Virus record (IMG/VR): IMGVR_UViG_3300009194_000006 | Span: 1-64,000 of that record | Origin: a virus | DNA length: 64,000 nt | Reading direction: 5' to 3' (one strand) | Shown: piece by piece, positions 1 to 64,000 of the stretch | Position numbering within the stretch: the stretch's first letter is position 1 | Layout of the letters: the number at the start of each line of letters is the position of its first letter | The notes under the pieces: generated by a model | Told to the model about the DNA's origin: nothing | Seen by the model: only the letters and a program-made list of their open reading frames with translations | The model's database searches: none | Program-made: the position numbers and the translations under genes

Positions 1-125
1 AAATGACTATTTTCGCACAGATGCACAAACAAGAACAGTTTAAGGGAAGTGAATTCCCCCGTGCAATTGTATCTTTTGATCGTGAGATCATGGATAGTGC
101 GAAAGGGGAGATTAAGGGTTTCTAG
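1..125 (+). CDS. C-terminal end of a truncated protein, function unknown
   Basis: An open frame runs in from the left edge and stops at the TAG ending at 125. About 40 residues are visible (…MHKQEQFKGSEFPRAI…, ending EIKGF). A strong terminator follows at 167-193, so this is the last gene of an upstream plus-strand unit. Too little is present to name a family. The ATG at position 3 could be internal. Confidence 0.5.
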   Translation, partial: MTIFAQMHKQEQFKGSEFPRAIVSFDREIMDSAKGEIKGF

Positions 126-166
126 CTTATGATTAAGTAAACGACACATAAGCAAAGTAGATAAAG

Positions 167-193
167 AAACCCTTCCACTGAGAAGGGTTTTTT
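167..193 (+). terminator. Rho-independent terminator
   Basis: A perfect 9-bp stem (AAACCCTTC / GAAGGGTTT) with a 6-nt loop is followed by a T run. It closes the gene ending at 125 and separates it from the tRNA cluster. Confidence 0.85.
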
Positions 194-213
194 AGTTTTA
201 GATAAAAGATTTT

Positions 214-290
214 GGAACGGTAGCTCAGTTGGTAGTAGCAGTGGTGTGAAGTACCACGTGTCGATGGTTCGAATCCATCCCGTTCTACCA
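214..290 (+). tRNA. tRNA-Phe (GAA)
   Basis: A 77-nt cloverleaf with acceptor GGAACGG pairing CCGTTCT (one G-U), anticodon stem GTGGT/ACCAC around loop GTGAAGT (anticodon GAA), a regular T arm (TTCGAAT) and encoded CCA. The D arm is slightly unusual, with only 3 clear pairs. First gene of the tRNA cluster. Confidence 0.9.
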
Positions 291-333
291 AATTAGGCTT
301 TACGCCATGTTCTTTAAAAATTATTTATATTTA

Positions 334-410
334 GCGGCATTAGTTCAGTTGGTTAGAACGCTACACTGTCACTGTAGAGGTCGCGGGTTCGAGTCCCGCA
401 TGTCGCGCCA
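334..410 (+). tRNA. tRNA-Asp (GTC)
   Basis: Acceptor GCGGCAT/ATGTCGC, anticodon stem CTACA/TGTAG with loop CTGTCAC (anticodon GTC), canonical T arm and encoded CCA. It looks functional, unlike the second Asp-like gene at 8236. Confidence 0.93.
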
Positions 411-421
411 AATTCAAAACC

Positions 422-486
422 AAATTTGACAAGGGTTTGGGTAATAAGTTAGAGTGATATAACCATCACTTACCTTGTCGAAATTT
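422..486 (+). ncRNA. Structured RNA element between tRNA genes
   Basis: The 65-nt spacer folds as three nested helices. The outer one is AAATTTGACAA with TTGTCGAAATTT (one bulged base), the middle GGTAA with TTACC, and the inner GTGAT with ATCAC around ATAACC. There is no anticodon or T loop, so it is not a tRNA. It could be a processing signal in the tRNA transcript, a small stable RNA, or a promoter-region dyad, since TTGACA occurs inside it. Confidence 0.45.
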
Positions 487-525
487 ATTTCTATAATTGA
501 TAAAAAAGTAAATCAATTATAACGA

Positions 526-617
526 AGTGAAGTGGGTGAGCGGTCAAAACCAGCACACTGCTAATGTGCCGACCCGCTTTTGCGGGTCCGAGGGTTCGAA
601 TCCCTCCTTCACTGCCA
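526..617 (+). tRNA. tRNA-Ser (GCT)
   Basis: A 92-nt class II tRNA. Acceptor AGTGAAG/CTTCACT, anticodon stem GCACA/TGTGC with loop CTGCTAA (anticodon GCT), a long variable arm (GACCCGC…GCGGGTC), T loop TTCGAAT, G discriminator and encoded CCA. Confidence 0.93.
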
Positions 618-623
618 GTTTCA

Positions 624-700
624 AGTGGCTTAGCTCAGTTGGCTAGAGCGGTGCCCTTACAAGGCATAGGTCGATGGTTTGATCCCATCCGCACCGACCA
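624..700 (+). tRNA. tRNA-Val (TAC), acceptor stem mismatched
   Basis: D arm (GCTC…GAGC), anticodon stem with loop CTTACAA (anticodon TAC), T arm (GATGG/CCATC) and CCA are all present. The 5' strand AGTGGCT does not pair with the 3' strand CGCACCG: only about three of seven positions match. It is either a decayed or chimeric gene or a tRNA needing 5'-end repair. The 5' boundary is inferred from the distance to the D arm. Confidence 0.7.
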
Positions 701-709
701 TTTTTTTCT

Positions 710-785
710 GTCCCGTTCGTCTAGTTGGTCAGGACACTGGCCTTTCACGTCAGTAACAGGGGTTCGAGCCCCCTACGGGACACCA
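710..785 (+). tRNA. tRNA-Glu (TTC), intact copy
   Basis: Acceptor GTCCCGT/ACGGGAC is perfect. Anticodon stem CTGGC/GTCAG carries loop CTTTCAC (anticodon TTC), with a strong T arm and encoded CCA. It is the intact partner of the damaged Glu copy at 1005-1080. Confidence 0.95.
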
Positions 786-808
786 AATTTTGATAGTAAC
801 GACTATCT

Positions 809-885
809 AGGAATGTAGCTCAGTTGGTGAGAGCGTTCGGCTGATAACCGAAAGGACGCAAGTTCGAGTCTTGCCATTCCTACCA
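809..885 (+). tRNA. tRNA-Ile (GAT), copy 1
   Basis: Acceptor AGGAATG/CATTCCT, anticodon stem TTCGG/CCGAA with loop CTGATAA (anticodon GAT, normal U33), T loop TTCGAGT and encoded CCA. Confidence 0.95.
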
Positions 886-920
886 AATTTTTCACTACCT
901 GATGTATTCCGGGTAGTCTC

Positions 921-996
921 TGGGGTGAGGTGTAATGGTTGCACATCGGCCTTTTAAGCCGAAAGGAGTAGAGTTCGATTCTCACCACCCCAACCA
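921..996 (+). tRNA. tRNA-Lys (TTT), weak T stem
   Basis: Acceptor TGGGGTG/CACCCCA is perfect. Anticodon stem TCGGC/GCCGA carries loop CTTTTAA (anticodon TTT), and CCA is encoded. The T stem pairs only in its inner three positions (GAG/CTC); the outer two are mismatched although the loop TTCGATT is normal. Confidence 0.85.
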
Positions 997-1004
997 TTTT
1001 ATTT

Positions 1005-1080
1005 GTCTCGTTCGTCTAGTTGGTCAGGACACTAGGCTTTCACCCTAGAAATGTTGAGTTCGAGCCCCTACGGGACGCCA
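1005..1080 (+). tRNA. tRNA-Glu (TTC), second copy with damaged T arm
   Basis: Same body as the Glu gene at 710, with loop CTTTCAC and acceptor GTCTCGT/ACGGGAC. The T stem reads TTGAG against CCCT: one base is missing and the pairs are lost. This is probably a decaying duplicate. Confidence 0.75.
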
Positions 1081-1103
1081 AATTTTCATAGATGTAATTG
1101 TCA

Positions 1104-1132
1104 TTGAAGAATATCGTGCAATATATTATACT
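1104..1132 (+). promoter_or_regulatory. Sigma70-like promoter for the gene at 1164
   Basis: TTGAAG, a 17-nt spacer and TATACT lie 31 nt upstream of the ATG at 1164, in the gap after the tRNA-Glu copy. Confidence 0.5.
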
Positions 1133-1163
1133 GTAGTTAATGAAAAGAAAAGGACGGTGTTAA

Positions 1164-1682
1164 ATGAATTATTTACAAAACCATTGTTATTGTACAGAAT
1201 CGAACTGGGATAGATCATCTTACAGTTGTAGAAATATGGTTTGGTTCCATTCCTATATGAATGAAGACAAAACCGATTGGGCGAACCTTGTTGATGAAAA
1301 GAGTGAAAGTTTCATTGACTATAATAGAATGAAAGTCCATAATGAAGTTTCTGAAGAAATGAATCTTCCAGTAATTACAGATCCTGAGAGGTTTCGAAAG
1401 GATGTGGTAAATTTAAAACCACACGTTCTTCGTTGGTTGGAAGATAACGTTGATGATCGCGATGATGAAGAATGTATTAAAGGCTGGTGTATCGGCTCTA
1501 TTAAGTATAGATCAAGTAACGATACTATCATGACAATATTCTTTCATCGCGAAACAGATGCTATGAAATTTATCAAGGAATTTAGTGTAAATAAAAAACC
1601 TGTTTTTTACCATAATTATTTTGATGATGTTAAAAAGATTTTAAATCTGGAAACAGGTAAATATAGGAGTTTCGGAGTGTAG
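1164..1682 (+). CDS. Conserved-looking phage protein of unknown function, 172 aa
   Basis: The start follows a good ribosome site (AAGGACGG). The N-terminal part is Cys-rich (CYC, then Cys at about 22). The C-terminal half has an ordered alpha/beta pattern around GWCIGSIKY and ITIFFHRETDAM-like segments. No family could be named. Its own promoter precedes it. The last codons overlap the first bases of a tRNA-Ala-like gene, so the tRNA region has intruded on, or been captured by, the gene end. Confidence 0.75.
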   Translation: MNYLQNHCYCTESNWDRSSYSCRNMVWFHSYMNEDKTDWANLVDEKSESFIDYNRMKVHNEVSEEMNLPVITDPERFRKDVVNLKPHVLRWLEDNVDDRDDEECIKGWCIGSIKYRSSNDTIMTIFFHRETDAMKFIKEFSVNKKPVFYHNYFDDVKKILNLETGKYRSFGV

Positions 1683-1748
1683 CGCAGTTGGGAGAGCGAT
1701 GCCCTTGCAAGGCATAGGTCGTCGGTTAGATCCCGTCCTTCTCCACCA
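1674..1748 (+). tRNA. tRNA-Ala (TGC)-like, degenerate
   Basis: Anticodon stem ATGCC/GGCAT with loop CTTGCAA (anticodon TGC) and a CCA end. The acceptor GGAGTGT against CTTCTCC has inner mismatches, one base is missing before the D arm, the T stem has one mismatch and the T loop is TTAGATC rather than TTCGAAN. It overlaps the end of the upstream gene by 9 nt. Possibly a pseudo-tRNA. Confidence 0.6.
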
Positions 1749-1755
1749 TTTTTGT

Positions 1756-1833
1756 TGGGATGTCGCCAAGTTGGTCTAAGGCATTCGGTTTTGATCCGAA
1801 TATTCGGGGGTTCGAATCCCACCACTCCAACCA
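1756..1833 (+). tRNA. tRNA-Gln (TTG), copy 1
   Basis: Acceptor TGGGATG/CACTCCA with one A-C mismatch and one G-U. Anticodon stem TTCGG/CCGAA carries loop TTTTGAT (anticodon TTG), with a normal T arm and encoded CCA. Confidence 0.88.
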
Positions 1834-1860
1834 AATTTTGCTTTAAGAGTAAATAAAGAT

Positions 1861-4422
1861 ATGTCCAGAAAACAAAAACTTATTGATAACCTATCTTATT
1901 TAGAAAACGATGTATATAATAAGAGTGAAGTTACAAGCCGTGATTATAAGCCCTACTATCAATATAAGATTGGGTTCCTTGACGAACAATTTTTTCCGGT
2001 GTACGGCTATCTGAATTTTGGTTATTTACCTCATTCATCAAAGTATTTCTTATTCAAGGATACCAAAGGTAGGGAAGTTATTCTTTACAAGGGATCGCAA
2101 GGCAAACCCGAAACAGACAGTTTCTTTAGAGCTTATCGATACGATAAGAACGGTGATTTCATTTATGACAACTCACCACTTAGCACACCATTCATGTCAT
2201 CCAATCAGAGAATTAATTACATTGATTGTTGTAGCACAAACTACATCGTCGCTCAGATCAAAACATTGGGTGATCCTAATACATACAACTATTATCTTAT
2301 TCGAACTAACTCAAGTTACGATACATCTGTATGGCAGAATGTTTTGGACATAACAAGTTCCATGGGGTTCAGTGCATCGGTTGCAAATAATATTACTATC
2401 GATGAAAAAGAACAAAAGCTTTATGTTATTGCGTCAGAAAATGCGAGTGGTGGGTTAACAAGTTTTGGTACTATAAAATTAAAAATATATAATCTTAATA
2501 ATGGAAACTATATCAACGAATATTCTATATTTGATATGCCTACTGACTTAAATTATAGTGCCTATTCTACATCAACTAAAGCTCTAAGCTACGGTGGTCT
2601 TCGTACAGTATTTAATTATAATACTGGTGATCTATTAGTAAGCCTTAAAACCATCATTTATTATGATATAAACGGTGGCAGAACTTATATTACAAAAGAT
2701 ATTAATCTTTCCTTAAACCTTAGTGATACCTTAAGGCAAACTGGCACAGGAACCTATAGTTATTATATACCTATTAACTCCACTAACTATGACTTCTTTA
2801 ATAACGGCATTGGTATTGGCTCTTGGAATAGTGGTGGTAGACATGACGCTTATTCTTTCAATGAATATGATAACTCTATCTATTACATTGATAGATCAAC
2901 GTGGATAGATACGGGATTCAACCTAAGACAACGTGATTTCAGTAGTCCACTAACAAGCTCTGGATACTTCTTAGATTCTTTACCAGAAATTTATTCTACA
3001 CAAAGACATAACGTACCCGATTCATCACCTTGGTCAAAAACCTGTTATAAAAAATGTATAATAACTGACGACTACTATATTGGCTATGGAAATAGCACAA
3101 AATATGGTGTTACTTATTTTATATCGAAATACAATATAAATGGACAAGATATAGAATTCATAGCAGGTCAGTGGAGAATATTAGATGATATAAACCTGAA
3201 CAGTAATATTAATCTAAAAGAACTGGATAGATGGTTTATAACAAAGAATGGAACAACAGTAGAGTACTACATTTATGACAATTCATTTAATGTGTTTAAA
3301 ATAGATATAGATAGTAACTTTAATATAATATACACTGATATGGGATTACAGTTACCTACTCCTAGCTCTTCATCTTATGGTAGGCAGAATCAATGGGCAA
3401 TAGACTTTTCTAACAATAAGGTATATTGGGTTGTGTTAGATTATACCGATTCTCATAAAGCAAAAATTATATGGACAAATAATAATGGATCATCATGGGA
3501 CTTAGGACCGGTTCTTAACAGTACTCAAGCTAGTGGTTCAGCTTCACAGTTTAGTGATGGAAATGCTAGAGCATATGGGTCTAACGGCTCTAATATGTTT
3601 ATGGAGAATAATTTAGTCTATGTAAACTTTACATATCTATCTGTCGGTGGAGCATATGGAACGCCATACGAACAATACGATAGTGCTACTAATACGCTGA
3701 CTACATTCTCTAATTCAACAAACCCTTATAACGGTGGTAACTCAATTGGGTACAATAGTCGAATGAGTTATTATATAAGTGATACAAACATTGGTTATTA
3801 TTCTATGCGCTTTTATAGTCAATCGGTGCTTTCTAATTTATTGAATGGGAATTCGTTGAGTACACTGTATACTAATGTATCCACTTCATCTGGATTGGGC
3901 GCAACTCTTTTAAACTTTCCAGTATTCCTAGATGGTTATTATTATCAAACAGCTACTACTGATGTGGCATTGGAAGCGAACGCAGATAACTTTGTTTATC
4001 TTGAGACAGTAGATAACACTACACTAAACGCTTATTCTAGTGTAACTGATTTAAACAACACGTCTAATCGTATTAAGATTGCAAAAATAACAACTGATTC
4101 GGCAAACCCGATATCTCAAGAATTATATGATTTGAGTTTCAATGATACAACAGCGCCGAAGTATATATTTAAAAAAATAAAACTAGAAAATGTTTCTCTT
4201 TCTCAAGGACAATCAATCACCGTACTATCAAGTGACTATGGGTTAAATGATTATGATAGGTATCGAGTTATGGACTTCAGAAGTGATGGAACTGGTGACT
4301 ATTTTTTAAATAGCAATGTAGAGTACAGTTTGAGTTTTGATAAAAGTCAGATAGTCATTACATCACAAGAGAGTGGAACACAAACATATACATTTTTAAT
4401 ACACGTATATTTGGGGATATAA
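1861..4422 (+). CDS. Large tail-fibre or receptor-binding-like protein, 853 aa
   Basis: Rich in Tyr, Asn, Ser and Thr with short beta-strand-like repeats throughout, as in phage fibre or adhesin proteins. Residues 1-30 (LIDNLSYLENDVYNKSEV-SRD) match the N-terminus of the next gene (YLEYLENNVYSRDEVDSRD). This suggests a common anchor domain that docks both proteins on the same virion part. Residues near 700-760 (VYLE…RIKIAKITT) also match the middle of the next gene. The two genes are 4 nt apart. Function is inferred from composition and the shared anchor; a beta-propeller in the middle is possible. Confidence 0.65.
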   Translation: MSRKQKLIDNLSYLENDVYNKSEVTSRDYKPYYQYKIGFLDEQFFPVYGYLNFGYLPHSSKYFLFKDTKGREVILYKGSQGKPETDSFFRAYRYDKNGDFIYDNSPLSTPFMSSNQRINYIDCCSTNYIVAQIKTLGDPNTYNYYLIRTNSSYDTSVWQNVLDITSSMGFSASVANNITIDEKEQKLYVIASENASGGLTSFGTIKLKIYNLNNGNYINEYSIFDMPTDLNYSAYSTSTKALSYGGLRTVFNYNTGDLLVSLKTIIYYDINGGRTYITKDINLSLNLSDTLRQTGTGTYSYYIPINSTNYDFFNNGIGIGSWNSGGRHDAYSFNEYDNSIYYIDRSTWIDTGFNLRQRDFSSPLTSSGYFLDSLPEIYSTQRHNVPDSSPWSKTCYKKCIITDDYYIGYGNSTKYGVTYFISKYNINGQDIEFIAGQWRILDDINLNSNINLKELDRWFITKNGTTVEYYIYDNSFNVFKIDIDSNFNIIYTDMGLQLPTPSSSSYGRQNQWAIDFSNNKVYWVVLDYTDSHKAKIIWTNNNGSSWDLGPVLNSTQASGSASQFSDGNARAYGSNGSNMFMENNLVYVNFTYLSVGGAYGTPYEQYDSATNTLTTFSNSTNPYNGGNSIGYNSRMSYYISDTNIGYYSMRFYSQSVLSNLLNGNSLSTLYTNVSTSSGLGATLLNFPVFLDGYYYQTATTDVALEANADNFVYLETVDNTTLNAYSSVTDLNNTSNRIKIAKITTDSANPISQELYDLSFNDTTAPKYIFKKIKLENVSLSQGQSITVLSSDYGLNDYDRYRVMDFRSDGTGDYFLNSNVEYSLSFDKSQIVITSQESGTQTYTFLIHVYLGI

Positions 4423-4426
4423 TAAA

Positions 4427-5116
4427 ATGCCAAGCATGTATAAACGATTAACCGATTACTTAGAATACTTAGAGAATAATGTATACAGTCGTGATGAGGT
4501 TGATTCTCGTGACTTCCTAAACTTTGAGCCTAAAGTAGGAGTCGGAAACAATAATATCGTAAGCTACACAACATCAGGTCTAACATTTACAGTAACAGAA
4601 ACTCGAATATTTTTAGGTGGGTACTCACACATTGTTAGTAGTCTTCCATATACGTTACCTGCTAATGCAGTGTCTTACATTTATTTGGAAAAAGGATCAG
4701 GGCGTGATGATATAACTATTTCTCACACAACCACCGAGCTTCAAAACTCTTTTAATAAAATTTATATAGCTAAAGTTGAAACGAATGTATCCAGTATTAC
4801 TAATGTTGATGCATATTCAGTAACACCATTTGGTTCCTTTGCGGACTATGAGAAAATGTCTTCGTTCACTACAACGGTTACTGTAGCATCCGGTTCGTCT
4901 TATGCTATAACCCTAAGTCAGTTGAGTAATATTAATACATTAAATAAAACGTTCTTAGACTTTACGATTCAATATAGCGTGTTTGATTCTCAATCTAGTA
5001 CATATCGATATCCGGTTGTAGGAATAGAGCAGCGAATAAATTCTACTGCGGATACCTTGACAATAACAAACAATACCGGCTCTTCTGTAGATATTGTAAT
5101 AAGTATTCATGGATAA
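4427..5116 (+). CDS. Short fibre-like structural protein, 229 aa, paralogue of the upstream gene
   Basis: It shares the N-terminal anchor motif and a central segment (IYLEK…NKIYIAKVET) with the 853-aa protein just upstream, but lacks the long middle region. The rest is Ser/Thr/Ile-rich beta-type sequence. It looks like a short fibre or chaperone-like partner made by duplication. The pair sits alone among tRNAs, far from the other fibre genes at 58-60 kb. Confidence 0.6.
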   Translation: MPSMYKRLTDYLEYLENNVYSRDEVDSRDFLNFEPKVGVGNNNIVSYTTSGLTFTVTETRIFLGGYSHIVSSLPYTLPANAVSYIYLEKGSGRDDITISHTTTELQNSFNKIYIAKVETNVSSITNVDAYSVTPFGSFADYEKMSSFTTTVTVASGSSYAITLSQLSNINTLNKTFLDFTIQYSVFDSQSSTYRYPVVGIEQRINSTADTLTITNNTGSSVDIVISIHG

Positions 5117-5136
5117 AAAATTTGTGGAGATAACCA

Positions 5137-5578
5137 ATGAAGATATATGATTTATTAGAAGCTCCGGTTCCCAAGCCCCTTGATAATGACATTGAAGATG
5201 CTATCGAACATGCTGATACTGAGGGTAATGGATGGGATAGAACAGACTTTCATCTTGAAAAGATGCTGGACCTGATCCTGAATGAGGTTTACGAATATGC
5301 AAGAAGTACAACAAATCAATGTAAATCCAACTATGGCTTCGTTTTTGAGATTTATTATGCTAGGTTATCACAAGGTTGGTAACACAGTATGGACTACTCG
5401 ACAGGACGGTAGTAAAGTACTTACAAAGACTCAATTGACATCTCTAGAGAATAAGGGACTTATTGTTATTGGCTGGTATCCAGACAAGGCAGTGTTAGAG
5501 TCTCATGTAAATATAGTTGCTGTCGAACCTATGGGATTGAAAGTGCCATATAAAAAATTTAAAGTAACATACTATTAG
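5137..5578 (+). pseudogene. Leader-bearing gene split by a probable frameshift
   Basis: The first frame (5137-5382) begins MKIYDLLEA, a capsid-targeting leader with a protease site L-L-E before A. A second frame (5282-5578) continues with better sequence (…EVQQINVNPTMASFLRF… to KFKVTYY) and has no ribosome site. The first frame turns implausible over the same stretch. A single indel near 5290-5310 would join them into a protein of about 145 aa. Two overlapping genes are the alternative. Confidence 0.5.
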
Positions 5579-5663
5579 ATAAAACAAATTATTATAATAA
5601 TTTTTTAAGGTATATGATAGCTTAGGTTTGAGCAAAAATGTATCTAGTTAAGAGGACTATATT

Positions 5664-5924
5664 ATGCCAAGTAAAAAAAGAATTAAACAGTTTTTTCGAT
5701 GAAGTACTTATTGATGAGATACTTCAGTCCCCAGAAAACGATAATGTGAAAAAATAAGCTATACACTGGCTGTTAGTGTTGCTAGTTTTATTATTTATGG
5801 TTATACTTTAGAATATATACTGGACATATGTGCTATTCCAATTCGATTCCTGCCATATGTGATTTTTATTTTAGCCCAAGTAACCGTGTCTGGCTACGAA
5901 CCAGTTAAGCGTAGTTGGAGTTGA
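5664..5924 (+). pseudogene. Small membrane protein gene broken by two homopolymer indels
   Basis: A good ribosome site (AGAGG) precedes ATG at 5664 (MPSKKRIKQFF). Removing one T from the T6 run (5693-5698) and adding one A to the A6 run (5749-5754) gives a continuous protein of about 86 aa. It has an acidic N-terminal part, two hydrophobic segments (SVASFIIYGY and PYVIFILAQV regions) and ends in KRSWS. As written, each frame stops early. The family is not recognised. Confidence 0.45.
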
Positions 5925-5941
5925 AAATGTAGGTTCGTAAG

Positions 5942-5949
5942 CATAAATA
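5942..5949 (+). promoter_or_regulatory. T4-type late promoter (CATAAATA)
   Basis: CATAAATA lies about 28 nt upstream of the HNH endonuclease start. It matches seven of eight bases of the T4 late consensus TATAAATA. Confidence 0.35.
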
Positions 5950-5976
5950 CAGGTATATGATCGAGAGAATATCTGT

Positions 5977-6666
5977 ATGAATTATCAAAAGCACTATGAT
6001 CTATTAATTGATCGGGCAAGAAATAGAACTCTTGAAGGGTATAAGGAAATGCATCATGTGACTCCAAGATGTATGGGTGGAACCGATGATCTTTATAACA
6101 TAGTTGAATTAACATCAGAAGAACATTATGTAGCTCACCAACTGTTAGTTAAAATGTACCCCGATCATGATGGTTTAAAATGGGCAGCAATCCAAATGCT
6201 AGGTCACCCTAATGGGAATAGGAATAATAACCAGACTTATGGTTGGTTAAAAAAACATTATCATAATGTGTGTAAGAAAAGAAAAGGTAAAAAGAATGGC
6301 TCTTATGGTAAAAGTTGGTTCCATAACCCATTGACTGAAGAAGTCATTAAGTGTAGTACAAATGATGTCCCTGATGGATTTATCAAAGGGCGCAGCATTA
6401 GTGAGTTAAGAACGTGCCCTAATTGTGCTATAGACTTCAGAGTTGCAAAGTCTAAAAAACAGACATATTGCACCAATAGATGTAAGAGTACAAATAATAT
6501 AGTTAGTAAAGAAACTAGAAATAAAATAGCAGAATCCCAGAGACGATATTATCAAAAAATAAAACACCCTCATCTTGGAACCATCTTAATCACCAATGGA
6601 GATATCGTTAAAAGGATTAATAACGATGCCCCTATTCCAGAAGGATGGTGGAAAGGTAGAATTTAA
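5977..6666 (+). CDS. HNH homing endonuclease, 229 aa
   Basis: Residues 22-60 carry an HNH core: MHHVTPRCMGG, then DLYNIVELTSEEHYVAHQLL, with H, N and H in the expected order. This is the pattern of T4-like phage HNH homing endonucleases. A Cys4 zinc knuckle follows (CPNC…CTNRC, about residues 147-170), then a helical DNA-binding part (SKETRNKIAESQRRYYQ, a NUMOD-like segment). It is free-standing between tRNA genes, ending 4 nt before a tRNA-Ile. That fits a mobile gene that spreads by cutting a neighbouring tRNA locus. Confidence 0.85.
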   Translation: MNYQKHYDLLIDRARNRTLEGYKEMHHVTPRCMGGTDDLYNIVELTSEEHYVAHQLLVKMYPDHDGLKWAAIQMLGHPNGNRNNNQTYGWLKKHYHNVCKKRKGKKNGSYGKSWFHNPLTEEVIKCSTNDVPDGFIKGRSISELRTCPNCAIDFRVAKSKKQTYCTNRCKSTNNIVSKETRNKIAESQRRYYQKIKHPHLGTILITNGDIVKRINNDAPIPEGWWKGRI

Positions 6667-6670
6667 CATC

Positions 6671-6747
6671 AGGAAGTTAGCTCAGTTGGCTAGAGCATTC
6701 GACCGATAATCGAAGGGTCGCTGGTTCGAGTCCAGCACTTCCTACCA
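6671..6747 (+). tRNA. tRNA-Ile (GAT), copy 2, with C33
   Basis: Acceptor AGGAAGT/ACTTCCT is perfect, D and T arms are normal and CCA is encoded. Anticodon stem TTCGA/TCGAA holds loop CCGATAA (anticodon GAT). Position 33 is C instead of the nearly universal U, so decoding may be impaired. Confidence 0.85.
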
Positions 6748-6752
6748 TTTTC

Positions 6753-6829
6753 TGGGGCTTAGCTCAGTCTGGTAGAGCATCTGCTTTGGGAGCAGAGGGT
6801 CGTAGGTTCAATTCCTGCATCCCCGACCA
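6753..6829 (+). tRNA. tRNA-Pro (TGG)
   Basis: Anticodon stem TCTGC/GCAGA with loop TTTGGGA (anticodon TGG). Acceptor TGGGGCT/ATCCCCG has one C-T mismatch. T loop TTCAATT and encoded CCA. Confidence 0.88.
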
Positions 6830-6834
6830 ATTTC

Positions 6835-6912
6835 AAGGGGGTCGTTTCCTTTAAGGAAGCACCGTATGATCCGAATCGGTTCCTGTGTAGAGTACAGGGG
6901 TTCCCTTTTTTT
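6835..6912 (+). ncRNA. Four-helix, cloverleaf-like small RNA ending in a T run
   Basis: Between two tRNAs the sequence folds as AAGGG…CCCTT enclosing three hairpins: TTTCC/GGAAG, CCG-AAT-CGG, and CCTGT/ACAGG with a 7-nt loop (GTAGAGT). A run of T follows the closing strand, as in a Rho-independent terminator. It has no CCA and no T-loop sequence, so it is not a standard tRNA. It could be a small regulatory RNA, a tRNA derivative, or an elaborate terminator. Confidence 0.45.
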
Positions 6913-6929
6913 ATTTCAATTAGTTTTGT

Positions 6930-7006
6930 TGGGGTATCGCCAAGTGGACTAAGGCATCGGGTTTTGATCCCGATATTCGAAGGTTCGAATCCTTCTGCCC
7001 CTACCA
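6930..7006 (+). tRNA. tRNA-Gln (TTG), copy 2
   Basis: The 5' part TGGGGTATCGCCAAG is the classic Gln tRNA start. Anticodon stem TCGGG/CCCGA carries loop TTTTGAT (anticodon TTG), with a good T arm and encoded CCA. The convergent ADP-ribosyltransferase gene stops on the next base. Confidence 0.93.
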
Positions 7007-7513
7007 TTATCTTTTAACTCTTTTTACTGAAAGTATCCTAGAAGTGTTAGGGTTTATTATTACTTCCTTTTCATATTTTATCGTGGAAATAACATCAGGA
7101 TCGTCCAAGAATGCAATAAAAGCTAGAGGCACAAATATAACATCGCTAGTGTTTATTTTGAAAGTGATTAAATAACCAACATCACCTAAGACCTTAGAAA
7201 AATTTTCAGCCACGGTCTTAGAATATGAACATGAACTGTACGATATACCTTTAGTGTTAGTTTTTTCTTTTTCCCGTGACGAAATTTCTTTTTTTATGGT
7301 GATCCATTCTTCTTCATCGTAGTCATCATTCCAAAAGTATACTCCACGGTAAACCGTATCGGGTATTTTCTCACGATATTCATCATTTACTTTCTTGAAG
7401 TATGAACTATTCTCTATATAGTTCAGTAAGTCATGAAACTTATTTTTATTACTGATGAATTCTTTAAATAGTTGTTGAAATTTCGTGTCAGATTCTATAT
7501 CATGTATATTCAT
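7007..7513 (-). CDS. Mono-ADP-ribosyltransferase-like protein (R-S-E type), 168 aa
   Basis: Three motifs of arginine-type ADP-ribosyltransferases appear in order: Arg in TVYRGVYF (R56), an S-x-S element in SYSSCSYSKTVAENF (about 92-105), and an E-x-E pair in KYEKEVIINP (E148, E150). Enzymes of this fold move ADP-ribose from NAD onto host proteins; T4 Alt, ModA and ModB are phage examples. The N-terminus (MNIHDIESD) is a weak match to the leader seen on other cargo genes here. The size is near a bare catalytic domain. Target unknown. A late-type TATA (CAATAAATA) lies upstream. Confidence 0.72.
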   Translation of the reverse strand: MNIHDIESDTKFQQLFKEFISNKNKFHDLLNYIENSSYFKKVNDEYREKIPDTVYRGVYFWNDDYDEEEWITIKKEISSREKEKTNTKGISYSSCSYSKTVAENFSKVLGDVGYLITFKINTSDVIFVPLAFIAFLDDPDVISTIKYEKEVIINPNTSRILSVKRVKR

Positions 7514-7540
7514 AGCTAATAAACCTTTTCTTATATTTAT

Positions 7541-7614
7541 TGAGGATTAGTGTCAGTGGCCTAACACACAGCGCTCATAACGCTGTACCACCAGTTCGAA
7601 TCTGGTATCCTCGA
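7541..7614 (+). tRNA. tRNA with CAT anticodon (Met or Ile2), no encoded CCA
   Basis: Acceptor TGAGGAT/ATCCTCG, anticodon stem CAGCG/CGCTG with loop CTCATAA (anticodon CAT), T loop TTCGAAT. The 3' end reads ACTCA, so CCA would have to be added. Initiator Met lacks support (no GGG/CCC anticodon stem); elongator Met or lysidine-modified Ile are both possible. Confidence 0.85.
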
Positions 7615-7638
7615 CTCATACCAATGGAGATAATAGAT

Positions 7639-7857
7639 ATGAAGCATCTTACTGTAGGAAAATTGAAAGAGTTGATTGAAGACGTTGATGATGATACTAT
7701 TGTCGCTGGCATTGGACATTTCGGTGAAACTCTTAATATCGAGCCAGTTGGTCTCCAAGGTGCTGTACTTAACGATAGTAAAACACGTTGGCAAGATGGT
7801 AAGAAAGTTACTGTCTTCGTACTTAATTGTGAAGATATGGGTCCAGACCCAGAATAA
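7639..7857 (+). CDS. Small acidic protein, 72 aa, unknown
   Basis: The start is chosen after GGAGATAATAGAT. The protein begins MKHLTVGKLKELIEDVDDDT and ends DMGPDPE. The pattern (L-K-x-L-I-x-x-[LV]-D-D-x-x-[IV] and later G at regular spacing) is common in small phage and plasmid proteins of unknown role. The next gene starts 8 nt downstream. Confidence 0.7.
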   Translation: MKHLTVGKLKELIEDVDDDTIVAGIGHFGETLNIEPVGLQGAVLNDSKTRWQDGKKVTVFVLNCEDMGPDPE

Positions 7858-7864
7858 GGAATAT

Positions 7865-8236
7865 ATGATAATAGAACTAGACTCAATATATCAACTTTTA
7901 GAAGAAGGACGTTTTACAACCCAAGTACCGACGATTTACATAGGTGGTGGTTCTTCTAATATGGTTAATATTCCAGACGCATTTTTTATGAATGTTAAAT
8001 TTGGACAGGATCGTATTGCTTTTGGAAAAGAGAAGTCTTATCTTGCTCTTAGTAGGACAGGATTTAACGTTTATAAAGATGAACTGTATAATGCTTATGC
8101 ACGTGGTATACAAGCTCATGGTCTTAGACCAAACCAACCATCAACCAAAAAAGAGTTTGTTGATCAGATGAATCAGTGGTATGATAATCTTGAAAATAAA
8201 TCGCTAACCGAAGCGAAGAAAAGAAAACTTATTTAG
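7865..8236 (+). CDS. Hypothetical protein, 123 aa
   Basis: The ATG at 7865 follows TAAGGAATAT. The sequence is mixed alpha/beta with a basic end (EAKKRKLI). No family was recognised. Its stop codon touches the second, degenerate tRNA-Asp-like gene. Confidence 0.7.
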   Translation: MIIELDSIYQLLEEGRFTTQVPTIYIGGGSSNMVNIPDAFFMNVKFGQDRIAFGKEKSYLALSRTGFNVYKDELYNAYARGIQAHGLRPNQPSTKKEFVDQMNQWYDNLENKSLTEAKKRKLI

Positions 8237-8311
8237 GACGTATAACTCAGTTAGTAAAGTACTACCCTGTCACGGTAGAACTCGTGAGTTCGAGCCCAGC
8301 CGGGGGAGCCA
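8236..8311 (+). tRNA. Degenerate tRNA-Asp-like sequence (GTC)
   Basis: The anticodon arm is perfect (CTACC/GGTAG, loop CTGTCAC, anticodon GTC) and the T loop TTCGAGC and CCA remain. The acceptor strands GGACGTA and CGGGGGA do not pair and the T stem keeps only two or three pairs. This is most likely a pseudo-tRNA derived from an Asp gene. Confidence 0.55.
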
Positions 8312-8329
8312 AATTAAGAGAGAAATGCT

Positions 8330-8656
8330 ATGAAAACAACTATTCAGGAACCATCAGTAACAGAAACGAAAGTGACTGTATATGGCATTTATGATAATGC
8401 CTGTGGTGTTTTAGTTGATCGTAAAGATCAGGAGTGTGGAGACTTTAGATATGACAGTAAAGTTCTTACAGACCAAGAATACATGGTTGTTAATAGTATT
8501 TCCACTCACGATGATAAGAAAGCGTTGTATGAAGATATTGAAGACGCTAAACACGTAAAATGGTTACTGGAAAAAGAAAACTCAGATAATGCATATACAA
8601 TAGTATCATTTACTAAGTGTACCTATGAGTTTTATAAGTTTGACGCGGTAGAATAG
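8330..8656 (+). CDS. Hypothetical protein, 108 aa
   Basis: Starts after AAGAGAGAAATGCT. An N-terminal beta part (VTVYGIYDNACGVLVD) is followed by an acidic helical part. It stops 2 nt before the next gene, so the two are probably co-transcribed. Confidence 0.7.
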   Translation: MKTTIQEPSVTETKVTVYGIYDNACGVLVDRKDQECGDFRYDSKVLTDQEYMVVNSISTHDDKKALYEDIEDAKHVKWLLEKENSDNAYTIVSFTKCTYEFYKFDAVE

Positions 8657-8658
8657 AT

Positions 8659-9018
8659 ATGGAAATATTTTTAATCGTTATGGTTCTTTTTATACTAGGA
8701 GCCATGAAAGCAAGTCATGAAAACAATAAGCCAGAAACGTTGTTAGATTGTAGCGACAATTTATGCAAGTGGAATGATGGGAAACCCTGTCCATATAAGT
8801 TAATCCAATATAAAGGACAACATGGTCTTAGACGACGTGTAGAAGGAATACATGAATGTTGTAGCACCCGACAGGCAAAAGTTAAAATGGCGAAGCTTGT
8901 ACTAGAGGGTAAAATCAATACCAAAGGACAGAGTATTATCGATAGTTCTAGAAAAACTGTTGAGTGGCACAAGAGAGAATATCCTGAAGAACATGAATTT
9001 CTCTTTGGTGAAAAATAA
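8659..9018 (+). CDS. Membrane-anchored Cys-rich protein, 119 aa
   Basis: Residues 1-16 form a hydrophobic segment (MEIFLIVMVLFILGAM), followed by seven Cys including C-x4-C, C-x7-C and CC. This suggests an N-terminal anchor with a disulfide-bonded or metal-binding domain. Role unknown. Confidence 0.65.
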   Translation: MEIFLIVMVLFILGAMKASHENNKPETLLDCSDNLCKWNDGKPCPYKLIQYKGQHGLRRRVEGIHECCSTRQAKVKMAKLVLEGKINTKGQSIIDSSRKTVEWHKREYPEEHEFLFGEK

Positions 9019-9020
9019 TT

Positions 9021-9049
9021 TTGACTTTTAATTTTTAACCCTCTATAAT
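9021..9049 (+). promoter_or_regulatory. Strong sigma70-like promoter
   Basis: TTGACT, a 17-nt spacer and TATAAT lie just after the stop of the 119-aa gene, driving the 58-aa gene and the tRNA-like remnant behind it. It has the look of an early phage promoter. Confidence 0.75.
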
Positions 9050-9075
9050 GTTTATAACAGATCAGGGGATTTATT

Positions 9076-9252
9076 ATGTGTAATCAAAATGCTAATACGT
9101 TGGAAGATAAAATCATTGAGCTTCGTGCAATGGAGCTTGAACTTGATGAAGCGGTTTACTTTGATGATGCTGTGTATGTGATTGAACGTCTCCATGAAAA
9201 AGTTAGCGACATTAAGTCTGAAATTCAAGCGCTTGAAAAGGATTATGACTGA
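9076..9252 (+). CDS. Small coiled-coil protein, 58 aa
   Basis: ATG at 9076 follows CAGGGGATTT. The protein is very acidic and heptad-rich (EDKIIELRAMELELDEAV, then ERLHEKVSDIKSEIQALEK), so a helical hairpin or dimer is likely. It is the first gene after the strong promoter at 9021. Confidence 0.65.
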   Translation: MCNQNANTLEDKIIELRAMELELDEAVYFDDAVYVIERLHEKVSDIKSEIQALEKDYD

Positions 9253-9261
9253 AAGAATAAT

Positions 9262-9303
9262 GGTGTATGTAGCTTAGTTGGTAAAGCCCCACCATACACC
9301 CCA
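9262..9303 (+). tRNA. Truncated tRNA-His remnant (acceptor and D arm only)
   Basis: GGTGTATG pairs perfectly with CATACACC and is followed by CCA. Between them are a normal TA, a D arm (GCTTAGTTGGTAAAGC) and only a few bases. The anticodon and T arms are missing. The extra 5' G and the C discriminator are marks of bacterial tRNA-His, so this looks like a His gene that lost its middle. It can form an acceptor minihelix but cannot decode. Confidence 0.6.
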
Positions 9304-9368
9304 AACATCAATATATAGTACCATCCCCCTACTTAATAATAGTACGAGAATTAAACGAGGCTAAGTGT

Positions 9369-9893
9369 ATGAAATCCTACGACGATCCACAAACATTACG
9401 TAAAAACTTTATTGAGTATGTTATCAAGCCGTTGCGAGTACCACGACCTTGGGAAAAGCCTGAAGAAAGTATTATTGAATATAGGTTGAAAAATAAAGAC
9501 GTTCATTTTTTCGAGCGTATTATTAGTAGAAGTGTAGACCTTGGACGACTGGGGAGTTTGTGTAAACGCCTTATTAATGAGAACTATTGTACACTTTTGT
9601 ACAATTTCCATATGGCTAGAAAAACCTTTAAGATGTTTGAAGAAAAACCATTTCTTCTCGTCACCTACAAAGATTTAAATATTATTTTTATGATGGTAGA
9701 TGGACATGATCACCCGAAGTATAAGCGTTGGGAACTTGTACCTATCACTGTACTAAAAAATAACGACAAATTCACTTATGATTATCGTATCGATATACCT
9801 GATAAAAAACCAGATGTTTTAGTACCCAAGTTGAAACAATTCCATATTACGACTGACGATACACCATCTATTATTCAACCGAAGAAGGTCTAA
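9369..9893 (+). CDS. Hypothetical protein, 174 aa
   Basis: Starts MKSYDDPQTLRKN after ACGAGGCTAAGTGT. Mixed charged and aromatic sequence with no motif I can name. A terminator overlaps its stop, so it forms a single-gene unit or the end of the one from 9021. Confidence 0.7.
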   Translation: MKSYDDPQTLRKNFIEYVIKPLRVPRPWEKPEESIIEYRLKNKDVHFFERIISRSVDLGRLGSLCKRLINENYCTLLYNFHMARKTFKMFEEKPFLLVTYKDLNIIFMMVDGHDHPKYKRWELVPITVLKNNDKFTYDYRIDIPDKKPDVLVPKLKQFHITTDDTPSIIQPKKV

Positions 9894-9908
9894 CCTCTTC
9901 GGTTTTTT
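9879..9908 (+). terminator. Rho-independent terminator
   Basis: CCGAAGAAGGT pairs with ACCTCTTCGG (one bulged A), followed by six T. It overlaps the stop codon of the 174-aa gene. Confidence 0.85.
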
Positions 9909-9976
9909 ATTATCTACTGTTTACAAAGAGTGGACTGGATGATAAGATATTGTTTTTGAAAAACAACGAGGAAATT

Positions 9977-11230
9977 ATGCAAGACTTAAAAACACTTAGT
10001 ACTATTCTACATTTGCTACAATGGCACAACCAGACTGAAAATGGTTCCGATGCCTTGGATGAGCTTGAGCTTGAGCTTTCCAGTAATTACAATGGACAGA
10101 TTTCTAATTTTTGCGAAGACAATCCTGATCATCCAATTGCTCATCATTATGCGGATGTAAACATTGCAGATACTGAACTCATTGATGAGATGGATATGGT
10201 CGCCCAACGACTTAATAATAAGTATCTTTCGATGCGTAAAGACAAAGCTGAACCTGATGATGAATATTTCAATCTATTTGATCAAATGGTTGAAGTCACG
10301 AAACGATTTATGTCAGTGGTTGGTTATACACATCCGATTCAACTAACCGACAAAAATATTGCTGATCCATCAGTAGTGACTGAATTGGTTCGTAACCTAT
10401 CTGATATTTCTATTAAATTTATTAACGAAAAGCCACAGAATTCGCTCGTGTCTAAGCGTCAATATACCATGGATGATGTTCACAGTGTTTTGACTGACGA
10501 TACAATTTCATATAAAGTATCGAATAAAAATGGTTCATTTATGATGCCGTTGGATGCAGAATCATCTAACATCCATATTAAAGATACTGGGAATATCAAT
10601 GATATGATGCGTAGCGCATGTCACGAATTTGGCCATGCTCAATATCAGTCGAAGATTCTAGCAAACAATACTGATATTGGTAAGATCGGCGGTATGATCT
10701 CACTGTCACTACACGAATCATCTTCTATTTTACATGAGATAAATCTTTCGGAAATGTCACCAGAAGTCACTGAAGATTATGATAATGTTTTTCGCCTGAT
10801 GTCCGATAAGATTCATTACATCATTCATATTCAAATCCGTATGGAAATTGAAGAAATGCTGTTTAATAATGAAATTACGGCACGTGACATTCCTGATGTT
10901 TGGAACTCAAAGGTTGAAGAATATATTGGTATTGTGCCAAAAAATAATTGGGATGGCTTTCTCCAAGATATTCACTGGAATAATGGTGCGTTCGGTTATT
11001 TTCATAGTTACGCTATTGGATTTTTCAACGCCCTTGTTATGTCTGAGACAATGGTTCAGAATGGTGTAGATACGTCGAACCCTGATAATCTTCTTAAAGA
11101 GATTGAAAATACTTATGGCGAATATAATGAATTTACAAAAAATATTTTGGAAAGAATGTATCCTGATTTAGGCTCTGCGATTGAAAAGTATGAAGAGCAG
11201 TTGTTTAAACGGTTTACCTATGTTGGATAA
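9977..11230 (+). CDS. M32-family metallocarboxypeptidase (Taq type), 417 aa
   Basis: The zinc motif HEFGH is near residues 216-220 (SACHEFGHAQYQ), followed about 30 residues later by HESSS with the third ligand Glu. The C-terminal half keeps the M32 signature (IHIQIRMEIEEML, then LQDIHWNNGAFGYFHSYAIG). M32 enzymes trim amino acids from peptide C-termini. At 417 aa it is shorter than the usual 500, with the N-terminal helical region compressed. The start is placed at the ATG after GAGGAAATT. Role in the phage unknown; peptide salvage or modification of a host protein are possible. Confidence 0.85.
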   Translation: MQDLKTLSTILHLLQWHNQTENGSDALDELELELSSNYNGQISNFCEDNPDHPIAHHYADVNIADTELIDEMDMVAQRLNNKYLSMRKDKAEPDDEYFNLFDQMVEVTKRFMSVVGYTHPIQLTDKNIADPSVVTELVRNLSDISIKFINEKPQNSLVSKRQYTMDDVHSVLTDDTISYKVSNKNGSFMMPLDAESSNIHIKDTGNINDMMRSACHEFGHAQYQSKILANNTDIGKIGGMISLSLHESSSILHEINLSEMSPEVTEDYDNVFRLMSDKIHYIIHIQIRMEIEEMLFNNEITARDIPDVWNSKVEEYIGIVPKNNWDGFLQDIHWNNGAFGYFHSYAIGFFNALVMSETMVQNGVDTSNPDNLLKEIENTYGEYNEFTKNILERMYPDLGSAIEKYEEQLFKRFTYVG

Positions 11231-11256
11231 TAACAAAGTCTATTAATGGAAATTAT

Positions 11257-11679
11257 ATGGTTGAGAATAAAGAAATAACGTGTGAATTTTCTACTGATAT
11301 CATTAATTTTGGACAAAGGATAAAAGATTTGGAGAAATATGATTTCTCCAATCCTATATTTTTCGATGTTCTGTATTCCACTCTGTGGATTGATAGAAGT
11401 AATATTTCAGATTCTTGTTTTCTATCCACTGAAGCGAACAAGGTATCGGATCTATTAGAAGACGAGTTTGAGGAATGGGCTGTAAGAATATTTGGGAAAC
11501 AGTGTATTCGATCATTTTTTATAGTATTTTATCCCAATCTTTATATGTCAATGGATCGTATTTCATTTCATATATCTTTAACCATACCTAGAAAAAAGTA
11601 TAACTTTTTAAAAATAAAATACTACAATCTAATTGAATACCTAGATTATGATATGGGATTTAGGCATGTCAAATCTTAA
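11257..11679 (+). CDS. Member of a small-protein family with a C-terminal K-[LI]-K motif, 140 aa
   Basis: The end of the protein (HISLTIPRKKYNFLKIKYYNLIEYL) matches the pattern in at least seven other genes of this window: a beta strand, a gap, then a helix with [FLY]-K-[LIF]-x-x-[PN]-x-[LY]. The N-terminal part is acidic and variable. Function unknown. Confidence 0.65.
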   Translation: MVENKEITCEFSTDIINFGQRIKDLEKYDFSNPIFFDVLYSTLWIDRSNISDSCFLSTEANKVSDLLEDEFEEWAVRIFGKQCIRSFFIVFYPNLYMSMDRISFHISLTIPRKKYNFLKIKYYNLIEYLDYDMGFRHVKS

Positions 11680-11721
11680 AATTTATATATACATTATAGC
11701 TTGTAGCAAGCAAGGAATAGT

Positions 11722-11955
11722 ATGAGTAAAATAAGTTTTAAACATAGAAGAATGATGGTAAGGGAGCTTCAACGTCTAAGGTTCATCTATAACCGCGATG
11801 GTTATGAACCAATGGATGTATTTGCAAAACGTGGTATAAACCAGTATAATAACTCTTTGAAATCATCATATGGCAAAACATACTCTGATGAACTAAGATC
11901 ATCTATTTTAACATATTTGATTATAGTAAATAATGAAAGAGTTTTGGGATTATAG
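11722..11955 (+). CDS. Small basic helical protein, 77 aa
   Basis: Starts after AAGGAATAGT. N-terminal half rich in Arg and Lys (KHRRMMVRELQRLRF), possibly nucleic-acid binding. No family recognised. Confidence 0.65.
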   Translation: MSKISFKHRRMMVRELQRLRFIYNRDGYEPMDVFAKRGINQYNNSLKSSYGKTYSDELRSSILTYLIIVNNERVLGL

Positions 11956-11993
11956 ATCGGTTTAATCCCTTATAAAATGTGGGAGTAAGTACT

Positions 11994-12149
11994 ATGGCTA
12001 GAAGAAACCTACCTGAAAAGTACATGCTTAAGGATCATGATTTCGCACAAGTATTGAAAGGTAATCGTAAAGCCAAGAATACTAGGAAGAAAATGCGACG
12101 TGCCATGAAGAAGCGTGAACGGCATATTTATAGATACGACTTGGACTGA
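11994..12149 (+). CDS. Very basic 51-aa protein
   Basis: ATG at 11994 follows GGGAGTAAGT. The middle is strongly basic (GNRKAKNTRKKMRRAMKKR), as in small RNA- or DNA-binding phage proteins. It lies 3 nt upstream of the next gene. Confidence 0.65.
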   Translation: MARRNLPEKYMLKDHDFAQVLKGNRKAKNTRKKMRRAMKKRERHIYRYDLD

Positions 12150-12152
12150 ATT

Positions 12153-12515
12153 ATGAATTCTGTAAATACTAAGATACGTGATATTATGACGTTTGTTCAT
12201 ATCGGTGAGTATGATGACCAAAAGGTCATTGGTAAACTCCACGATATGAATGTATATATCACTTCTTATTTAAATCACAGTATTGTTTCCCAGAGAGGCA
12301 TTGAGATATATAGTAATCGCTACACATATGACACTCTACTAAAAGATGTGCTTCAACAGAGCCATTATCCTAATGTCACATATAGTCGTTTTAGAACGTT
12401 AGGTCAGGGAATGTATGGGAAAATTGCTTACTTTTCTGATGATCTTACGATAAATGATGTTATTAAATTTCTAGAAGCTTTTCACTTAAGATTGGTTCTT
12501 ACCAAATATAAATAA
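12153..12515 (+). CDS. Hypothetical protein, 120 aa
   Basis: Starts 3 nt after the upstream stop. The end (YGKIAYFSDDLTINDVIKFLEAFHLRLV) has the strand-then-helix layout of the K-[LI]-K family but lacks its core residues, so it is at best a distant relative. Confidence 0.6.
   Translation: MNSVNTKIRDIMTFVHIGEYDDQKVIGKLHDMNVYITSYLNHSIVSQRGIEIYSNRYTYDTLLKDVLQQSHYPNVTYSRFRTLGQGMYGKIAYFSDDLTINDVIKFLEAFHLRLVLTKYK
12507..12514 (+). promoter_or_regulatory. T4-type late promoter (TATAAATA)
   Basis: An exact TATAAATA lies about 26 nt upstream of the ATG at 12540, the expected distance for late transcription of the leader-bearing gene that follows. Confidence 0.5.
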
Positions 12516-12539
12516 TATGGTTAAGTGAGGTATCATATT

Positions 12540-12764
12540 ATGAAAATGAAAGATGTATTAGACGCACCAACAATGAGTCCTGAAGATATAGCATCGTTAC
12601 ATGATGTTCCTATTGATCAAATAGAAAATGAACTTTCTATGGGTATTGATGTTGAAAAGGAACATACATCTGACGAATCCGTAGCAAAAGAAATCGCACT
12701 GGATCATTTAAAAGAATTACCTGATTACTATACGCGACTTAAGAAAATGGAACGCGAAGAATAA
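12540..12764 (+). CDS. DUF5661-like protein with a capsid-leader-like N-terminus, 74 aa
   Basis: The start after GAGGTATCATATT gives MKMKDVLDAP, close to the leader consensus but without a clear L-x-E cut site. Residues 35-65 (VEKEHTSDESVAKEIALDH then LKELPDYYTRLKK) match the phage family DUF5661, whose function is not known. It has a perfect late TATA box upstream. Confidence 0.7.
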   Translation: MKMKDVLDAPTMSPEDIASLHDVPIDQIENELSMGIDVEKEHTSDESVAKEIALDHLKELPDYYTRLKKMEREE

Positions 12765-12799
12765 TGCCATCATGGGTTGAATAATTTTTCAATATGAAT

Positions 12800-12828
12800 T
12801 TGCGACACTGTGAGCAATAGTTTATAAT
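12800..12828 (+). promoter_or_regulatory. Sigma70-like promoter
   Basis: TTGCGA, a 17-nt spacer and TATAAT lie about 90 nt before the ATG at 12917. The transcript would have an untranslated leader of about 80 nt. Confidence 0.65.
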
Positions 12829-12916
12829 AAGCCTGCTATTGGTAAAGGTCTTGAACCTGAACCTGCCCATATGTTCGCCATTTATATTCGTTATCATACA
12901 GATTTGGGATAGTGTT

Positions 12917-13141
12917 ATGACAATGTATAATTATGATTTTGTAAAGTGTGATAGTCTTAGACATTATCTTCAGACGAAAGAGTTTGATCATAAATTCGAA
13001 GAAGGCGCTATCGCTATTTTGGAAAAATTGAATAAAGAAGAAATGGACTTGGAATTGTTCAAAGAGTGTGCTACATTACTCGGTGAGACATTGTATAAAA
13101 TAGAAACCATGGAACTTGATTTACTAGGTTCCGAATACTAA
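12917..13141 (+). CDS. Small acidic protein, 74 aa
   Basis: The start at 12917 (MTMYNYDFVKCDSL) is chosen because GGGATAG precedes it and the promoter at 12800 is just upstream; an open frame extends further 5' but has no ribosome site. Acidic, helical, with no recognised motif. Confidence 0.65.
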   Translation: MTMYNYDFVKCDSLRHYLQTKEFDHKFEEGAIAILEKLNKEEMDLELFKECATLLGETLYKIETMELDLLGSEY

Positions 13142-13158
13142 ATTATGAGGATATTGTT

Positions 13159-14001
13159 ATGAAAAATGATACACAAAAGTTTAATGTTGGTGACGAAGTT
13201 GAAGTTACTAACAAAAAGCTTAAATCATACGGTGCCAAAGGTGTTGTAAAAGAATTGGGATATGATCCTTTCCTTCTTTATGCTGATGGAACAGTAGGTG
13301 TCCATGACTTTACTACAACCGGCCACGACTGTCTTGTGAGTCTTCAAAGTGGCTCTACTATTCGAATCAAAGATGAAAATATCAAAGTTATTAAGAAGAA
13401 TACCACAACTGCTTCTACAGCAGTTGATTTTGATGAATATTATAATTTTACGCACCAAAATGGATATACCGAACAGGTATACGTTTTTGATTGCGAGTTT
13501 AACAAAACCGTAGATGGTCCTTACGTACTTGCTATGAATCTCAATACAGTACCTGTTGCGCATTTTTCTTTATATACCATTCCACACATCAGTATGGAAA
13601 AAATAACCAACAAAGATGTGCTTGAAAGACTACAAGACGTTAAAGACCGTTTTGTAAAACGGTCTACTACATACACTGTTGTTATCGAAGGTCGAAAGAT
13701 GTCTTCCTTCCTTGAGAGGAGTAATAAGGAAAGTTATGATCCATATTTTCATGAAAAAATGTACGGACGTTCATTCTATAATCGTCGTACAATGTGTGTT
13801 AAGCATGACTCTCAGAATAAAGATACATTCGAAGAACTGCGCAGTAAATACGATACTTCATTTACTGTACGTGGTGATGGCTTGAATGATCTAATTAAAG
13901 AACTCATTCTAGATTACGGCGTGGTTCAGGAAAATATTAAAGTATATAAACTCCAAGCACCTCAGAGTGTTAGTGTGAAAGTAGATATTGATATTAAGTG
14001 A
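13159..14001 (+). CDS. Hypothetical protein with an N-terminal SH3/KOW-like domain, 280 aa
   Basis: Residues 7-35 (FNVGDEVEVTNKKLKSYGAK then GVVKEL) have the V-G-D-x-V-x-V…G-x-x-G-x-V pattern of small SH3-like or KOW barrels that bind nucleic acid or ribosomal parts. The remaining 200 residues are not recognised. Strong ribosome site (GAGGATATTGTT). Confidence 0.65.
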   Translation: MKNDTQKFNVGDEVEVTNKKLKSYGAKGVVKELGYDPFLLYADGTVGVHDFTTTGHDCLVSLQSGSTIRIKDENIKVIKKNTTTASTAVDFDEYYNFTHQNGYTEQVYVFDCEFNKTVDGPYVLAMNLNTVPVAHFSLYTIPHISMEKITNKDVLERLQDVKDRFVKRSTTYTVVIEGRKMSSFLERSNKESYDPYFHEKMYGRSFYNRRTMCVKHDSQNKDTFEELRSKYDTSFTVRGDGLNDLIKELILDYGVVQENIKVYKLQAPQSVSVKVDIDIK

Positions 14002-14008
14002 GAAATAT

Positions 14009-14299
14009 ATGACACCAGTAAGACGTAACATGTATATTCAATTGGGCGGATTTTGTCATGGGAAGTGGTATCCTTTGAGGAAATTTCATAGACACTTTAA
14101 TCAAAGATGGTCCAATCCTAAGAACAAGTGTAAATTGAAAATTGGAAAGCCTCGTTTCGTAGATATGCTTATTAATCGCGATGAAAGAAGGGTCAAACGG
14201 GTTTATCGCGGGATTCTTGTATCTAAAAGAGCAAAAAAGTACGTACTGAAAAGTATTGGCAAAAGAAAAAATATGGATTATCATAGAGTACGGGTATGA
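14009..14299 (+). CDS. Small very basic protein, 96 aa
   Basis: The start MTPVRRNMYI is placed after GTGAGAAATAT. It is rich in Arg and Lys throughout, which suggests nucleic-acid binding. No family recognised. It lies directly after the SH3-like gene. Confidence 0.65.
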   Translation: MTPVRRNMYIQLGGFCHGKWYPLRKFHRHFNQRWSNPKNKCKLKIGKPRFVDMLINRDERRVKRVYRGILVSKRAKKYVLKSIGKRKNMDYHRVRV

Positions 14300-14352
14300 T
14301 ACCGTAGAAGCACTAAGTGAAATAAACTAACTAACATTAAGGAAAAATATAT

Positions 14353-14997
14353 ATGAATACATATGCAGAAAAAAGTGGTGACTGGCGAATGGAAAGAGGT
14401 CGCAAAACGGTTGTGAATGGATTGTTGGCTGTTGCTGGTACATTCCTCACAACAGGCATTGGTGTTTGGATCGCATCATTGTTTGGAATTACGATCACTG
14501 GTCTTGTGGGAACTATTACGTTTTTGGTCGTTATGATTGGTATGATCTTCTTGATTCAAATGAATGCCAATAACGTATTCGGTCTGCCTCTATTGCTTCT
14601 ATTTGGTGCCATTCAAGGTGTATTTGCTGGTGCATATCTAACGATGTTTTCAATGTCGTCAATCCTTTTGGCAGTAGCTGGTACTGTTGGTATTACATTT
14701 GCCTGTATGCGTTATGCAGCAACATTTAAAATGGATACGTCCAACTGGGGCATGCCACTTTTTATTATACTCTTGGTGCTAGTTGGCATTATGCTTGCCA
14801 ACCTTTGGATTGGATCTAGTCTACTTGCGACCGCATTGTCAGTTGGTATCATCGTAGTGTTTGGCGGCTTTATTCTACATGATACCCAACATGCGCTTAA
14901 GAATCCTGAAATGAGCTATATTGAATTCGCAATTGGTATGTATCTAAACATGTTCAATATTTTTATTCACCTACTATCATTGATTGGTAACGATTAA
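14353..14997 (+). CDS. Bax-inhibitor-1 family membrane protein, 214 aa
   Basis: Seven hydrophobic segments and the late signature GGFILHDTQHALKNPEMSYI… YLNMFNIFIHLLSLIG are typical of the BI-1/YccA/TMBIM family. The length equals bacterial members. Bacterial YccA binds and restrains the FtsH protease; TMBIM proteins also leak calcium or protons. In a phage it could steady the inner membrane or block FtsH action on phage proteins (inference). It begins after AAGGAAAAATATAT and is followed by a hairpin and promoter. Confidence 0.88.
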   Translation: MNTYAEKSGDWRMERGRKTVVNGLLAVAGTFLTTGIGVWIASLFGITITGLVGTITFLVVMIGMIFLIQMNANNVFGLPLLLLFGAIQGVFAGAYLTMFSMSSILLAVAGTVGITFACMRYAATFKMDTSNWGMPLFIILLVLVGIMLANLWIGSSLLATALSVGIIVVFGGFILHDTQHALKNPEMSYIEFAIGMYLNMFNIFIHLLSLIGND

Positions 14998-15004
14998 ATT
15001 ATAC

Positions 15005-15040
15005 AAGGGTGTTGCAATATGACGCAATACCCTTTATAAT
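15005..15040 (+). promoter_or_regulatory. Promoter overlapped by an 11-bp hairpin, upstream of tRNA-Cys
   Basis: TTGCAA (15012-15017), a 17-nt spacer and TATAAT (15035-15040) form a good promoter for tRNA-Cys. AAGGGTGTTGC (15006-15016) pairs with GCAATACCCTT (15024-15034), so the -35 and spacer sit in a dyad. The hairpin may terminate the upstream BI-1 transcript or be an operator. Confidence 0.6.
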
Positions 15041-15054
15041 GTTATCATAAACTG

Positions 15055-15125
15055 GCTAGTTTTGCCGAGTGGTTAGGCAGCGGATTGCAAATCCGCCTAC
15101 GAGGGTTCGATTCCCTCAACTAGCT
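15055..15125 (+). tRNA. tRNA-Cys (GCA), interrupted 3' to position 73
   Basis: Acceptor GCTAGTT/AACTAGC is perfect, anticodon stem GCGGA/TCCGC with loop TTGCAAA (anticodon GCA), T arm GAGGG/CCCTC. After T73 the sequence reads CATTT rather than CCA. The true 3' end with CCA is found about 700 nt downstream as part of a 21-nt duplication, so an insertion separated body and tail. Confidence 0.9.
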
Positions 15126-15789
15126 CATTTATAACACTCGTTATTTGGTTGAGATATTTAATTGATGTCGATTTCTCAAAGTTTTTCTGGTCTGATGTGT
15201 CTATTATGAAAAGATTAAAGTCTTTTGATTCACATAATAACTTTCTCTCATAGTCATTCTTTAAGATGTCTTTAAATTTTTTATTTCCGTATATTGCCTT
15301 ATAATGTACAATTCCATTTATTTCAAATGCCACCTTCAGTGAAGGTATTAGAATATCTAGTTCTAAACCAATAGTAGATCGATCATTAAATGAGAAATCC
15401 ATATTTGGGTATATACCCATTAGCTTTTCCTGAAGCCATAATTCAAGTTTAGAAGAGTTTGTGCCATGTAATTTATTTCTATTATTATACTTTGCGGAAC
15501 ATGATCTAGAACAAAAATGGTTTTTAGATTTTTTAAAATCTTTTTTTATTTTATATATTGTTTTATCACACTCTTTACACGACGTTTCTATTTTGAATGA
15601 CAAACTATTATTTCTACATTTTATAGAACAGTAGTTTTTTGTTCTTCCCGATTTTATCTTTGATTGTATATCATTACACGGCTGTTTGTAACTTGAATTA
15701 CATTTCATACAAATCATCGGAACTTTTTCTCTTGACATATATTGTTTTAGTATGCTATAATTTTTTATAATTTCTGGATAAGTATACAT
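15097..15789 (-). CDS. Vsr-like (EDxHD-type) homing endonuclease inserted at tRNA-Cys, 230 aa
   Basis: The N-terminal half has paired zinc knuckles (MICMKC…YCSIKC and CKEC…FCSRSC), a layout seen in phage Vsr-type homing endonucleases. The C-terminal half has the nuclease core: LELDILIPSLKVAFEINGIV then HYKA, followed by K-x5-D…LLCESKDFNLFIID. The final codons and stop come from the tRNA-Cys sequence, read on the other strand. The gene is flanked by the 21-nt tRNA duplication. It likely moves by cutting uninterrupted tRNA-Cys genes. A late-type box (GAATAAATA) lies upstream. Confidence 0.75.
   Translation of the reverse strand: MYTYPEIIKNYSILKQYMSREKVPMICMKCNSSYKQPCNDIQSKIKSGRTKNYCSIKCRNNSLSFKIETSCKECDKTIYKIKKDFKKSKNHFCSRSCSAKYNNRNKLHGTNSSKLELWLQEKLMGIYPNMDFSFNDRSTIGLELDILIPSLKVAFEINGIVHYKAIYGNKKFKDILKNDYERKLLCESKDFNLFIIDTSDQKNFEKSTSIKYLNQITSVINELVEGIEPS
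15106..15126 (+). repeat. 21-nt direct repeat, left copy (tRNA-Cys 3' end)
   Basis: The 21-nt run starting TTCGATTCCC and ending TAGCTC spans the T loop to position 74 of tRNA-Cys. An exact copy lies at 15829-15849. Together they flank the endonuclease gene, like attachment-site or target duplications. Confidence 0.9.
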
Positions 15790-15828
15790 AATTCTTTCTA
15801 GTTGAAATATTAATGTCTTTAGTATTTA

Positions 15829-15849
15829 TTCGATTCCCTCAACTAGCTC
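15829..15849 (+). repeat. 21-nt direct repeat, right copy, with CCA
   Basis: An exact copy of 15106-15126, followed by CA so that the tRNA end reads T-CCA. This is probably the ancestral 3' end of tRNA-Cys displaced by the insertion. Confidence 0.9.
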
Positions 15850-15870
15850 CAAACATCGAGGGGTAATATC

Positions 15871-16047
15871 ATGGAAAAGCAAATGGTCGAAGAACTTCGT
15901 AACGGTAACAAAATCTACAAAGTGCAAGACAACCATGGTACACCCAGATACCGTGTGAAGCGCGGCAAACATTGGATAGGTAAAACTCTGGATGGTGGGT
16001 ATATTTCTGCACGAGCAGCACGTCGGTTTGGTGAGGCAAATGGATAA
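15871..16047 (+). CDS. Cassette copy A, gene 1: 58-aa basic protein
   Basis: ATG at 15871 follows GAGGGGTAATATC. The sequence ends RGKHWIGKTLDGGYISARAA…G, nearly identical to the protein at 20135 (TPRYRV-RGKHWIGKTLDGGY). The second gene starts within its last codons (ATGGATAA overlap). Basic and Gly-rich; function unknown. Confidence 0.7.
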   Translation: MEKQMVEELRNGNKIYKVQDNHGTPRYRVKRGKHWIGKTLDGGYISARAARRFGEANG

Positions 16048-16180
16048 GAAAATACGGAGAAAATCATTTAATCGTGTTCGTATGGAACGGGCATTAAAGT
16101 CGGGGAAACCAATTCATATTCCTCCGGGTCTAAGTCGGAAAGAACTTAGAAACTTTATTATCAATTCTGGTAAAAAATAA
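16040..16180 (+). CDS. Cassette copy A, gene 2: 46-aa basic protein
   Basis: It overlaps the upstream gene by 8 nt. RMERALKSGKPIHIPPGLSR then KELRNFI matches the first half of the 117-aa protein at 20318 (RMSEALQSGSPTIIPNNMNR then ESMREFI). Here it is a separate gene ending in GKK. Confidence 0.65.
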   Translation: MDKKIRRKSFNRVRMERALKSGKPIHIPPGLSRKELRNFIINSGKK

Positions 16181-16204
16181 ATTGTTATAAAAGAGGAAGG
16201 TAGT

Positions 16205-16411
16205 ATGCGAAACAAAGCCGTTGAACTAATGGTACGTTGTCAATTTAGTATCCCTGATACTACTGAAGTTTCAGTTAAGTGTCTTGGGAGTACTAACAGT
16301 AATTATGATTTTGAAGTTGAATGGTGGGATGACATGAATGTTCGATATCAATCGAATTTTACATTACCCCATATTGAATATGTAGAAGACACTCAATTTG
16401 CAACGTCTTAA
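16205..16411 (+). CDS. Cassette copy A, gene 3: 68-aa protein
   Basis: Starts after AGAGGAAGGTAGT. It matches the second half of the 117-aa protein at 20318 (NKAVE-MVR-QF-IP then FEVEW). In this copy it has its own start; in the other copy it is fused. Function unknown. Confidence 0.7.
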   Translation: MRNKAVELMVRCQFSIPDTTEVSVKCLGSTNSNYDFEVEWWDDMNVRYQSNFTLPHIEYVEDTQFATS

Positions 16412-16435
16412 GGATACTACCGTAGTATCCTTAAG
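16407..16435 (+). terminator. 13-bp hairpin over the stop codon
   Basis: CTTAAGGATACTA and TAGTATCCTTAAG form a perfect 13-bp stem with a 3-nt loop, overlapping the stop at 16409-16411. No long T run follows, so it may act as a weak bidirectional terminator or protect the RNA end. Confidence 0.5.
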
Positions 16436-16515
16436 TAAAAGCAAAAAGCTGCATTGTCTGTATTACACTTGTTGACAAGGATGTCTCCCCTTGGTCTAAT
16501 ATAGACTATTATTAC

Positions 16516-17313
16516 TTAACCACCTCTCATATTCTTCCCTAATAATCCTTCCCTAGCCATTCGCTTTCTAATACGCTTCTTCCAACGTTCTTTCGCCTCA
16601 TATGACAACCTCTTAAATGTTTGGCTTAAACTTGCGTTTTTTGACAGCATTTCTTCGAAAGTTAGTTCGTCCCATATATCTGAAAATTCCTTTTTAAGTT
16701 GCTTTATGTTATGAATCTGTGCTTCTATCTCTATATGGGTTTCAAATGGATCGCCCTGTAGTGTCTTTTTAGTAAAAGTTCCTTGACTTAATGTTTTTGT
16801 AATATGTCTATTATGCATTATATCATCGTAATAGTGTGCTAATTCATGATGTATCGATGCCTTGACTTTATGGCTCTTAAATTCATTTATAAATTCACCA
16901 ACCCTATCATCGGATATTATGTCTTTTGCAAGACTTTCGATAGAATCATATCGATGTGCATATTGTACTACAATGTCATATGCATCACTATTGATGTTTA
17001 GAAATATTCTTGCTGGGTTTGTACCAGTTGCGGGGCTGTAGGCGTTCCCTCTGGATGAATCAAAAACATGTATCTTCACTGGTTCTAGTTCATTGACGTG
17101 TTTGAGTTCATTAGACTGTACCACGCCGTTTTTAATTAACCCACTCAGTGAGAATGTACCTGTGGAAAATTGTTCTATTAATAAATTTGCTTTACGAATA
17201 TTCAAAATATGAATATTCTCAATCACCTCTTTAAAGAAAAAATTATATATACGATCCACGTCATCGTCAATTTCTAATAACTTTTCTTGTAGTAATATAT
17301 CACTTATGCGCAT
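16516..17313 (-). CDS. Leader-bearing zinc metallopeptidase, 265 aa
   Basis: Residues about 153-163 read ASIHHELAHYYDD, an HExxH zincin motif with a downstream Asp. The N-terminus MRISDILLQEK fits the capsid-targeting leader with a cut after L-Q-E. The rest is not recognisable. By analogy with T4 internal proteins it would be packed, trimmed and injected, making it a candidate delivered protease (inference). A late-type box GATAAATA lies upstream at about 17339-17346. Confidence 0.7.
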   Translation of the reverse strand: MRISDILLQEKLLEIDDDVDRIYNFFFKEVIENIHILNIRKANLLIEQFSTGTFSLSGLIKNGVVQSNELKHVNELEPVKIHVFDSSRGNAYSPATGTNPARIFLNINSDAYDIVVQYAHRYDSIESLAKDIISDDRVGEFINEFKSHKVKASIHHELAHYYDDIMHNRHITKTLSQGTFTKKTLQGDPFETHIEIEAQIHNIKQLKKEFSDIWDELTFEEMLSKNASLSQTFKRLSYEAKERWKKRIRKRMAREGLLGKNMRGG

Positions 17314-17486
17314 ATGCCATCTCCTTTAAATACTAATATTATTTATCTCAAATAATATACAGATTGTAATGATAGACTGGGTATGAAACAGTTAACATAA
17401 TTATACACTGTTTACCCATTATTATAACTTTTATATCACATATAAATATTATTACTAAATAATTAAGAATAACTATTACAAAAACA

Positions 17487-18779
17487 ATGATTTTAGTAGA
17501 AAGACACCAAATAGACAAAAAGCACCCATCCTTCAAGGAATGCGATTTCTTGAGTTATATAAGCAAAAACCTATATAATTCAGCTATCTATCATATACGT
17601 CAGTTCTATTTCAATAACAACACTTTTCTTAATCCTAAAGTAGTAAATGGTAAAACTATAAACTACTGGGTATTTGATAAAACCCAATTATATCACGAAC
17701 TCAAGGACACGAAAGAATTCCGTACCAACGAGCACCCCGAATACAACGGATATTCATGTAACACCAAAATCCTAAAACAAACTATGATACAAGTAAGTAG
17801 AGTATTCAAGGGATACAAGAAAGCACTAAAGACGTACTCTAATAACCCATCAAAGTTTACAGGAAGACCTAAATTGCCAACTTATAAACAAAAGAATGGT
17901 AGAAATGAAGTGACAGTGCCAAAAGAAGCTATCTCTTTTGTTAAACACAAAGGTTATGCTAAAATAGCAAATACGGACATATTTGTTAAATTAGTAAATG
18001 TAACCGAAGAGACAACAAAAGAAATAAAGATAGTACCACGAGCCAGCCATTATGAAATATTGGTTAGCTATGAAGCACCAGAAGCACAATTAAAACCGCA
18101 AAGCGGCAAACTAGCAGGTATAGATATTGGATTGAATAATTTAGTGGCGTTATCTTCAAATGATATAGCTATGAAGCCATCTCTCATTAACGGACGACCA
18201 CTAAAATCAATCAACCAATACTATAATAAGAAAGCTGCTAAAATGAAGTCCTTATTGCCGAAAGATGTTTTTTGGAGTAAGGCACTTAGTCAATTGACTA
18301 GGAAGAGAAACAACAAAGTTCAAACTGAAATGCACAACATATCTACATATATTGTCAATGAATTAATCAAACACAATATAGATACATTGATAGTAGGTAA
18401 TAATAAAGGAATGAAACAAGGAATTGGTATTGGTCGAAAAAATAACCAAAATTTTGTGTCAATTCCTTTCCATAAGTTACGTAGGATGTTAGAATACAAA
18501 TGCAAAAAGGCAGGTATCCATTACATAGAGACAGAGGAAAGTTATACCAGCAAGTGCAGTTTCCTTGATATGGAAGATATGCGTAAGCAGTCAGTATATA
18601 AAGGGAATAGAACACATAGGGGCTTGTTTATTGACTCGAATGGTAATGAGATCAATGCTGACTTGAATGGAAGTTTGAACATAATAAGAAAAGTAGCTGG
18701 AAATGCATATTTTGTTTATCAAAATACGTCTGATCTAGTAGAGGGCTATGCCGTTAGTCCATTTAAAGTCACTGTCTAG
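17487..18779 (+). CDS. tnpB: TnpB (OrfB) RNA-guided nuclease family protein, 430 aa
   Basis: It has the TnpB layout: an N-terminal helix-turn-helix and central domain, then a RuvC-like nuclease split into GIDIGLNNLVAL (D about 213) and NADLNGSLNI (D about 392). The usual catalytic E segment is replaced by IVGNNKGMKQ, and a Glu pair sits later in TEESYTSKCS. This resembles TnpB forms with a rearranged active site. The zinc-ribbon cysteines are almost gone (one Cys after TSK). TnpB uses an RNA from the element's right end to cut DNA. In a phage it may act like a homing endonuclease. Confidence 0.88.
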   Translation: MILVERHQIDKKHPSFKECDFLSYISKNLYNSAIYHIRQFYFNNNTFLNPKVVNGKTINYWVFDKTQLYHELKDTKEFRTNEHPEYNGYSCNTKILKQTMIQVSRVFKGYKKALKTYSNNPSKFTGRPKLPTYKQKNGRNEVTVPKEAISFVKHKGYAKIANTDIFVKLVNVTEETTKEIKIVPRASHYEILVSYEAPEAQLKPQSGKLAGIDIGLNNLVALSSNDIAMKPSLINGRPLKSINQYYNKKAAKMKSLLPKDVFWSKALSQLTRKRNNKVQTEMHNISTYIVNELIKHNIDTLIVGNNKGMKQGIGIGRKNNQNFVSIPFHKLRRMLEYKCKKAGIHYIETEESYTSKCSFLDMEDMRKQSVYKGNRTHRGLFIDSNGNEINADLNGSLNIIRKVAGNAYFVYQNTSDLVEGYAVSPFKVTV

Positions 18780-18837
18780 TAATAGAATATACTTTATAAA
18801 GCAATTTGATATAATTTATATATTGAATTTCAAACGG

Positions 18838-18866
18838 TTGACATTAGTGAATAATCATGGTTTAAT
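18838..18866 (+). promoter_or_regulatory. Sigma70-like promoter with structured leader
   Basis: TTGACA, a 17-nt spacer and TTTAAT. The leader up to the ATG at 18977 contains the CACCT/AGGTG hairpin and a second hairpin (GACTG-CGGCAA-CAGTC) followed by a pyrimidine-rich run, which could be an attenuator. If part of the tnpB element, this stretch may also belong to its guide RNA. Confidence 0.6.
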
Positions 18867-18976
18867 AGAATGGTAGTTGAAAAACACCTCACCGTTTATA
18901 GGTGAATTTAAAGAGAGACTGCGGCAACAGTCCCTTCTTCTTTTAAATAATAGAGTTTTTAATATAGGGAGAAACC

Positions 18977-19219
18977 ATGGAACCAGTTGAAATAAAATTA
19001 ACAGTAAATGGTATTGAGTACGCCGTGACTATTAACCATATAGGTGAAGTTATTGAACATCCTGATGGTTCTGGCGATCTACCAATTGAGTATAGCAGTG
19101 TACCCGAGTGTCCAGATAAAGACAGTGAGGCTATGCATGAAGCACTCACTGCGTTTGTAACTAATGCGCTTCGGGCTGCTATTGAGGAAGCTAAGCTAAC
19201 AGATGAACAGGAGGAATAA
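18977..19219 (+). CDS. Small acidic protein, 80 aa
   Basis: Starts after AGGGAGAAACC. Beta-type N-terminus (EIKLTVNGIEYAVTINHIGE) and acidic helical C-terminus. Unknown function. It is the first gene of the short unit from the promoter at 18838. Confidence 0.7.
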   Translation: MEPVEIKLTVNGIEYAVTINHIGEVIEHPDGSGDLPIEYSSVPECPDKDSEAMHEALTAFVTNALRAAIEEAKLTDEQEE

Positions 19220-19220
19220 A

Positions 19221-19577
19221 ATGTTTGAAACAAAAAAGATTCCTGCTAACGTAGGAATGCAAAGTCTTGTTGGTATTATGGCTAATGAATATCCGGTAGG
19301 ATTTGGAAATTACTTTTATTTTGCTAATGGTATGCGCAGTATCAACATGTGGGCAGAAAACCTAAGCCACGCGGCTTCACATTACCTTCAAGACGGTTTG
19401 GTCGAAGTTGACGTATGGTCAGATGGTGATAAGCAATGGGGCGTTGTAGTGGACGAGAGGCTACCTGAAGGATACACTTTCAATAAACCTTGCTTCACTG
19501 GCTGTCATCCACCTTCGGTGGATATGTTGCGTGAAATGAAAGAATATTATGGCTGGGATCATAATGATGAGGGATGA
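19221..19577 (+). CDS. Hypothetical protein, 118 aa
   Basis: AGGAGGAATAAA directly before ATG at 19221 sets the start; the in-frame ATG at 19203 would put the ribosome site inside the gene. Cys and His are sparse (CFTGCHPP near the end). Function not recognised. Confidence 0.7.
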   Translation: MFETKKIPANVGMQSLVGIMANEYPVGFGNYFYFANGMRSINMWAENLSHAASHYLQDGLVEVDVWSDGDKQWGVVVDERLPEGYTFNKPCFTGCHPPSVDMLREMKEYYGWDHNDEG

Positions 19578-19587
19578 GGAATGAGCC

Positions 19588-19815
19588 ATGAGTAATGAAA
19601 AAACCAACTTAAAAAAAGTAGCAAAAATCATGCGTAAGATTTCTAAGTTAGTGCAATTAACTAATTGCTATCTTATGATTTTTGATAATACCTATCAAGT
19701 TACTGACTGTGATACTGATGAATCATACGACTTCGATACACCTGAAAAAGCATTGAATTATTTAGAAAATAAAAAAGAATATCTTGAAAAAGTATTTGAG
19801 TTGATTAACTCATAA
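19588..19815 (+). CDS. Hypothetical protein, 75 aa
   Basis: Starts after GAGGAATGAGCC. Basic helical N-terminus, then an acidic segment (VTDCDTDESYDFDTPE) and a final helix. Last gene of the unit, followed by a promoter and small RNA candidate. Confidence 0.65.
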   Translation: MSNEKTNLKKVAKIMRKISKLVQLTNCYLMIFDNTYQVTDCDTDESYDFDTPEKALNYLENKKEYLEKVFELINS

Positions 19816-19820
19816 AGTGG

Positions 19821-19848
19821 TTGACAAAATCTAAATACCATGTAGAAT
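19821..19848 (+). promoter_or_regulatory. Sigma70-like promoter of a small RNA candidate
   Basis: TTGACA, a 16-nt spacer and TAGAAT, immediately after the 75-aa gene, with a strong terminator about 90 nt downstream and no open frame between. Confidence 0.6.
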
Positions 19849-19854
19849 AAATAA

Positions 19855-19964
19855 CAGTAGAGCTAATTAAGATCATCCTTCTAACAATCCAAAACTTGCC
19901 ATGTAACCGATCTTTAAACTTCTCTACACCCTATTTAAAAAGACCGCGAAGTGCGGTCTTTTTT
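19855..19964 (+). ncRNA. Candidate small RNA, about 110 nt
   Basis: A promoter (19821) and a Rho-independent terminator (stem AAAAGACCGC/GCGGTCTTTT at 19938-19962) frame a stretch with no start codon linked to a ribosome site. That is the usual layout of an independent small RNA. The target is unknown. Confidence 0.5.
19938..19964 (+). terminator. Rho-independent terminator
   Basis: A 10-bp stem AAAAGACCGC/GCGGTCTTTT with a GAAGT loop and T run. From 19965 to 20134 no gene is seen. Confidence 0.85.
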
Positions 19965-20134
19965 ATTTGTCTCTTGTACTGAACTGCAAGTTCTACGAAG
20001 AAAAATACAATCGAATCTGTGGGATTTGATGAAGTACTTTAAGGATGAATGTAAAAATAGCTTTACAGTGACAAAGAACTTTGCTATTCTATTGGTAACT
20101 TAAAAAACGTCTCTAGAAATTATATAGGTGTTTT

Positions 20135-20311
20135 ATGAATAAAACATTGATCAAAACTTTATCCAATGGTAACCATATCTATAAATTTACCGATGGACAT
20201 GGCACACCCCGTTATCGTGTTCTTCGTGGGAAGCATTGGATCGGTAAGACTCTAGATGGTGGATACATTTCTGCACGTGCTGCAAAGAATTTTGCAATGA
20301 AAAACGGATAA
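20135..20311 (+). CDS. Cassette copy B, gene 1: 58-aa basic protein
   Basis: Paralogue of the gene at 15871, same length, with the C-terminal half almost identical (GTPRYRVLRGKHWIGKTLDG then GYISARAAKNF). The N-terminal half has diverged. Followed 6 nt later by the fused second gene. Confidence 0.7.
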   Translation: MNKTLIKTLSNGNHIYKFTDGHGTPRYRVLRGKHWIGKTLDGGYISARAAKNFAMKNG

Positions 20312-20317
20312 TAATAT

Positions 20318-20671
20318 ATGTCTGAAGCACCCTTTGAAAAACACCGTATGTCTGAAGCTCTACAAAGTGGAAGTCCTACGATAATTCCAAATAACATGAA
20401 TAGAGAGTCAATGAGAGAATTCATTTTAGATTCTAACAACCACACAAATGAAGAGGTAGGTGTTATGAAAAATAAAGCCGTTGAAGCTATGGTCCGAGTA
20501 CAGTTCAATATTCCAGAAGATACCCAAGTGACTGTGAAGTGTATGGCGCGTGTAGATAATATGTTTGAATTTGAAGTTGAATGGATGGACGATGATAATA
20601 TCCTTTATCAATGCCCTGTGAAACTTCCTCTGATCTCTTATACTGAAGATACAAGCTTTGCATGCTCTTAA
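20318..20671 (+). CDS. Cassette copy B, genes 2 and 3 fused: 117 aa
   Basis: Residues 1-45 match the 46-aa protein at 16040 and residues 50-117 match the 68-aa protein at 16205. The stop codon between them is absent and the linker is DSNNHTNEEVGV. A ribosome site (GAAGAGGTAGGTGTT) survives before the internal Met (20465), so the second part may also be made alone. Confidence 0.7.
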   Translation: MSEAPFEKHRMSEALQSGSPTIIPNNMNRESMREFILDSNNHTNEEVGVMKNKAVEAMVRVQFNIPEDTQVTVKCMARVDNMFEFEVEWMDDDNILYQCPVKLPLISYTEDTSFACS

Positions 20672-20683
20672 GAATGGTGATGT

Positions 20684-21226
20684 ATGAAACTTTTCAGTGT
20701 ATCAAAGGTTAAAAATTTTTTAGATAACGCTAACAAAGATCTTCAAAGAAAATTGTTGAATGATGGTGATGCTGAACGTATATTCATGAATATCGAAAAA
20801 TTTTTAAAATTATGTGTCAAGGATCTTGATGATTTTTCAATGTTACGGATTCTTTTTAAAAGAAAGAAATGTATTGACTCGACATATCTAAATGTATTGT
20901 TAACATACAATAATGTTGATGTTGTGGAAATAGATCAAGATGGAAATAATGCTCCCATGGATTGTCCAGCAAAATGTATTAATCTCAAATATCCGATTAA
21001 AAACCTTAAGGGTTGTAATAGTGAGTACGTTAATGATTTTGTTGTATATCTCAAACATGGATCTGAAAAATCACAAAAATGTATCAAACGTTTAATGAAC
21101 CGTTTGGAATCACAGTTCCGTGATATTGATAGTAATGATTTTCTACCAGACTACATGGAACTTTCGGTTACGCAATATGCTCTTATTCGTGAAGTGTCAG
21201 CTTTTACAAACATAGACGTGAACTGA
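20684..21226 (+). CDS. Hypothetical protein, 180 aa
   Basis: Starts after GAATGGTGATGT. Its C-terminal part (…FLPDYMELSVTQYALIREV) is similar in layout to that of the 212-aa protein at 21459 (…ILPDQFSLSYDEQKTLNYI), which suggests distant paralogy. Function unknown. Confidence 0.65.
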   Translation: MKLFSVSKVKNFLDNANKDLQRKLLNDGDAERIFMNIEKFLKLCVKDLDDFSMLRILFKRKKCIDSTYLNVLLTYNNVDVVEIDQDGNNAPMDCPAKCINLKYPIKNLKGCNSEYVNDFVVYLKHGSEKSQKCIKRLMNRLESQFRDIDSNDFLPDYMELSVTQYALIREVSAFTNIDVN

Positions 21227-21240
21227 GACAATGGTGATTT

Positions 21241-21447
21241 ATGAAAAGACAAGTACCAACGGTCACCTCGGCATTGGAAGAATCAAGAAACCTTGTGTCA
21301 GATGATGCCGAAAAGAATAATTTGAAATCACCTCAAGAATACCGTGAGGTTTTTGATAAAATTTGTAATATGAATAGTTTTCCAGACTATATTCGCGAGG
21401 CGTATTACGACGGTATTGAGTTTGGTTTTGAAGAATTATTTCAATAA
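21241..21447 (+). CDS. Small protein, 68 aa
   Basis: Starts 14 nt after the upstream stop. Acidic helical sequence. Part of a tight plus-strand run of four genes, 20684-22444. Confidence 0.6.
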   Translation: MKRQVPTVTSALEESRNLVSDDAEKNNLKSPQEYREVFDKICNMNSFPDYIREAYYDGIEFGFEELFQ

Positions 21448-21458
21448 AGGAAGAAATT

Positions 21459-22097
21459 ATGAACCACATTTACGAAAAATCGCGTTTGATTAGCTTGGTA
21501 CAATACTATCAAGATACGATCAATATTTTGGTTGAAACTGAACAGGAGAAAATCAAGACCCTTTATAAGAATTATGAACCTGTCTTCGACAAAATTAAGC
21601 AAATGCTTAATGATCTTGAAGCAGAATTTATTCCTGAAGATAATCAGTCACCAAAGAAAAAAACATTCAAGTTTTTTAAGAACAAAAAAGATGAGCCAAC
21701 ACATAAGCGTCGTTTATGTATTGATTCTATCGTAGATTATGTTAAAGAAAATGGTCTCCATATTACATCGTTTAACTATCACGATCTGGATAGAAAATAT
21801 ATAGCCTATCACTACACATCCAAATACAATTTGTATAGTTCGACTCCTATTAATCCAGTACATAGGCTTCTTGGTGAACATGACTATGATATGTTCGATT
21901 TCTTTGTGTATCGCGAAAACGATAATGAAATTACAATACAAAATCTAAATGATGTGAAAAATAGACTCATTAGAGCATTTGGGCATATCCTTGATAGTGG
22001 AAAAATACTGCCGGATCAATTCAGCCTTTCATATGACGAGCAAAAAACTTTAAATTATATTCATAAGATCATCGGTGATTTAACAACTAAAGGATGA
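21459..22097 (+). CDS. Hypothetical protein, 212 aa
   Basis: AAAGGAAGAAATT precedes the ATG. N-terminal helical coiled-coil-like part (residues 15-55), a basic middle (KKKTFKFFKNKKDE), and an end resembling the 180-aa protein at 20684. Its stop overlaps the next start (ATGA). Confidence 0.65.
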   Translation: MNHIYEKSRLISLVQYYQDTINILVETEQEKIKTLYKNYEPVFDKIKQMLNDLEAEFIPEDNQSPKKKTFKFFKNKKDEPTHKRRLCIDSIVDYVKENGLHITSFNYHDLDRKYIAYHYTSKYNLYSSTPINPVHRLLGEHDYDMFDFFVYRENDNEITIQNLNDVKNRLIRAFGHILDSGKILPDQFSLSYDEQKTLNYIHKIIGDLTTKG

Positions 22098-22444
22098 GAA
22101 ATGAAATGAGTCTTATGTACCTATCGCACTCATTTAGAATACCACAGGCTATCGAACTATTTTTATCAATCAATATGTCCACAGAGTTCATGGAACTCTG
22201 GATTCGTTCTAATGATGAGATAGACAAAAAGTATGAAGATGAAATAAAAGAAAAATTAATGCAACAACTTAAAATCAAGACACCGAAACGTTTTTGGGTG
22301 AAATTATTTGCGTCGAGATATATAACCGACGCCTGTGTTATGATAACAATTTTTACAGATAGTAATAACTTTGACCCAAATTACGTAAAGTTAAAAAATC
22401 GCCACCTGTATGATATTATATCTCCATACTTAAAATTTTACTGA
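22094..22444 (+). CDS. Member of the C-terminal K-[LI]-K small-protein family, 116 aa
   Basis: Coupled to the upstream gene by an ATGA overlap. It ends VMITIFTDSNNFDPNYVKLK then NRHLYDII, the strand-gap-helix signature shared with genes at 28148, 28537, 37832, 38318, 40697 and 41154. The end overlaps the convergent gene at 22438. Confidence 0.65.
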   Translation: MRNEMSLMYLSHSFRIPQAIELFLSINMSTEFMELWIRSNDEIDKKYEDEIKEKLMQQLKIKTPKRFWVKLFASRYITDACVMITIFTDSNNFDPNYVKLKNRHLYDIISPYLKFY

Positions 22445-23247
22445 TTCTTAAGAAACCATTCATCAAATTCACGGAACGTCATATTTTTGATAATGTCACG
22501 CATAATCACAAATTTCTTAGCACGTTCCTGATCACCCTCTTTAAAGCTCTTGAGAGCTACGGCATCATACTTTGACTTCAGGGTGTTCTGAGCATAGCCA
22601 TATATTTTAAAAGGCTTCTGTGGCTTCTCTCCGGGCATTCTAGGCTGATTCACAATCATCTGCTTCACATCTTTGACTACATTTAGATATTCTTCAGTAC
22701 CTTTTTGGTTTTTAGCTTCTTGTTTGGAGATACTAAACTTCTTTTCCATAGTAGGTCTGATTTCAGATTCTTTCTGATTACTCGCCATAGCATCTTTCTT
22801 GATAATTGAGCTTCTTACTTCTTTGCGTATATACGGACGTTCTTCAAAGTCACCCAATGCCGAATCATAAAGCGCATCTGTAATTTCATCAACAGAATAT
22901 TTTGGATAAAACTTAGTAACCCATTGATCAATTACTGCATAAACATCTCCGATACGTGCAAGCTCTTCACGAGTTATACCACGCAATTCTTCCGACTGCT
23001 TAGATTCAGGTTTCTTCTCACTCTTCTGGGATTTTAGATATGTGAAAAATTCACCGGGAGAAACCTTCTTAATTGCTTCCTGTTCATCACCCTCAAGCTC
23101 ATTACCCAACGCTTTACGTACACTGTAAAACTTATGAGACGCATTATTGAACTCACCAGTTGTTTTACGAAACCTGTCTAACAGCTTCTGTAAAAGTGTT
23201 TCGTCTGTCTCAGTAATGATGCTTTCAACCAGATCTAAAATTTTCAT
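22438..23247 (-). CDS. Leader-bearing basic helical protein, 269 aa (candidate internal head protein)
   Basis: Begins MKILDLVESIITETD: the capsid-leader pattern with possible cuts after L-V-E or I-T-E. The rest is highly charged, Lys-rich and helical, with no enzyme motif, as expected for a DNA-associated internal protein. It is convergent with the small-family gene at 22094 (7-nt overlap). Confidence 0.6.
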   Translation of the reverse strand: MKILDLVESIITETDETLLQKLLDRFRKTTGEFNNASHKFYSVRKALGNELEGDEQEAIKKVSPGEFFTYLKSQKSEKKPESKQSEELRGITREELARIGDVYAVIDQWVTKFYPKYSVDEITDALYDSALGDFEERPYIRKEVRSSIIKKDAMASNQKESEIRPTMEKKFSISKQEAKNQKGTEEYLNVVKDVKQMIVNQPRMPGEKPQKPFKIYGYAQNTLKSKYDAVALKSFKEGDQERAKKFVIMRDIIKNMTFREFDEWFLKNQ

Positions 23248-23282
23248 ATATATCCTCAGTATTCTTTCAATTATATTACTAT

Positions 23283-24317
23283 TTAGGAATTATTTTTATT
23301 CTTTATGTAATATTCCAATAGTCCGTATAAATCCCCACCCACTCCATTGTTTTGCAAAACTGCGTATGGACCTTTGGGTAACATAATCTCAGTTCTATCA
23401 TTTTGTGCTATAATGTCTTTCAAATCTTCTGTCTTTTCGATACTATCAACATATTTCTTCGACTCACTTACAATCCATTGTTCTTTATAATCACGAAAAG
23501 CTTCTAAGGTAAGGATAGTCAGTTCATATAATAGCTTTTCAAATTGATCGTAGTATTCCCCTTCAAGCTCTGAAATTTTTTCTAAGCTATACATCATAGT
23601 TAATACATTGAACATTTCTCGATAAGCAGCTTTGATAACGGCTTCATTGATAACAAAATCAAAGTCATTTAATTCTGTAAGTTTAGCGTTAGATATAAAT
23701 CTGATAAAAATTGTATCAACATAATTCGAAATATGTTTATTAATATAACGACCTATATCCGGTTTGATATATCCACCAAATAAGGCATCAATCTTATTAA
23801 GCAGTGATTTTACTTTATCAGTTTTTGAAAAGTCCTTAAGCATGGAACTAATATTGTTTCTATACTTAACACTGTTGAATATTTTACTACTGACATACAT
23901 ATCATCTACCAATGTACTGTAATATAATTCATAATCACTAGAAAGTGGGAAAACTCTAAAGACTTCTCCATATTCTGAGGCTTGTGAGGGACTTAACGTT
24001 GCGAAAACCATAGAACGTATTTGAGCACCTAACTTATCATTTGATATGTCGTTGATGGTATTGTGTATGACATTTGGTGTATCCATGGGTTTTTGACGAT
24101 AAACTATGTTATTGACTTCACCACTCTTCAATTTTCCACCATGATATAACATGGGTATATCATTTTTTACAATTTCCCACGATGATTCTATATCGCTTAA
24201 ATCCAGACTCTCAAACCAATCTTTAAGATTGATTTCAAAAAATTCACTGTTAATGATTTGATCATATAGTGAATCTAATGATTCATTTTCTTCTTCAAAT
24301 AAATGTTTTATTTTCAT
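23283..24317 (-). CDS. Leader-bearing ART-like protein, paralogue 1, 344 aa
   Basis: The leader MKIKHLFEEE is followed by a domain shared with genes at 26652 and 28889. Shared parts are PMLYHGGK (H59), R-Q-K-P-M-D-T-P, a region ending QIRSMVFATLSPSQASEYG, then FPLSSDYELYYS. An H-G motif followed by F-x-T-x(5)-A-x-x-Y-G is what PARP- or diphtheria-toxin-like ADP-ribosyltransferases show for NAD binding. Fold and activity are inferred. A late TATA box (TATTTATA at 24340-24347, minus strand) lies just upstream. Confidence 0.6.
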   Translation of the reverse strand: MKIKHLFEEENESLDSLYDQIINSEFFEINLKDWFESLDLSDIESSWEIVKNDIPMLYHGGKLKSGEVNNIVYRQKPMDTPNVIHNTINDISNDKLGAQIRSMVFATLSPSQASEYGEVFRVFPLSSDYELYYSTLVDDMYVSSKIFNSVKYRNNISSMLKDFSKTDKVKSLLNKIDALFGGYIKPDIGRYINKHISNYVDTIFIRFISNAKLTELNDFDFVINEAVIKAAYREMFNVLTMMYSLEKISELEGEYYDQFEKLLYELTILTLEAFRDYKEQWIVSESKKYVDSIEKTEDLKDIIAQNDRTEIMLPKGPYAVLQNNGVGGDLYGLLEYYIKNKNNS

Positions 24318-24339
24318 TTTAAATCCTCATGTATACGGT

Positions 24340-24360
24340 TATTTATAACTGTTATAAATA
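24340..24360. promoter_or_regulatory. Divergent pair of T4-type late promoters
   Basis: TATTTATA at 24340-24347 is TATAAATA on the minus strand and faces the ART-like gene. TATAAATA at 24353-24360 faces the plus-strand gene at 24389. Each is about 25 nt from its gene start. Confidence 0.55.
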
Positions 24361-24388
24361 TATGTAACGCGATAATAGGGGTACAATT

Positions 24389-24839
24389 TTGAGAGTATAT
24401 GATGTAAGTTTAAAGAAAATAAAGATAGGAAAGCGTATAGTAAGTTTGCTATCTGACGATAATTGGCTAACAAACAATCCATCAATATGGAGTTTTTAAT
24501 AGCGGTGAGTTGACCGCACAATCTACTGGTTCAGGTTATATTGCCTACCAGACTATTGATTCGTTAGAATTAGGAAAGGACTACGAAATATCGTTTGATG
24601 TGGATTTCTTTGAGGTGGTTGATTCAGCGCCAACATTGAACTTTGTTCTAGGAGATGTCAATAACACATCACAACGCAAGGGGATTAGTGATGTACGTGG
24701 TGGTGGTAGTACGAAATCCTATACAGGTACTTTAACGTGTTACGACAAGACACTTAGGTTTTGGAATAATCGATATGTGACATCAGTCCCAAGGTTTTCA
24801 GGAAGAATATACAATCTGGTATTGAAAGAAATAGAGTGA
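24389..24839 (+). pseudogene. Carbohydrate-binding-like gene split by a T-run frameshift
   Basis: A TTG start after AGGGG opens LRVYDVSLKKIKIGKR… and hits a stop at 24497. Deleting one T from the T5 run (24493-24497) joins it to the frame ending at 24839, giving about 149 aa. The joined part has beta-sandwich features (GSGYIAYQTI, ELGKDYEISFDVDF, SGRIYNLVLKEIE) like fibre-tip or carbohydrate-binding modules. A late promoter lies upstream. Confidence 0.5.
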
Positions 24840-24850
24840 TAAAATAATAT

Positions 24851-26053
24851 ATGCGAATATTCAATCTTAAAGAAGGAATAGAGGAATTAGATCTAGAATC
24901 TTATAAGTCTCTTATTGAAGGAGATTACTCTGACGCGTACAAACTAGTCCAAGAAGGCAATGTTATATACAAGGGAATGTATGAAATATTCCAAGACCAA
25001 CCTTACTTTTTTACAAGAATAAAGAACCGTCAGTCAGCAAACGTTCCTAATTATTACACATTATGGATCAATAATCATGATGATTGGGCTAGATTTCCTA
25101 ATAGAAATGTCATTGGTACCACATCGGAAAAGTTTGCCGAACCATACGGATTTTTTACTTTAGTAATACTACCTAAAAATGGTACAAAAATTGGTGTTTG
25201 TCCGTCTGATGATATTTGGTATTCCTTCCCAGTGCACACCATAATGGATAAAAATGTTGTTGATGTGTTAGAATTATTTGAACGTCTGTTTGAATACTAT
25301 TATAATGAAAAACCTACGACATACAACCAACTAATAAAGTTTCTTTCTAATATGAAAATTACTGAAGAGGACGTTCAGTCACTTGATGTTTATCCAGATA
25401 TGGCAGACATTATACAGATGTTAATAAAGAATAATCCTTTAGACGTATTCCAGAAGTTATTTTACCCTAAAGGCTTCGATATAGTTTCTATGAAGGATAT
25501 CAGAAACATTAATAATAAAGAAGTTTGGTTTGATGGTGATTTCATAGGCATACCATTGGACGATTTTAAAAAGTTTGTACCATTAAGTAGTACATTGAAT
25601 GAATCGGTTAGTGATTACGATAATTGGACAATGCATGATGAAGAGACGTTAAAATCCGACTTTGATGAGTATCAGTTTAAAGAGGAACGTAAATGGAAAG
25701 ATCGTGCGGAACGAATGGGTTTCAGATATCCCATATTCCCAACATTTGAAAGCTATAAACACAGTATTGAAAATGGCGAGGTGGTAGAATTGTCGGATGA
25801 TCGTTGGGACGAGATCGAAAATTTATCAAAAAATAGCAGTCTCGATAGTATCAATGATATGGTAAATGGGTATACAGTACCACGCGATGTTGAACGTATC
25901 AAACAGGGTATTGAGAATGATTCAAAGATACCATATCCTGTAATTTTGAAAGGAACTAATGGTTACCATATTATGTCTGGAAATACACGAATAAACACCG
26001 CACGTGTACTGGGAGTAACCCCGAAAGTATTAATTCTAGATGTTTCTGAATAA
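24851..26053 (+). CDS. Two-domain protein: ART-like cargo domain plus ParB/Srx-like domain, 400 aa
   Basis: The N-terminal 250 residues match the protein at 35911: a leader-like start (MRIFNLKEG), W-x-x-FP-x-R-x-VIG (about 75-85), G…LVILPKNGTKIGVCPSDDIW, and EVWFDGDFIGIP. A Lys/Arg-Gly early motif and a final E-V-W-F suggest an ADP-ribosyltransferase-like fold. The last 100 residues end in YHIMSGNTRINTARVLGV, the G-N-T-R motif of ParB/sulfiredoxin-like domains common in phages. The second domain is absent from the 35911 paralogue. Confidence 0.6.
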   Translation: MRIFNLKEGIEELDLESYKSLIEGDYSDAYKLVQEGNVIYKGMYEIFQDQPYFFTRIKNRQSANVPNYYTLWINNHDDWARFPNRNVIGTTSEKFAEPYGFFTLVILPKNGTKIGVCPSDDIWYSFPVHTIMDKNVVDVLELFERLFEYYYNEKPTTYNQLIKFLSNMKITEEDVQSLDVYPDMADIIQMLIKNNPLDVFQKLFYPKGFDIVSMKDIRNINNKEVWFDGDFIGIPLDDFKKFVPLSSTLNESVSDYDNWTMHDEETLKSDFDEYQFKEERKWKDRAERMGFRYPIFPTFESYKHSIENGEVVELSDDRWDEIENLSKNSSLDSINDMVNGYTVPRDVERIKQGIENDSKIPYPVILKGTNGYHIMSGNTRINTARVLGVTPKVLILDVSE

Positions 26054-26067
26054 ATTAATTAAAAGAC

Positions 26068-26096
26068 TTGAAATGGCTGATAGTATCGGGTATACT
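26068..26096 (+). promoter_or_regulatory. Sigma70-like promoter
   Basis: TTGAAA, a 17-nt spacer and TATACT, 23 nt before the start at 26119. Confidence 0.6.
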
Positions 26097-26118
26097 ATTA
26101 ATAAATAGGAGAGATGAT

Positions 26119-26295
26119 ATGCCAATCGTATTGACCGAAGCACAAAAATCAAAAGTAGAAATTCTGAAAGAAGCTGTTGAAGATGCAGATATCATTTCAG
26201 ATGAAGAATTTACTAACATCATGTACGAACTTAAAGATCAAGGTGTTGACGTTGAAATGGTATTGCGTGAAGATTATGGAATCGATTTTGAATGA
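26119..26295 (+). CDS. Small acidic protein, 58 aa
   Basis: The start at 26119 follows AGGAGAGATGAT. Very acidic, helical (EAQKSKVEILKEAVEDAD). Its stop overlaps the next start (ATGA). An acidic small gene before a basic RelE-like gene resembles an antitoxin-toxin order, but this is only a hint. Confidence 0.6.
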   Translation: MPIVLTEAQKSKVEILKEAVEDADIISDEEFTNIMYELKDQGVDVEMVLREDYGIDFE

Positions 26296-26642
26296 AGCTT
26301 ATTGATTTAGGACTCAAAGGAATATTTGAGTCGAAAGAGTATAAAATAAAAAAGTCAAAGAAATTTAACAAATTCAAGATTAAATATTCGAATAAAAAGA
26401 GTAATATTAAACTCCTTGATAACTTGGTTAAAACCCTTCAGAAAGAAGGTGAGATAGTTGATCATGGTGTTCACCGTATCAATCAACCTATCTACTCAGA
26501 ATATACAGGCGGTAATGAAACGGGTTGGCAAAGTGTGTATATTTCCAAGAGTGATGACTTGCGCCTAATGTATAAACGATTCAATGATGGAGTCATTGAA
26601 GTGAAATTTGGAAAGGCTACAGACGTAGGTTACACACATTAG
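26292..26642 (+). CDS. RelE-fold-like basic protein with possible leader, 116 aa
   Basis: Begins MKLIDLGLKGIFESKEY, which could be a long leader with a cut after I-F-E. A Lys-rich stretch follows, then WQSVYISKSDDLRLMYKRFN then DGVIEVKFG, reminiscent of the core strands of RelE/YafQ-type mRNA interferases. The family call is tentative. It is translationally coupled to the 58-aa acidic gene. Confidence 0.5.
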   Translation: MKLIDLGLKGIFESKEYKIKKSKKFNKFKIKYSNKKSNIKLLDNLVKTLQKEGEIVDHGVHRINQPIYSEYTGGNETGWQSVYISKSDDLRLMYKRFNDGVIEVKFGKATDVGYTH

Positions 26643-26652
26643 TATAACCTAC
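26625..26652. terminator. Hairpin between convergent genes
   Basis: GTAGGTTA pairs with TAACCTAC around a 12-nt loop. It overlaps the stop codons of both the plus gene (26642) and the minus gene (26652). No T run. Confidence 0.4.
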
Positions 26653-27422
26653 TAATCCCATATCTCTTCTGTGAACTCATCCCACATATCAGGACTTATC
26701 AAATAGAAACCGTCTGGCATATAACACATAATCTCTGTCTCCCGTGGAGGAATATCTTCTGATCCAACTATTTTATGAACGTTGTAATCATCACTAATGT
26801 CTGTTTCAATGGTATTATATAATTCGGATATAAATAGTTCAATAAAAGTGTCGCCTATTTCTTTTTCATGCTCTGTTTCATATTTTATTGATTCTTTAAC
26901 TTGTTTAACTTCATCAAGGCTTCGGCAATATTCTATCTTGAAAATCTCTCTATTATATTTTGAAACGACATCGTTCAATTCTTCACTTGTGATATCATCA
27001 TCCAACTCTTCTATTTCATCAATGATTTGATCGGCAACAAATGCAGGCATGTCCTCTGCGTTAAACTGTGCCGTGAAATCTTCAACACCTTCCGCATAGT
27101 ATAGTGTATAATCACCGACAGGAACGACTACTTTAAGAACACCATATGCGTCGGCAGTATTATGATCTTGCGTTGCATAGAAAAGGTCTCGTATAGGTAA
27201 TCCATAACTCCGCTTAAGGATCTGATTGGCTATAGCGTTGATAATCTGCGGAGTGTCTTTAGAGCCCTTCCTAAAGTGAAATTTGTTTAATGTATAGGGA
27301 TCAACGTTCCCACCTGTACCGTGATATAAAGTGAAATCGGGGTATTTGTGTTGGAAATCTTTTACTGCGTTAAACAGTTGTTCATTGTTTTGGTTTTCAT
27401 TTAGTATATCTTTTATTTTCAT
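26652..27422 (-). CDS. Leader-bearing ART-like protein, paralogue 2, 256 aa
   Basis: Perfect leader MKIKDILNEN (cut after L-N-E). Shares with the genes at 23283 and 28889: FTLYHGTGG (H34), K-D-T-P-Q-I-I, IRDLFYATQDHNTADAYG, and VPVGDYTLYYAEGVEDF. The motif order H-G-T, then F-x-A-T…A-x-x-Y-G, fits an NAD-binding ART fold of the PARP-like kind (inference). It is the smallest of the three paralogues. Its start overlaps the stop of the gene at 27419. Confidence 0.65.
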   Translation of the reverse strand: MKIKDILNENQNNEQLFNAVKDFQHKYPDFTLYHGTGGNVDPYTLNKFHFRKGSKDTPQIINAIANQILKRSYGLPIRDLFYATQDHNTADAYGVLKVVVPVGDYTLYYAEGVEDFTAQFNAEDMPAFVADQIIDEIEELDDDITSEELNDVVSKYNREIFKIEYCRSLDEVKQVKESIKYETEHEKEIGDTFIELFISELYNTIETDISDDYNVHKIVGSEDIPPRETEIMCYMPDGFYLISPDMWDEFTEEIWD

Positions 27423-27853
27423 TTTATTTCCTTATATGAGCTTCGTATAACTTGCGCATTGTTATCTTTAGCCCATTTAATTAATGGTGATACATTACCT
27501 AAGTCATTCGTCTCAATCGTTCTTAAATGGGTGTCACCCACTACAACAGCAATTGTTTGATACCGGCAATCATTTACTACATTGTTCAAATGCTTAACCA
27601 TTGAAACCTCACGCTTTTCAAACTGACTTCTTAAGTCATCATTATATTTCACTTCATCTTCCAAAGGGAGAACATCTACGTTGGGTAATGCGTCATTGTA
27701 AAATTCTTTATCTTCCCAATACAGTTCGTGGATTATAACATCTGGGTTTAGTCTTACGACAGCGTTTCTAATTCTCTCAACTTCTTCTGGTATAGTGTGA
27801 TTTTCACCGTAAATATATACTGATTTTGGGACATCAATATCTTTTATTTTCAT
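27419..27853 (-). CDS. TraB/ChaN-like protein with leader-like start, 144 aa
   Basis: Begins MKIKDIDVPK, like the leader but without a Glu cut site. Motifs YIYGENHTIPEEVERI, DVIIHELYW and VVVGDTHLRTI recall the G-E-x-H…H-E…G-x-x-H pattern of TraB/PrgY, TIKI and ChaN/EreA-like hydrolase folds. The domain is shorter than usual. It overlaps the ART-like gene downstream by 4 nt, so the two are co-translated. Confidence 0.5.
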   Translation of the reverse strand: MKIKDIDVPKSVYIYGENHTIPEEVERIRNAVVRLNPDVIIHELYWEDKEFYNDALPNVDVLPLEDEVKYNDDLRSQFEKREVSMVKHLNNVVNDCRYQTIAVVVGDTHLRTIETNDLGNVSPLIKWAKDNNAQVIRSSYKEIK

Positions 27854-27924
27854 GATTAAATCCTGTATTTTTATTTATTTATCTTCCTTGTGAATCGAAT
27901 ACCTATATGATATCATTAGTCATT

Positions 27925-28155
27925 ATGAAAAATATAACATTGAAAAAAGAATACTACTGGTTAGAAGTGGATCAGCATGGAAACACATCACAGCCTAGAG
28001 TGGCTGGTAGTTTCGATGATGGTTACTTTAATTTGAATAAATCTGGAATTACAGACAAACATATAGCCATACAACGTCTCGAAAAGTATTATGAAGTTGG
28101 TGGTTCTGGTGAATATATTCTTGTTGAAAAGCACATGAAGGATAACAATGACTGA
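27925..28155 (+). CDS. Hypothetical protein, 76 aa
   Basis: The start at 27925 (MKNITLKKEYYWLEV) is preferred, though the ribosome site is weak either way; an in-frame ATG lies at 27907. Beta-rich. Overlaps the next gene by 8 nt. Confidence 0.55.
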   Translation: MKNITLKKEYYWLEVDQHGNTSQPRVAGSFDDGYFNLNKSGITDKHIAIQRLEKYYEVGGSGEYILVEKHMKDNND

Positions 28156-28537
28156 GGATATTGCAACGAACAAAGTAAATGATAAGTTATTATATAAACA
28201 GCCACAACTGTCTTATGTGATAAAAGTTGTAAAATTACGCCATAGATTTATTTTTTATGCACAGGACCGTACCGGCTATGATTTTAGTACTTTATACGAT
28301 TTATGCATTAATCAACCAACTCAACAATTATGTGATATTCTAAGGGACTATGTAACAGAACCATACAAAAATCTAGAAGCTGAAATTTCCTTTGATTCAC
28401 GGCAATACAAAGAAATATTTCCAAAGGGTTCTGAAATTAGATACTTCTATGTAATGATTAGATTTAAAAGTCGGGATAAAATTAATAAAATGAAACTGAA
28501 ATATCCCAAGCTGATGGATGAGATAGGGGTAGCATAA
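28148..28537 (+). CDS. K-[LI]-K small-protein family member, 129 aa
   Basis: Ends YFYVMIRFKSRDKINKMKLK then YPKLMDEIG: a clear example of the family signature (strand, then [FM]-K-[LI]-K-x-P-[EK]-[LY]). The next family member starts on its last base, so this is a tandem pair. Confidence 0.65.
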   Translation: MTEDIATNKVNDKLLYKQPQLSYVIKVVKLRHRFIFYAQDRTGYDFSTLYDLCINQPTQQLCDILRDYVTEPYKNLEAEISFDSRQYKEIFPKGSEIRYFYVMIRFKSRDKINKMKLKYPKLMDEIGVA

Positions 28538-28905
28538 TGCCATCTAGTGAAAATATACATCATTTAACGTTAGAATATGCGTGTAACCGTTATGCTTTTT
28601 GTCAATATGTAATCGGGAATCATAGTAATTTCAAATCACAAACAATTAAGCATGAGGTAATACATAATCGTTCTGGAACACAGTATGAAGAGTTGCTGAA
28701 CATTCTTGAAGAGTATGTTAAATCCTCTATCAAACCTATTTGGGATGTTGCAATCAATGTTGACGTAGAACATTCTAACCTATTATTCCCAACAGGACTT
28801 AATCAGCGAACAATAGTAGTTCATATCAAAATAGATGCTGATGTTTATAATCTATTTAAATTAAAACACTCAAAATTCCATCAACAGCTTAAATCAACTC
28901 AATAA
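28537..28905 (+). CDS. K-[LI]-K small-protein family member, 122 aa
   Basis: Tandem neighbour of the gene at 28148. Ends TIVVHIKIDADVYNLFKLKH then SKFHQQL. N-terminal parts of the two are only weakly alike. Its 3' end overlaps the convergent ART-like gene by 17 nt. Confidence 0.65.
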   Translation: MPSSENIHHLTLEYACNRYAFCQYVIGNHSNFKSQTIKHEVIHNRSGTQYEELLNILEEYVKSSIKPIWDVAINVDVEHSNLLFPTGLNQRTIVVHIKIDADVYNLFKLKHSKFHQQLKSTQ

Positions 28906-29833
28906 GTTCTAGAAAAACATCAACCATGAATTCAGATTGATAATCTATTGCATATGCGTGTTTAAAAAATAACATAGCTTCATATTTTTTTAGGTCTGAC
29001 GGATCTTGTGTTTCTTCGATTTTGTCCACGTAACGTTTTATATTACCCATGTAATTATTAATAATTGTACCGAGTGTTCTTTTAATACTGTTTAGAACTC
29101 TATCAAAATTATCATGGTTGCTTATAACTTCTTTCAAATACTCTTCACATTCTTCTATTACACGCTGTTTGAACTCTTTGAAAGTTTTAAACTGCTCGTC
29201 ATCCAATACACTAGTTACATAGCCGAAGAAACCATACACACTGTCTTCAACATTATTTTTAAATGTATTATTCTCACCCATTGCATATGCCATATTATCA
29301 AGAATATAGCTAGTGAAGTGACCACCAAACTCTCCATGACTCGCGGCACTGAATCCATCAGTAAAATCGGTAACCCCGAGTGAATAGAAAATCTTATACT
29401 CTCCAAGAGGAAATATTATATATGGCGAACCATAGGATTTTGCACTTTTAACCTGAGTTGTAACAAACATACCGTTGCGCACATTCACGCCATATTTTTT
29501 CTTTGATAGGTTATTAATATAATTATGAATAAAAACATTAGTGTCTTTAGGTTCGGTTCTTTCGCGAAATTCTAGATATTTGATGTCACCCATCAAGGTT
29601 TCAGTGCCATGAAATAAGAAATTGTCATATACGAACTTTTTAATTATATCGCCTTGGTTTTGTACTTTAGGATCATAGTTCCTTACGTTTGCATTGATTT
29701 GTTCTATCTTATCTTCTATGTATGAAAAGTATGGCGAGTTGTATATGTTTCTTGCAACGATTTCAGACGTAAGTACACCCTTATCTTCGTTTACTTGTTT
29801 ATAAATTTCTGGAAATATATCTTCTATATTCAT
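28889..29833 (-). CDS. Leader-like ART-like protein, paralogue 3, 314 aa
   Basis: Begins MNIEDIFPEI (I-F-P-E). Shared block: NFLFHGTETL (H75), F-R-E-R-T-E-P-K-D-T-N, VRNGMFVTTQVKSAKSYG, FPLGEYKIFYSLGVTDFTDG. This matches the paralogues at 23283 and 26652 in order and spacing. A long helical C-terminal part differs among the three. An exact late promoter lies upstream. Confidence 0.6.
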   Translation of the reverse strand: MNIEDIFPEIYKQVNEDKGVLTSEIVARNIYNSPYFSYIEDKIEQINANVRNYDPKVQNQGDIIKKFVYDNFLFHGTETLMGDIKYLEFRERTEPKDTNVFIHNYINNLSKKKYGVNVRNGMFVTTQVKSAKSYGSPYIIFPLGEYKIFYSLGVTDFTDGFSAASHGEFGGHFTSYILDNMAYAMGENNTFKNNVEDSVYGFFGYVTSVLDDEQFKTFKEFKQRVIEECEEYLKEVISNHDNFDRVLNSIKRTLGTIINNYMGNIKRYVDKIEETQDPSDLKKYEAMLFFKHAYAIDYQSEFMVDVFLELIELI

Positions 29834-29856
29834 ATTTTCAGCCCTTTTGTTTATTA

Positions 29857-29864
29857 TATTTATA
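29857..29864 (-). promoter_or_regulatory. T4-type late promoter (TATAAATA, minus strand)
   Basis: TATTTATA on the plus strand, about 24 nt upstream of the ART-like gene start at 29833. Confidence 0.5.
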
Positions 29865-29933
29865 AAGGGTTTGAAAATGCTACAGAAAGTGAGAGGGATC
29901 TATCAGAAGAAATAGAAATGTATACTATGAAAG

Positions 29934-30146
29934 TTATTTACCTTTACTATCTAAAAGCATGACATAGTTAGTAACGTCTCCGTCATTAATATAATTAATA
30001 TCAGATGGCGATACCCAATTTAAAGGGGAAAGCCATTGATTGCCATCCCGATCAATTCCTACTGCAACTACAGAATCGCCACCAGTGTTCCAGTAAAAAC
30101 GATAGATACCAATATCAAGATTGTTTATTTCATCCTTAGTAATCAT
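29934..30146 (-). CDS. Small protein, 70 aa
   Basis: Overlaps the stop of the upstream gene by 4 nt. Sequence has a WxxGGDSVVAVGIDRDGN beta-hairpin-like stretch. No family recognised. Last gene of the minus-strand block. Confidence 0.65.
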   Translation of the reverse strand: MITKDEINNLDIGIYRFYWNTGGDSVVAVGIDRDGNQWLSPLNWVSPSDINYINDGDVTNYVMLLDSKGK

Positions 30147-30565
30147 AGCTTTTTCCTTATCTCTTCAATAACTTCATTTTCAAAATAAGCAATGGTTTCC
30201 ATTTCTTTTTGATACAATCGGTTTTCAAGAAACCAAAAAATTTTACGCTTATTTTTAGGCCATATGATGTTACGTTCTTCAACTTCTTCATCGTCATAGA
30301 AAAGCCGAGTTTGTAATGTCAATGAGCTACATTTCCCTACATTAGAAATAAAGAAAAAAGCTTCATCACTAAGTGTTGAAAATGTAATAGACAAACCATG
30401 TTTGACATCTTTTGGAACATAGGGATGCTCTTATGGATTGTTGGACATGTATTTAATTTTATCTAGCTCTTCTGGACAGATATCTTTAAAATAGTCAGAG
30501 ATAATATCATAAAGATACCTTGAATCCAGATCGTTATTTGTTTCTATGGTTATTGTATATCCCAT
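30143..30565 (-). pseudogene. Gene with an in-frame TAA, about 140 codons
   Basis: An ATG at 30565 opens MGYTITIETNNDLDSRYLYD… and runs in frame to a TAA at 30431-30433. The same frame then continues EHPYVPKDVKHGLSITFST… to 30143. No indel is needed: one codon change (for example CAA to TAA) explains it. Overlaps with both neighbours keep the operon spacing expected of an intact gene. Confidence 0.55.
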
Positions 30566-30567
30566 AC

Positions 30568-30930
30568 TCAACCTTCACCTTCTTCCAAATCGCGGTAATA
30601 TTCTTCATCCGGTTTCCATGGAAATAGTTCTGAAATATGGAAGTAGCATACCATTCCATCTGGAATGTCCATATTACCGTTTGTGTATACTTCTTTGTAC
30701 AATGTAGATTCATCGTCGCAATTACGATAAGGGTTTTCTACAAGGCACACGTAACGGTATTTCCATACACCCCAACGTTTGATATGTTTTTTAGCCCATT
30801 GAAAACATCTCTCACGAAGTTCTTCCTGTTCCTTTTCACGAATAATATCTTGTTTCCGAAGAAATTCTTCGCGTTCCCGTTCTTCGAGAATATAATTAGG
30901 GGTAAAAAATTTCTTAATTTTATGAAACAT
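30568..30930 (-). CDS. Hypothetical protein, 120 aa
   Basis: N-terminal half is a charged helix (LEEREREEFLRKQDIIREKE), then an aromatic-rich domain. Start overlaps the upstream stop by one base. Unknown. Confidence 0.65.
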   Translation of the reverse strand: MFHKIKKFFTPNYILEEREREEFLRKQDIIREKEQEELRERCFQWAKKHIKRWGVWKYRYVCLVENPYRNCDDESTLYKEVYTNGNMDIPDGMVCYFHISELFPWKPDEEYYRDLEEGEG

Positions 30931-31190
30931 TATCGTACCCCGCTGAGGTATTTTTGAGCCAGACCGTCGATCCAGTCATTGAGTTTAGTTTGTTGTACTT
31001 CAGTTACTTCGAATCGTTTGTTAGGGGAGCCCTTACCAGACGCAATCATATCTTGGACTGCATTACGCATGAACTCAATATGCTTTGAATTAATCCAATA
31101 AGGATTATTATGGGAAAGACTTGTACCAGTACGCTGAAGATCAGTCATGGCTTTCACTTTCTTTTTCAGTTGCGGCATAGTTGCTTTCAT
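30930..31190 (-). CDS. Small basic protein, 86 aa
   Basis: The start MKATMPQLKKK is chosen after GGAGATTACTT; the longer frame has no ribosome site. Helical. First gene after the promoter at 31216-31244. Confidence 0.65.
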   Translation of the reverse strand: MKATMPQLKKKVKAMTDLQRTGTSLSHNNPYWINSKHIEFMRNAVQDMIASGKGSPNKRFEVTEVQQTKLNDWIDGLAQKYLSGVR

Positions 31191-31215
31191 AAGTAATCTC
31201 CATTTCAGTAGTACC

Positions 31216-31244
31216 ATTATAACAAAGGTAAAACTAAAAGTAAA
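31216..31244 (-). promoter_or_regulatory. Sigma70-like promoter (minus strand)
   Basis: TTTACT, a 17-nt spacer and a perfect TATAAT, read on the minus strand, 26 nt before the start at 31190. Confidence 0.6.
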
Positions 31245-31245
31245 A

Positions 31246-31440
31246 TTATTTTTTCAAAGTACGATGTTCTTCCCAATCTAGAACATCATATCTTCCTGTT
31301 ACAACACCCCATGCATGTTTCAAACGTGTTTTCAATGACACAAATTTATAATTTTCTGCACGAGCGGGAATCCATTCATGATGGTTTGTTTCAACTTGAG
31401 TATCCCAATTTTTAATCTGCTCAGCCGTATACTTAGACAT
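31246..31440 (-). CDS. Hypothetical protein, 64 aa
   Basis: Overlaps the upstream gene by 8 nt. Trp-rich (five Trp in 64 residues). Unknown. Confidence 0.6.
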   Translation of the reverse strand: MSKYTAEQIKNWDTQVETNHHEWIPARAENYKFVSLKTRLKHAWGVVTGRYDVLDWEEHRTLKK

Positions 31441-31630
31441 TACCTTCCCTCTCTTTTAAATCATTTACCACTTTATGAATCATTTTATGATCGACGTATC
31501 CTACTGTATTATCGACGCAGTACTTAACCATATCTCTAGGTAATACGTTGTTAGTAGTTAACAACCTACGATACATGAGATACGATTTCTTTTCATAATC
31601 TTTCAACCATGGCGCAACATTTTTAACCAT
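31433..31630 (-). CDS. Hypothetical protein, 65 aa
   Basis: Basic helical protein in the run of small minus-strand genes from 32802. No recognised motif. Confidence 0.6.
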   Translation of the reverse strand: MVKNVAPWLKDYEKKSYLMYRRLLTTNNVLPRDMVKYCVDNTVGYVDHKMIHKVVNDLKEREGNV

Positions 31631-31638
31631 AAAGCCCC

Positions 31639-31905
31639 CTAAATTCTTTCAGCCCAACCCATAGGCATTACATTGTATTTTGAACCACACTTAGAACACT
31701 TGATGTTCTGTGCCATTCCACCACTAGGCCCTTCAAGAAATTCACTATTACCACAATCAAGACAACCATTTTTCGTTAGTTCATCAAACATCTTTTCATT
31801 CTCAGATCGGTTATCTTTCTTAAGTGATTTCATCATTTGTTTAAAGTAAGTACCCTTGTAAGTTGTTCGATTACGGTAATTGCCTTTAGGCCAAATATTA
31901 AACAT
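31639..31905 (-). CDS. Zinc-ribbon protein, 88 aa
   Basis: A C-x2-C…C-x2-C pair (GCLDCGN, then IKCSKCGS) near residues 48-73 forms a likely zinc ribbon. The N-terminal half is basic. Such small proteins often bind nucleic acid or RNA polymerase; the exact role is unknown. Confidence 0.65.
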   Translation of the reverse strand: MFNIWPKGNYRNRTTYKGTYFKQMMKSLKKDNRSENEKMFDELTKNGCLDCGNSEFLEGPSGGMAQNIKCSKCGSKYNVMPMGWAERI

Positions 31906-31907
31906 TA

Positions 31908-32198
31908 TTATTCCTCGATTTTAACTTTTCTTGAATCATAACAGTAACCATCACCAACTTTCAATCGGGCTTGGTTAACTTCAACTTTCATACCATTTTC
32001 TAATAAAATGATAGCATCCCTACGCTTTAGCTCAAGAATTGCTTCAACCTTACTTTCACCAAAACAGCGAAATTCGTATGTCTCTCCCCACCAAAAACCA
32101 TAGGCGATAAATCCAACAAACATTAGTATAGTTACCCATCCGACAAACTTTTCGCCATTACCATTTAGAATTTCCCACAGCTTTTTTCTAAAGCTCAT
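31908..32198 (-). CDS. Single-span membrane protein, 96 aa
   Basis: A membrane segment near residues 17-35 (FVGWVTILMFVGFIAYGFWW) is followed by a soluble domain of about 55 residues with two Cys. Overlaps the upstream gene by 11 nt. Confidence 0.65.
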   Translation of the reverse strand: MSFRKKLWEILNGNGEKFVGWVTILMFVGFIAYGFWWGETYEFRCFGESKVEAILELKRRDAIILLENGMKVEVNQARLKVGDGYCYDSRKVKIEE

Positions 32199-32376
32199 TA
32201 TTACGCCTCGATTCCATTAGCTTTTCGACAGCTTCCAAATCACGCTTAAGCTCTTCGCTATTAAGAAGTGCCTCCCCATCTTTAACTCTTACGCTTGGAC
32301 CAGTCCATTCAACATTTGATTCAATGTTATCTGGCATATAAAACAGTCCTTTAAGAAACTTCATGATCTTATTCAT
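32188..32376 (-). CDS. Hypothetical protein, 62 aa
   Basis: Acidic C-terminal helix (EELKRDLEAVEKLMESRRN). Overlaps its neighbours at both ends by a few bases. Confidence 0.6.
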   Translation of the reverse strand: MNKIMKFLKGLFYMPDNIESNVEWTGPSVRVKDGEALLNSEELKRDLEAVEKLMESRRNNEL

Positions 32377-32588
32377 AGGTTTCCACCAATAGTCAATGTG
32401 CCTACCTTTGCTTTTTTAAAGCCAAACCTTCTCAGTTGTTCTTCAGCACTTTTAACATCGCGATCATTTTGAAATGCAGAACTTTGTAAACCAGTTTCGG
32501 CAAGAGAATTGTATTCATCAGATACCCATGTTGAAACTGTCACAGGCATATCAAAGTCGCTGTACTGTTCTAAATTTACAATCAACAT
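32373..32588 (-). CDS. Hypothetical protein, 71 aa
   Basis: Beta-rich small protein, co-translated with the downstream gene (4-nt overlap). Its middle (SAEEQLRRFGFKKAKVGT) may be helical. Unknown. Confidence 0.6.
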   Translation of the reverse strand: MLIVNLEQYSDFDMPVTVSTWVSDEYNSLAETGLQSSAFQNDRDVKSAEEQLRRFGFKKAKVGTLTIGGNL

Positions 32589-32589
32589 G

Positions 32590-32802
32590 TCACATATCCT
32601 TTTTAGGTTTATAGATTTGGAAATCTACTTCAGTTGTAGCAAAAACGATTGTATTATTTGGAAAGTTTTGTCTGAGTGCATTAGCTAAAGACTTTGTATA
32701 ACTTTGTGTTGTATCTTTGTCGATCTTAATCAAAAGAACTTCGTCTTCGGATAACTCAAACTTTTCAATACTTTTAATTTTTGCTTCATCATTTTGATTC
32801 AT
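32590..32802 (-). CDS. Hypothetical protein, 70 aa
   Basis: Contains a beta-alpha-beta pattern (VLLIKIDKDTTQSYTKSLAN then ALRQNFPNNTIVFAT) similar to small phage proteins with single Rossmann-like repeats. Function unknown. Confidence 0.6.
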   Translation of the reverse strand: MNQNDEAKIKSIEKFELSEDEVLLIKIDKDTTQSYTKSLANALRQNFPNNTIVFATTEVDFQIYKPKKDM

Positions 32803-32821
32803 AGACTTCCTCGAATTTGGC

Positions 32822-32876
32822 TCAGCGGTACGATGATCATATCACCCCTGCGTTCTGGCATTAACCCTTCCGCTGA
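32822..32876 (-). ncRNA. Intergenic structured element
   Basis: On the minus strand TCAGCGG and CCGCTGA pair across 41 nt, in the only gap (about 100 nt) of this stretch. An ATGATCAT palindrome sits inside. No tRNA features are present. Possibly an RNA processing site or leader structure. Confidence 0.3.
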
Positions 32877-32900
32877 AAGCTGGCAGTACAGCTACACGTG

Positions 32901-33863
32901 TTATTTAAAAAAGCCACCAATACCAAATGATCCTAATGGATGACCACCACATGGCGATCCACGATTAGAAAGTTTCTTGGTAGAGATTTTAACTTCACTA
33001 TTTGACGCATCATAAATGAAGTTAATGATTTCGTCATACTTAACGGTACTAGGCCCATAACTTCCTTTGGTAATGTATTCACTTTCGACAAGGCTGTCTT
33101 TCACGATAGCATTAATAAGATCATTGTAACATTTGTCTTTAGGATCAACAAGTCCCTTAACATTCATTTTATTTTTGTTGACTTGGAAGTGTGCTTCATC
33201 GTTAAAAATACGAACCTCACCATTCCATTCAAAATAATCAGCAACACGTTGGTATACATGAACTATTTGATTTTCATAACTCGGTACATATGTACAATCA
33301 TCTTTATCTTCAGTGCATTTAAACTTACCTAGATAAACCATGATGTCATTGAAAGAACCATAAAAAGGAACACCAACATCTACCTTAGAAGTAGTTTTCT
33401 TTTTACCTTTTGGTGCAAATGTCTTCTCGAAGTCTTTAAATTCCTGACTATCTTTACGTACAAAGAAATAGTTTGATCCGGCATAACGAAAAGCCATTTC
33501 AGATTTAATAACACCTTTTCTTACTGATCCGTTGATAAGAAGTTCAACCATACCATCAGTACGGAAATCAAACTTCAAGTAACAGTCATGTTCTTTATTA
33601 TAAACAACGGCTGACGGAACCTTTGCACTTTGTCCACGACTATCAACATCATCATAGATAATAGCGTCTTTAAAACTGTTTGGTGTTTCAATTTCTAAGC
33701 AAGGCACTTTTGAGCGATAGCCTTCAGCCCAACGACGTGCACCACTACCATCATGGTGTGGGAGTTTCGGCCAAGAATCATACAACGGTTTTCCATTATA
33801 AGTCTTACTAGAATTGGCACCGCAATAAAATACAATTTTAGAACAAGTTTTTTCGACAGCCAT
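32901..33863 (-). CDS. Hypothetical protein, 320 aa
   Basis: A larger gene among small ones. Cys and aromatic rich, with a basic linker (APKGKKKTTSKVD, about residue 150) dividing two halves, and a Gly-rich tail (CGGHPLGSFGIGGFF). No family recognised. Confidence 0.65.
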   Translation of the reverse strand: MAVEKTCSKIVFYCGANSSKTYNGKPLYDSWPKLPHHDGSGARRWAEGYRSKVPCLEIETPNSFKDAIIYDDVDSRGQSAKVPSAVVYNKEHDCYLKFDFRTDGMVELLINGSVRKGVIKSEMAFRYAGSNYFFVRKDSQEFKDFEKTFAPKGKKKTTSKVDVGVPFYGSFNDIMVYLGKFKCTEDKDDCTYVPSYENQIVHVYQRVADYFEWNGEVRIFNDEAHFQVNKNKMNVKGLVDPKDKCYNDLINAIVKDSLVESEYITKGSYGPSTVKYDEIINFIYDASNSEVKISTKKLSNRGSPCGGHPLGSFGIGGFFK

Positions 33864-33876
33864 TATTAGTTCTCCA

Positions 33877-34131
33877 CTATTTAATTACAAACGATTGTTT
33901 GTCTTTTTTCGTGTTAATATACACATTCCTTACTGGTTCTTTGGACCGGAAAGATTGACGATATTCACATTTTTTACAAACAAAATCTTTAATAATATAA
34001 TCATCAAAAAAGTGAAAGTCACATTCGTATTCATGATGACAAACTGCTTTCTTTAAAAACGTTTTCACACTCACATCAAAATCCTTTAATGACAGAAATG
34101 AAATCCAATGCTTGGTCTTCATTGAATCCAC
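33877..34131 (-). CDS. Small protein with a Cys/His cluster, 84 aa
   Basis: CHHEYEC and VCKKCEYR suggest zinc binding. The start overlaps the end of the upstream gene by 56 nt; a second Met three codons in is equally possible. Confidence 0.55.
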   Translation of the reverse strand: MDSMKTKHWISFLSLKDFDVSVKTFLKKAVCHHEYECDFHFFDDYIIKDFVCKKCEYRQSFRSKEPVRNVYINTKKDKQSFVIK

Positions 34132-34375
34132 GCTCAGTTAGGTCACGTGCCATCTTAAGGTAACGCTTCTTCGCGTAGGATTGTTGAACGTTTTCCCACT
34201 TTTCATATTCCCAACCACATCCATCCATATGATTGCTGGTGCACAAGGTATCATGGAGAACGGTAGCAAACTTTTGCTCAGGAGTCAAGTTCTTATATTT
34301 TTCAATAAGGGCTTTGTGTTCCTTTTCCAGCTTTTTCAGTTCAGATTCAATTTCTTTAATAGGTTTATAACACAT
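34076..34375 (-). CDS. Helical protein, 99 aa
   Basis: The N-terminal 35 residues form a charged coiled coil (IKEIESELKKLEKEHKALI). The C-terminal helix has a UBA-like look (RGFNEDQALDFISVIKG). Unknown. Confidence 0.6.
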   Translation of the reverse strand: MCYKPIKEIESELKKLEKEHKALIEKYKNLTPEQKFATVLHDTLCTSNHMDGCGWEYEKWENVQQSYAKKRYLKMARDLTERGFNEDQALDFISVIKGF

Positions 34376-34423
34376 GCTTAATATTTCTTTTAAAGTTGCT
34401 TGAAACTATCACAATGGCTTAAA

Positions 34424-34753
34424 TTAATCCCACCACAAACCATTTCGTACAACATGTTTAGTGGCTACCATGACATCATGAAGTGAATTAGAATCACCCG
34501 GTTCTTCACATACACCAGTACGTTTTTCATCACTCAATGCTTCAAGATGGTCAAGGTTTTGACCATGTGGGACTCGTGTCTTTTCCATACACATAGTAGA
34601 ACCATCATCGTATACCCAACCACATTCAACGATTTGCTTTGGATATTTCTGCTGAAGCTCCCCAAACAGGTTAACCCATGTGGGGAACACGCTTGGTTCA
34701 AAGTCTACCAGTTCACCATTGACTTTAAAATATTTTTTAATTGCAGTAGCCAT
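34424..34753 (-). CDS. Hypothetical protein, 109 aa
   Basis: The start MATAIKKYF is chosen after GAGGGTGTGAAC. Trp- and Cys-containing, no motif recognised. First gene behind the promoter at 34790. Confidence 0.65.
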   Translation of the reverse strand: MATAIKKYFKVNGELVDFEPSVFPTWVNLFGELQQKYPKQIVECGWVYDDGSTMCMEKTRVPHGQNLDHLEALSDEKRTGVCEEPGDSNSLHDVMVATKHVVRNGLWWD

Positions 34754-34789
34754 GTTCACACCCTCGCGTTATTAACTAACTATACTACT

Positions 34790-34818
34790 ATTATAGTGAA
34801 TCTAAACCAAAATTACAA
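34790..34818 (-). promoter_or_regulatory. Sigma70-like promoter (minus strand)
   Basis: TTGTAA, a 17-nt spacer and TATAAT on the minus strand, 37 nt upstream of the start at 34753. Confidence 0.65.
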
Positions 34819-34820
34819 CA

Positions 34821-35285
34821 CTAAATTTTACATTCAATAGGTTTCATACCAGAAACCATGTTATGTGTGTAAGAACAAAAGTTATGATGAGCAGGACCAA
34901 TCTTTTTAAGCGGTGTATCACTATTAGGATCAATAGTGTTCCTATGGTTGAGTAGATCATAATCAATCATATTTTCGATGATTTTTTCATTTGAATTAAG
35001 CATACTAATTATATGATTAGAGCTACTAATAATCTTAGCAATATCGATTGCATCATACTTTTTGATACTAACCATGGAATCGACATTATTACCCTGACGT
35101 TCTTTTTCAAGCACGAATATCTTCATAGTGTCGTTAGGAGCAGACACATCATTATCACGGTCGGTATAGATATGAATAACACTATTCTTAGAAAACAGTA
35201 CTAGCATAGTTCCAGAGGATGTCAAAGGAAGCAAAACCTTTCTAATGTGAGAGTTGAACATGATTTCTGCATTATACTGATCCAT
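34821..35285 (-). CDS. Hypothetical protein, 154 aa
   Basis: Alternating beta and helix (FNSHIRKVLLPLTSSGTMLV then LFSKN…). Ends just before the promoter at 34790. No family recognised. Confidence 0.65.
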   Translation of the reverse strand: MDQYNAEIMFNSHIRKVLLPLTSSGTMLVLFSKNSVIHIYTDRDNDVSAPNDTMKIFVLEKERQGNNVDSMVSIKKYDAIDIAKIISSSNHIISMLNSNEKIIENMIDYDLLNHRNTIDPNSDTPLKKIGPAHHNFCSYTHNMVSGMKPIECKI

Positions 35286-35340
35286 ACCTAATATCCATAT
35301 TTTGTTTGTTTTTCTATATTACAGGATCTAAAATCTAAAA

Positions 35341-35841
35341 TCAAGACTCTAGGTTAATCAGTTTTTTGAACTCTTCCCAGATATCTTTAATTTCCATGTT
35401 GTAACAGTCTGCTTTAACCACAAAATTATTGTCACCATCTACCTGACCTTTCTTGAGAAATCTTGCTTTTTGAAAATAGGTTTCTTTTGGAATCATACCT
35501 AAAAACCATAATGTATCCATATTGGCATTTACCCGACAAAAAGCATATAAGTCGCATTTCTGTTTGGTGTTATAGGCTGCAATACTACATTCATAATAGT
35601 CTTTTGGTTTTACGGTAGTACGCTTTGTTTTAACATCAATTGTGACGTTATTAAACCATGTCAGATCACTATCGTAAGTGTTGTTATGTTCAGCTCCTAG
35701 TAACTCAGCCAAAACAACTTCGCCTACAAATCCTGCTAAGTTTCCTTGACCACTTGTAATACTATTGTTTAGTTTTCCTAATTCGTCTGCTAGTTTTTTA
35801 GCTTTTTTGATATGATGTTGTTTGATTGGGATTTCTTTCAT
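35341..35841 (-). CDS. PD-(D/E)xK nuclease-like protein, 166 aa
   Basis: GFVGEVVLAELLG (about residues 38-50) supplies the first Glu. A D-S-D-L-T-W strand and then TIDVKTKRT (about 70-78) give the D-x-K core of restriction-endonuclease-like folds. Common small phage nucleases or repair proteins share this order. It could process DNA ends or degrade host DNA; which is unknown. Confidence 0.65.
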   Translation of the reverse strand: MKEIPIKQHHIKKAKKLADELGKLNNSITSGQGNLAGFVGEVVLAELLGAEHNNTYDSDLTWFNNVTIDVKTKRTTVKPKDYYECSIAAYNTKQKCDLYAFCRVNANMDTLWFLGMIPKETYFQKARFLKKGQVDGDNNFVVKADCYNMEIKDIWEEFKKLINLES

Positions 35842-35871
35842 TGGTCACCTTTTAGAATTGTTATGGTGTAA

Positions 35872-35885
35872 TATTTATATAAATA
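35872..35885. promoter_or_regulatory. Overlapping divergent T4-type late promoters
   Basis: TATTTATA (35872-35879, minus strand) and TATAAATA (35878-35885, plus strand) share two bases in the gap between the nuclease gene and the leader-bearing gene at 35911. Confidence 0.5.
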
Positions 35886-35910
35886 AATTTATAGTCTAAA
35901 GAGGATAACC

Positions 35911-36849
35911 ATGAAGATAAACGATATACTAAACGAAGCTTTTACTGATATTTCCGAAGATAAATTTGAGAAACTTTTAACCACCAAGTTTTCACAAGCT
36001 TGGAATCATTACATAAAAACGGGAAATGCAATATTTCGTCACGATGATTCAGCTAGTGGGTATGATCCAGATTTGGTGGCTAAGTTTGCAACACCATTGA
36101 AAAATAGAGAAGCAGCATTTGCTTATAGTAATCTTCATAATGAATATATCAATAATGGCTCTCAATGGTCTGCATTTCCCAAACGTGCTGTCATTGGTGG
36201 ATCTAATGCAGATATTGCACGTCGTCGTGGTAGTCCTTCCGGGGTTTATTTAATACTTCCGGTTAATAACACTCCTATTGGTTTATGCCCACAACACGAT
36301 ATATGGGCATCGTTCGAAAACATTCATGAGATCATGGACAGTGAACCCGACATGCAAGTGCTTAACAACTTCTATCGACATCCTTTGTTTATGTTTGCCG
36401 AAGCAATAGAATACGTTTTAGACTTTAAATTCTATTCATGGTTAAAAGATTCTGGTGGAAGTTATGATAGTTATCGAGATGAACTACGTAACTTTGATGC
36501 GTTACTGGATGGCGTAAAAAGACAAGATTACGATGAGGTTGTTGAGTATTATGATATCTCTCAGAAACGCGTATTAGATGATGTAGAAGTCGTTAGATGT
36601 ATCTTTGGGTATGATTACAATGGGGATATGATATCAGAACAATTGCATAATTTTTGTTTAGCAGTAAGAAAGAATGGTTTGACAAAAACAATGGATTGGT
36701 TATTCTCTCCTAAAAACTTTCAGGTAGGAAAGATAGAAGATGTAATTACCGATCAAAATGATGATAACGAAGTATGGTTTGATAGCTCTTATCTAATGAT
36801 ACCTTACGTGCATCTTGAAGACTTCTACTATAAATATCAAAATCTATAA
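35911..36849 (+). CDS. Leader-bearing ART-like protein, second family, 312 aa
   Basis: Perfect leader MKINDILNEAF (cut after L-N-E, before Ala). Matches the N-terminal domain of the gene at 24851: W-S-A-FPKRAVIGG, YLILPVNNTPIGLCPQHDIW, and EVWFDSSYLMIP at the end. It has no ParB-like domain. The fold is inferred as ADP-ribosyltransferase-like. One of only two plus-strand genes in a long minus-strand block, with its own late promoter. Confidence 0.6.
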   Translation: MKINDILNEAFTDISEDKFEKLLTTKFSQAWNHYIKTGNAIFRHDDSASGYDPDLVAKFATPLKNREAAFAYSNLHNEYINNGSQWSAFPKRAVIGGSNADIARRRGSPSGVYLILPVNNTPIGLCPQHDIWASFENIHEIMDSEPDMQVLNNFYRHPLFMFAEAIEYVLDFKFYSWLKDSGGSYDSYRDELRNFDALLDGVKRQDYDEVVEYYDISQKRVLDDVEVVRCIFGYDYNGDMISEQLHNFCLAVRKNGLTKTMDWLFSPKNFQVGKIEDVITDQNDDNEVWFDSSYLMIPYVHLEDFYYKYQNL

Positions 36850-36852
36850 ATA
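36845..36852 (+). promoter_or_regulatory. T4-type late promoter (TATAAATA)
   Basis: Exact TATAAATA overlapping the stop of the upstream gene, 36 nt before the start of the SPRY-like gene at 36888. Confidence 0.5.
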
Positions 36853-36887
36853 ATGCATATAATATCTAAATTATTTGGAGAAAAACC

Positions 36888-37539
36888 ATGGGTATAAAAC
36901 CATACAATGTTATCATGGAATCAGTTCGCTTTCGAACTATTAAAACTATTTCATTTGCTATAAAAACTAATCGTGATTTATCTACACTTTTTCCTGCGTT
37001 CTGTGACAGTACAAGCTCTGGAATTTCTAAGTTTAGTTTTAACATGGGTCAAGACCCGTTTATAGGCGATACATATGGATTTTTACCATATGATACGAAT
37101 TATTCAAGCTCTAAACTTTTAGGGAACTACACTACTGAAGGGACAAATAATGAAGTTATTGTCCCAGACAATCTTAATACTATTGTATATGATCACAATT
37201 ATAACAGTGGAAAATATTATTTTGAGATTAATATAGAAGACGAAGGACGTTATGGATCGGTTGGACTTTCGCCTAGTAGTGGTGACGACTTTCGTATAGT
37301 CGAGCATGGCGTTGGGCTATCTGCTATAGGATATGCAGTAGATTACTTGACCTATAGATGTAAGGGTGAGTGAAAAAGGTGGTTACTACAGTTCTGATGA
37401 CCTTGAGTACAAATTCACAAACTATGATGTGACAACAGGCGATGTCTTACAAGTCTTTATAGATTATGACTCAAATAACATTACTATAAAAAAGGTTGGT
37501 ACTGTAAAAGAAGATCATTTAAATTATAAAGATATTTAA
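36888..37539 (+). pseudogene. SPRY-domain-like gene split by a one-base frameshift
   Basis: The first frame stops at 37373 after a half SPRY-like domain (SGKYYFEINIEDEGRYGSVG then LSPSSG, GYAVDY). Removing one G from the GGG run at 37364-37366 continues it as KVSEKGGYYSS… to GDVLQVFIDYDSNNITI and a stop at 37539. That restores the usual SPRY ending. The N-terminus is fibre-like. A tip or adhesin role is likely. Preceded by a late promoter, followed by a terminator. Confidence 0.6.
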
Positions 37540-37569
37540 ATAACTTATTTACTCTTTACATAAACGTTT

Positions 37570-37602
37570 ATAATGAGGTCAAAAACGACCTCATTATTTT
37601 TA
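37570..37602. terminator. Bidirectional terminator
   Basis: An 11-bp stem ATAATGAGGTC/GACCTCATTAT with an AAAAAC loop and T run lies between the plus-strand SPRY gene and the convergent minus-strand gene ending at 37605. Confidence 0.85.
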
Positions 37603-37604
37603 TA

Positions 37605-37841
37605 TCACCCTTCGTAATTAAATAAATACTTTGTTTCACATTCTAGGAATGCTTTAATGATTGGAAATACTTGATTAGGGTTCAACTGTCCTCTTCCTTC
37701 TCTCATGACATTTGCCATAAGAACACGTTCATCATATGGGCCGTCGTAAAAATTCGTCCTTAAATATTCAGATACTTTTTCTCCTAGTTCTTTTTGGTAA
37801 TCGTCTAACGTTTTATCAATATTGATATGAATCATATCCAT
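37605..37841 (-). CDS. Hypothetical protein, 78 aa
   Basis: Small acidic protein at the end of a minus-strand run. Overlaps the upstream gene by 10 nt. Unknown. Confidence 0.65.
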   Translation of the reverse strand: MDMIHINIDKTLDDYQKELGEKVSEYLRTNFYDGPYDERVLMANVMREGRGQLNPNQVFPIIKAFLECETKYLFNYEG

Positions 37842-38311
37842 TCTCCTGTAATACTTTGGCGACGTGTGAACAAGTCTAACTTGCGATATTCTTCCGGGTA
37901 TTTAATTTTGAACTTATGGTAAGCTTTTTGGGTTTTAAATTGGATATGGAAGACGTTGCATAGTACATCAAGTTTGAAATAGTAACCTGTTATTTTTTTG
38001 GGATCAACAATCGGTTTATAATACAATTCAATATCTTTTTCTTTAGATATGAAAGGTAATGCTTCGTTGATTATGAAAGAATGTAATGCATTATTAACCA
38101 TTTCTATAACGTCTTCGTTCGGAATTATAGAAATGTAGTTACTATCGTTTGTGTAATGTTTTATTGGCTTTGAAAGATCACTTGTTAATACCGTTTTGTA
38201 TAACCTTAAGGTATCATCCTCAATGCCCAAAACATTGTCAAAGTAATCAATAACTTTATGTAACTCAATCATATTCATTGATGTGATGCTTTTGTAATAA
38301 TTATTATTCAT
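37832..38311 (-). CDS. K-[LI]-K small-protein family member, 159 aa
   Basis: Ends VFHIQFKTQKAYHKFKIKYP then EEYRKLDLF, a strong match to the shared C-terminal signature. The N-terminal part is helical and acidic. Neighbour of another member at 38318. Confidence 0.65.
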   Translation of the reverse strand: MNNNYYKSITSMNMIELHKVIDYFDNVLGIEDDTLRLYKTVLTSDLSKPIKHYTNDSNYISIIPNEDVIEMVNNALHSFIINEALPFISKEKDIELYYKPIVDPKKITGYYFKLDVLCNVFHIQFKTQKAYHKFKIKYPEEYRKLDLFTRRQSITGEWI

Positions 38312-38317
38312 TGGTTA

Positions 38318-38755
38318 TCATTCTTTTCTTTTGATACGATCATATAATTCAGGGTTGATCAATTTCAATTTGTTTAGTGTCGATTGATCTTCAAATAGTA
38401 TACGGACTTTTACATGTCGTTTTATCATATCGGTTGTTGGGAAATAAACAGACCTTCCATTTACCGATTTTCTGAGGCATTCAACAATAAATTTACAGTT
38501 TAAGCCTTTAAAGCGAGCTTTACATTTATCAATTACATACATACTGATTATGTTATCAACACTATTGAGATCTTTTCTTGTGAAATCACTAGGGTTGCAA
38601 TTGTATATCGTGTTTTTCATATCACGTTCAACATCTTCTGACAGAAGAATAGCTTCGTATTTCTCATTCATTTCATCACTAATATCTATACCATCCATGT
38701 ATTCTAAAATATCGAATACCGATATTATCTCTGTCAGCCAATAGTTTAACATCAT
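38318..38755 (-). CDS. K-[LI]-K small-protein family member, 145 aa
   Basis: Ends HVKVRILFEDQSTLNKLKLI then NPELYDRIK. It also shares with the gene at 40697 a mid-section in which helices lead to a C-terminal strand. Unknown function. Confidence 0.65.
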   Translation of the reverse strand: MMLNYWLTEIISVFDILEYMDGIDISDEMNEKYEAILLSEDVERDMKNTIYNCNPSDFTRKDLNSVDNIISMYVIDKCKARFKGLNCKFIVECLRKSVNGRSVYFPTTDMIKRHVKVRILFEDQSTLNKLKLINPELYDRIKRKE

Positions 38756-38756
38756 G

Positions 38757-39311
38757 TTACTCTACGTCAGCATCCCTGTATTTCAACATTGCCCAGCGTC
38801 CACTTAATGTCTTAGGTAATTCAACCTCATGCGCTTCTTTAATAGTGAATGGGCGATTCTTCACCTTACTGAAAAACTCACCTTCATGACCCATCACAGG
38901 ATTGCCTAGTACAACTTTTTCACCTTTTGGTGGAAAAGCATCAGGGTTATCACTAACACCCAACAAGTATCCCTTCTTGCCATGAGGTTTTAGGAACACA
39001 CTATCCTGATCATACAGTTCGCCGTATTCAGGTAGTTTTACAAATATACTAGGACTTTTATCGGTTTGAACTACAAAGAAACTTTCTTCTTTAACCTCAC
39101 GTTCATTCTCAGTACCATAATTCTCAATGTAAGAGCCATGGATACGTGTTACATCAAAACCATCACTCAGTAGTTTTGCTTTAAGTGATAAGCTATTAAG
39201 CTTATTTTGCGAGGCATTTTTATCCCCACGATAAGCACTAATCATACCTGTATCATATGACTCGAACTTACTTCTAATTCGATTTAGACTTTTCTCATTT
39301 AGTGTTTGCAT
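38757..39311 (-). CDS. DUF3293-like protein, 184 aa
   Basis: Residues 20-75 (MISAYRGDKNASQNKLNS, then LLSDGFDVTRIHGSY, then EESFFVV) follow the pattern of DUF3293, a family of unknown function in bacteria and phages. The first residues MQTLNEKS could be a very short leader (L-N-E). No catalytic residues can be assigned. Confidence 0.55.
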   Translation of the reverse strand: MQTLNEKSLNRIRSKFESYDTGMISAYRGDKNASQNKLNSLSLKAKLLSDGFDVTRIHGSYIENYGTENEREVKEESFFVVQTDKSPSIFVKLPEYGELYDQDSVFLKPHGKKGYLLGVSDNPDAFPPKGEKVVLGNPVMGHEGEFFSKVKNRPFTIKEAHEVELPKTLSGRWAMLKYRDADVE

Positions 39312-39333
39312 TTATATATCCTTTTAGATATAT

Positions 39334-39663
39334 TTATTTAATACATTCATTGAGAAGATTTTCAATAACAGATGGTTTTTTAGCCATAAAGTATTTTGAA
39401 TAGTATGATTCCATACCACGTTTACCTACTAGTGGAAAACTCCATCCGCTGTGTGGTGATTCGTTCATTCCGATAACCTTACCATCTTCGAGTAGAGCCC
39501 AGACATTTACATTGCGATAGTTTTTATGTGGGAATGGATACTCATGACCGTAAAAAGATTCCACAATCTTTTTATGTCCATGCTTTTCAAGAAAAGCATA
39601 AAATTCTCCATGGGCTTGTTCTGGAACAAATTCGTTCACTGTGTTGGCACCGTACATAAGCAC
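39334..39663 (-). CDS. Hypothetical protein, 109 aa
   Basis: Aromatic-rich alpha/beta protein (NVNVWALLEDGKVIGM) of unknown role, in the minus-strand series. Confidence 0.6.
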   Translation of the reverse strand: MLMYGANTVNEFVPEQAHGEFYAFLEKHGHKKIVESFYGHEYPFPHKNYRNVNVWALLEDGKVIGMNESPHSGWSFPLVGKRGMESYYSKYFMAKKPSVIENLLNECIK

Positions 39664-39690
39664 AATCCTCTAAATGTTTAATGTCAAATA

Positions 39691-40107
39691 TTATCGATCT
39701 GTAGATATGCCGCAAAATATACATCTGTCATCATGTTCTTCTAATGCATGTTCCAGTGTATAGTTCTTAAGATAAAACTTAGAACCATTATTAAGTTTTA
39801 CATAATATCCATCTTCGTCATTGTAACTAAACGCATGACAAGACTCGTCAGGACTTTTTAAGCAACGTGGGCCGAAATATTCATTACATATCAAACAATG
39901 TGTTTCATCATATGCAAATGATTCCAGTGTTTGTTCTTGTATATATTTTTTTTGTTTCGGAGTTAATGGCATAAAGAAATGGTCACAATCATTTTTTAAC
40001 CCTTCTAATTCGCACTGAAGCTCTTTGATACGTTTTTCAGTATCAAGAATTTTCATGTGCTTGTCATAATTTTCTTTGGATAAGATTTTATCAAGGTTCT
40101 CATACAT
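39691..40107 (-). CDS. Cys/His-rich protein, 138 aa
   Basis: The start MYENLDKIL is chosen because the preceding frame overlaps the broken gene upstream and lacks a ribosome site. Coiled-coil N-terminus, then CDHFF, HCLICNEYFGPRC and RCIFCG, enough ligands for two zinc sites. Role unknown. Confidence 0.6.
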   Translation of the reverse strand: MYENLDKILSKENYDKHMKILDTEKRIKELQCELEGLKNDCDHFFMPLTPKQKKYIQEQTLESFAYDETHCLICNEYFGPRCLKSPDESCHAFSYNDEDGYYVKLNNGSKFYLKNYTLEHALEEHDDRCIFCGISTDR

Positions 40108-40111
40108 ATCG

Positions 40112-40425
40112 TTACTCTTTAACAATATAGTTTTTGTCGCTATGATCCATTCCGTAGAAGGATGATAGGTCAGGTAGAACAAAACTATCTTTGTTATGAA
40201 AAATATTTGGAATTTTCTTATAAGGTACGTTCACGCCCAATAGACGCAGGATATCCCTCAGCAGTGATCTTTGATATAAATATTCATCATCGTTAGTTGC
40301 AAAACTTTACTATCTTTCAATAACTCATTTTTGGCGTCATTCATACTTCCACCAAACATTTCCTGATAGTCTCTGATAGTTTGTGCTGTTACTTTATATC
40401 GCTTAATATACCATCTCAACTTCAT
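40112..40425 (-). pseudogene. Small gene broken by a homopolymer indel
   Basis: ATG at 40425 overlaps the stop of the upstream gene. The frame reads MKLRWYIKRYKVTAQTIRDY… then fails. Adding one T to the T4 run (A4 at 40301-40304 on the plus strand) joins it to a frame ending …FYGMDHSDKNYIVKE at 40112, about 103 residues in all. Family not recognised. Confidence 0.5.
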
Positions 40426-40426
40426 A

Positions 40427-40687
40427 TTATTCCCTCATGTATTTTATTCTGTTAGCACTTTCTTTGAATGTTTCTCTAAAAACCGCACCATCGTTACATT
40501 TGACACCAACAATTAAATGTTCAGAGTTATAATCGATAGTTATAACTCTGTAGTAAAACAAAGAAATACCATCATTCCTACTACACAAATCTTTTACTCT
40601 CTCATATTCAGAATAATCAATTGGTGTACTACCACCACAACCAGATAAAATTATTACTAACAATGAGATTAATACTATCTTTTTCAT
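40427..40687 (-). CDS. Lipoprotein, 86 aa
   Basis: Classic lipoprotein signal: MKKIVLISLLVIILSGCGG, with lipobox L-S-G-C and the modified Cys at about 17. The mature part is about 70 residues with two more Cys. Small phage lipoproteins often block superinfection, but nothing here proves that. Confidence 0.75.
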   Translation of the reverse strand: MKKIVLISLLVIILSGCGGSTPIDYSEYERVKDLCSRNDGISLFYYRVITIDYNSEHLIVGVKCNDGAVFRETFKESANRIKYMRE

Positions 40688-40696
40688 AGGGAGCCC

Positions 40697-41134
40697 TCAG
40701 CTTGAATGTCTTTGAAAATATTGACTATTTACCTTAATCGTCTCCAATAATTCTGGATTAGATAATTTATAATGATTTAAAGAATCACAATCTTTAAATG
40801 CAATATCTACCATAATGGTATTGTTAATCCCCCAACCAATTATACGGTTCTGTGGTAAACTATAAATTAAGTCAATATTATTACGTTTTATATTGAATAT
40901 TTCTTTTCTTAAGTAATGATCAATAATTTCTTCTATAGCGGTAAGATGCCTTTTCATAAACCCACAATCAATAGGTTGCTCACTTAAACTAAAATCTATA
41001 TAGGAGGCATGTAGAGCGGTGTCTATAGATTTGAGATCGTTATGATCATAATCATAATTAGTCTTTACGAAATTCATTATATCTATAATACTAAGACTTA
41101 GTATAATGGCGTAACGTTTATAATGATCGGACAT
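40697..41134 (-). CDS. K-[LI]-K small-protein family member, 145 aa
   Basis: Ends TIMVDIAFKDCDSLNHYKLS then NPELLETIK. The motif spacing matches the gene at 38318 closely. Function unknown. Confidence 0.65.
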   Translation of the reverse strand: MSDHYKRYAIILSLSIIDIMNFVKTNYDYDHNDLKSIDTALHASYIDFSLSEQPIDCGFMKRHLTAIEEIIDHYLRKEIFNIKRNNIDLIYSLPQNRIIGWGINNTIMVDIAFKDCDSLNHYKLSNPELLETIKVNSQYFQRHSS

Positions 41135-41153
41135 TATTTTTTCAACCCGCGTT

Positions 41154-41600
41154 CTAACATTTTCCTATCATATTCTTTTTCTGAGTTTCATAATCAATAA
41201 AGGATTGATAAGCTCTAGGTTTTTTAATTTTAAAATAATTCAATGATTGTTCTGTAGGGAATTTCACATTCACAACACAGTCAATGTGGGTCATACTGAT
41301 TAATTCCCAATCATGATATATTGAGTACGAAATTACTACATCACCTTCAGAAAGACCCAAACGCGTTAATACAATAGATCGAAACCATTTTTGTGCGGGT
41401 AATACATATTCAGGCATATAGTTGTCTAGGAAGTACTTTTCAATATCCTGACCGCTAAGGATACCATAGAGCGTTCTATCTTCTATCATATCCATGAATC
41501 TATCAATATTATCTTTATCAAGATTTTGATCTTGTAGGAATTTGGAAATAAATTCCTTAGAGATACTGAGCGTAAAAGTAAATTCTCTATAGTATTCCAT
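41154..41600 (-). CDS. K-[LI]-K small-protein family member, 148 aa
   Basis: Ends CVVNVKFPTEQSLNYFKIKK then PRAYQSFIDY. Same layout as its neighbour at 40697: helices, then two strands, then the signature helix. From 41601 to 41685 no gene is seen. Confidence 0.65.
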   Translation of the reverse strand: MEYYREFTFTLSISKEFISKFLQDQNLDKDNIDRFMDMIEDRTLYGILSGQDIEKYFLDNYMPEYVLPAQKWFRSIVLTRLGLSEGDVVISYSIYHDWELISMTHIDCVVNVKFPTEQSLNYFKIKKPRAYQSFIDYETQKKNMIGKC

Positions 41601-41685
41601 ACAAATTATGTTTCAAAGAAGTAAATGCATAAATGTTTGAACTCTGTTTTATTGATTTTCACCGTTCTTTATTTTGTCGTGAATT

Positions 41686-41814
41686 TTAACGTAAGTGTGT
41701 TTGCTTTGAATATACATTGGGGTCATCAATATGGTCTTCAATTTTAACCATATCTTCATCTTTAATCCACCCATGAGTATATCGGCTTTTACGTGCGTTC
41801 ATTACACGACTCAT
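41686..41814 (-). CDS. Small basic protein, 42 aa
   Basis: Start at 41814 (MSRVMNARKSRYTHGWIKDE). The upstream Nudix gene ends 10 nt before it, and GGGTG lies in the spacer. Small, charged; unknown function. Confidence 0.5.
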   Translation of the reverse strand: MSRVMNARKSRYTHGWIKDEDMVKIEDHIDDPNVYSKQTHLR

Positions 41815-41823
41815 TATACACCC

Positions 41824-42234
41824 TTATTGATAAATATCAAACGTTTTCTGATTACCATTAGCGAAATGAATAATAGATTTTACATTATCAGCTAAAGCGT
41901 AATCAGGAGCCATTATGATTTCTTCTTTAGAATAAACAGTAATCTTCTCGTCTTCTACAGTAATGGCATCATGAATATTGTTCACAACTGCCTTAAATAC
42001 AAAAACAGTGTAGTCCTTTCCATGGATATTGCCAATCATCACCGGCTCAATATCAAGATCACATTCTTCTTTTGCTTCTCGGACCATTGCATCTACTACT
42101 TTTTCACCAAATTCAACTTTACCACCCACGAAGGTGGTTTTACCTTTTAGAAACTCGGGGCGATTTTTACTGATCATCACATACTCTTCGTGAGACGGAT
42201 CAGTGATAACACTCATGACATAAGTCATAGCCAT
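41824..42234 (-). CDS. Nudix hydrolase, 136 aa
   Basis: The Nudix box is complete at residues 37-59: GGKVEFGEKVVDAMVREAKE then EC, matching G-x5-E-x7-R-E-U-x-E-E. These enzymes split nucleoside diphosphates linked to another group, such as ADP-ribose, NADH, oxidised dNTPs or RNA caps. The substrate cannot be told from sequence. With NADAR-like, ART-like and NMNAT-like genes nearby, an NAD or ADP-ribose substrate is attractive but unproven. Ends 10 nt before the 42-aa gene. Confidence 0.88.
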   Translation of the reverse strand: MAMTYVMSVITDPSHEEYVMISKNRPEFLKGKTTFVGGKVEFGEKVVDAMVREAKEECDLDIEPVMIGNIHGKDYTVFVFKAVVNNIHDAITVEDEKITVYSKEEIIMAPDYALADNVKSIIHFANGNQKTFDIYQ

Positions 42235-42244
42235 AATACATTCC

Positions 42245-42610
42245 TTAACATAGTAATTTCAATTTTTTCAAGTCGTCGCCGATATCATCTTCATGAATTG
42301 GACCGATGCCCAAACATGTAACGGTAGGTTCGTTAAAAACTGTAAACCCTGCGTCTTTAATGAATGCTACGCCACAAACATCGTAATACGCCCTCAGAAG
42401 CATTTCAAGCTCTTTTTCGGTCTCGACAACACAGGTGATCTTCTTAGCGTGTGTACTGTCCATGTACGCCTGTGCAGCCTCTGGGAATCGCTTTTGTGCA
42501 TCCCACCATGAATGAAGATACGCATGTCCTGCCTGAGAGCAGAGTTTACCACGATTACCATTCATCTTCTTAAGTGCTTCTTTAGAAACAATACAATAAA
42601 TCTTTTGCAT
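42245..42610 (-). CDS. Peptidyl-tRNA hydrolase, Pth2 family, 121 aa
   Basis: GNRGKLCSQAGHAYL near residues 18-32, then the KEL helix region, IKDAGFTVF and a final TVTCLGIGPIHEDDI match the Pth2/Bit1 family along its full length of about 120 aa. Pth2 cleaves peptides from stalled peptidyl-tRNA and recycles tRNA. In a phage with its own tRNAs and ArfA it would belong to a ribosome-rescue set. Confidence 0.88.
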   Translation of the reverse strand: MQKIYCIVSKEALKKMNGNRGKLCSQAGHAYLHSWWDAQKRFPEAAQAYMDSTHAKKITCVVETEKELEMLLRAYYDVCGVAFIKDAGFTVFNEPTVTCLGIGPIHEDDIGDDLKKLKLLC

Positions 42611-42619
42611 GATTAGACC

Positions 42620-42832
42620 CTAAAGTATATGCGAATATGTCACTCCGAATGCCACAAATAGCAGAATAAGAAGTGCAATGAATATCAAGATGAATGCACC
42701 ATGCATCATGTTCTCAACATATTTATTTGAGTATTCGCTATAATAGGCAATGAAACGTATTGCTTTACCAATTAGAGGTAATACTACAAATATGACAAAC
42801 AAAATTGTTAGAAAAGACGATAAGATATACAT
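42620..42832 (-). CDS. Two-span membrane protein, 70 aa
   Basis: Two hydrophobic segments (residues 2-22 and about 46-68) joined by a short charged loop. No signal or family motif. Could be a small inner-membrane phage protein. Confidence 0.65.
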   Translation of the reverse strand: MYILSSFLTILFVIFVVLPLIGKAIRFIAYYSEYSNKYVENMMHGAFILIFIALLILLFVAFGVTYSHIL

Positions 42833-42833
42833 G

Positions 42834-43205
42834 CTATTGCCTTTTACCTTTGAAAATTTTCTTTAAAAAACTTTTAATACGCGTAATAAAGAATAGATCA
42901 CCTATTCCTTCATTTACATATACAACCTCTGGCGCTTCTACGGTTTTATCTACCATATTGTTATCCGTTGAGTTCTCGGGTACAAAGGCAGGCGACTGCG
43001 TGTCTACACCATAGATCCAACCACCTTCAACACGCATGACTTTGATGTAGTTGGGGTGAATCCCGACACCAATATCATATCTTCTAGTAGTGGTCCCAAT
43101 TTGCAACATCATCGTTTCATGAAGCTTTAGGTCGTAAATGGTTTTATCACTATTACCACTTTTACCATGACGCCAATAGGTATCAATGCCGGGATTCATA
43201 GTCAT
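42834..43205 (-). CDS. Hypothetical protein, 123 aa
   Basis: Beta-type N-terminus, then an acidic linker and a basic, possibly amphipathic tail (FFITRIKSFLKKIFKGKRQ) that could touch the membrane. One base separates it from the next gene. Confidence 0.6.
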   Translation of the reverse strand: MTMNPGIDTYWRHGKSGNSDKTIYDLKLHETMMLQIGTTTRRYDIGVGIHPNYIKVMRVEGGWIYGVDTQSPAFVPENSTDNNMVDKTVEAPEVVYVNEGIGDLFFITRIKSFLKKIFKGKRQ

Positions 43206-43206
43206 A

Positions 43207-43773
43207 TTATTTCCCCTGTTGTTGTTTCTTAAGATCTTCCTTGAGTTTCTTAAGTGTAGATTTATATGTCTGTTTTACATGATCAAAGTCAAGTTCGCTA
43301 TCTTTGATTGGATCAAGATCGATATAGATCTCTGGTTCACGATTCATACGATGGATAACAAGATGTTTCATAACGTTAATGGTTTCCATCATGACTTTGA
43401 AATAATCTTCGTTAAGAACGGTAGAACGTTGTAGAAAATCTTCCATAGCTTCATTATTCTTAACTTTCTTAGCTTCCTTAGTGATCTGTTGGGAAAGAAA
43501 GTCATATTCAGCAAAATATTTTGCGGCGGCAGCATATGACTTATTGTACACTGCGTTTTCAAGAACAAATAGTAGATTTGTCTTGATCTGGGTCATACGC
43601 ACTTGCATAGGGTAGATAACATTGGATACAGGTTCGATCTCTTTTACAAGCTTTGTTCTTTTTTTATGATTTGGCTCATCATCCATACGAACGATAATAT
43701 TTTCGGACATTTGCTCATCAATTGTTTTGATAAGGGATGTCGCAGCTTGATAGTTTTCAATGTTATGTTTCAT
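43207..43773 (-). CDS. Helical protein, 188 aa
   Basis: Almost all helix, with a coiled-coil tail (QTYKSTLKKLKEDLKKQQQG). First gene after the strong promoter at 43809-43837. Function unknown. Confidence 0.65.
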   Translation of the reverse strand: MKHNIENYQAATSLIKTIDEQMSENIIVRMDDEPNHKKRTKLVKEIEPVSNVIYPMQVRMTQIKTNLLFVLENAVYNKSYAAAAKYFAEYDFLSQQITKEAKKVKNNEAMEDFLQRSTVLNEDYFKVMMETINVMKHLVIHRMNREPEIYIDLDPIKDSELDFDHVKQTYKSTLKKLKEDLKKQQQGK

Positions 43774-43808
43774 ATATATATACCCTCAAATGATGATAAT
43801 TTAACATT

Positions 43809-43837
43809 ATTATACCTTATCAAATTTTCAATGACAA
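43809..43837 (-). promoter_or_regulatory. Strong sigma70-like promoter (minus strand)
   Basis: TTGTCA, a 17-nt spacer and TATAAT on the minus strand, 36 nt before the start at 43773 and just downstream of the tRNA-like RNA. Confidence 0.7.
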
Positions 43838-43847
43838 GGTGTGATTT

Positions 43848-43991
43848 TGGGGATGGCGGGGATTCGAACCCCAACCCGGAGATAGCCATTATTTGGTTGT
43901 ACGGGCCAAAAACTGACACCTCGGGGCTTGTATTGCAAATGTTTCATAGACCGGCTAAAACATAGACAACACGCAGACCGTCTCACCATCC
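43848..43991 (-). ncRNA. tRNA-like RNA of about 140 nt (tmRNA-like or inserted tRNA)
   Basis: On the minus strand GGATGG at the 5' end pairs with CCATCC at the 3' end, which is followed by CCA. Next to it is a perfect T arm (GGGG-TTCGAAT-CCCC). A D-arm-like hairpin (AGAC…GTCT) and a stem ATGTTT/AAACAT follow the 5' strand, then about 65 extra nt including TTTGG/CCAAA. It is too long for a tRNA. A compact tmRNA is possible: an open stretch starts GCA-ATA-CAA and ends TAA, but no typical tag ending is seen. Confidence 0.5.
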
Positions 43992-43999
43992 ATATTGTA

Positions 44000-44086
44000 T
44001 TATTGTATCATGAATAAAGTTGCTACTGCAATACCTTTTCTAAGTGCATCCAAAGCCTTTTGATGAGAATCGAGTGGAACTAACAT
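44000..44086 (-). CDS. Micro-protein, 28 aa
   Basis: ATG at 44086 with a near-perfect ribosome site (GGAGGAAATGTATA). Sequence MLVPLDSHQKALDALRKGIA then VATLFMIQ, probably an amphipathic helix. It lies between the tRNA-like RNA and the 117-aa gene and overlaps that gene's stop by one base. Confidence 0.55.
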   Translation of the reverse strand: MLVPLDSHQKALDALRKGIAVATLFMIQ

Positions 44087-44439
44087 TATACATTTCCTCC
44101 AATTACCATTGAGTATCGTGCGTAAAGACCTTCTAATTCAGGAACGGTGAACCAGAAGTTATGTTCGACTGTGGAAATACATTTACATTTCCCACATTCT
44201 TCCCAATAAAGAATGTACGTTTTGTCACGATCAATTGGCACAGCTTTTTTCTGTGCACTAATAAACGCAACTTCGCGATATCCCAACTCATGTTCACAAC
44301 GCTTTTTCCAAATCTCAAGACATTGCTTGCACAACGATGTTGGATATCTCATTACTTTATAGTCAGGATGTTCTGAACATCTTTTTATATTACCATATTC
44401 GTATTCGGTTTCAAACATATCGATCCCCTTGTGGCTCAC
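44086..44439 (-). CDS. Cys-rich protein, 117 aa
   Basis: Cys/His pairs: RCSEHPD, LCKQCLEIW, RCEHELG, ECGKCKCI. Likely zinc-binding. Overlaps the upstream gene by 4 nt. An internal Met at position 8 is a possible start. Confidence 0.6.
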   Translation of the reverse strand: MSHKGIDMFETEYEYGNIKRCSEHPDYKVMRYPTSLCKQCLEIWKKRCEHELGYREVAFISAQKKAVPIDRDKTYILYWEECGKCKCISTVEHNFWFTVPELEGLYARYSMVIGGNV

Positions 44440-45638
44440 ATTTCATCTATACGTTTTTCATAATCATGTATTTCTTGAAGCATATGGTTATAAAATTCCT
44501 TATAGGAATCAGTACAATAATCTTGGCCTGCATAATGGGATGGTACAAATGTCCCATTGATACAATGATCATACCATTGAGTAAATAAGTGAAAGTCTTT
44601 GACTCCTTCTATGTCCAAGTCCCCGGAGACAATCATTTTTCTATATATTCCTAGAGGGGCATAGTGTCTTTTATTATCAGATGAATTACTCTTCTGTCGA
44701 ATAATATCATATACCATTTGTGTTTCATAGACCGAGAGGTCTATGTCTTCGTGATTTTTTTCGTAAAAATCATATAATGATATGAAATTATCTATTGTAC
44801 TTTTGAAGTTATCCTCCCCCTCCAAAATATTCTCCATATATGAAATGATACGATCCCTACTCAAGTCGTTATTATTCATTTGTAACTGATCAATAATAAT
44901 ACACACAAAATACTCGAAGTTATTCATTATATTGATCAGTTCTGCTTTTCTCTTGTCGTCATTGGGCAGAATTTTACCAATAGCATGGTCAATATCAACG
45001 TCGTTATCAGTAAAGCGATTTTTGGCTTCAAAAATATATTTTATAAACATATTCGAAGCACTACTTTTAAACATGTCGCTTTTCTTCTCATGAAATGAAA
45101 CGTCCTGATATACAAGTTCATCATCTTCAAAGAAGGGATGTTGATACTCAAAGGTACCTGAAAGAATTCGATCATAGATAGACTTTTTGATGACAAAAGG
45201 GTGCACCATCATAGGAGTATTTTGAGGTGTGATAACAGTTTCATCGTTTTCAAATTCAATATCTTCAAGGTAGTTATTATATACATTTCGAACATATAGG
45301 TACTGCTCATGCATGTAATGGAAAATGGTATCTATGTTTAAGTTAGCCTTGGTCATTGGTGTATCAGTGTTGACTATATGTTTTTGGTTTTTAACTACCA
45401 TAGCATAATCATCCAAGAACTCATTAACATATTCTCTTGTCTTTTCTGGAATGTTAAAAACGCACTGTCCGTAGTCATCATATACTCCATCCATGAGGAA
45501 TGGAAACAGAAGACTATACTGTGTACAAGCCCCAATCATGTTATATGTATGGTTTTTAACCAAAAAACCAACCTTTACGTCATCGTCGTACTCAATTGGT
45601 GTGTTACTTATTGAACATGAAATGCTAAAACTTCCCAT
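44436..45638 (-). CDS. Conserved-looking large protein, 400 aa, unknown
   Basis: Begins MGSFSISCSISNTPIEYDDD, a start I recall from uncharacterised proteins of large phages and bacteria (S-C-x-[IV]-S-x-x-P-I). The rest is acidic and helical. No catalytic motif was found. It is the largest gene between the tRNA-like RNA and the RING/TerD-like gene. Confidence 0.6.
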   Translation of the reverse strand: MGSFSISCSISNTPIEYDDDVKVGFLVKNHTYNMIGACTQYSLLFPFLMDGVYDDYGQCVFNIPEKTREYVNEFLDDYAMVVKNQKHIVNTDTPMTKANLNIDTIFHYMHEQYLYVRNVYNNYLEDIEFENDETVITPQNTPMMVHPFVIKKSIYDRILSGTFEYQHPFFEDDELVYQDVSFHEKKSDMFKSSASNMFIKYIFEAKNRFTDNDVDIDHAIGKILPNDDKRKAELINIMNNFEYFVCIIIDQLQMNNNDLSRDRIISYMENILEGEDNFKSTIDNFISLYDFYEKNHEDIDLSVYETQMVYDIIRQKSNSSDNKRHYAPLGIYRKMIVSGDLDIEGVKDFHLFTQWYDHCINGTFVPSHYAGQDYCTDSYKEFYNHMLQEIHDYEKRIDEM

Positions 45639-45646
45639 AAATTATA

Positions 45647-45847
45647 TCACTCTTTGTCTGTTTCATTCTTAGGAGAATACAGTCCTTCTTGTAGACGAAG
45701 ACGTGCATAATCCGAACATATTTTCTTAATTGTGGATGCTTTTACATTACCAATTAGCATAGTATCATCGTCATGTGTGCCTGCACACGACCTTAACATC
45801 AACGCAGCATTATAAAGTTCATACGACTCATCATCATACTTGTGCAT
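45647..45847 (-). CDS. Hypothetical protein, 66 aa
   Basis: Small helical acidic protein. Unknown function. Confidence 0.6.
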   Translation of the reverse strand: MHKYDDESYELYNAALMLRSCAGTHDDDTMLIGNVKASTIKKICSDYARLRLQEGLYSPKNETDKE

Positions 45848-45850
45848 ATA

Positions 45851-46291
45851 TCAATCCTTCATGTCGTATCGTAATTGTTCTAGGATATCAATTACCCATT
45901 CGCCGTTTGCTTCAACTTTCTTTCCATCATACACGTAGTAATGAGTGAGGGGGATAGTTATATCATTCCATAATGGTTGATCTTTTAACCATTCTTTATG
46001 ATCGTATATTTTTCGAACAATCGCTTTTTTAAATCTGTTTCGATCAATTTTGGAATTAGCTACAGGTAAGGAACGACCATATCGTTTTGCCTCAATGCCA
46101 TATAAACTTCTTAACCCTTCGTCATAGGTTTTAAGCCAATACCAATACCCTTCTAGGGATTCGAAGTCACCATCAGGGGTTTTAACGGGCGTATGTGCAA
46201 AATTAGAAAGGAACCTTCCCAACTCTGTTCTACCCCTTGAATACACGTTTATATGAGTGTATCCATCATCTTCGGGATTAACCTCTAACAT
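45851..46291 (-). CDS. NADAR-like protein, 146 aa
   Basis: The start MLEVNPEDDGY is preferred because the longer frame lies inside the upstream gene. RTELGRFLSNFAHTPVKT then FESLEGYWYWLKTYDEG and EAKRYGRSLP follow the pattern of the NADAR/YbiA family: L-S-N-F, then F-x-S-[VL]-E-x-x-[FY]-x-x-x-K. NADAR proteins act as N-glycosidases on ADP-ribose-type compounds. With ART-like and Nudix genes nearby, a role in removing or recycling ADP-ribose is reasonable inference. Confidence 0.65.
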   Translation of the reverse strand: MLEVNPEDDGYTHINVYSRGRTELGRFLSNFAHTPVKTPDGDFESLEGYWYWLKTYDEGLRSLYGIEAKRYGRSLPVANSKIDRNRFKKAIVRKIYDHKEWLKDQPLWNDITIPLTHYYVYDGKKVEANGEWVIDILEQLRYDMKD

Positions 46292-46622
46292 AGTAATGAT
46301 ACACCGTACTCCATCGATTTGACATACCCATGTTATAGATAATTTCTTCAGCAAGTTTTTCAGGTACTTTATTACGCTGTACACATTCTAGATTACATAG
46401 CTTTTCAATAATTTCGTTTTTTGAGAATGTGTTACCCACTTCAAGAAGAATGGCAAATTTTTCAAACACATCATGTATTTCATTAAATTCTTCTTGGCTG
46501 ATATTGTTATCATGTATGGTTCGGATAATAGGCATGTTACTATCCGAAACCAGCAAGTCCACCGTATGTTCAAGTTTTGCAATTTTATCTTTAAGTTCTT
46601 CGATCTCGTTCATACCATCCAC
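46278..46622 (-). CDS. Coiled-coil protein, 114 aa
   Basis: Residues 4-25 form a coiled coil (IEELKDKIAKLEHTVDLLV). The start overlaps the end of the RING/TerD-like gene (ATGGTATGA region) and its end overlaps the NADAR-like gene by 14 nt. Unknown function. Confidence 0.65.
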   Translation of the reverse strand: MDGMNEIEELKDKIAKLEHTVDLLVSDSNMPIIRTIHDNNISQEEFNEIHDVFEKFAILLEVGNTFSKNEIIEKLCNLECVQRNKVPEKLAEEIIYNMGMSNRWSTVYHYYVRG

Positions 46623-48829
46623 TTTTTGTTAAAGTCTTCAATATCCTGTGTTACAGAATTGTCGATAACAACGTCCGCATCTTCAGGTGTATCTGCGATT
46701 TTCATGTTGTTAGCTTTCGCCAAAATTTCAAAGTAATCCCACATTTTCATATGGGCTTTGTTCACATTCAAAATATGTTTGATCTGAATGTCAATACTTT
46801 TTGAGCGTGACGACAAATTAGAACTAGTAATGTTATGTTCCGGCATGTCTGCCCAATACATCACATTTCTATCGATATCATAGATAGTACACAAAACGGC
46901 TCTAGCATTACATGTCAAGTCAAAGCGGTCAGTGATGGTCTTAGGATCATATACCTTATTATCACCTTTGCTATTATTACACATAAAGCCTGTATAAGCT
47001 TCAAATTCATCCAGCTTCTGAGACGAAAAAACGTTAACATAGGTCACTACGTATTTTGCACCATTGTTCGAACGCTTAAGCTTGTCAATGTCTACATCCA
47101 CGAACTCACTAGCACCATTTGGCGCACTAGTTATATCGCCTGAATGAGTAGAATACTTCCCATGTGTAGAGTAGTATGAACACTCTTCGACGTATCCAAG
47201 TCCTTCATCATAGATTTTAATAGACAGATCTAAATCTACGCAACCCGATATATCGTTTTCTTTCCAGTATGTGAAAAAACGAATGTAACCAGTATCATCA
47301 AGATTAATACTTGACCCACGCTCAGCTTTAAACATACTGTCCTTCATTGAACGAAGCTTCAATGGCATAATTCGATTTTTCAGCACTGGATCGATATAAA
47401 TGGTTTTACCACTAATATCATTGTTCTTTAGTTTATTAGCGATGACGTTATCAATACTTGCGATGATTTTCTCACAATTCTCGTCTGAAATATCTTCACG
47501 GGTTTCTTCAATAAGATTCAAGAATCCATTTACGTTAATGTATACGCGTTCGGATTCATAGTGATGAATCCGCATACTGAAGTTATCTCGTGCGGAGATC
47601 AACACTCGCATTGAGGCGTCATGTCCACAAGTTTCGAACTTTGATAGAATAGTTTCAATGGATTCAGGAAACTTTCGACAGATACTATCCAAGTTTCTTA
47701 CAAAAATACCCGGACGAGATACCACAAGATCCAACACCTTCGAAAGATCCTTATCTTCAATAAGTGCTTTCTGTAATTTACCATCAAACGTCTTGATAGT
47801 GTTTGCATGGTTCAATACAGTATCAACAGCCTTAAATGCATTCGGGTATTTCTTTCGAAACGTACCGAAGTGTACAGACATATTCAAGGCAACCCATTTT
47901 TCACGCTTCTTAACCATATCTTCGTATGGGTTGCTGATATGGTTAAGGCTTTTTGCAACAAACTTACGGCACTTGTTATTAAGTTTAAATTTACCATCGG
48001 GATTGTCTGATAATTGATTCAGTTGTTCCGCAATGCGCATCACATCATTTGCAGTTTTGATAAAACCTTTAGTCATATCATAAACTTCATTGTATGCACG
48101 AGTTTTTAGAAGCTCATTGACAACGATTGATACAGTTTCCTTGAAGGGAATTTCGCCTGAAAAAACATAGCTTGTTTCTTCTTCATCCATCTCTACTAAA
48201 GCGTTTTTAAAAAACTCGATCTGAAGAAGAGTCATGCCATTACGAGATTCCACACAACTCTTTACGAGTTCTACGATATCAGAACGATTAAACAAATTAA
48301 TAGCTTTAGGTGTGTGATTAATACGCGAACAATCAACACTTTCAAGCAAATCTACTTCACTAACATCACCTGCACACTGAGGACATTGGCCTTCTGACAT
48401 GTATCCGACGACAACATGACCACATGGATACGTGTCATGATCGGTCAACACATCCATATCACCAGAAGTACTGTTGAGCAGATCTAGTAGACGAGCATTG
48501 ATTGACTTTGAATTTCCATGCACCAATGTACTCTGTGGTACTGAATTCGGAAAGTTTCTGTATAGTGGACGCATCCTAACATTAACACCCACCATGTCTG
48601 ATAGTGTTTCGAATGTATTGTCTACCAATGATTTAAATTCATTCTCAGGTAGTGTTTTAATGGCGCTTCTTGCTTCTTCTGACAAATAAAAGCCCATCAG
48701 AATAAGCTCATGATTGAATGCATCAATCAGTGTGTCGTCGATATGACACACTGGATCGGTACCATCAATGTAAATGTTTTGATTGCTTCTGAGTGCAATC
48801 CAAATAAAAGTTTTATTTGTCACGTTCAT
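46610..48829 (-). CDS. RING-like/TerD-like protein (MXAN_6230/SCO0854-type), 739 aa
   Basis: A zinc site near residues 150-170 (YPCGHVVVGYMSEGQCPQC) resembles a RING half. A long helical middle follows. The end (about 510-700) has VDLDLSIKIYDEGLGYVEEC, HSGDITSAPNGASEFVDVDI, AYTGFM and VYDPKTITDRFDLTCNA, the beta-domain pattern of TerD-type stress proteins. The whole layout recalls bacterial RING-domain proteins of the MXAN_6230/SCO0854 type, whose role is unclear. The upstream HD gene overlaps by 4 nt. Confidence 0.6.
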   Translation of the reverse strand: MNVTNKTFIWIALRSNQNIYIDGTDPVCHIDDTLIDAFNHELILMGFYLSEEARSAIKTLPENEFKSLVDNTFETLSDMVGVNVRMRPLYRNFPNSVPQSTLVHGNSKSINARLLDLLNSTSGDMDVLTDHDTYPCGHVVVGYMSEGQCPQCAGDVSEVDLLESVDCSRINHTPKAINLFNRSDIVELVKSCVESRNGMTLLQIEFFKNALVEMDEEETSYVFSGEIPFKETVSIVVNELLKTRAYNEVYDMTKGFIKTANDVMRIAEQLNQLSDNPDGKFKLNNKCRKFVAKSLNHISNPYEDMVKKREKWVALNMSVHFGTFRKKYPNAFKAVDTVLNHANTIKTFDGKLQKALIEDKDLSKVLDLVVSRPGIFVRNLDSICRKFPESIETILSKFETCGHDASMRVLISARDNFSMRIHHYESERVYINVNGFLNLIEETREDISDENCEKIIASIDNVIANKLKNNDISGKTIYIDPVLKNRIMPLKLRSMKDSMFKAERGSSINLDDTGYIRFFTYWKENDISGCVDLDLSIKIYDEGLGYVEECSYYSTHGKYSTHSGDITSAPNGASEFVDVDIDKLKRSNNGAKYVVTYVNVFSSQKLDEFEAYTGFMCNNSKGDNKVYDPKTITDRFDLTCNARAVLCTIYDIDRNVMYWADMPEHNITSSNLSSRSKSIDIQIKHILNVNKAHMKMWDYFEILAKANNMKIADTPEDADVVIDNSVTQDIEDFNKKWMV

Positions 48830-49320
48830 ACATTTTCACCATTAGTATATTCGTACTCACTCATCTTATCAGTAAGGAACATATAAGAGCGTTGATATTT
48901 AATCATGCGCTTAACGTCCTTATCACTAATACCTTTGAGGCGTGAGATATTGGAATTATCTTTCAAATCTGCAATTTTAACTTTAATACAGTCAGGATTA
49001 CTCTTTACACCAAGAATGTACTTAATGTAACTATCATCAGCATCGTGTGTCAGAAGTTTGAGAGCATCAATCACCCGTGGTGAGAACCCCATATTAATTA
49101 AATCTTTCAATGTAATATCAGTATCCTCAACCACATCATGAAGAACCGCAATCTGTTGAAGCTCCGGGTCATCATCAGGCATAGCTGACATAACACGAAT
49201 AAGGTGTAGAGTATAAGGCTTACCACCCTTATCAAGTACGCCATTGAATTTTTCAGCGGCGAGGGCAATTGCTTTTGATAACATTTCCCACTGATTATGA
49301 ACACTATGAGACATATTCAA
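48826..49320 (-). CDS. HD-domain hydrolase, SpoT/MESH1-like, 164 aa
   Basis: The motifs of the ppGpp-hydrolase HD domain are present: GKPYTLHLIRVM, then VLHDVVEDTDIT (HD about residues 61-62), then VKIADLKDNSNI. It lacks the synthetase and regulatory domains of full SpoT, like small alarmone hydrolases. In infection it could lower host ppGpp. Promoter at 49348-49376. Confidence 0.8.
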   Translation of the reverse strand: MNMSHSVHNQWEMLSKAIALAAEKFNGVLDKGGKPYTLHLIRVMSAMPDDDPELQQIAVLHDVVEDTDITLKDLINMGFSPRVIDALKLLTHDADDSYIKYILGVKSNPDCIKVKIADLKDNSNISRLKGISDKDVKRMIKYQRSYMFLTDKMSEYEYTNGENV

Positions 49321-49347
49321 TTTCCTTTATGTTTTAGACTATATCTT

Positions 49348-49376
49348 ACTATACCATTTGAAGACAAGAGTTTCAA
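49348..49376 (-). promoter_or_regulatory. Sigma70-like promoter (minus strand)
   Basis: TTGAAA, a 17-nt spacer and TATAGT on the minus strand. The -35 overlaps the last codons of the rhomboid gene; the start at 49320 is 28 nt downstream. Confidence 0.65.
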
Positions 49377-50053
49377 GCCTTACCATGGCGTTCCCGCCAA
49401 CTTTCTACAACATCGCGATTATTTTTCTTACGTAAATAAAGCTTGGTCCGAATCTTTTTATCAAGATAAAGATATAGATATAATGCTGCACCAACCATAG
49501 CACCTATGATATGCGTGATAATACTGACATTCAACGGCAACAATAACAGAACTACGTGCATAACGACAAGATAAATGGCGAGACCTTTATATCCACGAAC
49601 TTTATTAAGGATACCAAAAGTTATATACGCCATTACGACACCAGAATATCCAACAACAGGTTGTGTTGAAAGTAGAGTCACAAGGGGTCCAATGACGAAG
49701 GCTGAGCCAATGTACAAAAACCACAAAACCCATTGCTTCGTGTGGAATTTATACCGAAGCTCATTGGTTACAATAAAGAAGCAAAGCATGTTCATAACAA
49801 AATGAACAACGCCTGCATGTACAAAATTACCCACAAACCATGATATTTCAGTCATACCAGCGGGATTATTCATTGCAAGCATCGGTATTAGGTTCGGATT
49901 AACCAATGTAGCAATAAGGAAGATTGTATTAATCGCCAATGCTATAATTACTGGCCAATTGTACGTACTGAATTTGTGATAGTACGGTTTTTTAAGTCGT
50001 ATCTTATAGCTTTTTTTACTATTCGTTCCAATATCATACATTGTATTCACCAT
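49373..50053 (-). CDS. Rhomboid-family intramembrane serine protease, 226 aa
   Basis: Six or more hydrophobic segments. The catalytic pair is visible: G-Y-S-G at residues 135-138 (Ser 137) and His 181 in ITHIIGAMVGA. The H-x4-H-x3-N motif is at 79-88 (FVHAGVVHFVMNM). Rhomboids cut membrane proteins inside the bilayer. They are rare in phages. A host or phage membrane protein is the likely substrate; which one is unknown. Starts overlapping the SLOG-like gene by 7 nt. Confidence 0.88.
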   Translation of the reverse strand: MVNTMYDIGTNSKKSYKIRLKKPYYHKFSTYNWPVIIALAINTIFLIATLVNPNLIPMLAMNNPAGMTEISWFVGNFVHAGVVHFVMNMLCFFIVTNELRYKFHTKQWVLWFLYIGSAFVIGPLVTLLSTQPVVGYSGVVMAYITFGILNKVRGYKGLAIYLVVMHVVLLLLPLNVSIITHIIGAMVGAALYLYLYLDKKIRTKLYLRKKNNRDVVESWRERHGKA

Positions 50054-50565
50054 AAATTAAAGAGTTCATGAACCATGTCCATGTGTTTTTCGTTGTACAA
50101 ATTCAAAACTGGTATTTCAAAGATAGATGCTATTCTAATTGCTGTTGCTGTTCCACCTGTTTTATTAGTGCAGGTTTCTTGATTATATGCACCATCTGGT
50201 GTCCAACATATTACCACGTCTGATCTATTACTTTCAAGCAATTCTACACCGAATACTTGAAAGACGTTTCGAGTATGTAGCAATTTAGCACCGTGCGACA
50301 ATCTATTAAATGCAGGATGGACAGTACTAATGATACTTTCCGCCGCTTTAACCAATGTTGGATTAATTGAGCTTAATGGTATACCATGGGATGAAAAATT
50401 GCGCCAAGGTAGATATATTTCCAAGTTATTAGTAGTCTGCTCGAAAGCAGTATCACAACCACTAGCACCACCGCTACGTACCACATGATCTTGTAAAGGC
50501 AAGGTCGTTATAAAGTCATATATTTCTCTCGGTACTTTACGGCTTCCAATGCCTGTTATTATCAT
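50047..50565 (-). CDS. SLOG/LOG-like nucleotide-binding protein, 172 aa
   Basis: ITGIGSRKVP, then VRSGGASGCDTAFEQ, VVICWTPDGAY and a C-terminal TGGTATAIRIASIFEI match the SLOG superfamily (DprA, LOG and YpsA-like) found often in phages. Such domains bind nucleotides or their derivatives, and some sense signals in defence systems. The precise ligand is unknown. Confidence 0.75.
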   Translation of the reverse strand: MIITGIGSRKVPREIYDFITTLPLQDHVVRSGGASGCDTAFEQTTNNLEIYLPWRNFSSHGIPLSSINPTLVKAAESIISTVHPAFNRLSHGAKLLHTRNVFQVFGVELLESNRSDVVICWTPDGAYNQETCTNKTGGTATAIRIASIFEIPVLNLYNEKHMDMVHELFNLW

Positions 50566-50867
50566 TGATAGTATACTTCCTTAGAAACGAAAATCTTAAA
50601 ATTACAATTACGAACCATGATTCCATCTTTTAGATCGGCCCGTTCTAAATAATTTTTTAAATTTTCATCACTACAATGCGATACCGTGAAGAACTCTTCG
50701 CCGTTTTCTTCAATTTCATCAATATTATTATCAATGTCATTATAGAGAAGATATTTCATAGACTCGGCATCTTCGTTAGATTTGAAAATACCAATGCAAT
50801 AAAATAATACATCATCGTCAGTATCTTCGATGACATACACACCCCATACATTTCTAAAGCTAACCAT
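50562..50867 (-). CDS. Hypothetical protein, 101 aa
   Basis: Beta-rich with an acidic middle (DNNIDEIEENGEE). Overlaps the SLOG-like gene by 4 nt, so the two are co-translated. Unknown. Confidence 0.65.
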   Translation of the reverse strand: MVSFRNVWGVYVIEDTDDDVLFYCIGIFKSNEDAESMKYLLYNDIDNNIDEIEENGEEFFTVSHCSDENLKNYLERADLKDGIMVRNCNFKIFVSKEVYYQ

Positions 50868-50879
50868 ATTGTATTATCC

Positions 50880-51692
50880 TCATGTCCATAACGATGTACG
50901 AATATTAAGAAGCCGTCTTAACATTTTTTCATCGTCCTTCTCAAACTCATCTTCAAGATTATTCATTCGATCTAAACTTTCATGCAACTTCTTGTAATCA
51001 TCTGGGTGATCTAGTGCAAATCTTGCATCTAGTATCAGCGCCCCTGAATACTTTTTATTATATGTAACCCATGGTTCTTGGGACATATCTAATCGCTCTG
51101 ACTCAGCTACGTCTTCCCTTTCATCTAGAATCTCAGTATACCACATATACAATGCAAACAGTTCCGTATAAAAATCTTTGTTTTCATCATCATCATTAGT
51201 GCGCTCTATGATATGGTGTAAGCCCAGTTCCTTTGAGCGAAAGAATGCTTCTGCTATACCAAATACATCAAAATTATTATTCAACCATAGTCGCTTTTTG
51301 TATGCCTCATACAATGGATGGTCCTTGTCCATTGAAATAAATTCCAACCAAGCCAACTCTATTTCAACATAATCAACGACTAAAGCAAACATGGCATGTA
51401 GCATTCTCACATCTGCATCATAGTATCCGGGCGGTAAGGTAGTTTTCACAACATGCAAACGTTGTGTTGTACGATACCTAACCCAATCCTTGACCTTATC
51501 TAAATGAGGTTTTATACATGCATGATAGTCCCTAGCAAAAAACATATCATAAAGGTACGATATTCTATTTGGAATTATACGAAATAGTACAAACCTGAAT
51601 TTATGATCCTTTTTATATTCATGCAAACTACTGTACTCGGGCTCAAGTTTCCTTAAGCCCTTAAGTACTAGCTTACTAATTTCTTCAATCAT
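50880..51692 (-). CDS. Phage-type protein of unknown function, 270 aa
   Basis: The block YHACIKPHLDKVKDWVRYRT then LPPGYYDADVRMLHAMFALV then EIELAW looks well conserved; I recall similar uncharacterised proteins in large phages. Mostly helical. Overlaps the Thg1-like gene by 8 nt. Confidence 0.6.
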   Translation of the reverse strand: MIEEISKLVLKGLRKLEPEYSSLHEYKKDHKFRFVLFRIIPNRISYLYDMFFARDYHACIKPHLDKVKDWVRYRTTQRLHVVKTTLPPGYYDADVRMLHAMFALVVDYVEIELAWLEFISMDKDHPLYEAYKKRLWLNNNFDVFGIAEAFFRSKELGLHHIIERTNDDDENKDFYTELFALYMWYTEILDEREDVAESERLDMSQEPWVTYNKKYSGALILDARFALDHPDDYKKLHESLDRMNNLEDEFEKDDEKMLRRLLNIRTSLWT

Positions 51693-52473
51693 GATCTACC
51701 AGCCTACTACCTAACGAAAGATTTTTGATTTCATTAAACGACAAGTTTTTAAATGCATTACATTTAATCTTGTGTCGTGTATATTCACGCGATTGAGGCT
51801 TTTTACCATCTGGGATTTTTGCCCAAATATGATCAGGAATCACATTATTTTCAAGACGCTTATATACATAAACACCATATTTGAAATCGTCTGGAAATTC
51901 ATCCCAAACAACAGCACACTGATCTTCGAGCATTTCGATAACATCTTCCCGACTTCTCTTATGCATCTGCTTTTTATTCAGGAAGTGATGACCGACCATA
52001 GATACCGAGTTACGAACACAATCATGCTGACGCCATAGAATAGAATTAACGGCTTCGTTATAATCAGGGACGTTGAATACTCTGGCATCAAAGTGTGGTA
52101 CACTTTTTGAAACATGCTCTGGCCATACTTTCATAGCTTCAATAACAAATTTCGATGTAGCTGTCGCTGATAAAACACTGACCAACTTCTGAATCTTAGC
52201 ATCGAAAAATAGGTCTGGCTTAGGCACAATAATTGAAATCTCATCACTTTGGGTATATGCCAAGCATCCATCACATTCCTTCATGACATGTTCGGCGGTT
52301 CGGGTCATAACATGTCTAAAGTCTTCGTCATACGGACGTTTAAAGTTTCGGGTGAAGTTACTAAACCCGCGTCCATCTAAACGAACAATGACTGGAAGAT
52401 TTTTATCGAGCCGTTGTTCAGTTTGCTTCTTTTCGTACATTTTCATACGCTTAGCAAAATCGGTATTGTCCAT
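51685..52473 (-). CDS. Thg1-like 3'-5' RNA polymerase (tRNA-His guanylyltransferase family), 262 aa
   Basis: RLDGRGFSNFTRNFKRPYDE (about 31-50) and TQSDEISII (about 74-82) carry the metal-binding Asp and Glu of the Thg1 palm domain. The FDARVFNVPDYNEAVNSILW then RQHDCVRNS block is diagnostic. Bacterial and phage members (TLPs) repair 5'-truncated or mismatched tRNAs by adding bases in the 3'-to-5' direction. It fits the mismatched tRNA genes in this window. Confidence 0.9.
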   Translation of the reverse strand: MDNTDFAKRMKMYEKKQTEQRLDKNLPVIVRLDGRGFSNFTRNFKRPYDEDFRHVMTRTAEHVMKECDGCLAYTQSDEISIIVPKPDLFFDAKIQKLVSVLSATATSKFVIEAMKVWPEHVSKSVPHFDARVFNVPDYNEAVNSILWRQHDCVRNSVSMVGHHFLNKKQMHKRSREDVIEMLEDQCAVVWDEFPDDFKYGVYVYKRLENNVIPDHIWAKIPDGKKPQSREYTRHKIKCNAFKNLSFNEIKNLSLGSRLVDHD

Positions 52474-52497
52474 TGCACTGTCCTTTTATATTATTCA

Positions 52498-52722
52498 TTA
52501 ACCAAAGTTGATGTATGATGCTCGACTTAGGATATAGTCAATGACACCTTCATTGACGTATGCAAGAACACGTTCACCGTTAATGGTCTTGCACTGATAG
52601 TTCTCGTTGTCGATGACATGAACAACATTCTCGGCAAATTCAACTTCAATTCTTTTACCATGCAGGCTTCCACCTACAACATTAACTTCATCATTAGACA
52701 CTACAGTTTTAATATCTGACAT
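52498..52722 (-). CDS. Hypothetical protein, 74 aa
   Basis: Small beta-rich protein (RIEVEFAENVVHVIDNENYQ). First gene behind the promoter at 52749-52776, upstream of the Thg1-like gene. Unknown. Confidence 0.65.
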   Translation of the reverse strand: MSDIKTVVSNDEVNVVGGSLHGKRIEVEFAENVVHVIDNENYQCKTINGERVLAYVNEGVIDYILSRASYINFG

Positions 52723-52748
52723 AATGCTTCCTCATTCGTGTTTGTTCT

Positions 52749-52776
52749 AGTATACCAAAAATCATTCAGAAAGCAA
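52749..52776 (-). promoter_or_regulatory. Sigma70-like promoter (minus strand)
   Basis: TTGCTT, a 16-nt spacer and TATACT on the minus strand, overlapping the last codons of the NMNAT/Nudix-like gene. Confidence 0.55.
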
Positions 52777-53826
52777 ATCTTTAATGATATAATAATGATC
52801 TTCGAAAAACTGATCTCTCATTTTATCGATTTCGAACAGAGAAAACCACCCTGCATGTTCTTTTTGACTCTTCGTCTTACGTACTTTTGGGAAACCTTTT
52901 AGGCTTGTAACGTTATCTAGTTCAATAAGACCTGCATTAGTAATGATGCGTCCACGTAGTGATCGATTGGGATCATCATAGGTCTTTACCTTACGAACGT
53001 TTGAGCTGAGAATGTTTTCATGGACTTGAATATTGGTATCTTTTTTCAAGTTCTTAACGACACCTTCCTCAATGGTATCAACTTGGGCAAGAAAGCCCCC
53101 CGGCAAACAATAAAGGTCTTTCCCAACCGCGCCTTTTCTTTTAACAACCAATACATAGCCTTTATAATAAACGACAGCATCTGTCGTTACGAACGTAGGT
53201 GGGAAAGGCGCAGCCTCCCATTGTGACTTTTGAAACATGACCGCTTCATATTCTTCCTTGAGAGTTTCAAAGTCATAGCCTTTACGGTATGTATCATACC
53301 ACTCTCCTTTTCTAAACTTATCATAAAGACTAGTCATATTGGGTGCGATATGCAAAGAAATGTCTTCCATACCATAGAAGTCATGATAAAGCTCCTGACT
53401 GATGCCCATGTCTACCTTATTCACATTAAACATAGGTTCAGGGAAAATGTTTTCATAACGATGGTGTGATTCATTCGAAACATACACATTAAGCTCAAGA
53501 TCTTTACGGTTCACACACAAGGTATTAAAGCGTTCATTCAATTTCGAATGAATATCTGTAATCCATTGTCGCTTATTGACAGGATTATCATTCAGAACAC
53601 CGATGGAAAAATCTTCTTTTTCCAATCCACCATTGACTTCGATGGTTTTTAGAATATTATTTGCACGATCATTCTTGTCAAAGGGCATTGTATAGTCTTT
53701 AGAACGATCAGCCGAACATACGAAGATTAGTACGTGGTCGTTCTCATCCGACGCCTTCCTAAGAACGTGGAAGATTTCGCGTGTTACAAAAGAGAACTTA
53801 CTTACTACTATTCCGATCTTAGCCAT
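52762..53826 (-). CDS. NMN adenylyltransferase/Nudix-like protein with degraded motifs, 354 aa
   Basis: The two-domain layout (nucleotidyltransferase, about 1-185, then Nudix, about 205-350) is that of the bifunctional NMNAT/Nudix proteins known in phage KVP40 and bacteria. The N-terminal H-x-G-H motif is not seen; the position reads KFSFVTREIFHVL. The Nudix box reads PGGFLAQVDTIEEGVVKN then LKKDTN, lacking R-E and E-E. The enzyme may have changed substrate or lost activity. Length is as expected. Confidence 0.7.
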   Translation of the reverse strand: MAKIGIVVSKFSFVTREIFHVLRKASDENDHVLIFVCSADRSKDYTMPFDKNDRANNILKTIEVNGGLEKEDFSIGVLNDNPVNKRQWITDIHSKLNERFNTLCVNRKDLELNVYVSNESHHRYENIFPEPMFNVNKVDMGISQELYHDFYGMEDISLHIAPNMTSLYDKFRKGEWYDTYRKGYDFETLKEEYEAVMFQKSQWEAAPFPPTFVTTDAVVYYKGYVLVVKRKGAVGKDLYCLPGGFLAQVDTIEEGVVKNLKKDTNIQVHENILSSNVRKVKTYDDPNRSLRGRIITNAGLIELDNVTSLKGFPKVRKTKSQKEHAGWFSLFEIDKMRDQFFEDHYYIIKDLLSE

Positions 53827-54047
53827 TTATCACTATCCCTTTTCATTATTAATCTTTCTTTACGATATAAATATACTACCACAGCCACATAGCATAATGC
53901 AACTATAATATGAATAAATGGGAGTTTTGATAATACAATAGAAAACGCCACTTTTGTAGCTATAAAAGCGGTACTGTATAATGCTATGATGTAAAATGCG
54001 CCTATAAAGGCGCATATCAGAAAAGTCTCAATCTTTTTGTTCATCAA
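53808..54047 (-). CDS. Membrane protein, 79 aa
   Basis: Two hydrophobic segments (about 8-35 and 42-62) and a basic C-terminus (YRKERLIMKRDSDK). Overlaps the NMNAT/Nudix-like gene by 19 nt. Confidence 0.65.
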   Translation of the reverse strand: MMNKKIETFLICAFIGAFYIIALYSTAFIATKVAFSIVLSKLPFIHIIVALCYVAVVVYLYRKERLIMKRDSDKWLRSE

Positions 54048-54067
54048 CTGTTAATCTCACAAGGTTG

Positions 54068-54568
54068 TCATGGATACTTTTTAAAAATATTCCTAACAAT
54101 ATCAATATTCATAAAATATGTTCTATTAAATTTATCAAAAATTCTGTTTAAGAAACTGGGATGTATGCAATCACGAAATACATGAAGCTGTAATATTTTA
54201 CTATCTTTATATGTTTCATCTATATTAAAGCTGTTTTTCAGACCCATATTCATGTAAAATATAAACGTTTTTGTGGGTATTACATCATTGTTATCCCATA
54301 TAGATGTTGTACTTACACCATCATTGCATGGTAGGTTCATACTGATAATAAAACTACATGTTTCGCACACCCCTCCATTATACTTCATCTCATAATTCAT
54401 GATAGAGGCTAAGGACCGCTCATCATTTAGAACAATACCATTCTCAATCATATAGTGTTTGAAATCATACGATTGGACATCCTTCATATAGTGGACTAAG
54501 GACGTTATGATATCAATTTCATTTTCTTCAGATGTATAGGGGTAAACGACAATAGACTTACTCTTCAT
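54068..54568 (-). CDS. Hypothetical protein, 166 aa
   Basis: Mixed alpha/beta protein with C-x2-C (CETC). The end (RTYFMNIDIVRNIFKKYP) is not a clear match to the K-[LI]-K family. Overlaps the HAD-like gene by 4 nt. Confidence 0.6.
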   Translation of the reverse strand: MKSKSIVVYPYTSEENEIDIITSLVHYMKDVQSYDFKHYMIENGIVLNDERSLASIMNYEMKYNGGVCETCSFIISMNLPCNDGVSTTSIWDNNDVIPTKTFIFYMNMGLKNSFNIDETYKDSKILQLHVFRDCIHPSFLNRIFDKFNRTYFMNIDIVRNIFKKYP

Positions 54569-55029
54569 AGATACAGTCGATAACAGAATATTGGTAATTT
54601 TATATTCTTATTTATCACCGTATCGACAATTGTTGCACTAGAAAGCATACTGAAGTTATTCAGCAACAAAGCGTCATCTACGTTAGTTGTTATAAGATAC
54701 GTATATCCACGCACGATAGTAATTAACTTTTCTTTCTTATCCAACACGTGTAGTTTATCGTAATCTACTTCTTTGTCGTTTAACCACTTTTTTACTAATT
54801 CACCATCAGGATCACTATTCGATCTTCTAGAATAGATATCTATTGTGTAACCACGCTGTCTAAGCATATGTATCATAACCAACATATAAGCATTGATTTT
54901 TAGCCTAGACATACACCACTGATCCATCGCACCAACGGATATGGGATTGATGCGATGTTTGTTAATCTTTTTGAGAGTACCAAAAGTGTCTGCTATGGTA
55001 TTATCAAATTCAAATAATGCTACTGGCAT
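54565..55029 (-). CDS. HAD-like protein with altered nucleophile, 154 aa
   Basis: The start MPVALFEFDNTIADT is chosen because the longer frame lies inside the upstream gene. FEFDNT sits where HAD phosphatases have D-x-D-x-T, so the first Asp is Glu here. IDIYSRRS may be motif II. A catalytic change or loss is likely. Confidence 0.6.
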   Translation of the reverse strand: MPVALFEFDNTIADTFGTLKKINKHRINPISVGAMDQWCMSRLKINAYMLVMIHMLRQRGYTIDIYSRRSNSDPDGELVKKWLNDKEVDYDKLHVLDKKEKLITIVRGYTYLITTNVDDALLLNNFSMLSSATIVDTVINKNIKLPIFCYRLYL

Positions 55030-55031
55030 AC

Positions 55032-55415
55032 TTAAACAAAGACAATACAGGCTATGATAGCATAGTGTGTCAGATGATGTACGGACTGGTCCAGTCCAAG
55101 CGACCACCAAAAGTACTTATTTTTAATATCGAAACGTCCCAACAGGTCTGGGCTGGCTTTAACCCTATCCATGATAGAATGAATTACAAAATCAAAAGCC
55201 GCCAATGCCAATGATAGAACGAACGTTTGAGTAAATGCTAACGAAATAATAAAGGTGGCAACTGAATGTACCGCTGTGTGAGCAAATAACGGTTTCATCC
55301 ATCCTACTTTTTTGAATTTTCCAAGCATATATTTTCCCTGTAGTGGAAAGTCACACAGAAAATGCTTAACTTGGAAAATGACTAGCAATACGAAAATACT
55401 AACAATCGGGTCCAT
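55032..55415 (-). CDS. DUF3307-family membrane protein, 127 aa
   Basis: QVKHFLCDFPLQGKYMLGK at residues 15-33, H-x4-H in FAHTAVHSV, then HSIMDRVK and LDQSVHHLTHYA match DUF3307. Three or four membrane spans with conserved His and Asp facing the bilayer suggest metal binding. Function unknown. Confidence 0.75.
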   Translation of the reverse strand: MDPIVSIFVLLVIFQVKHFLCDFPLQGKYMLGKFKKVGWMKPLFAHTAVHSVATFIISLAFTQTFVLSLALAAFDFVIHSIMDRVKASPDLLGRFDIKNKYFWWSLGLDQSVHHLTHYAIIACIVFV

Positions 55416-55575
55416 TCTTATCTCCTGAATTATTTAATGTAATTTGTTCTTTATACAGGTGTGGTAATTCTACACCATGATCGATACCACTACAATAGGT
55501 CTGATTGTCAAAATGCCAATTGCGATAGTTGTAATACTCGACACTTTGATTATTTGTTAGATTCTTATCTTCCAT
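55399..55575 (-). CDS. Small protein, 58 aa
   Basis: ATG at 55575 (MEDKNLTNNQSVEYYNYRNW), stop at 55399-55401, overlapping the DUF3307 gene by 17 nt. Sits 1 nt after the receiver-domain gene, so translation is probably coupled. Unknown function. Confidence 0.55.
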   Translation of the reverse strand: MEDKNLTNNQSVEYYNYRNWHFDNQTYCSGIDHGVELPHLYKEQITLNNSGDKNGPDC

Positions 55576-55576
55576 A

Positions 55577-55933
55577 CTACTTTAGAATTTCATTATTGAT
55601 TAATGTGAGGCGAATCTTATACCGATCCCAAAAAATATGCTTAGCATTGAGAATATACTTTACGGCATTCGTATTTGATGAATGAACGTATATAACCTTA
55701 AGCTTACTAAGATCAATATCATTCCAGTAAAGGCGCTCTTCAATCCAATTGAAAATGTCTTTACCTTCAACTTCTTCACCCAAGTCATTGTCAAGACTCA
55801 ATACTTCAAATTTATTGGAAGACAAGTGCTTAAAGGCTTCTTCAGAAGTCTTTGCCCACACCCAATCACCTTTTACATAATCATTGGGATCTCTTAGGTC
55901 ATCGACCCATAGTTGCAATGACATAACTTTCAC
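55577..55933 (-). CDS. Cyclic-phosphate-processing receiver (cREC)-like protein, 118 aa
   Basis: LWVDDLRDPND at residues 8-18 and LSLDNDLGEE (about 45-54) carry the paired Asp of a receiver fold. VIYVHSSNTNAVKYIL matches the H-S-x-N motif of the receiver-like family linked to RNA repair and cyclic phosphates. The link to the Thg1-like gene 4 kb away is suggestive. Confidence 0.7.
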   Translation of the reverse strand: MKVMSLQLWVDDLRDPNDYVKGDWVWAKTSEEAFKHLSSNKFEVLSLDNDLGEEVEGKDIFNWIEERLYWNDIDLSKLKVIYVHSSNTNAVKYILNAKHIFWDRYKIRLTLINNEILK

Positions 55934-55958
55934 TCCTACGTGTTATACAATTACGTGA

Positions 55959-56099
55959 TTACTCATCGTCTTCTTTATCGTCATCATCATTTAAGATTCG
56001 GGCATCATCTTCAGCAAGTTCATCTTCATGCCACATATCATAAATATCTTGTGTTTTGGTGACGACTTCGTGTTCAGTCTCTCTTTCTTTACCATCCAT
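55959..56099 (-). CDS. Very acidic small protein, 46 aa
   Basis: Start at 56099 after CGGAGGCATCATT. C-terminal half is mostly Asp and Glu (NDDDDKEDDE). Possibly a DNA mimic or an acidic regulator; this is inference from composition only. Confidence 0.55.
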   Translation of the reverse strand: MDGKERETEHEVVTKTQDIYDMWHEDELAEDDARILNDDDDKEDDE

Positions 56100-56199
56100 A
56101 ATGATGCCTCCGAATAATTTAGACCATTACTGATCATACCAAGACTTGACGCATTTGTCGAGTCAAAGATAAATATATTTATCAAGGAGATTATATTAT

Positions 56200-56544
56200 A
56201 TGAAAACTGGTGACATTCTACCACAGAAAGAACAGATAGGAAAAGTAGTTTCCTATATTATTAAAAATCTACAAGATGGACAAACAATACTGGATGGTGT
56301 TGAGATAAAAAACAAGCATGATTATGATTTCATAAGCGATGCGTTAATTGTAACTATTGATAAAAATATAGAACCACCAGCCAACTCTGAATATAAAGTA
56401 GATGAATTCTGGGGTAACCAAATACGAATAGATATAGCTGCAAAAGGTTTGGATAAAAAGGAAATACGCAATATCTTAAAGAAAGCATTTGATGAGTATA
56501 TTGATGTTTTCAATCGAAAAACACATAAGTATGACACACTATAA
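56200..56544 (+). CDS. Hypothetical protein, 114 aa
   Basis: AAGGAGATTATATT precedes the ATG. Begins MKTGDILPQKE, somewhat like the capsid leader but without a clean cut site. A late-type box (GATAAATA, 56168-56175) lies upstream and a terminator downstream. Unknown function. Confidence 0.65.
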   Translation: MKTGDILPQKEQIGKVVSYIIKNLQDGQTILDGVEIKNKHDYDFISDALIVTIDKNIEPPANSEYKVDEFWGNQIRIDIAAKGLDKKEIRNILKKAFDEYIDVFNRKTHKYDTL

Positions 56545-56548
56545 TTAA

Positions 56549-56570
56549 AAAATCCCCCGTAGGGGATTTT
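56549..56570. terminator. Bidirectional terminator
   Basis: AAAATCCCC and GGGGATTTT form a 9-bp stem with a CGTA loop, with A and T runs on the two sides. From 56571 to 56677 no gene is seen. Confidence 0.8.
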
Positions 56571-56677
56571 GACATCATAGAACACACTTTGGCAGGCATT
56601 AAGTATTCTAATTGTATTTATAACTCGATGTAACACTTTATATAGTCAGTTTTTATTCATCAAAACAAGTATAGTCA

Positions 56678-56920
56678 TTAAGAAGTTCTAAACATAAGTG
56701 AATAGGCATTAAAAAAGTCTCTGAATTTATCGTCCAGAGACTTTTTATGTTTTACCTTCCTGTTGTAAGATTTTCCCTTTCCTTTCTTAGGTTCTTCAAC
56801 TTTATGTTTGAACATTGGTGAAGTAACCGCTGCGGCGAAATAATTATCTTTTATTTCACCTCTCCCAAGATCGTGCTTATGCTTGGGAGTATTTTTATGT
56901 TTATTTCTTCGTTTAGACAT
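56678..56920 (-). CDS. ArfA-like alternative ribosome-rescue factor, 80 aa
   Basis: GEIKDNYFAAAVTSPMFKHK then VEEPKKGKGKSYNRK matches the ArfA core of gammaproteobacteria (G-x-I-K-D-N…D-P-L-F-x-x-x-V-E…K-K-G-K-G). ArfA enters the empty A site of stalled ribosomes and recruits RF2. The start follows GGAGTGTATATT. The tail beyond residue 60 differs from the host version. A phage copy would free ribosomes stalled on cut mRNAs during infection. Confidence 0.8.
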   Translation of the reverse strand: MSKRRNKHKNTPKHKHDLGRGEIKDNYFAAAVTSPMFKHKVEEPKKGKGKSYNRKVKHKKSLDDKFRDFFNAYSLMFRTS

Positions 56921-56931
56921 AATATACACTC

Positions 56932-57318
56932 CTATAGTCTCAGTCTTGCTTTATCGATAAGTTCTATCATTTCTTCATGTGGTATTGTATTTAGGTATTC
57001 CTCAGTAGATTCCAGTGTCATCTCGGATTCATAATGTAGTAGTATCAATTCTCCTGCACAAAAGCGTGTCCGCAATGACATAGCATATACAACTCGGGCA
57101 TCTTCATCAATTGTTCCACGAGGCATATTATACTTATCTTCCATTTTAGTAAAATCTTTAGCTAGAAGTTTAAAAATACCATTTAGTTTTTTACGTTGAA
57201 TATCATCAGCATCTCCATTGCAGTACTCCATGTACTTGATTTTATAAAATGAATCAACCTCTACACGCTTATTAGAAAACGTTTTTGGGTGCGAAACAAT
57301 AACTACATAGGAAGACAT
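56932..57318 (-). CDS. Hypothetical protein, 128 aa
   Basis: Alpha/beta protein; 11 nt separate it from arfA downstream. No family recognised. Confidence 0.65.
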   Translation of the reverse strand: MSSYVVIVSHPKTFSNKRVEVDSFYKIKYMEYCNGDADDIQRKKLNGIFKLLAKDFTKMEDKYNMPRGTIDEDARVVYAMSLRTRFCAGELILLHYESEMTLESTEEYLNTIPHEEMIELIDKARLRL

Positions 57319-57345
57319 AAATATACCTTTTGAATTTATCTATTA

Positions 57346-57353
57346 TATAAATA
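57346..57353 (+). promoter_or_regulatory. T4-type late promoter (TATAAATA)
   Basis: Exact TATAAATA, 34 nt upstream of the M15 peptidase start. Confidence 0.55.
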
Positions 57354-57386
57354 CTACCATAACATAATCTTAAAAGGAAATCAACC

Positions 57387-57968
57387 ATGAGAAAGATTTT
57401 GAACAAAATATATAATTTTTTCATCCCAGATACACCCATGAAAAAGCCAATTGAGCATATATACGGAGAACCAGTCATGAACGTACAGAATATACGCCAA
57501 ACAGATAAATTATCTGAAAATTTTAAACTGAGTGAATTTACGAAGTCTCAAACTGCCTCACGAAGAGGTATAAATAACACCCCCAACGATGAACACCTAC
57601 GGAATATCAAAACCCTAGTTGATAACGTCTTACAGCCTCTTAGAGATGACTTAGGCAAGCCTCTGATCATCACGAGCGGGTACCGTTCACCTGCGTTAAA
57701 CAAGGCTATAGGCGGTTCTGAAGACTCTCAGCACTCTAATGGTGAAGCAGTTGACATAGAATGCATTGGAATGTCCAATAGAGAACTTGCAAAGTATATT
57801 CGTGATAATTTCACATTTGATCAACTTATTTTGGAATTCTATAATCCAGATGAAGGTGAAAATTCCGGTTGGGTTCATGTATCTTACGTATCTAGTGATA
57901 ACCGCAAAGAGGTATTAACAGCATTATCTCAGAACGATGATGTTACTTATCAGTATGGTATCTATTGA
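57387..57968 (+). CDS. M15-family peptidase, candidate endolysin, 193 aa
   Basis: The Peptidase_M15 core is clear: FKLSEFTKSQTASRRGINNT at 46-65, ITSGYRSPALNKAIGG at 95-110, then zinc ligands H116 (SQHSNG), D123 (AVDIE) and H164 (GWVHVSY). These enzymes cut the L-Ala-D-Glu or D-Ala-D-Ala bonds of peptidoglycan. The N-terminal 40 residues are basic and amphipathic with no cleavable signal. A late promoter supports a lysis role; a virion-associated role is the alternative. Confidence 0.82.
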   Translation: MRKILNKIYNFFIPDTPMKKPIEHIYGEPVMNVQNIRQTDKLSENFKLSEFTKSQTASRRGINNTPNDEHLRNIKTLVDNVLQPLRDDLGKPLIITSGYRSPALNKAIGGSEDSQHSNGEAVDIECIGMSNRELAKYIRDNFTFDQLILEFYNPDEGENSGWVHVSYVSSDNRKEVLTALSQNDDVTYQYGIY

Positions 57969-58387
57969 TAATAACTAGCCCATTCGGCATCTAGGTCAAA
58001 TGATTCTAATTCCAATTCAGTCATTGCTTCTATTTTTGAAGCAATGACATTTTCTACACTAAATGCTTTTTGTACATGTTTGGTCACTGTTGTTGCAATT
58101 AAAACCATTTGATTATAGTCCACTGACCGTATCCAACCATTCTGCCCTTTCCAATCCACGGAGTCGGTAATGCCTGCCTGCAATGCCATCATGGTTGAAG
58201 ATATTTTAGCAAGAGAACCTTCATCTGTCTTAATGATGGTACCGTTAAAATCGACTCCACCTGTTTCGATTTTTTTGCGTAAAGACGACAAACGTTTCAA
58301 CATTCTTTGATGAGCGGTAGTGATCACTTCTGTACTATCATCGTATATGCTTATTGAGTGTGTTGTACTTTCAAGTATGTTTTTCAT
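57962..58387 (-). CDS. DUF4376-like tail-associated protein, 141 aa
   Basis: IKTDEGSLAKISSTMMALQA, DWKGQNGWIRSVDYNQM and the following helix resemble DUF4376, found on phage tail or fibre proteins. The start MKNILEST could also be read as a short leader (I-L-E). Adjacent to fibre-like genes. Confidence 0.5.
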   Translation of the reverse strand: MKNILESTTHSISIYDDSTEVITTAHQRMLKRLSSLRKKIETGGVDFNGTIIKTDEGSLAKISSTMMALQAGITDSVDWKGQNGWIRSVDYNQMVLIATTVTKHVQKAFSVENVIASKIEAMTELELESFDLDAEWASYYQ

Positions 58388-58388
58388 A

Positions 58389-58841
58389 TTATTCTATAGG
58401 CACTAGTGATAAAAATATTATTTCGGAATGGTTGTTGCCACGTTTTTTATTTTCATTCGTGGCATAAATTTCAATTTTTTCATTCACAAGATATGGCGGT
58501 GTGTTTGCTGATATTTTTCCAATTGCGTTATTATCATAAGAAAAAACGCTCTTTAAAACATCGCCTGCTAAAGAACTATCGAATACAGTAACATTATCAA
58601 TGATAATTTTTGTTATTGAAACGCCAACATCACTGGTTTCAATTCCTCCAAAGTTAAAAGTCCCAGACCCAGATAAAACTAATATAGGCGTATATGTCTC
58701 ATTTGGAATTGTTACTTGTATAACACCTGCATTTTGTATTTCACTCGTATTGTATATGTTAAGTGCATGTACAGGCAATCTTGGAACAGTTATGATACGT
58801 TTCAATAAGCTCGATTTTATTTCTTTGTGCTTATTAGCCAT
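58389..58841 (-). CDS. Fibre-like structural protein, 150 aa
   Basis: Ile/Val/Thr-rich beta sequence with no enzyme motif, one base from the DUF4376-like gene. Likely a fibre or decoration part. Confidence 0.5.
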   Translation of the reverse strand: MANKHKEIKSSLLKRIITVPRLPVHALNIYNTSEIQNAGVIQVTIPNETYTPILVLSGSGTFNFGGIETSDVGVSITKIIIDNVTVFDSSLAGDVLKSVFSYDNNAIGKISANTPPYLVNEKIEIYATNENKKRGNNHSEIIFLSLVPIE

Positions 58842-59354
58842 TTAAAGAAGCTCCCAGTTATTTGAACCTGCATAAATGAATGAAACCTCAGTCATAGTAT
58901 CTACCGTAAAAGAAACCGAACTGCCTGCGGTAGTTACAATGGCATCATTAATGGTGTCGTTAACTGTGATGCTCGCTGAAGTGACCGCATTTGAACTACG
59001 GACAACAATTGTGTCGCCCACAGACACGGTTGATACATCTGGTAATGTCAGCGTTTGATTAGAAGTAAGATAGTATTTCAAGCCAACGTTTAAAGATACA
59101 CTCGCCGTAACCTCATTATATTTAGGTATGGTTGTTAATGTTTTGACGATATCACCTACTTGTCCTTTTGTAATCGCATGATTATCATTTGTTGCAGTTG
59201 CAACTTCAAGAGGTGCTAATGTCAGTTTGTCACTTTTGTAAAATGTGTATGTTTGGGTCACAAGATCATATTTGAGCATCCCGCCTCGTTTACCCAACTC
59301 AATATTATTATTGATGCTTGATAAATTGTATTTTTTAATAGTCGTTAATGTCAT
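58842..59354 (-). CDS. Fibre or decoration protein, 170 aa
   Basis: EVATATNDNHAITKGQVGDI (about 70-90) is a phrase common in phage fibre proteins. The C-terminal 90 residues (YYLTSNQTLTLPDVSTVSVG … AGSNNWELL) match in layout the end of the divergent protein at 59464 (VYLVDSSSSELTLTLATSSM … DGNNWYII), so the two share a beta-domain. Confidence 0.6.
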   Translation of the reverse strand: MTLTTIKKYNLSSINNNIELGKRGGMLKYDLVTQTYTFYKSDKLTLAPLEVATATNDNHAITKGQVGDIVKTLTTIPKYNEVTASVSLNVGLKYYLTSNQTLTLPDVSTVSVGDTIVVRSSNAVTSASITVNDTINDAIVTTAGSSVSFTVDTMTEVSFIYAGSNNWELL

Positions 59355-59463
59355 TTGAGAACCTTTAAATAGTTTTATTATTTACTTTACCATTATATGT
59401 GTACATGTCAATTACATAAAATCAATAAATATATAAAACTCTACCATACAAGGAGTAACCGAG

Positions 59464-59955
59464 ATGGCAAACATAATAGTCAACGCTAACGGAACTGTTA
59501 GCAATTCATTTTCTATAGGAAAATCTGGTAAAGGTATAGTTATTTATCAGGGAGATACTATACCATCCAATCTACTCGGTAACACGGGTGATATCTATAT
59601 AAAGAGATCGACTGAGCCTTTAATACTAAAGAAAAAATCTACTGGTTGGGTAGATGTCAACAATAAAGATATTGAAACAGTCGCAACTTCATCAACTTTA
59701 TCACCAGTACAAGCAAGTACTGTGTATTTAGTAGACTCATCATCTTCTGAACTAACACTAACATTGGCAACATCTTCAATGACCAATGGTAAACAAATTG
59801 TTTTCAAAGATTCGACAGGTTCGACAAGTACCAACACAATTACTGTTCAAACCGAAGGGTCTGAAACCATTGACGGCGACACATCATTCACAATAGCATC
59901 GGATTACACCTCGATAACAATTGTTTCTGATGGTAACAATTGGTATATAATATAA
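59464..59955 (+). CDS. Fibre or decoration protein, 163 aa
   Basis: Starts after AAGGAGTAACCGAG. The N-terminal part is a small beta domain with NTGDIYIKR. The C-terminal domain is shared with the divergent gene at 58842. Likely virion surface. Confidence 0.6.
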   Translation: MANIIVNANGTVSNSFSIGKSGKGIVIYQGDTIPSNLLGNTGDIYIKRSTEPLILKKKSTGWVDVNNKDIETVATSSTLSPVQASTVYLVDSSSSELTLTLATSSMTNGKQIVFKDSTGSTSTNTITVQTEGSETIDGDTSFTIASDYTSITIVSDGNNWYII

Positions 59956-59965
59956 GCGTAATAAC

Positions 59966-60190
59966 ATGAGTCATATTTTTAATGATGAGATACAATATAA
60001 ACGTACTGAACAAGTAGATTCATTCGGGAGACTTAGAGCTTCTACACCACATACATATTTTGACTCTCCTAATGCATGGAAGGTGTTACCGGGATGTAAA
60101 TTCAAACTTACTGCCACAAATGTAACAAATGGAAATTGGGACGTGTCGCTATCATTTTATATGATTAAAAGAAAAACAGTGAACTATTAA
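59966..60190 (+). CDS. Short structural protein with the F-G-R-L-R motif, 74 aa
   Basis: DSFGRLRASTPHTYFDSPNA at residues 16-35 is a motif common in phage head or tail decoration proteins (F-G-R-L-R-x-S-x-P-x-T-x-F-D-S), normally the start of a longer protein. This gene keeps only that domain. A terminator overlaps the stop. Confidence 0.6.
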   Translation: MSHIFNDEIQYKRTEQVDSFGRLRASTPHTYFDSPNAWKVLPGCKFKLTATNVTNGNWDVSLSFYMIKRKTVNY

Positions 60191-60203
60191 GTTCACTGTT
60201 TTT
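60172..60203. terminator. Bidirectional terminator
   Basis: A perfect 13-bp stem AAAAACAGTGAAC/GTTCACTGTTTTT around TATTAA, shared by the convergent genes ending at 60190 and 60193. Confidence 0.88.
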
Positions 60204-60672
60204 GATATGTTATTAAATAGACACCCTGTGTCTTCATTTCTTCAATGTAATCGAAACGTTTAACTTCCAAGAAGTGTGCCATTTCCGGCATTTGAAGAAA
60301 ACGCTTTAGTCTTTTCAGGTCAGTATTATCAACTGATACGAATTTTATTTCATCTAACCTTGTGTAAAACTTCTCAATCAGGGTAGATACCATCTTTTCC
60401 ATCTGAGATCGATATTCATATGCATCTGCAACCTGTATGGGATTTAAGAGTTGTTCAATCGATCCAACAATAATACTGAATACATCTTTCGATTTAGTTG
60501 TACTGACTAAAATTCTTCCATCAGTATATAGCATGGCAACAAGATATAATCCATCAGACACTTCTGATACTAAGGTGAACATTTTCTTTTCAGGAATATA
60601 TTTCACCTTGCCATCGTTGAACTTTCCAGCGTTACTACCGTATGATGCCTCGTAAAGATCTGACTCGCGCAT
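60193..60672 (-). CDS. Leader-like protein, 159 aa
   Basis: Begins MRESDLYEASYG, compatible with cleavage after L-Y-E before Ala. The rest is alpha/beta with no recognised family. Next to the Acb1-like gene in a minus-strand run. Confidence 0.6.
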   Translation of the reverse strand: MRESDLYEASYGSNAGKFNDGKVKYIPEKKMFTLVSEVSDGLYLVAMLYTDGRILVSTTKSKDVFSIIVGSIEQLLNPIQVADAYEYRSQMEKMVSTLIEKFYTRLDEIKFVSVDNTDLKRLKRFLQMPEMAHFLEVKRFDYIEEMKTQGVYLITYQKQ

Positions 60673-60675
60673 AGG

Positions 60676-61161
60676 TTAACACCATTCGTCGCTTATCGCT
60701 TCGCTATATTCTTCACCGAGCGTTATCTGACCTAAGTCGCTCAACAGATCATTATCAGGTAAGTCACCGTCATAATCATAACTCAACGTAATATGAGGCG
60801 AATAGTTATCATAGGAGTGTATAAATCCTGCTGCAAGAAGCTCGTTATGTCGAGATTGAAGTTCAGGGGAGTCTAACTTTATAACCAAGCAATCAGACTC
60901 GTCGCCATATAATGCGAACTCAGAAGCAGTTGCGGTGTATTCTAAGTCACTACTTGGTGGAATTAGCGGATTACCTTTATCCTCAGAATACACAAGTGTT
61001 ACATGTAGCGTATCTAAATCTATTGGATTTTTGATCTTCAACTTCTTTATTAAACCATCAATCTTTTTCTTTGTTTCTTCGTCTGGTGTAACGCCAAAGT
61101 ATGAACCATTTTTAAATGATTGATAATAGTATTCGAATTTCTCTTTATTAAAATAACTCAT
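60676..61161 (-). CDS. Acb1-like 2H phosphoesterase (anti-CBASS candidate), 161 aa
   Basis: Two H-x-T motifs stand in the right places: TLHVTLVYS (H53, T55) and YSPHITLSY (H123, T125), with LYGDESDCLVIKLDSPELQS then RHNEL between. This is the 2H phosphoesterase layout; length and linker resemble T4 Acb1, which cuts the cyclic nucleotides of CBASS immunity. Other 2H enzymes act on RNA 2',3'-cyclic ends, so this substrate is the main alternative. Overlaps the upstream gene by 4 nt. Confidence 0.72.
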   Translation of the reverse strand: MSYFNKEKFEYYYQSFKNGSYFGVTPDEETKKKIDGLIKKLKIKNPIDLDTLHVTLVYSEDKGNPLIPPSSDLEYTATASEFALYGDESDCLVIKLDSPELQSRHNELLAAGFIHSYDNYSPHITLSYDYDGDLPDNDLLSDLGQITLGEEYSEAISDEWC

Positions 61162-62090
61162 TTCTTCCCCTTGATAAATTGATCATAGATTGTATCATGT
61201 TCTTCTTCTATATCATCGCTCCAATCAAATTCGTCATCTTCATTGCATTCTGATTCTAGCTGTTCCATGATGATAGAGTCGTGATGCTCATTGATATTTT
61301 CTACTAAATTATCTACTTGTGTATTTAATAGAATCCCATTTATATCGTTTTCAGCAAACTCAAATTCATTACATTCTTTAAACTTTACTGGATTCTTTTT
61401 GAAATAGTCAGCAATGGCCACTGCGGTTGTAAAACCTATCAAACTTCCAATTAAGTATGCATAGTCATCATCAACTTTCTTTTTTAACTTTTTAGGAAGA
61501 TATGCATATACTTGGTTTGGTTTAGGCTTTGGAGCTTTAGGGTTTTCTTGTTGATATTCCTTATACATGTCATGCATTGACTTGTACATCTTTGTATATT
61601 GTGGGCGGTATTTCGCCAACACTTCTTTCTCAACATCCCCATTCAAGCCAAAAGATGTTATTAGATCTTCAAAAAAAGGCTTACTATATATCTTGTTATT
61701 AGCTTGATATTTTGGAAGCAACGCATTGTAGTGAAAATAATACTGGTCTTTTAAGCGCTTAGTAATTTGCTTCACCTGCTTTTTCATTTGAGGTGACATA
61801 CGTGCATTAAACTTCGTAGTTATTTTTCGCATAGCCTTTTTATAAGAATCCTCAGCACCAGACTTTATATCTTGCATAAGATTCTTAGATTGTGAAAATA
61901 TCTTTGATAAACTGCTACGAAGCCCTTCATCCAATTGTTCACTTTCCATGTACATGAACAAAAAAGACATGCCATGGTCGTCTTCAAATATTTCATAAGA
62001 CGGTAATTCATTTATCTCTTCTATGAAATCATCAGAGGCTTCGTATGAAGCCTCGTCTAATAACTGACGATATTTTTTAATATCATTCAT
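61158..62090 (-). CDS. Likely internal head or virion protein, 310 aa
   Basis: N-terminus MNDIKKYRQLLDEASYEA has a cut site after L-D-E before Ala. A second such site, QLDEGLRSSL, lies near residue 55. The body is Lys-rich and helical (about 60-220), with one hydrophobic helix (YLIGSLIGFTTAVAIADYF) and an acidic tail. This is what a T4-type internal or core protein would look like. Function unproven. Confidence 0.55.
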   Translation of the reverse strand: MNDIKKYRQLLDEASYEASDDFIEEINELPSYEIFEDDHGMSFLFMYMESEQLDEGLRSSLSKIFSQSKNLMQDIKSGAEDSYKKAMRKITTKFNARMSPQMKKQVKQITKRLKDQYYFHYNALLPKYQANNKIYSKPFFEDLITSFGLNGDVEKEVLAKYRPQYTKMYKSMHDMYKEYQQENPKAPKPKPNQVYAYLPKKLKKKVDDDYAYLIGSLIGFTTAVAIADYFKKNPVKFKECNEFEFAENDINGILLNTQVDNLVENINEHHDSIIMEQLESECNEDDEFDWSDDIEEEHDTIYDQFIKGKK

Positions 62091-62104
62091 TGTTACTCAT
62101 TTCC

Positions 62105-62329
62105 TTAACGTTTTGTAAACCTGAACTTCTTAGGATCGCGGTTCTTAATAGCTGATAGCATTCTCTTTTCCAAAAGAATCGCAGCTTCTTCGCCATATTT
62201 TTCTTCAATCTCTTCTATCAGATTGATACTCGAATTAATAACGTGGTCAGCGCGAGTCTTTATCACAGCTTCCGATAATCGACTTCGGCCATTTTCCATT
62301 AAACTATCGAGAATACCACCACTACTCAT
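62105..62329 (-). CDS. Hypothetical protein next to the helicase, 74 aa
   Basis: Helical, acidic in the middle, basic end (NRDPKKFRFTKR). Starts 3 nt after the helicase stop, so co-translated. Unknown. Confidence 0.65.
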   Translation of the reverse strand: MSSGGILDSLMENGRSRLSEAVIKTRADHVINSSINLIEEIEEKYGEEAAILLEKRMLSAIKNRDPKKFRFTKR

Positions 62330-62332
62330 GTA

Positions 62333-63784
62333 TTACTCCAACTCATCGTCTTCATCGATAAATCCCCTAAGTCTTGCAAGCTTCTGACTGCCCATACCCG
62401 AAGCCAATTCATTGGGTAGCTTCGCCCCTGTTTCTATATCAACTTCGTCGTATTCTTCATTATCACTATTTAGACTGTTTTGAATTTCGTTATATTGTTT
62501 TTCAGTTTCAGTTAATTGCGTCTTCGACGTATTAGAACTACTCATATATGTATTTATGTTTGCCAAGAATTCAGGATCATCTTTAATCCGCATACACTCA
62601 CTAAGGAACTTAAGTCGAACCCTACGGCCTGTGCCACTACTGTTACGAGTTTTTAATACTTGTAATTCATAAACACCTTTCTCGCGCATCGCATCAGTCA
62701 CAATAATACCTAATACCATATCAGCCGTATTGATTTTTGAAATACCACCAGCAATATGACTATGGTCAAGATCGTCATTGCCCACAGCGGTACGATTCAA
62801 TTGTGATGCCGTAAGACATAAAATATTAAATTCTTGCATTACATTACGCAGCTCTTCACTAACTGCCTTATCTTTACCAAAAGTATCACCAACTGATACT
62901 TTTTGAGCAGGTGATAATAGATCTAGATAGTCGATTGCTATTACATCGGGTTTTATGCCTGTCGTCTGAATATAGTCTTTGATATAAGCTTTAACTTCAG
63001 TCGTACATGTACCACTTGGCATGAATTTAATATTCATACGACCGCCATACTTTTCACCAGCTTTAGAAACTGCCGTATCTACTGCATCAAGGTTATCATA
63101 GAGACTACTAGTTGTTTTCTCCAAGAACATCGCATCCATACGTCTCGCACATAATTCCGGGTGTAGTTCTAGAGTGATATACAGTACATTCTTACCCTTT
63201 TTCCAATGATCAATACAGTTGTTTTGTAGTAATAGAGATTTACCTGTACCAGAGCCCCCTGCATATATAATCAAATCACCATAGTTTAGCTTCCCTACAA
63301 CACGGTCCAATGCGTCGAAGCATGTACTGATATTACCACTACGATCCAGAATATTCTGTAGACGCTCTTTAACGTTTTCATGGTATGGTAAGCCATGATC
63401 TTCGATTAGACGAGTTTGCATAGCCTCTTTGATTAGGTTCTCAATTGCCTCATAGTTTTGGCTACCGAGATAGTCAGAACTTTGTACCACAGCGTTCTCA
63501 AGCGCTTTGTGCAAGCAGAATTTTGGGTATTCCTCAATGAACCATTTCTCAATGGCATAGTCGGTCTTTGATGGTACACGTATTTCCACACCAGTCTTAG
63601 ACTTGAGATATTCAGGGTCAGGTACGCCACTGTACTTATCACTGTATTCAACCATTTCTTCAACTGCTTTTTTTATTCTAGGGTCAAAGTGTTCTGGTTT
63701 GGTAATGGAACGAACTCTGGTAAACAAATCTGGACTAGAAAGTAATACACCGAGATATAGCTTTTGCATGTCTAAATCATACAT
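62333..63784 (-). CDS. Replicative DNA helicase, T4 gp41/DnaB family, 483 aa
   Basis: Walker A GGSGTGKSLLL at about 175-185 and Walker B region DVIAIDYLDLLSPAQ at about 280. ITLELHPELCARRMD, CLTASQLNRTAVG and ISKINTADMVLGI are further RecA-like motifs of DnaB-type helicases. Length is close to T4 gp41 (475 aa). It would form the hexamer that unwinds the fork and works with the primase. Its start overlaps the last base of the gene upstream. Confidence 0.93.
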   Translation of the reverse strand: MYDLDMQKLYLGVLLSSPDLFTRVRSITKPEHFDPRIKKAVEEMVEYSDKYSGVPDPEYLKSKTGVEIRVPSKTDYAIEKWFIEEYPKFCLHKALENAVVQSSDYLGSQNYEAIENLIKEAMQTRLIEDHGLPYHENVKERLQNILDRSGNISTCFDALDRVVGKLNYGDLIIYAGGSGTGKSLLLQNNCIDHWKKGKNVLYITLELHPELCARRMDAMFLEKTTSSLYDNLDAVDTAVSKAGEKYGGRMNIKFMPSGTCTTEVKAYIKDYIQTTGIKPDVIAIDYLDLLSPAQKVSVGDTFGKDKAVSEELRNVMQEFNILCLTASQLNRTAVGNDDLDHSHIAGGISKINTADMVLGIIVTDAMREKGVYELQVLKTRNSSGTGRRVRLKFLSECMRIKDDPEFLANINTYMSSSNTSKTQLTETEKQYNEIQNSLNSDNEEYDEVDIETGAKLPNELASGMGSQKLARLRGFIDEDDELE

Positions 63785-64000
63785 TATTTAAAATTCTCCT
63801 TAAAAATTCTTTTCGTAACTTCAATCTTAACTGGGTTGGAAATCTTATCTTTTATTATTCGTTCTAGAACGAATATCTTCCCGTATATCTGTGTAGCTTC
63901 ACCCAAGTCAAAGTTTTTATTCCAATTGGGGAAGAACACAGACCAATTATTTCGTATTGCAGCATCTATCATCTTTGATCCACCTGAACCAAAATCAGGT
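63784..64000 (-). CDS. C-terminal part of a probable DNA primase (partial)
   Basis: The frame is open to the right edge and ends at 63784. Visible: PDFGSGGSKMIDAAIRNNWS then VFFPNWNKNFDLGEATQIYG, then a basic end. The I-D-A-A-I…W-x-V-x-F-P pattern with a D/E-A before Y-G recalls the end of Toprim primase domains. It sits one base from the helicase, fitting a gp61-type primase. Only about 70 residues are present, so the call is tentative. Confidence 0.4.
   Translation of the reverse strand, partial: PDFGSGGSKMIDAAIRNNWSVFFPNWNKNFDLGEATQIYGKIFVLERIIKDKISNPVKIEVTKRIFKENFK

Follow-up and report, generated by a model that had tools for sequence, protein, structure and literature searches.

The window analyzed here comprises the first 64 kb of a 108,833-bp IMG/VR record, which is possibly a partial genome. 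Between two plus-strand genes encoding proteins of 214 and 58 amino acids, it carries a tRNA-Cys gene and, on the opposite strand, the ORF of a predicted endonuclease, which overlaps the 3' part of the tRNA gene. The features of this locus are compiled in Table 1.

Table 1. Features of the tRNA-Cys locus. Positions are those of the window; 3300021979_000003 denotes the related phage genome IMGVR_UViG_3300021979_000003, and L001 refers to its locus.
Feature	Position	Strand	Evidence and remarks
Left neighbor gene, 214 aa	14353-14997	+	74% identical to L001:4208-4852; also left of the empty site
Putative tRNA-Cys promoter, TTGCAA-17-TATAAT	15012-15040	+	Consensus scan only; similar sequence upstream of the empty site (alignment with 3300021979_000003)
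tRNA-Cys(GCA), complete to nucleotide 74, no encoded CCA	15055-15126	+	ARAGORN, Rfam, fold
ORF of predicted EDxHD (Vsr-fold) endonuclease, 230 aa	15097-15789	-	Profile, alignment, structure model
Left copy of the 21-nt repeat (extra tRNA 3' end completing the tRNA)	15106-15126	+	Exact repeat; followed by non-native sequence compared with 3300021979_000003
Unique part of the insertion, 702 nt	15127-15828		26.1% GC; absent from 3300021979_000003
Perfect sigma-70-type consensus promoter inside the insert, TTGACA-18-TATAAT, TG before the -10 box	15732-15761	+	Sequence match
Right copy of the 21-nt repeat (native tRNA 3' end)	15829-15849	+	Exact repeat; runs into sequence matching 3300021979_000003
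CA finishing the native CCA	15850-15851	+	Window sequence; same in 3300021979_000003
Right neighbor gene, 58 aa	15871-16047	+	93% identical in L001; directly after tRNA-Cys at the empty site

The 21-mer TTCGATTCCCTCAACTAGCTC, which corresponds to positions 54-74 of tRNA-Cys, is present in two exact copies 723 nt apart and is absent elsewhere on the plus strand of the 108,833-bp record. For the 3' ends of the 13 other tRNAs called in the same record, no second copies were detected. The repeat is not merely the conserved T-arm motif, since it contains the acceptor-stem strand that pairs with the 5' end of this particular tRNA. The insertion point is located on the 5' side of the T-loop, before T54. 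Because the insert is flanked on the left and on the right by the last 21 nucleotides of tRNA-Cys, the tRNA was left whole: positions 15055-15125 reached 63.4 bits with the Rfam tRNA model, and the left tRNA-Cys folds in a tRNA-like manner (-29.6 kcal/mol, z -3.9). A self-splicing intron was ruled out, as the whole tRNA precedes the insert; an Rfam search over positions 1-22000 returned tRNAs only and no match to an intron family.

Downstream of the left copy the sequence reads ATTT, whereas CA follows the right copy, so that only the latter ends in CCA. This terminus is encoded in 11 of the 13 other called tRNAs, and the tRNA-Glu at 1004 ends in GCC followed by A, which also completes a CCA. 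The host CCA-adding enzyme probably supplies the CCA of the left tRNA-Cys. Other phages, such as T4, also have tRNAs whose CCA is not encoded. In the same window, tRNA-Met(CAT) at 7541-7615 shows no CCA directly after its acceptor stem; it continues with GACTCATACCA, and ACCA is found a few bases downstream. Sequences resembling tRNAs but not called by ARAGORN are a Val(TAC)-like sequence at 631-705, which has a partial Rfam match and acceptor strands that appear mismatched, and a degenerate Asp-like sequence at about 8235-8312.

Via the 58-aa gene, a related phage genome was found (IMGVR_UViG_3300021979_000003, 239,090 bp; L001/G001), which harbors an uninterrupted tRNA-Cys with CCA flanked by the same two genes. 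According to blastn, the window record and this relative are largely collinear, the main blocks being about 66-90% identical. The left flank of the insertion (14339-15126) aligns with G001 6668-7450 and the right flank (15829-16315) with G001 7430-7916. Since the flanks overlap in the relative by exactly the 21-nt repeat, one unit of 723 bp was added, of which 702 nt are the insert proper and the remainder is one copy of the repeat. The sequence past the right copy matches the relative, which identifies the right copy as native and the left copy as the extra one. A chance repeat was ruled out as well, given that the 21-mer is unique to the two sites and equals the overlap of the flanks at the empty site. 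A relative of the 230-aa ORF was not found in IMGVR_UViG_3300021979_000003. An earlier note on this DNA had described the exact duplication, with CCA completed at the right copy, next to a left tRNA that is still foldable, and had suggested looking for an uninterrupted tRNA-Cys with CCA in related phages. Each of the points described is borne out, such an empty site exists, and the relative without the endonuclease gene carries no duplication of the 21 nt.

The acceptor stem reads GCTAGTT/AACTAGC in the window phage versus GCCGGTT/AACCGGC in the relative. As both copies of the repeat carry the window version, the duplication should be younger than these differences, unless gene conversion equalized the copies later. 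So far, the occupied and the empty allele are each represented by a single case. Searches with the protein, the exact tRNA end, and a degenerate tRNA-Cys pattern retrieved no further occupied or empty alleles in viral contigs beyond IMGVR_UViG_3300021979_000003, and none were found in genome contigs or plasmids either. Further downstream, the window differs from the relative by a second insertion (17398-18835) with an IS605-type tnpB-like gene of the RNA-guided TnpB family (17487-18779); it was checked for a flanking duplication, and none was seen. The 58-aa gene and its right-hand neighborhood (15901-16332) have a diverged copy approximately 4.3 kb downstream (20165-20592, 68-74% DNA identity).

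The insert consists almost wholly of the nuclease ORF. Its GC content is lower than that of all 2,163 sampled 702-nt stretches of the 109-kb record (minimum 26.8%), and from its composition it looks like recent foreign DNA. The consensus promoter inside the insert faces rightward to the displaced 58-aa gene and is the sole 12/12 match in the 109-kb record; among simulated inserts of equal composition, such a perfect promoter occurred in 0.18%. It may re-supply the transcription that was cut off by the insertion. The late-promoter motif TATAAATA was searched for and was not enriched.

The minus-strand ORF ends within the tRNA gene. Read antisense and in frame, the 21-nt repeat makes up codons 222-228, and codons 229 and 230 as well as the TAG stop codon are located further inside the tRNA, so that residues 222-230 and the stop are all antisense tRNA sequence. 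The protein matches the phage endonuclease family phrog_559 (E 1.3e-9) and is 41% identical over 78 aa to F-LimVII of Vibrio phage YC. By itself, it remained below significance against Pfam and PDB, and the link to its family comes via family profiles. With a profile of the nuclease domain built from the window protein and nine viral relatives, the only convincing solved structure was 3r3p, annotated as "mobile intron protein" (E 4.9e-8), which we take to be the catalytic domain of the EDxHD homing endonuclease I-Bth0305I. Six of the nine relatives match the Pfam family Vsr. The AlphaFold2 model is confident for the nuclease domain only, and with this partly confident model the best PDB match in Foldseek was Vsr (1cw0, probability 0.95, E 0.04). 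The alignment points to E116, D145, H162, and D179 as candidate active-site residues; H162 occurs in an HY form that is common to two staphylococcal phage relatives. The N-terminal half comprises two CxxC...CxxxC modules (residues 27-97) with a putative role in DNA binding. Ochrobactrum phage OC encodes a protein that shares them, with 31% identity over 113 residues, but has a different C-terminus. The last predicted helix (206-224) extends three residues into the tRNA-derived sequence, and the nuclease domain would thus end almost exactly at the junction; most of the long relatives have a further C-terminal stretch, which is missing from the 230-aa protein. Taken from profiles and the model, the protein is a predicted EDxHD (Vsr-fold) endonuclease of the homing type, and cleavage is predicted as well.

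Neither the 108.8-kb record, which is possibly partial, nor the 239-kb relative contains a match to PF00589 or PF00239, that is, no tyrosine or serine recombinase was found. The earlier note had proposed that a Vsr-like zinc-knuckle endonuclease lies on the opposite strand, that its last codons and stop are tRNA sequence, and that an integrase is absent; the Cys-rich modules, the profile search, the Vsr matches of the relatives, the Foldseek result, the reading frame, and the recombinase search agree with this description. A flanking direct repeat over a tRNA was absent from all 21 related endonuclease loci inspected, among which one phage is counted twice; this argues against the duplication of tRNA ends being a habit of the family. 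A repeated tRNA 3' end was not found in the surroundings of T4 segB either, and the open-access literature searched yielded no description of a tRNA 3' end duplicated by an endonuclease gene. Among the loci inspected, the uncultured phage LR745208 (L026:1824-3066) encodes a double-HNH endonuclease with similar Cys motifs, which runs antisense into a tRNA 3' end; this tRNA keeps its CCA, the endonuclease has the C-terminus ...DRTGIEPVSTG, and no flanking duplication was detected. In the crAss-like phage cr1_1 (L027:1720-3140), an HNH endonuclease gene is located between two ORFs annotated as dUTPase, possibly a split gene or an intron.

Our preferred reading, which we regard as probable, is that a free-standing gene for an EDxHD homing-type endonuclease invaded tRNA-Cys in a large tailed phage, whereby the tRNA remained complete to nucleotide 74 by means of the extra 21 nt and the native CCA end was pushed 723 bp downstream. 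In homing, an allele lacking the gene is cut by the enzyme, and the gene-bearing copy then serves as the template for repair (PMC2988022). At the present locus, the enzyme would cut the uninterrupted tRNA-Cys allele of a co-infecting relative near T54, and repair from the occupied genome would copy the insert, which would amount to intron-less homing. The sparing of the tRNA would make the insertion tolerable. The first insertion probably combined pairing at tRNA-Cys on one side with illegitimate joining at the cut on the opposite side; alternatively, the donor may already have carried the extra tRNA end.

The identity of the two copies has a consequence for the presumed target. Every stretch of up to 22 bp of the empty site survives in the occupied allele, and the shortest sequence destroyed is the 23-mer made up of the repeat and one flanking base on either side. 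Insertion would therefore abolish a target only if the latter spanned the repeat and measured 23 bp or more; with a target of 22 bp or less, the donor itself would remain cleavable. Provided that the enzyme acts at this locus and that the donor is protected in the usual manner, its target must, as deduced from the two alleles, be at least 23 bp long and span the tRNA 3' end. Such a length is plausible for the EDxHD family, because the target of I-Bth0305I covers nearly 60 bp (the family is described in PMC3943268). Distant targets are common for free-standing endonucleases (PMC2988022), and a distant target site would be the alternative to a spanning one.

The geometry of the locus also fits that of tRNA-targeting integrases, in which an identical block reaches from the T-loop to the 3' end, the tRNA is rebuilt by the copy of the element, and the native end is displaced downstream; identical copies are moreover consistent with conservative recombination. 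The 723 bp could accordingly be a minimal or decayed satellite-type element integrated by a tyrosine recombinase acting in trans (from the host, a satellite, or another phage), the repeats representing attL and attR and the endonuclease being cargo. We judge this to be quite unlikely, since the insert, the possibly partial 108.8-kb record, and the 239-kb relative are free of detectable integrases, the insert offers no room for a recombinase beside the nuclease ORF, and accessory att arms were not seen. Recombination among phages is heavy, and two phage genomes may also have recombined at a shared tRNA-Cys, so that a donor tRNA and the endonuclease gene downstream of it were joined to the tRNA 3' end of the recipient while the endonuclease had no role in the event. 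The arrangement in LR745208, with an endonuclease gene antisense into an intact tRNA 3' end, would be a plausible layout of such a donor. Passive capture nevertheless appears unlikely to us in view of the clean insertion into an otherwise collinear region, and an active role of the endonuclease is the simpler reading because genes of this class spread through cleavage of their target.

It is highly improbable that a metagenome assembler created the locus by joining two molecules via the shared 21-mer. The sequence is an IMG/VR contig, the occupied allele was seen in no other contig, and 21 is a common smallest k-mer size of assemblers. However, larger k values are normal for final contigs, and a separate molecule with the exact tRNA-Cys 3' end of this phage plus the endonuclease would have been needed. 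In addition, the reading frame stays open across the left junction, and the last helix predicted for the protein reaches three residues into the tRNA sequence.

The proposed insertion of a homing-type endonuclease gene, although a single case, suggests that providing a new 3' end and thereby sparing the tRNA, a feature commonly attributed to integrases, may also accompany endonuclease-driven insertion in phages. Repeats of tRNA ends alone are consequently no proof of an island made by an integrase. Endonuclease genes would have a route into conserved tRNA genes without an intron, and the identical copies provide a sharp prediction of the target length. A more general scenario, which we put forward tentatively and consider rather doubtful, is that the endonuclease gene invades phage tRNA genes in the style of an integrase without having one: it would carry or regenerate the tRNA 3' end, draw its C-terminal codons and stop from the tRNA, and recognize a long target spanning the tRNA 3' end.

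Several known systems share part of these features. Tyrosine-integrase elements in tRNA genes likewise have a block of identity from the T-loop to the 3' end and restore the tRNA with the copy of the element, whereas here no integrase was found and the insert is a single nuclease gene. The EDxHD homing endonucleases, including I-Bth0305I and the phage F-Lim-type enzymes, belong to the same family as the 230-aa protein according to profile and fold; they are encoded by phages and possess extra DNA-binding modules, which are putative in our case. I-Bth0305I is involved in group I intron homing, in contrast to the free-standing 230-aa protein encoded in a tRNA gene, and the phage EDxHD relatives found are mostly about 490-670 aa long and lack flanking repeats over a tRNA. 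SegB of T4 is similar in being encoded by a free-standing endonuclease gene among phage tRNA genes, and it promotes the inheritance of the tRNA region (PMC2988022). It is, however, a GIY-YIG enzyme, and its gene lies between intact tRNA genes with no tRNA 3' end repeated around it. The closest precedent are mobile ORFs in fungal mitochondria with duplicated gene 3' ends, which are described for atp6 of Allomyces, atp6, atp9, cox2, and nad3 of Glomus, and atp9 of Rhizopus (PMC3630166). As at the tRNA-Cys locus, an endonuclease ORF resides in a host gene, a duplicate 3' end supplied by the proximal edge of the insert completes this gene, and the native 3' end has moved to a position beyond the ORF (PMC3630166). 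The fungal ORFs target mitochondrial protein genes, and the nucleases of Glomus are of the LAGLIDADG or GIY-YIG type, whereas the target here is a phage tRNA gene and the nuclease is an EDxHD enzyme encoded antisense. The inserted 3' end of the fungal elements is clearly divergent from the native one and may also protect the donor (PMC3630166), in contrast to the identical copies of the phage locus. The shared arrangement suggests a convergence between the phage insertion and the mobile ORFs of fungal mitochondria.
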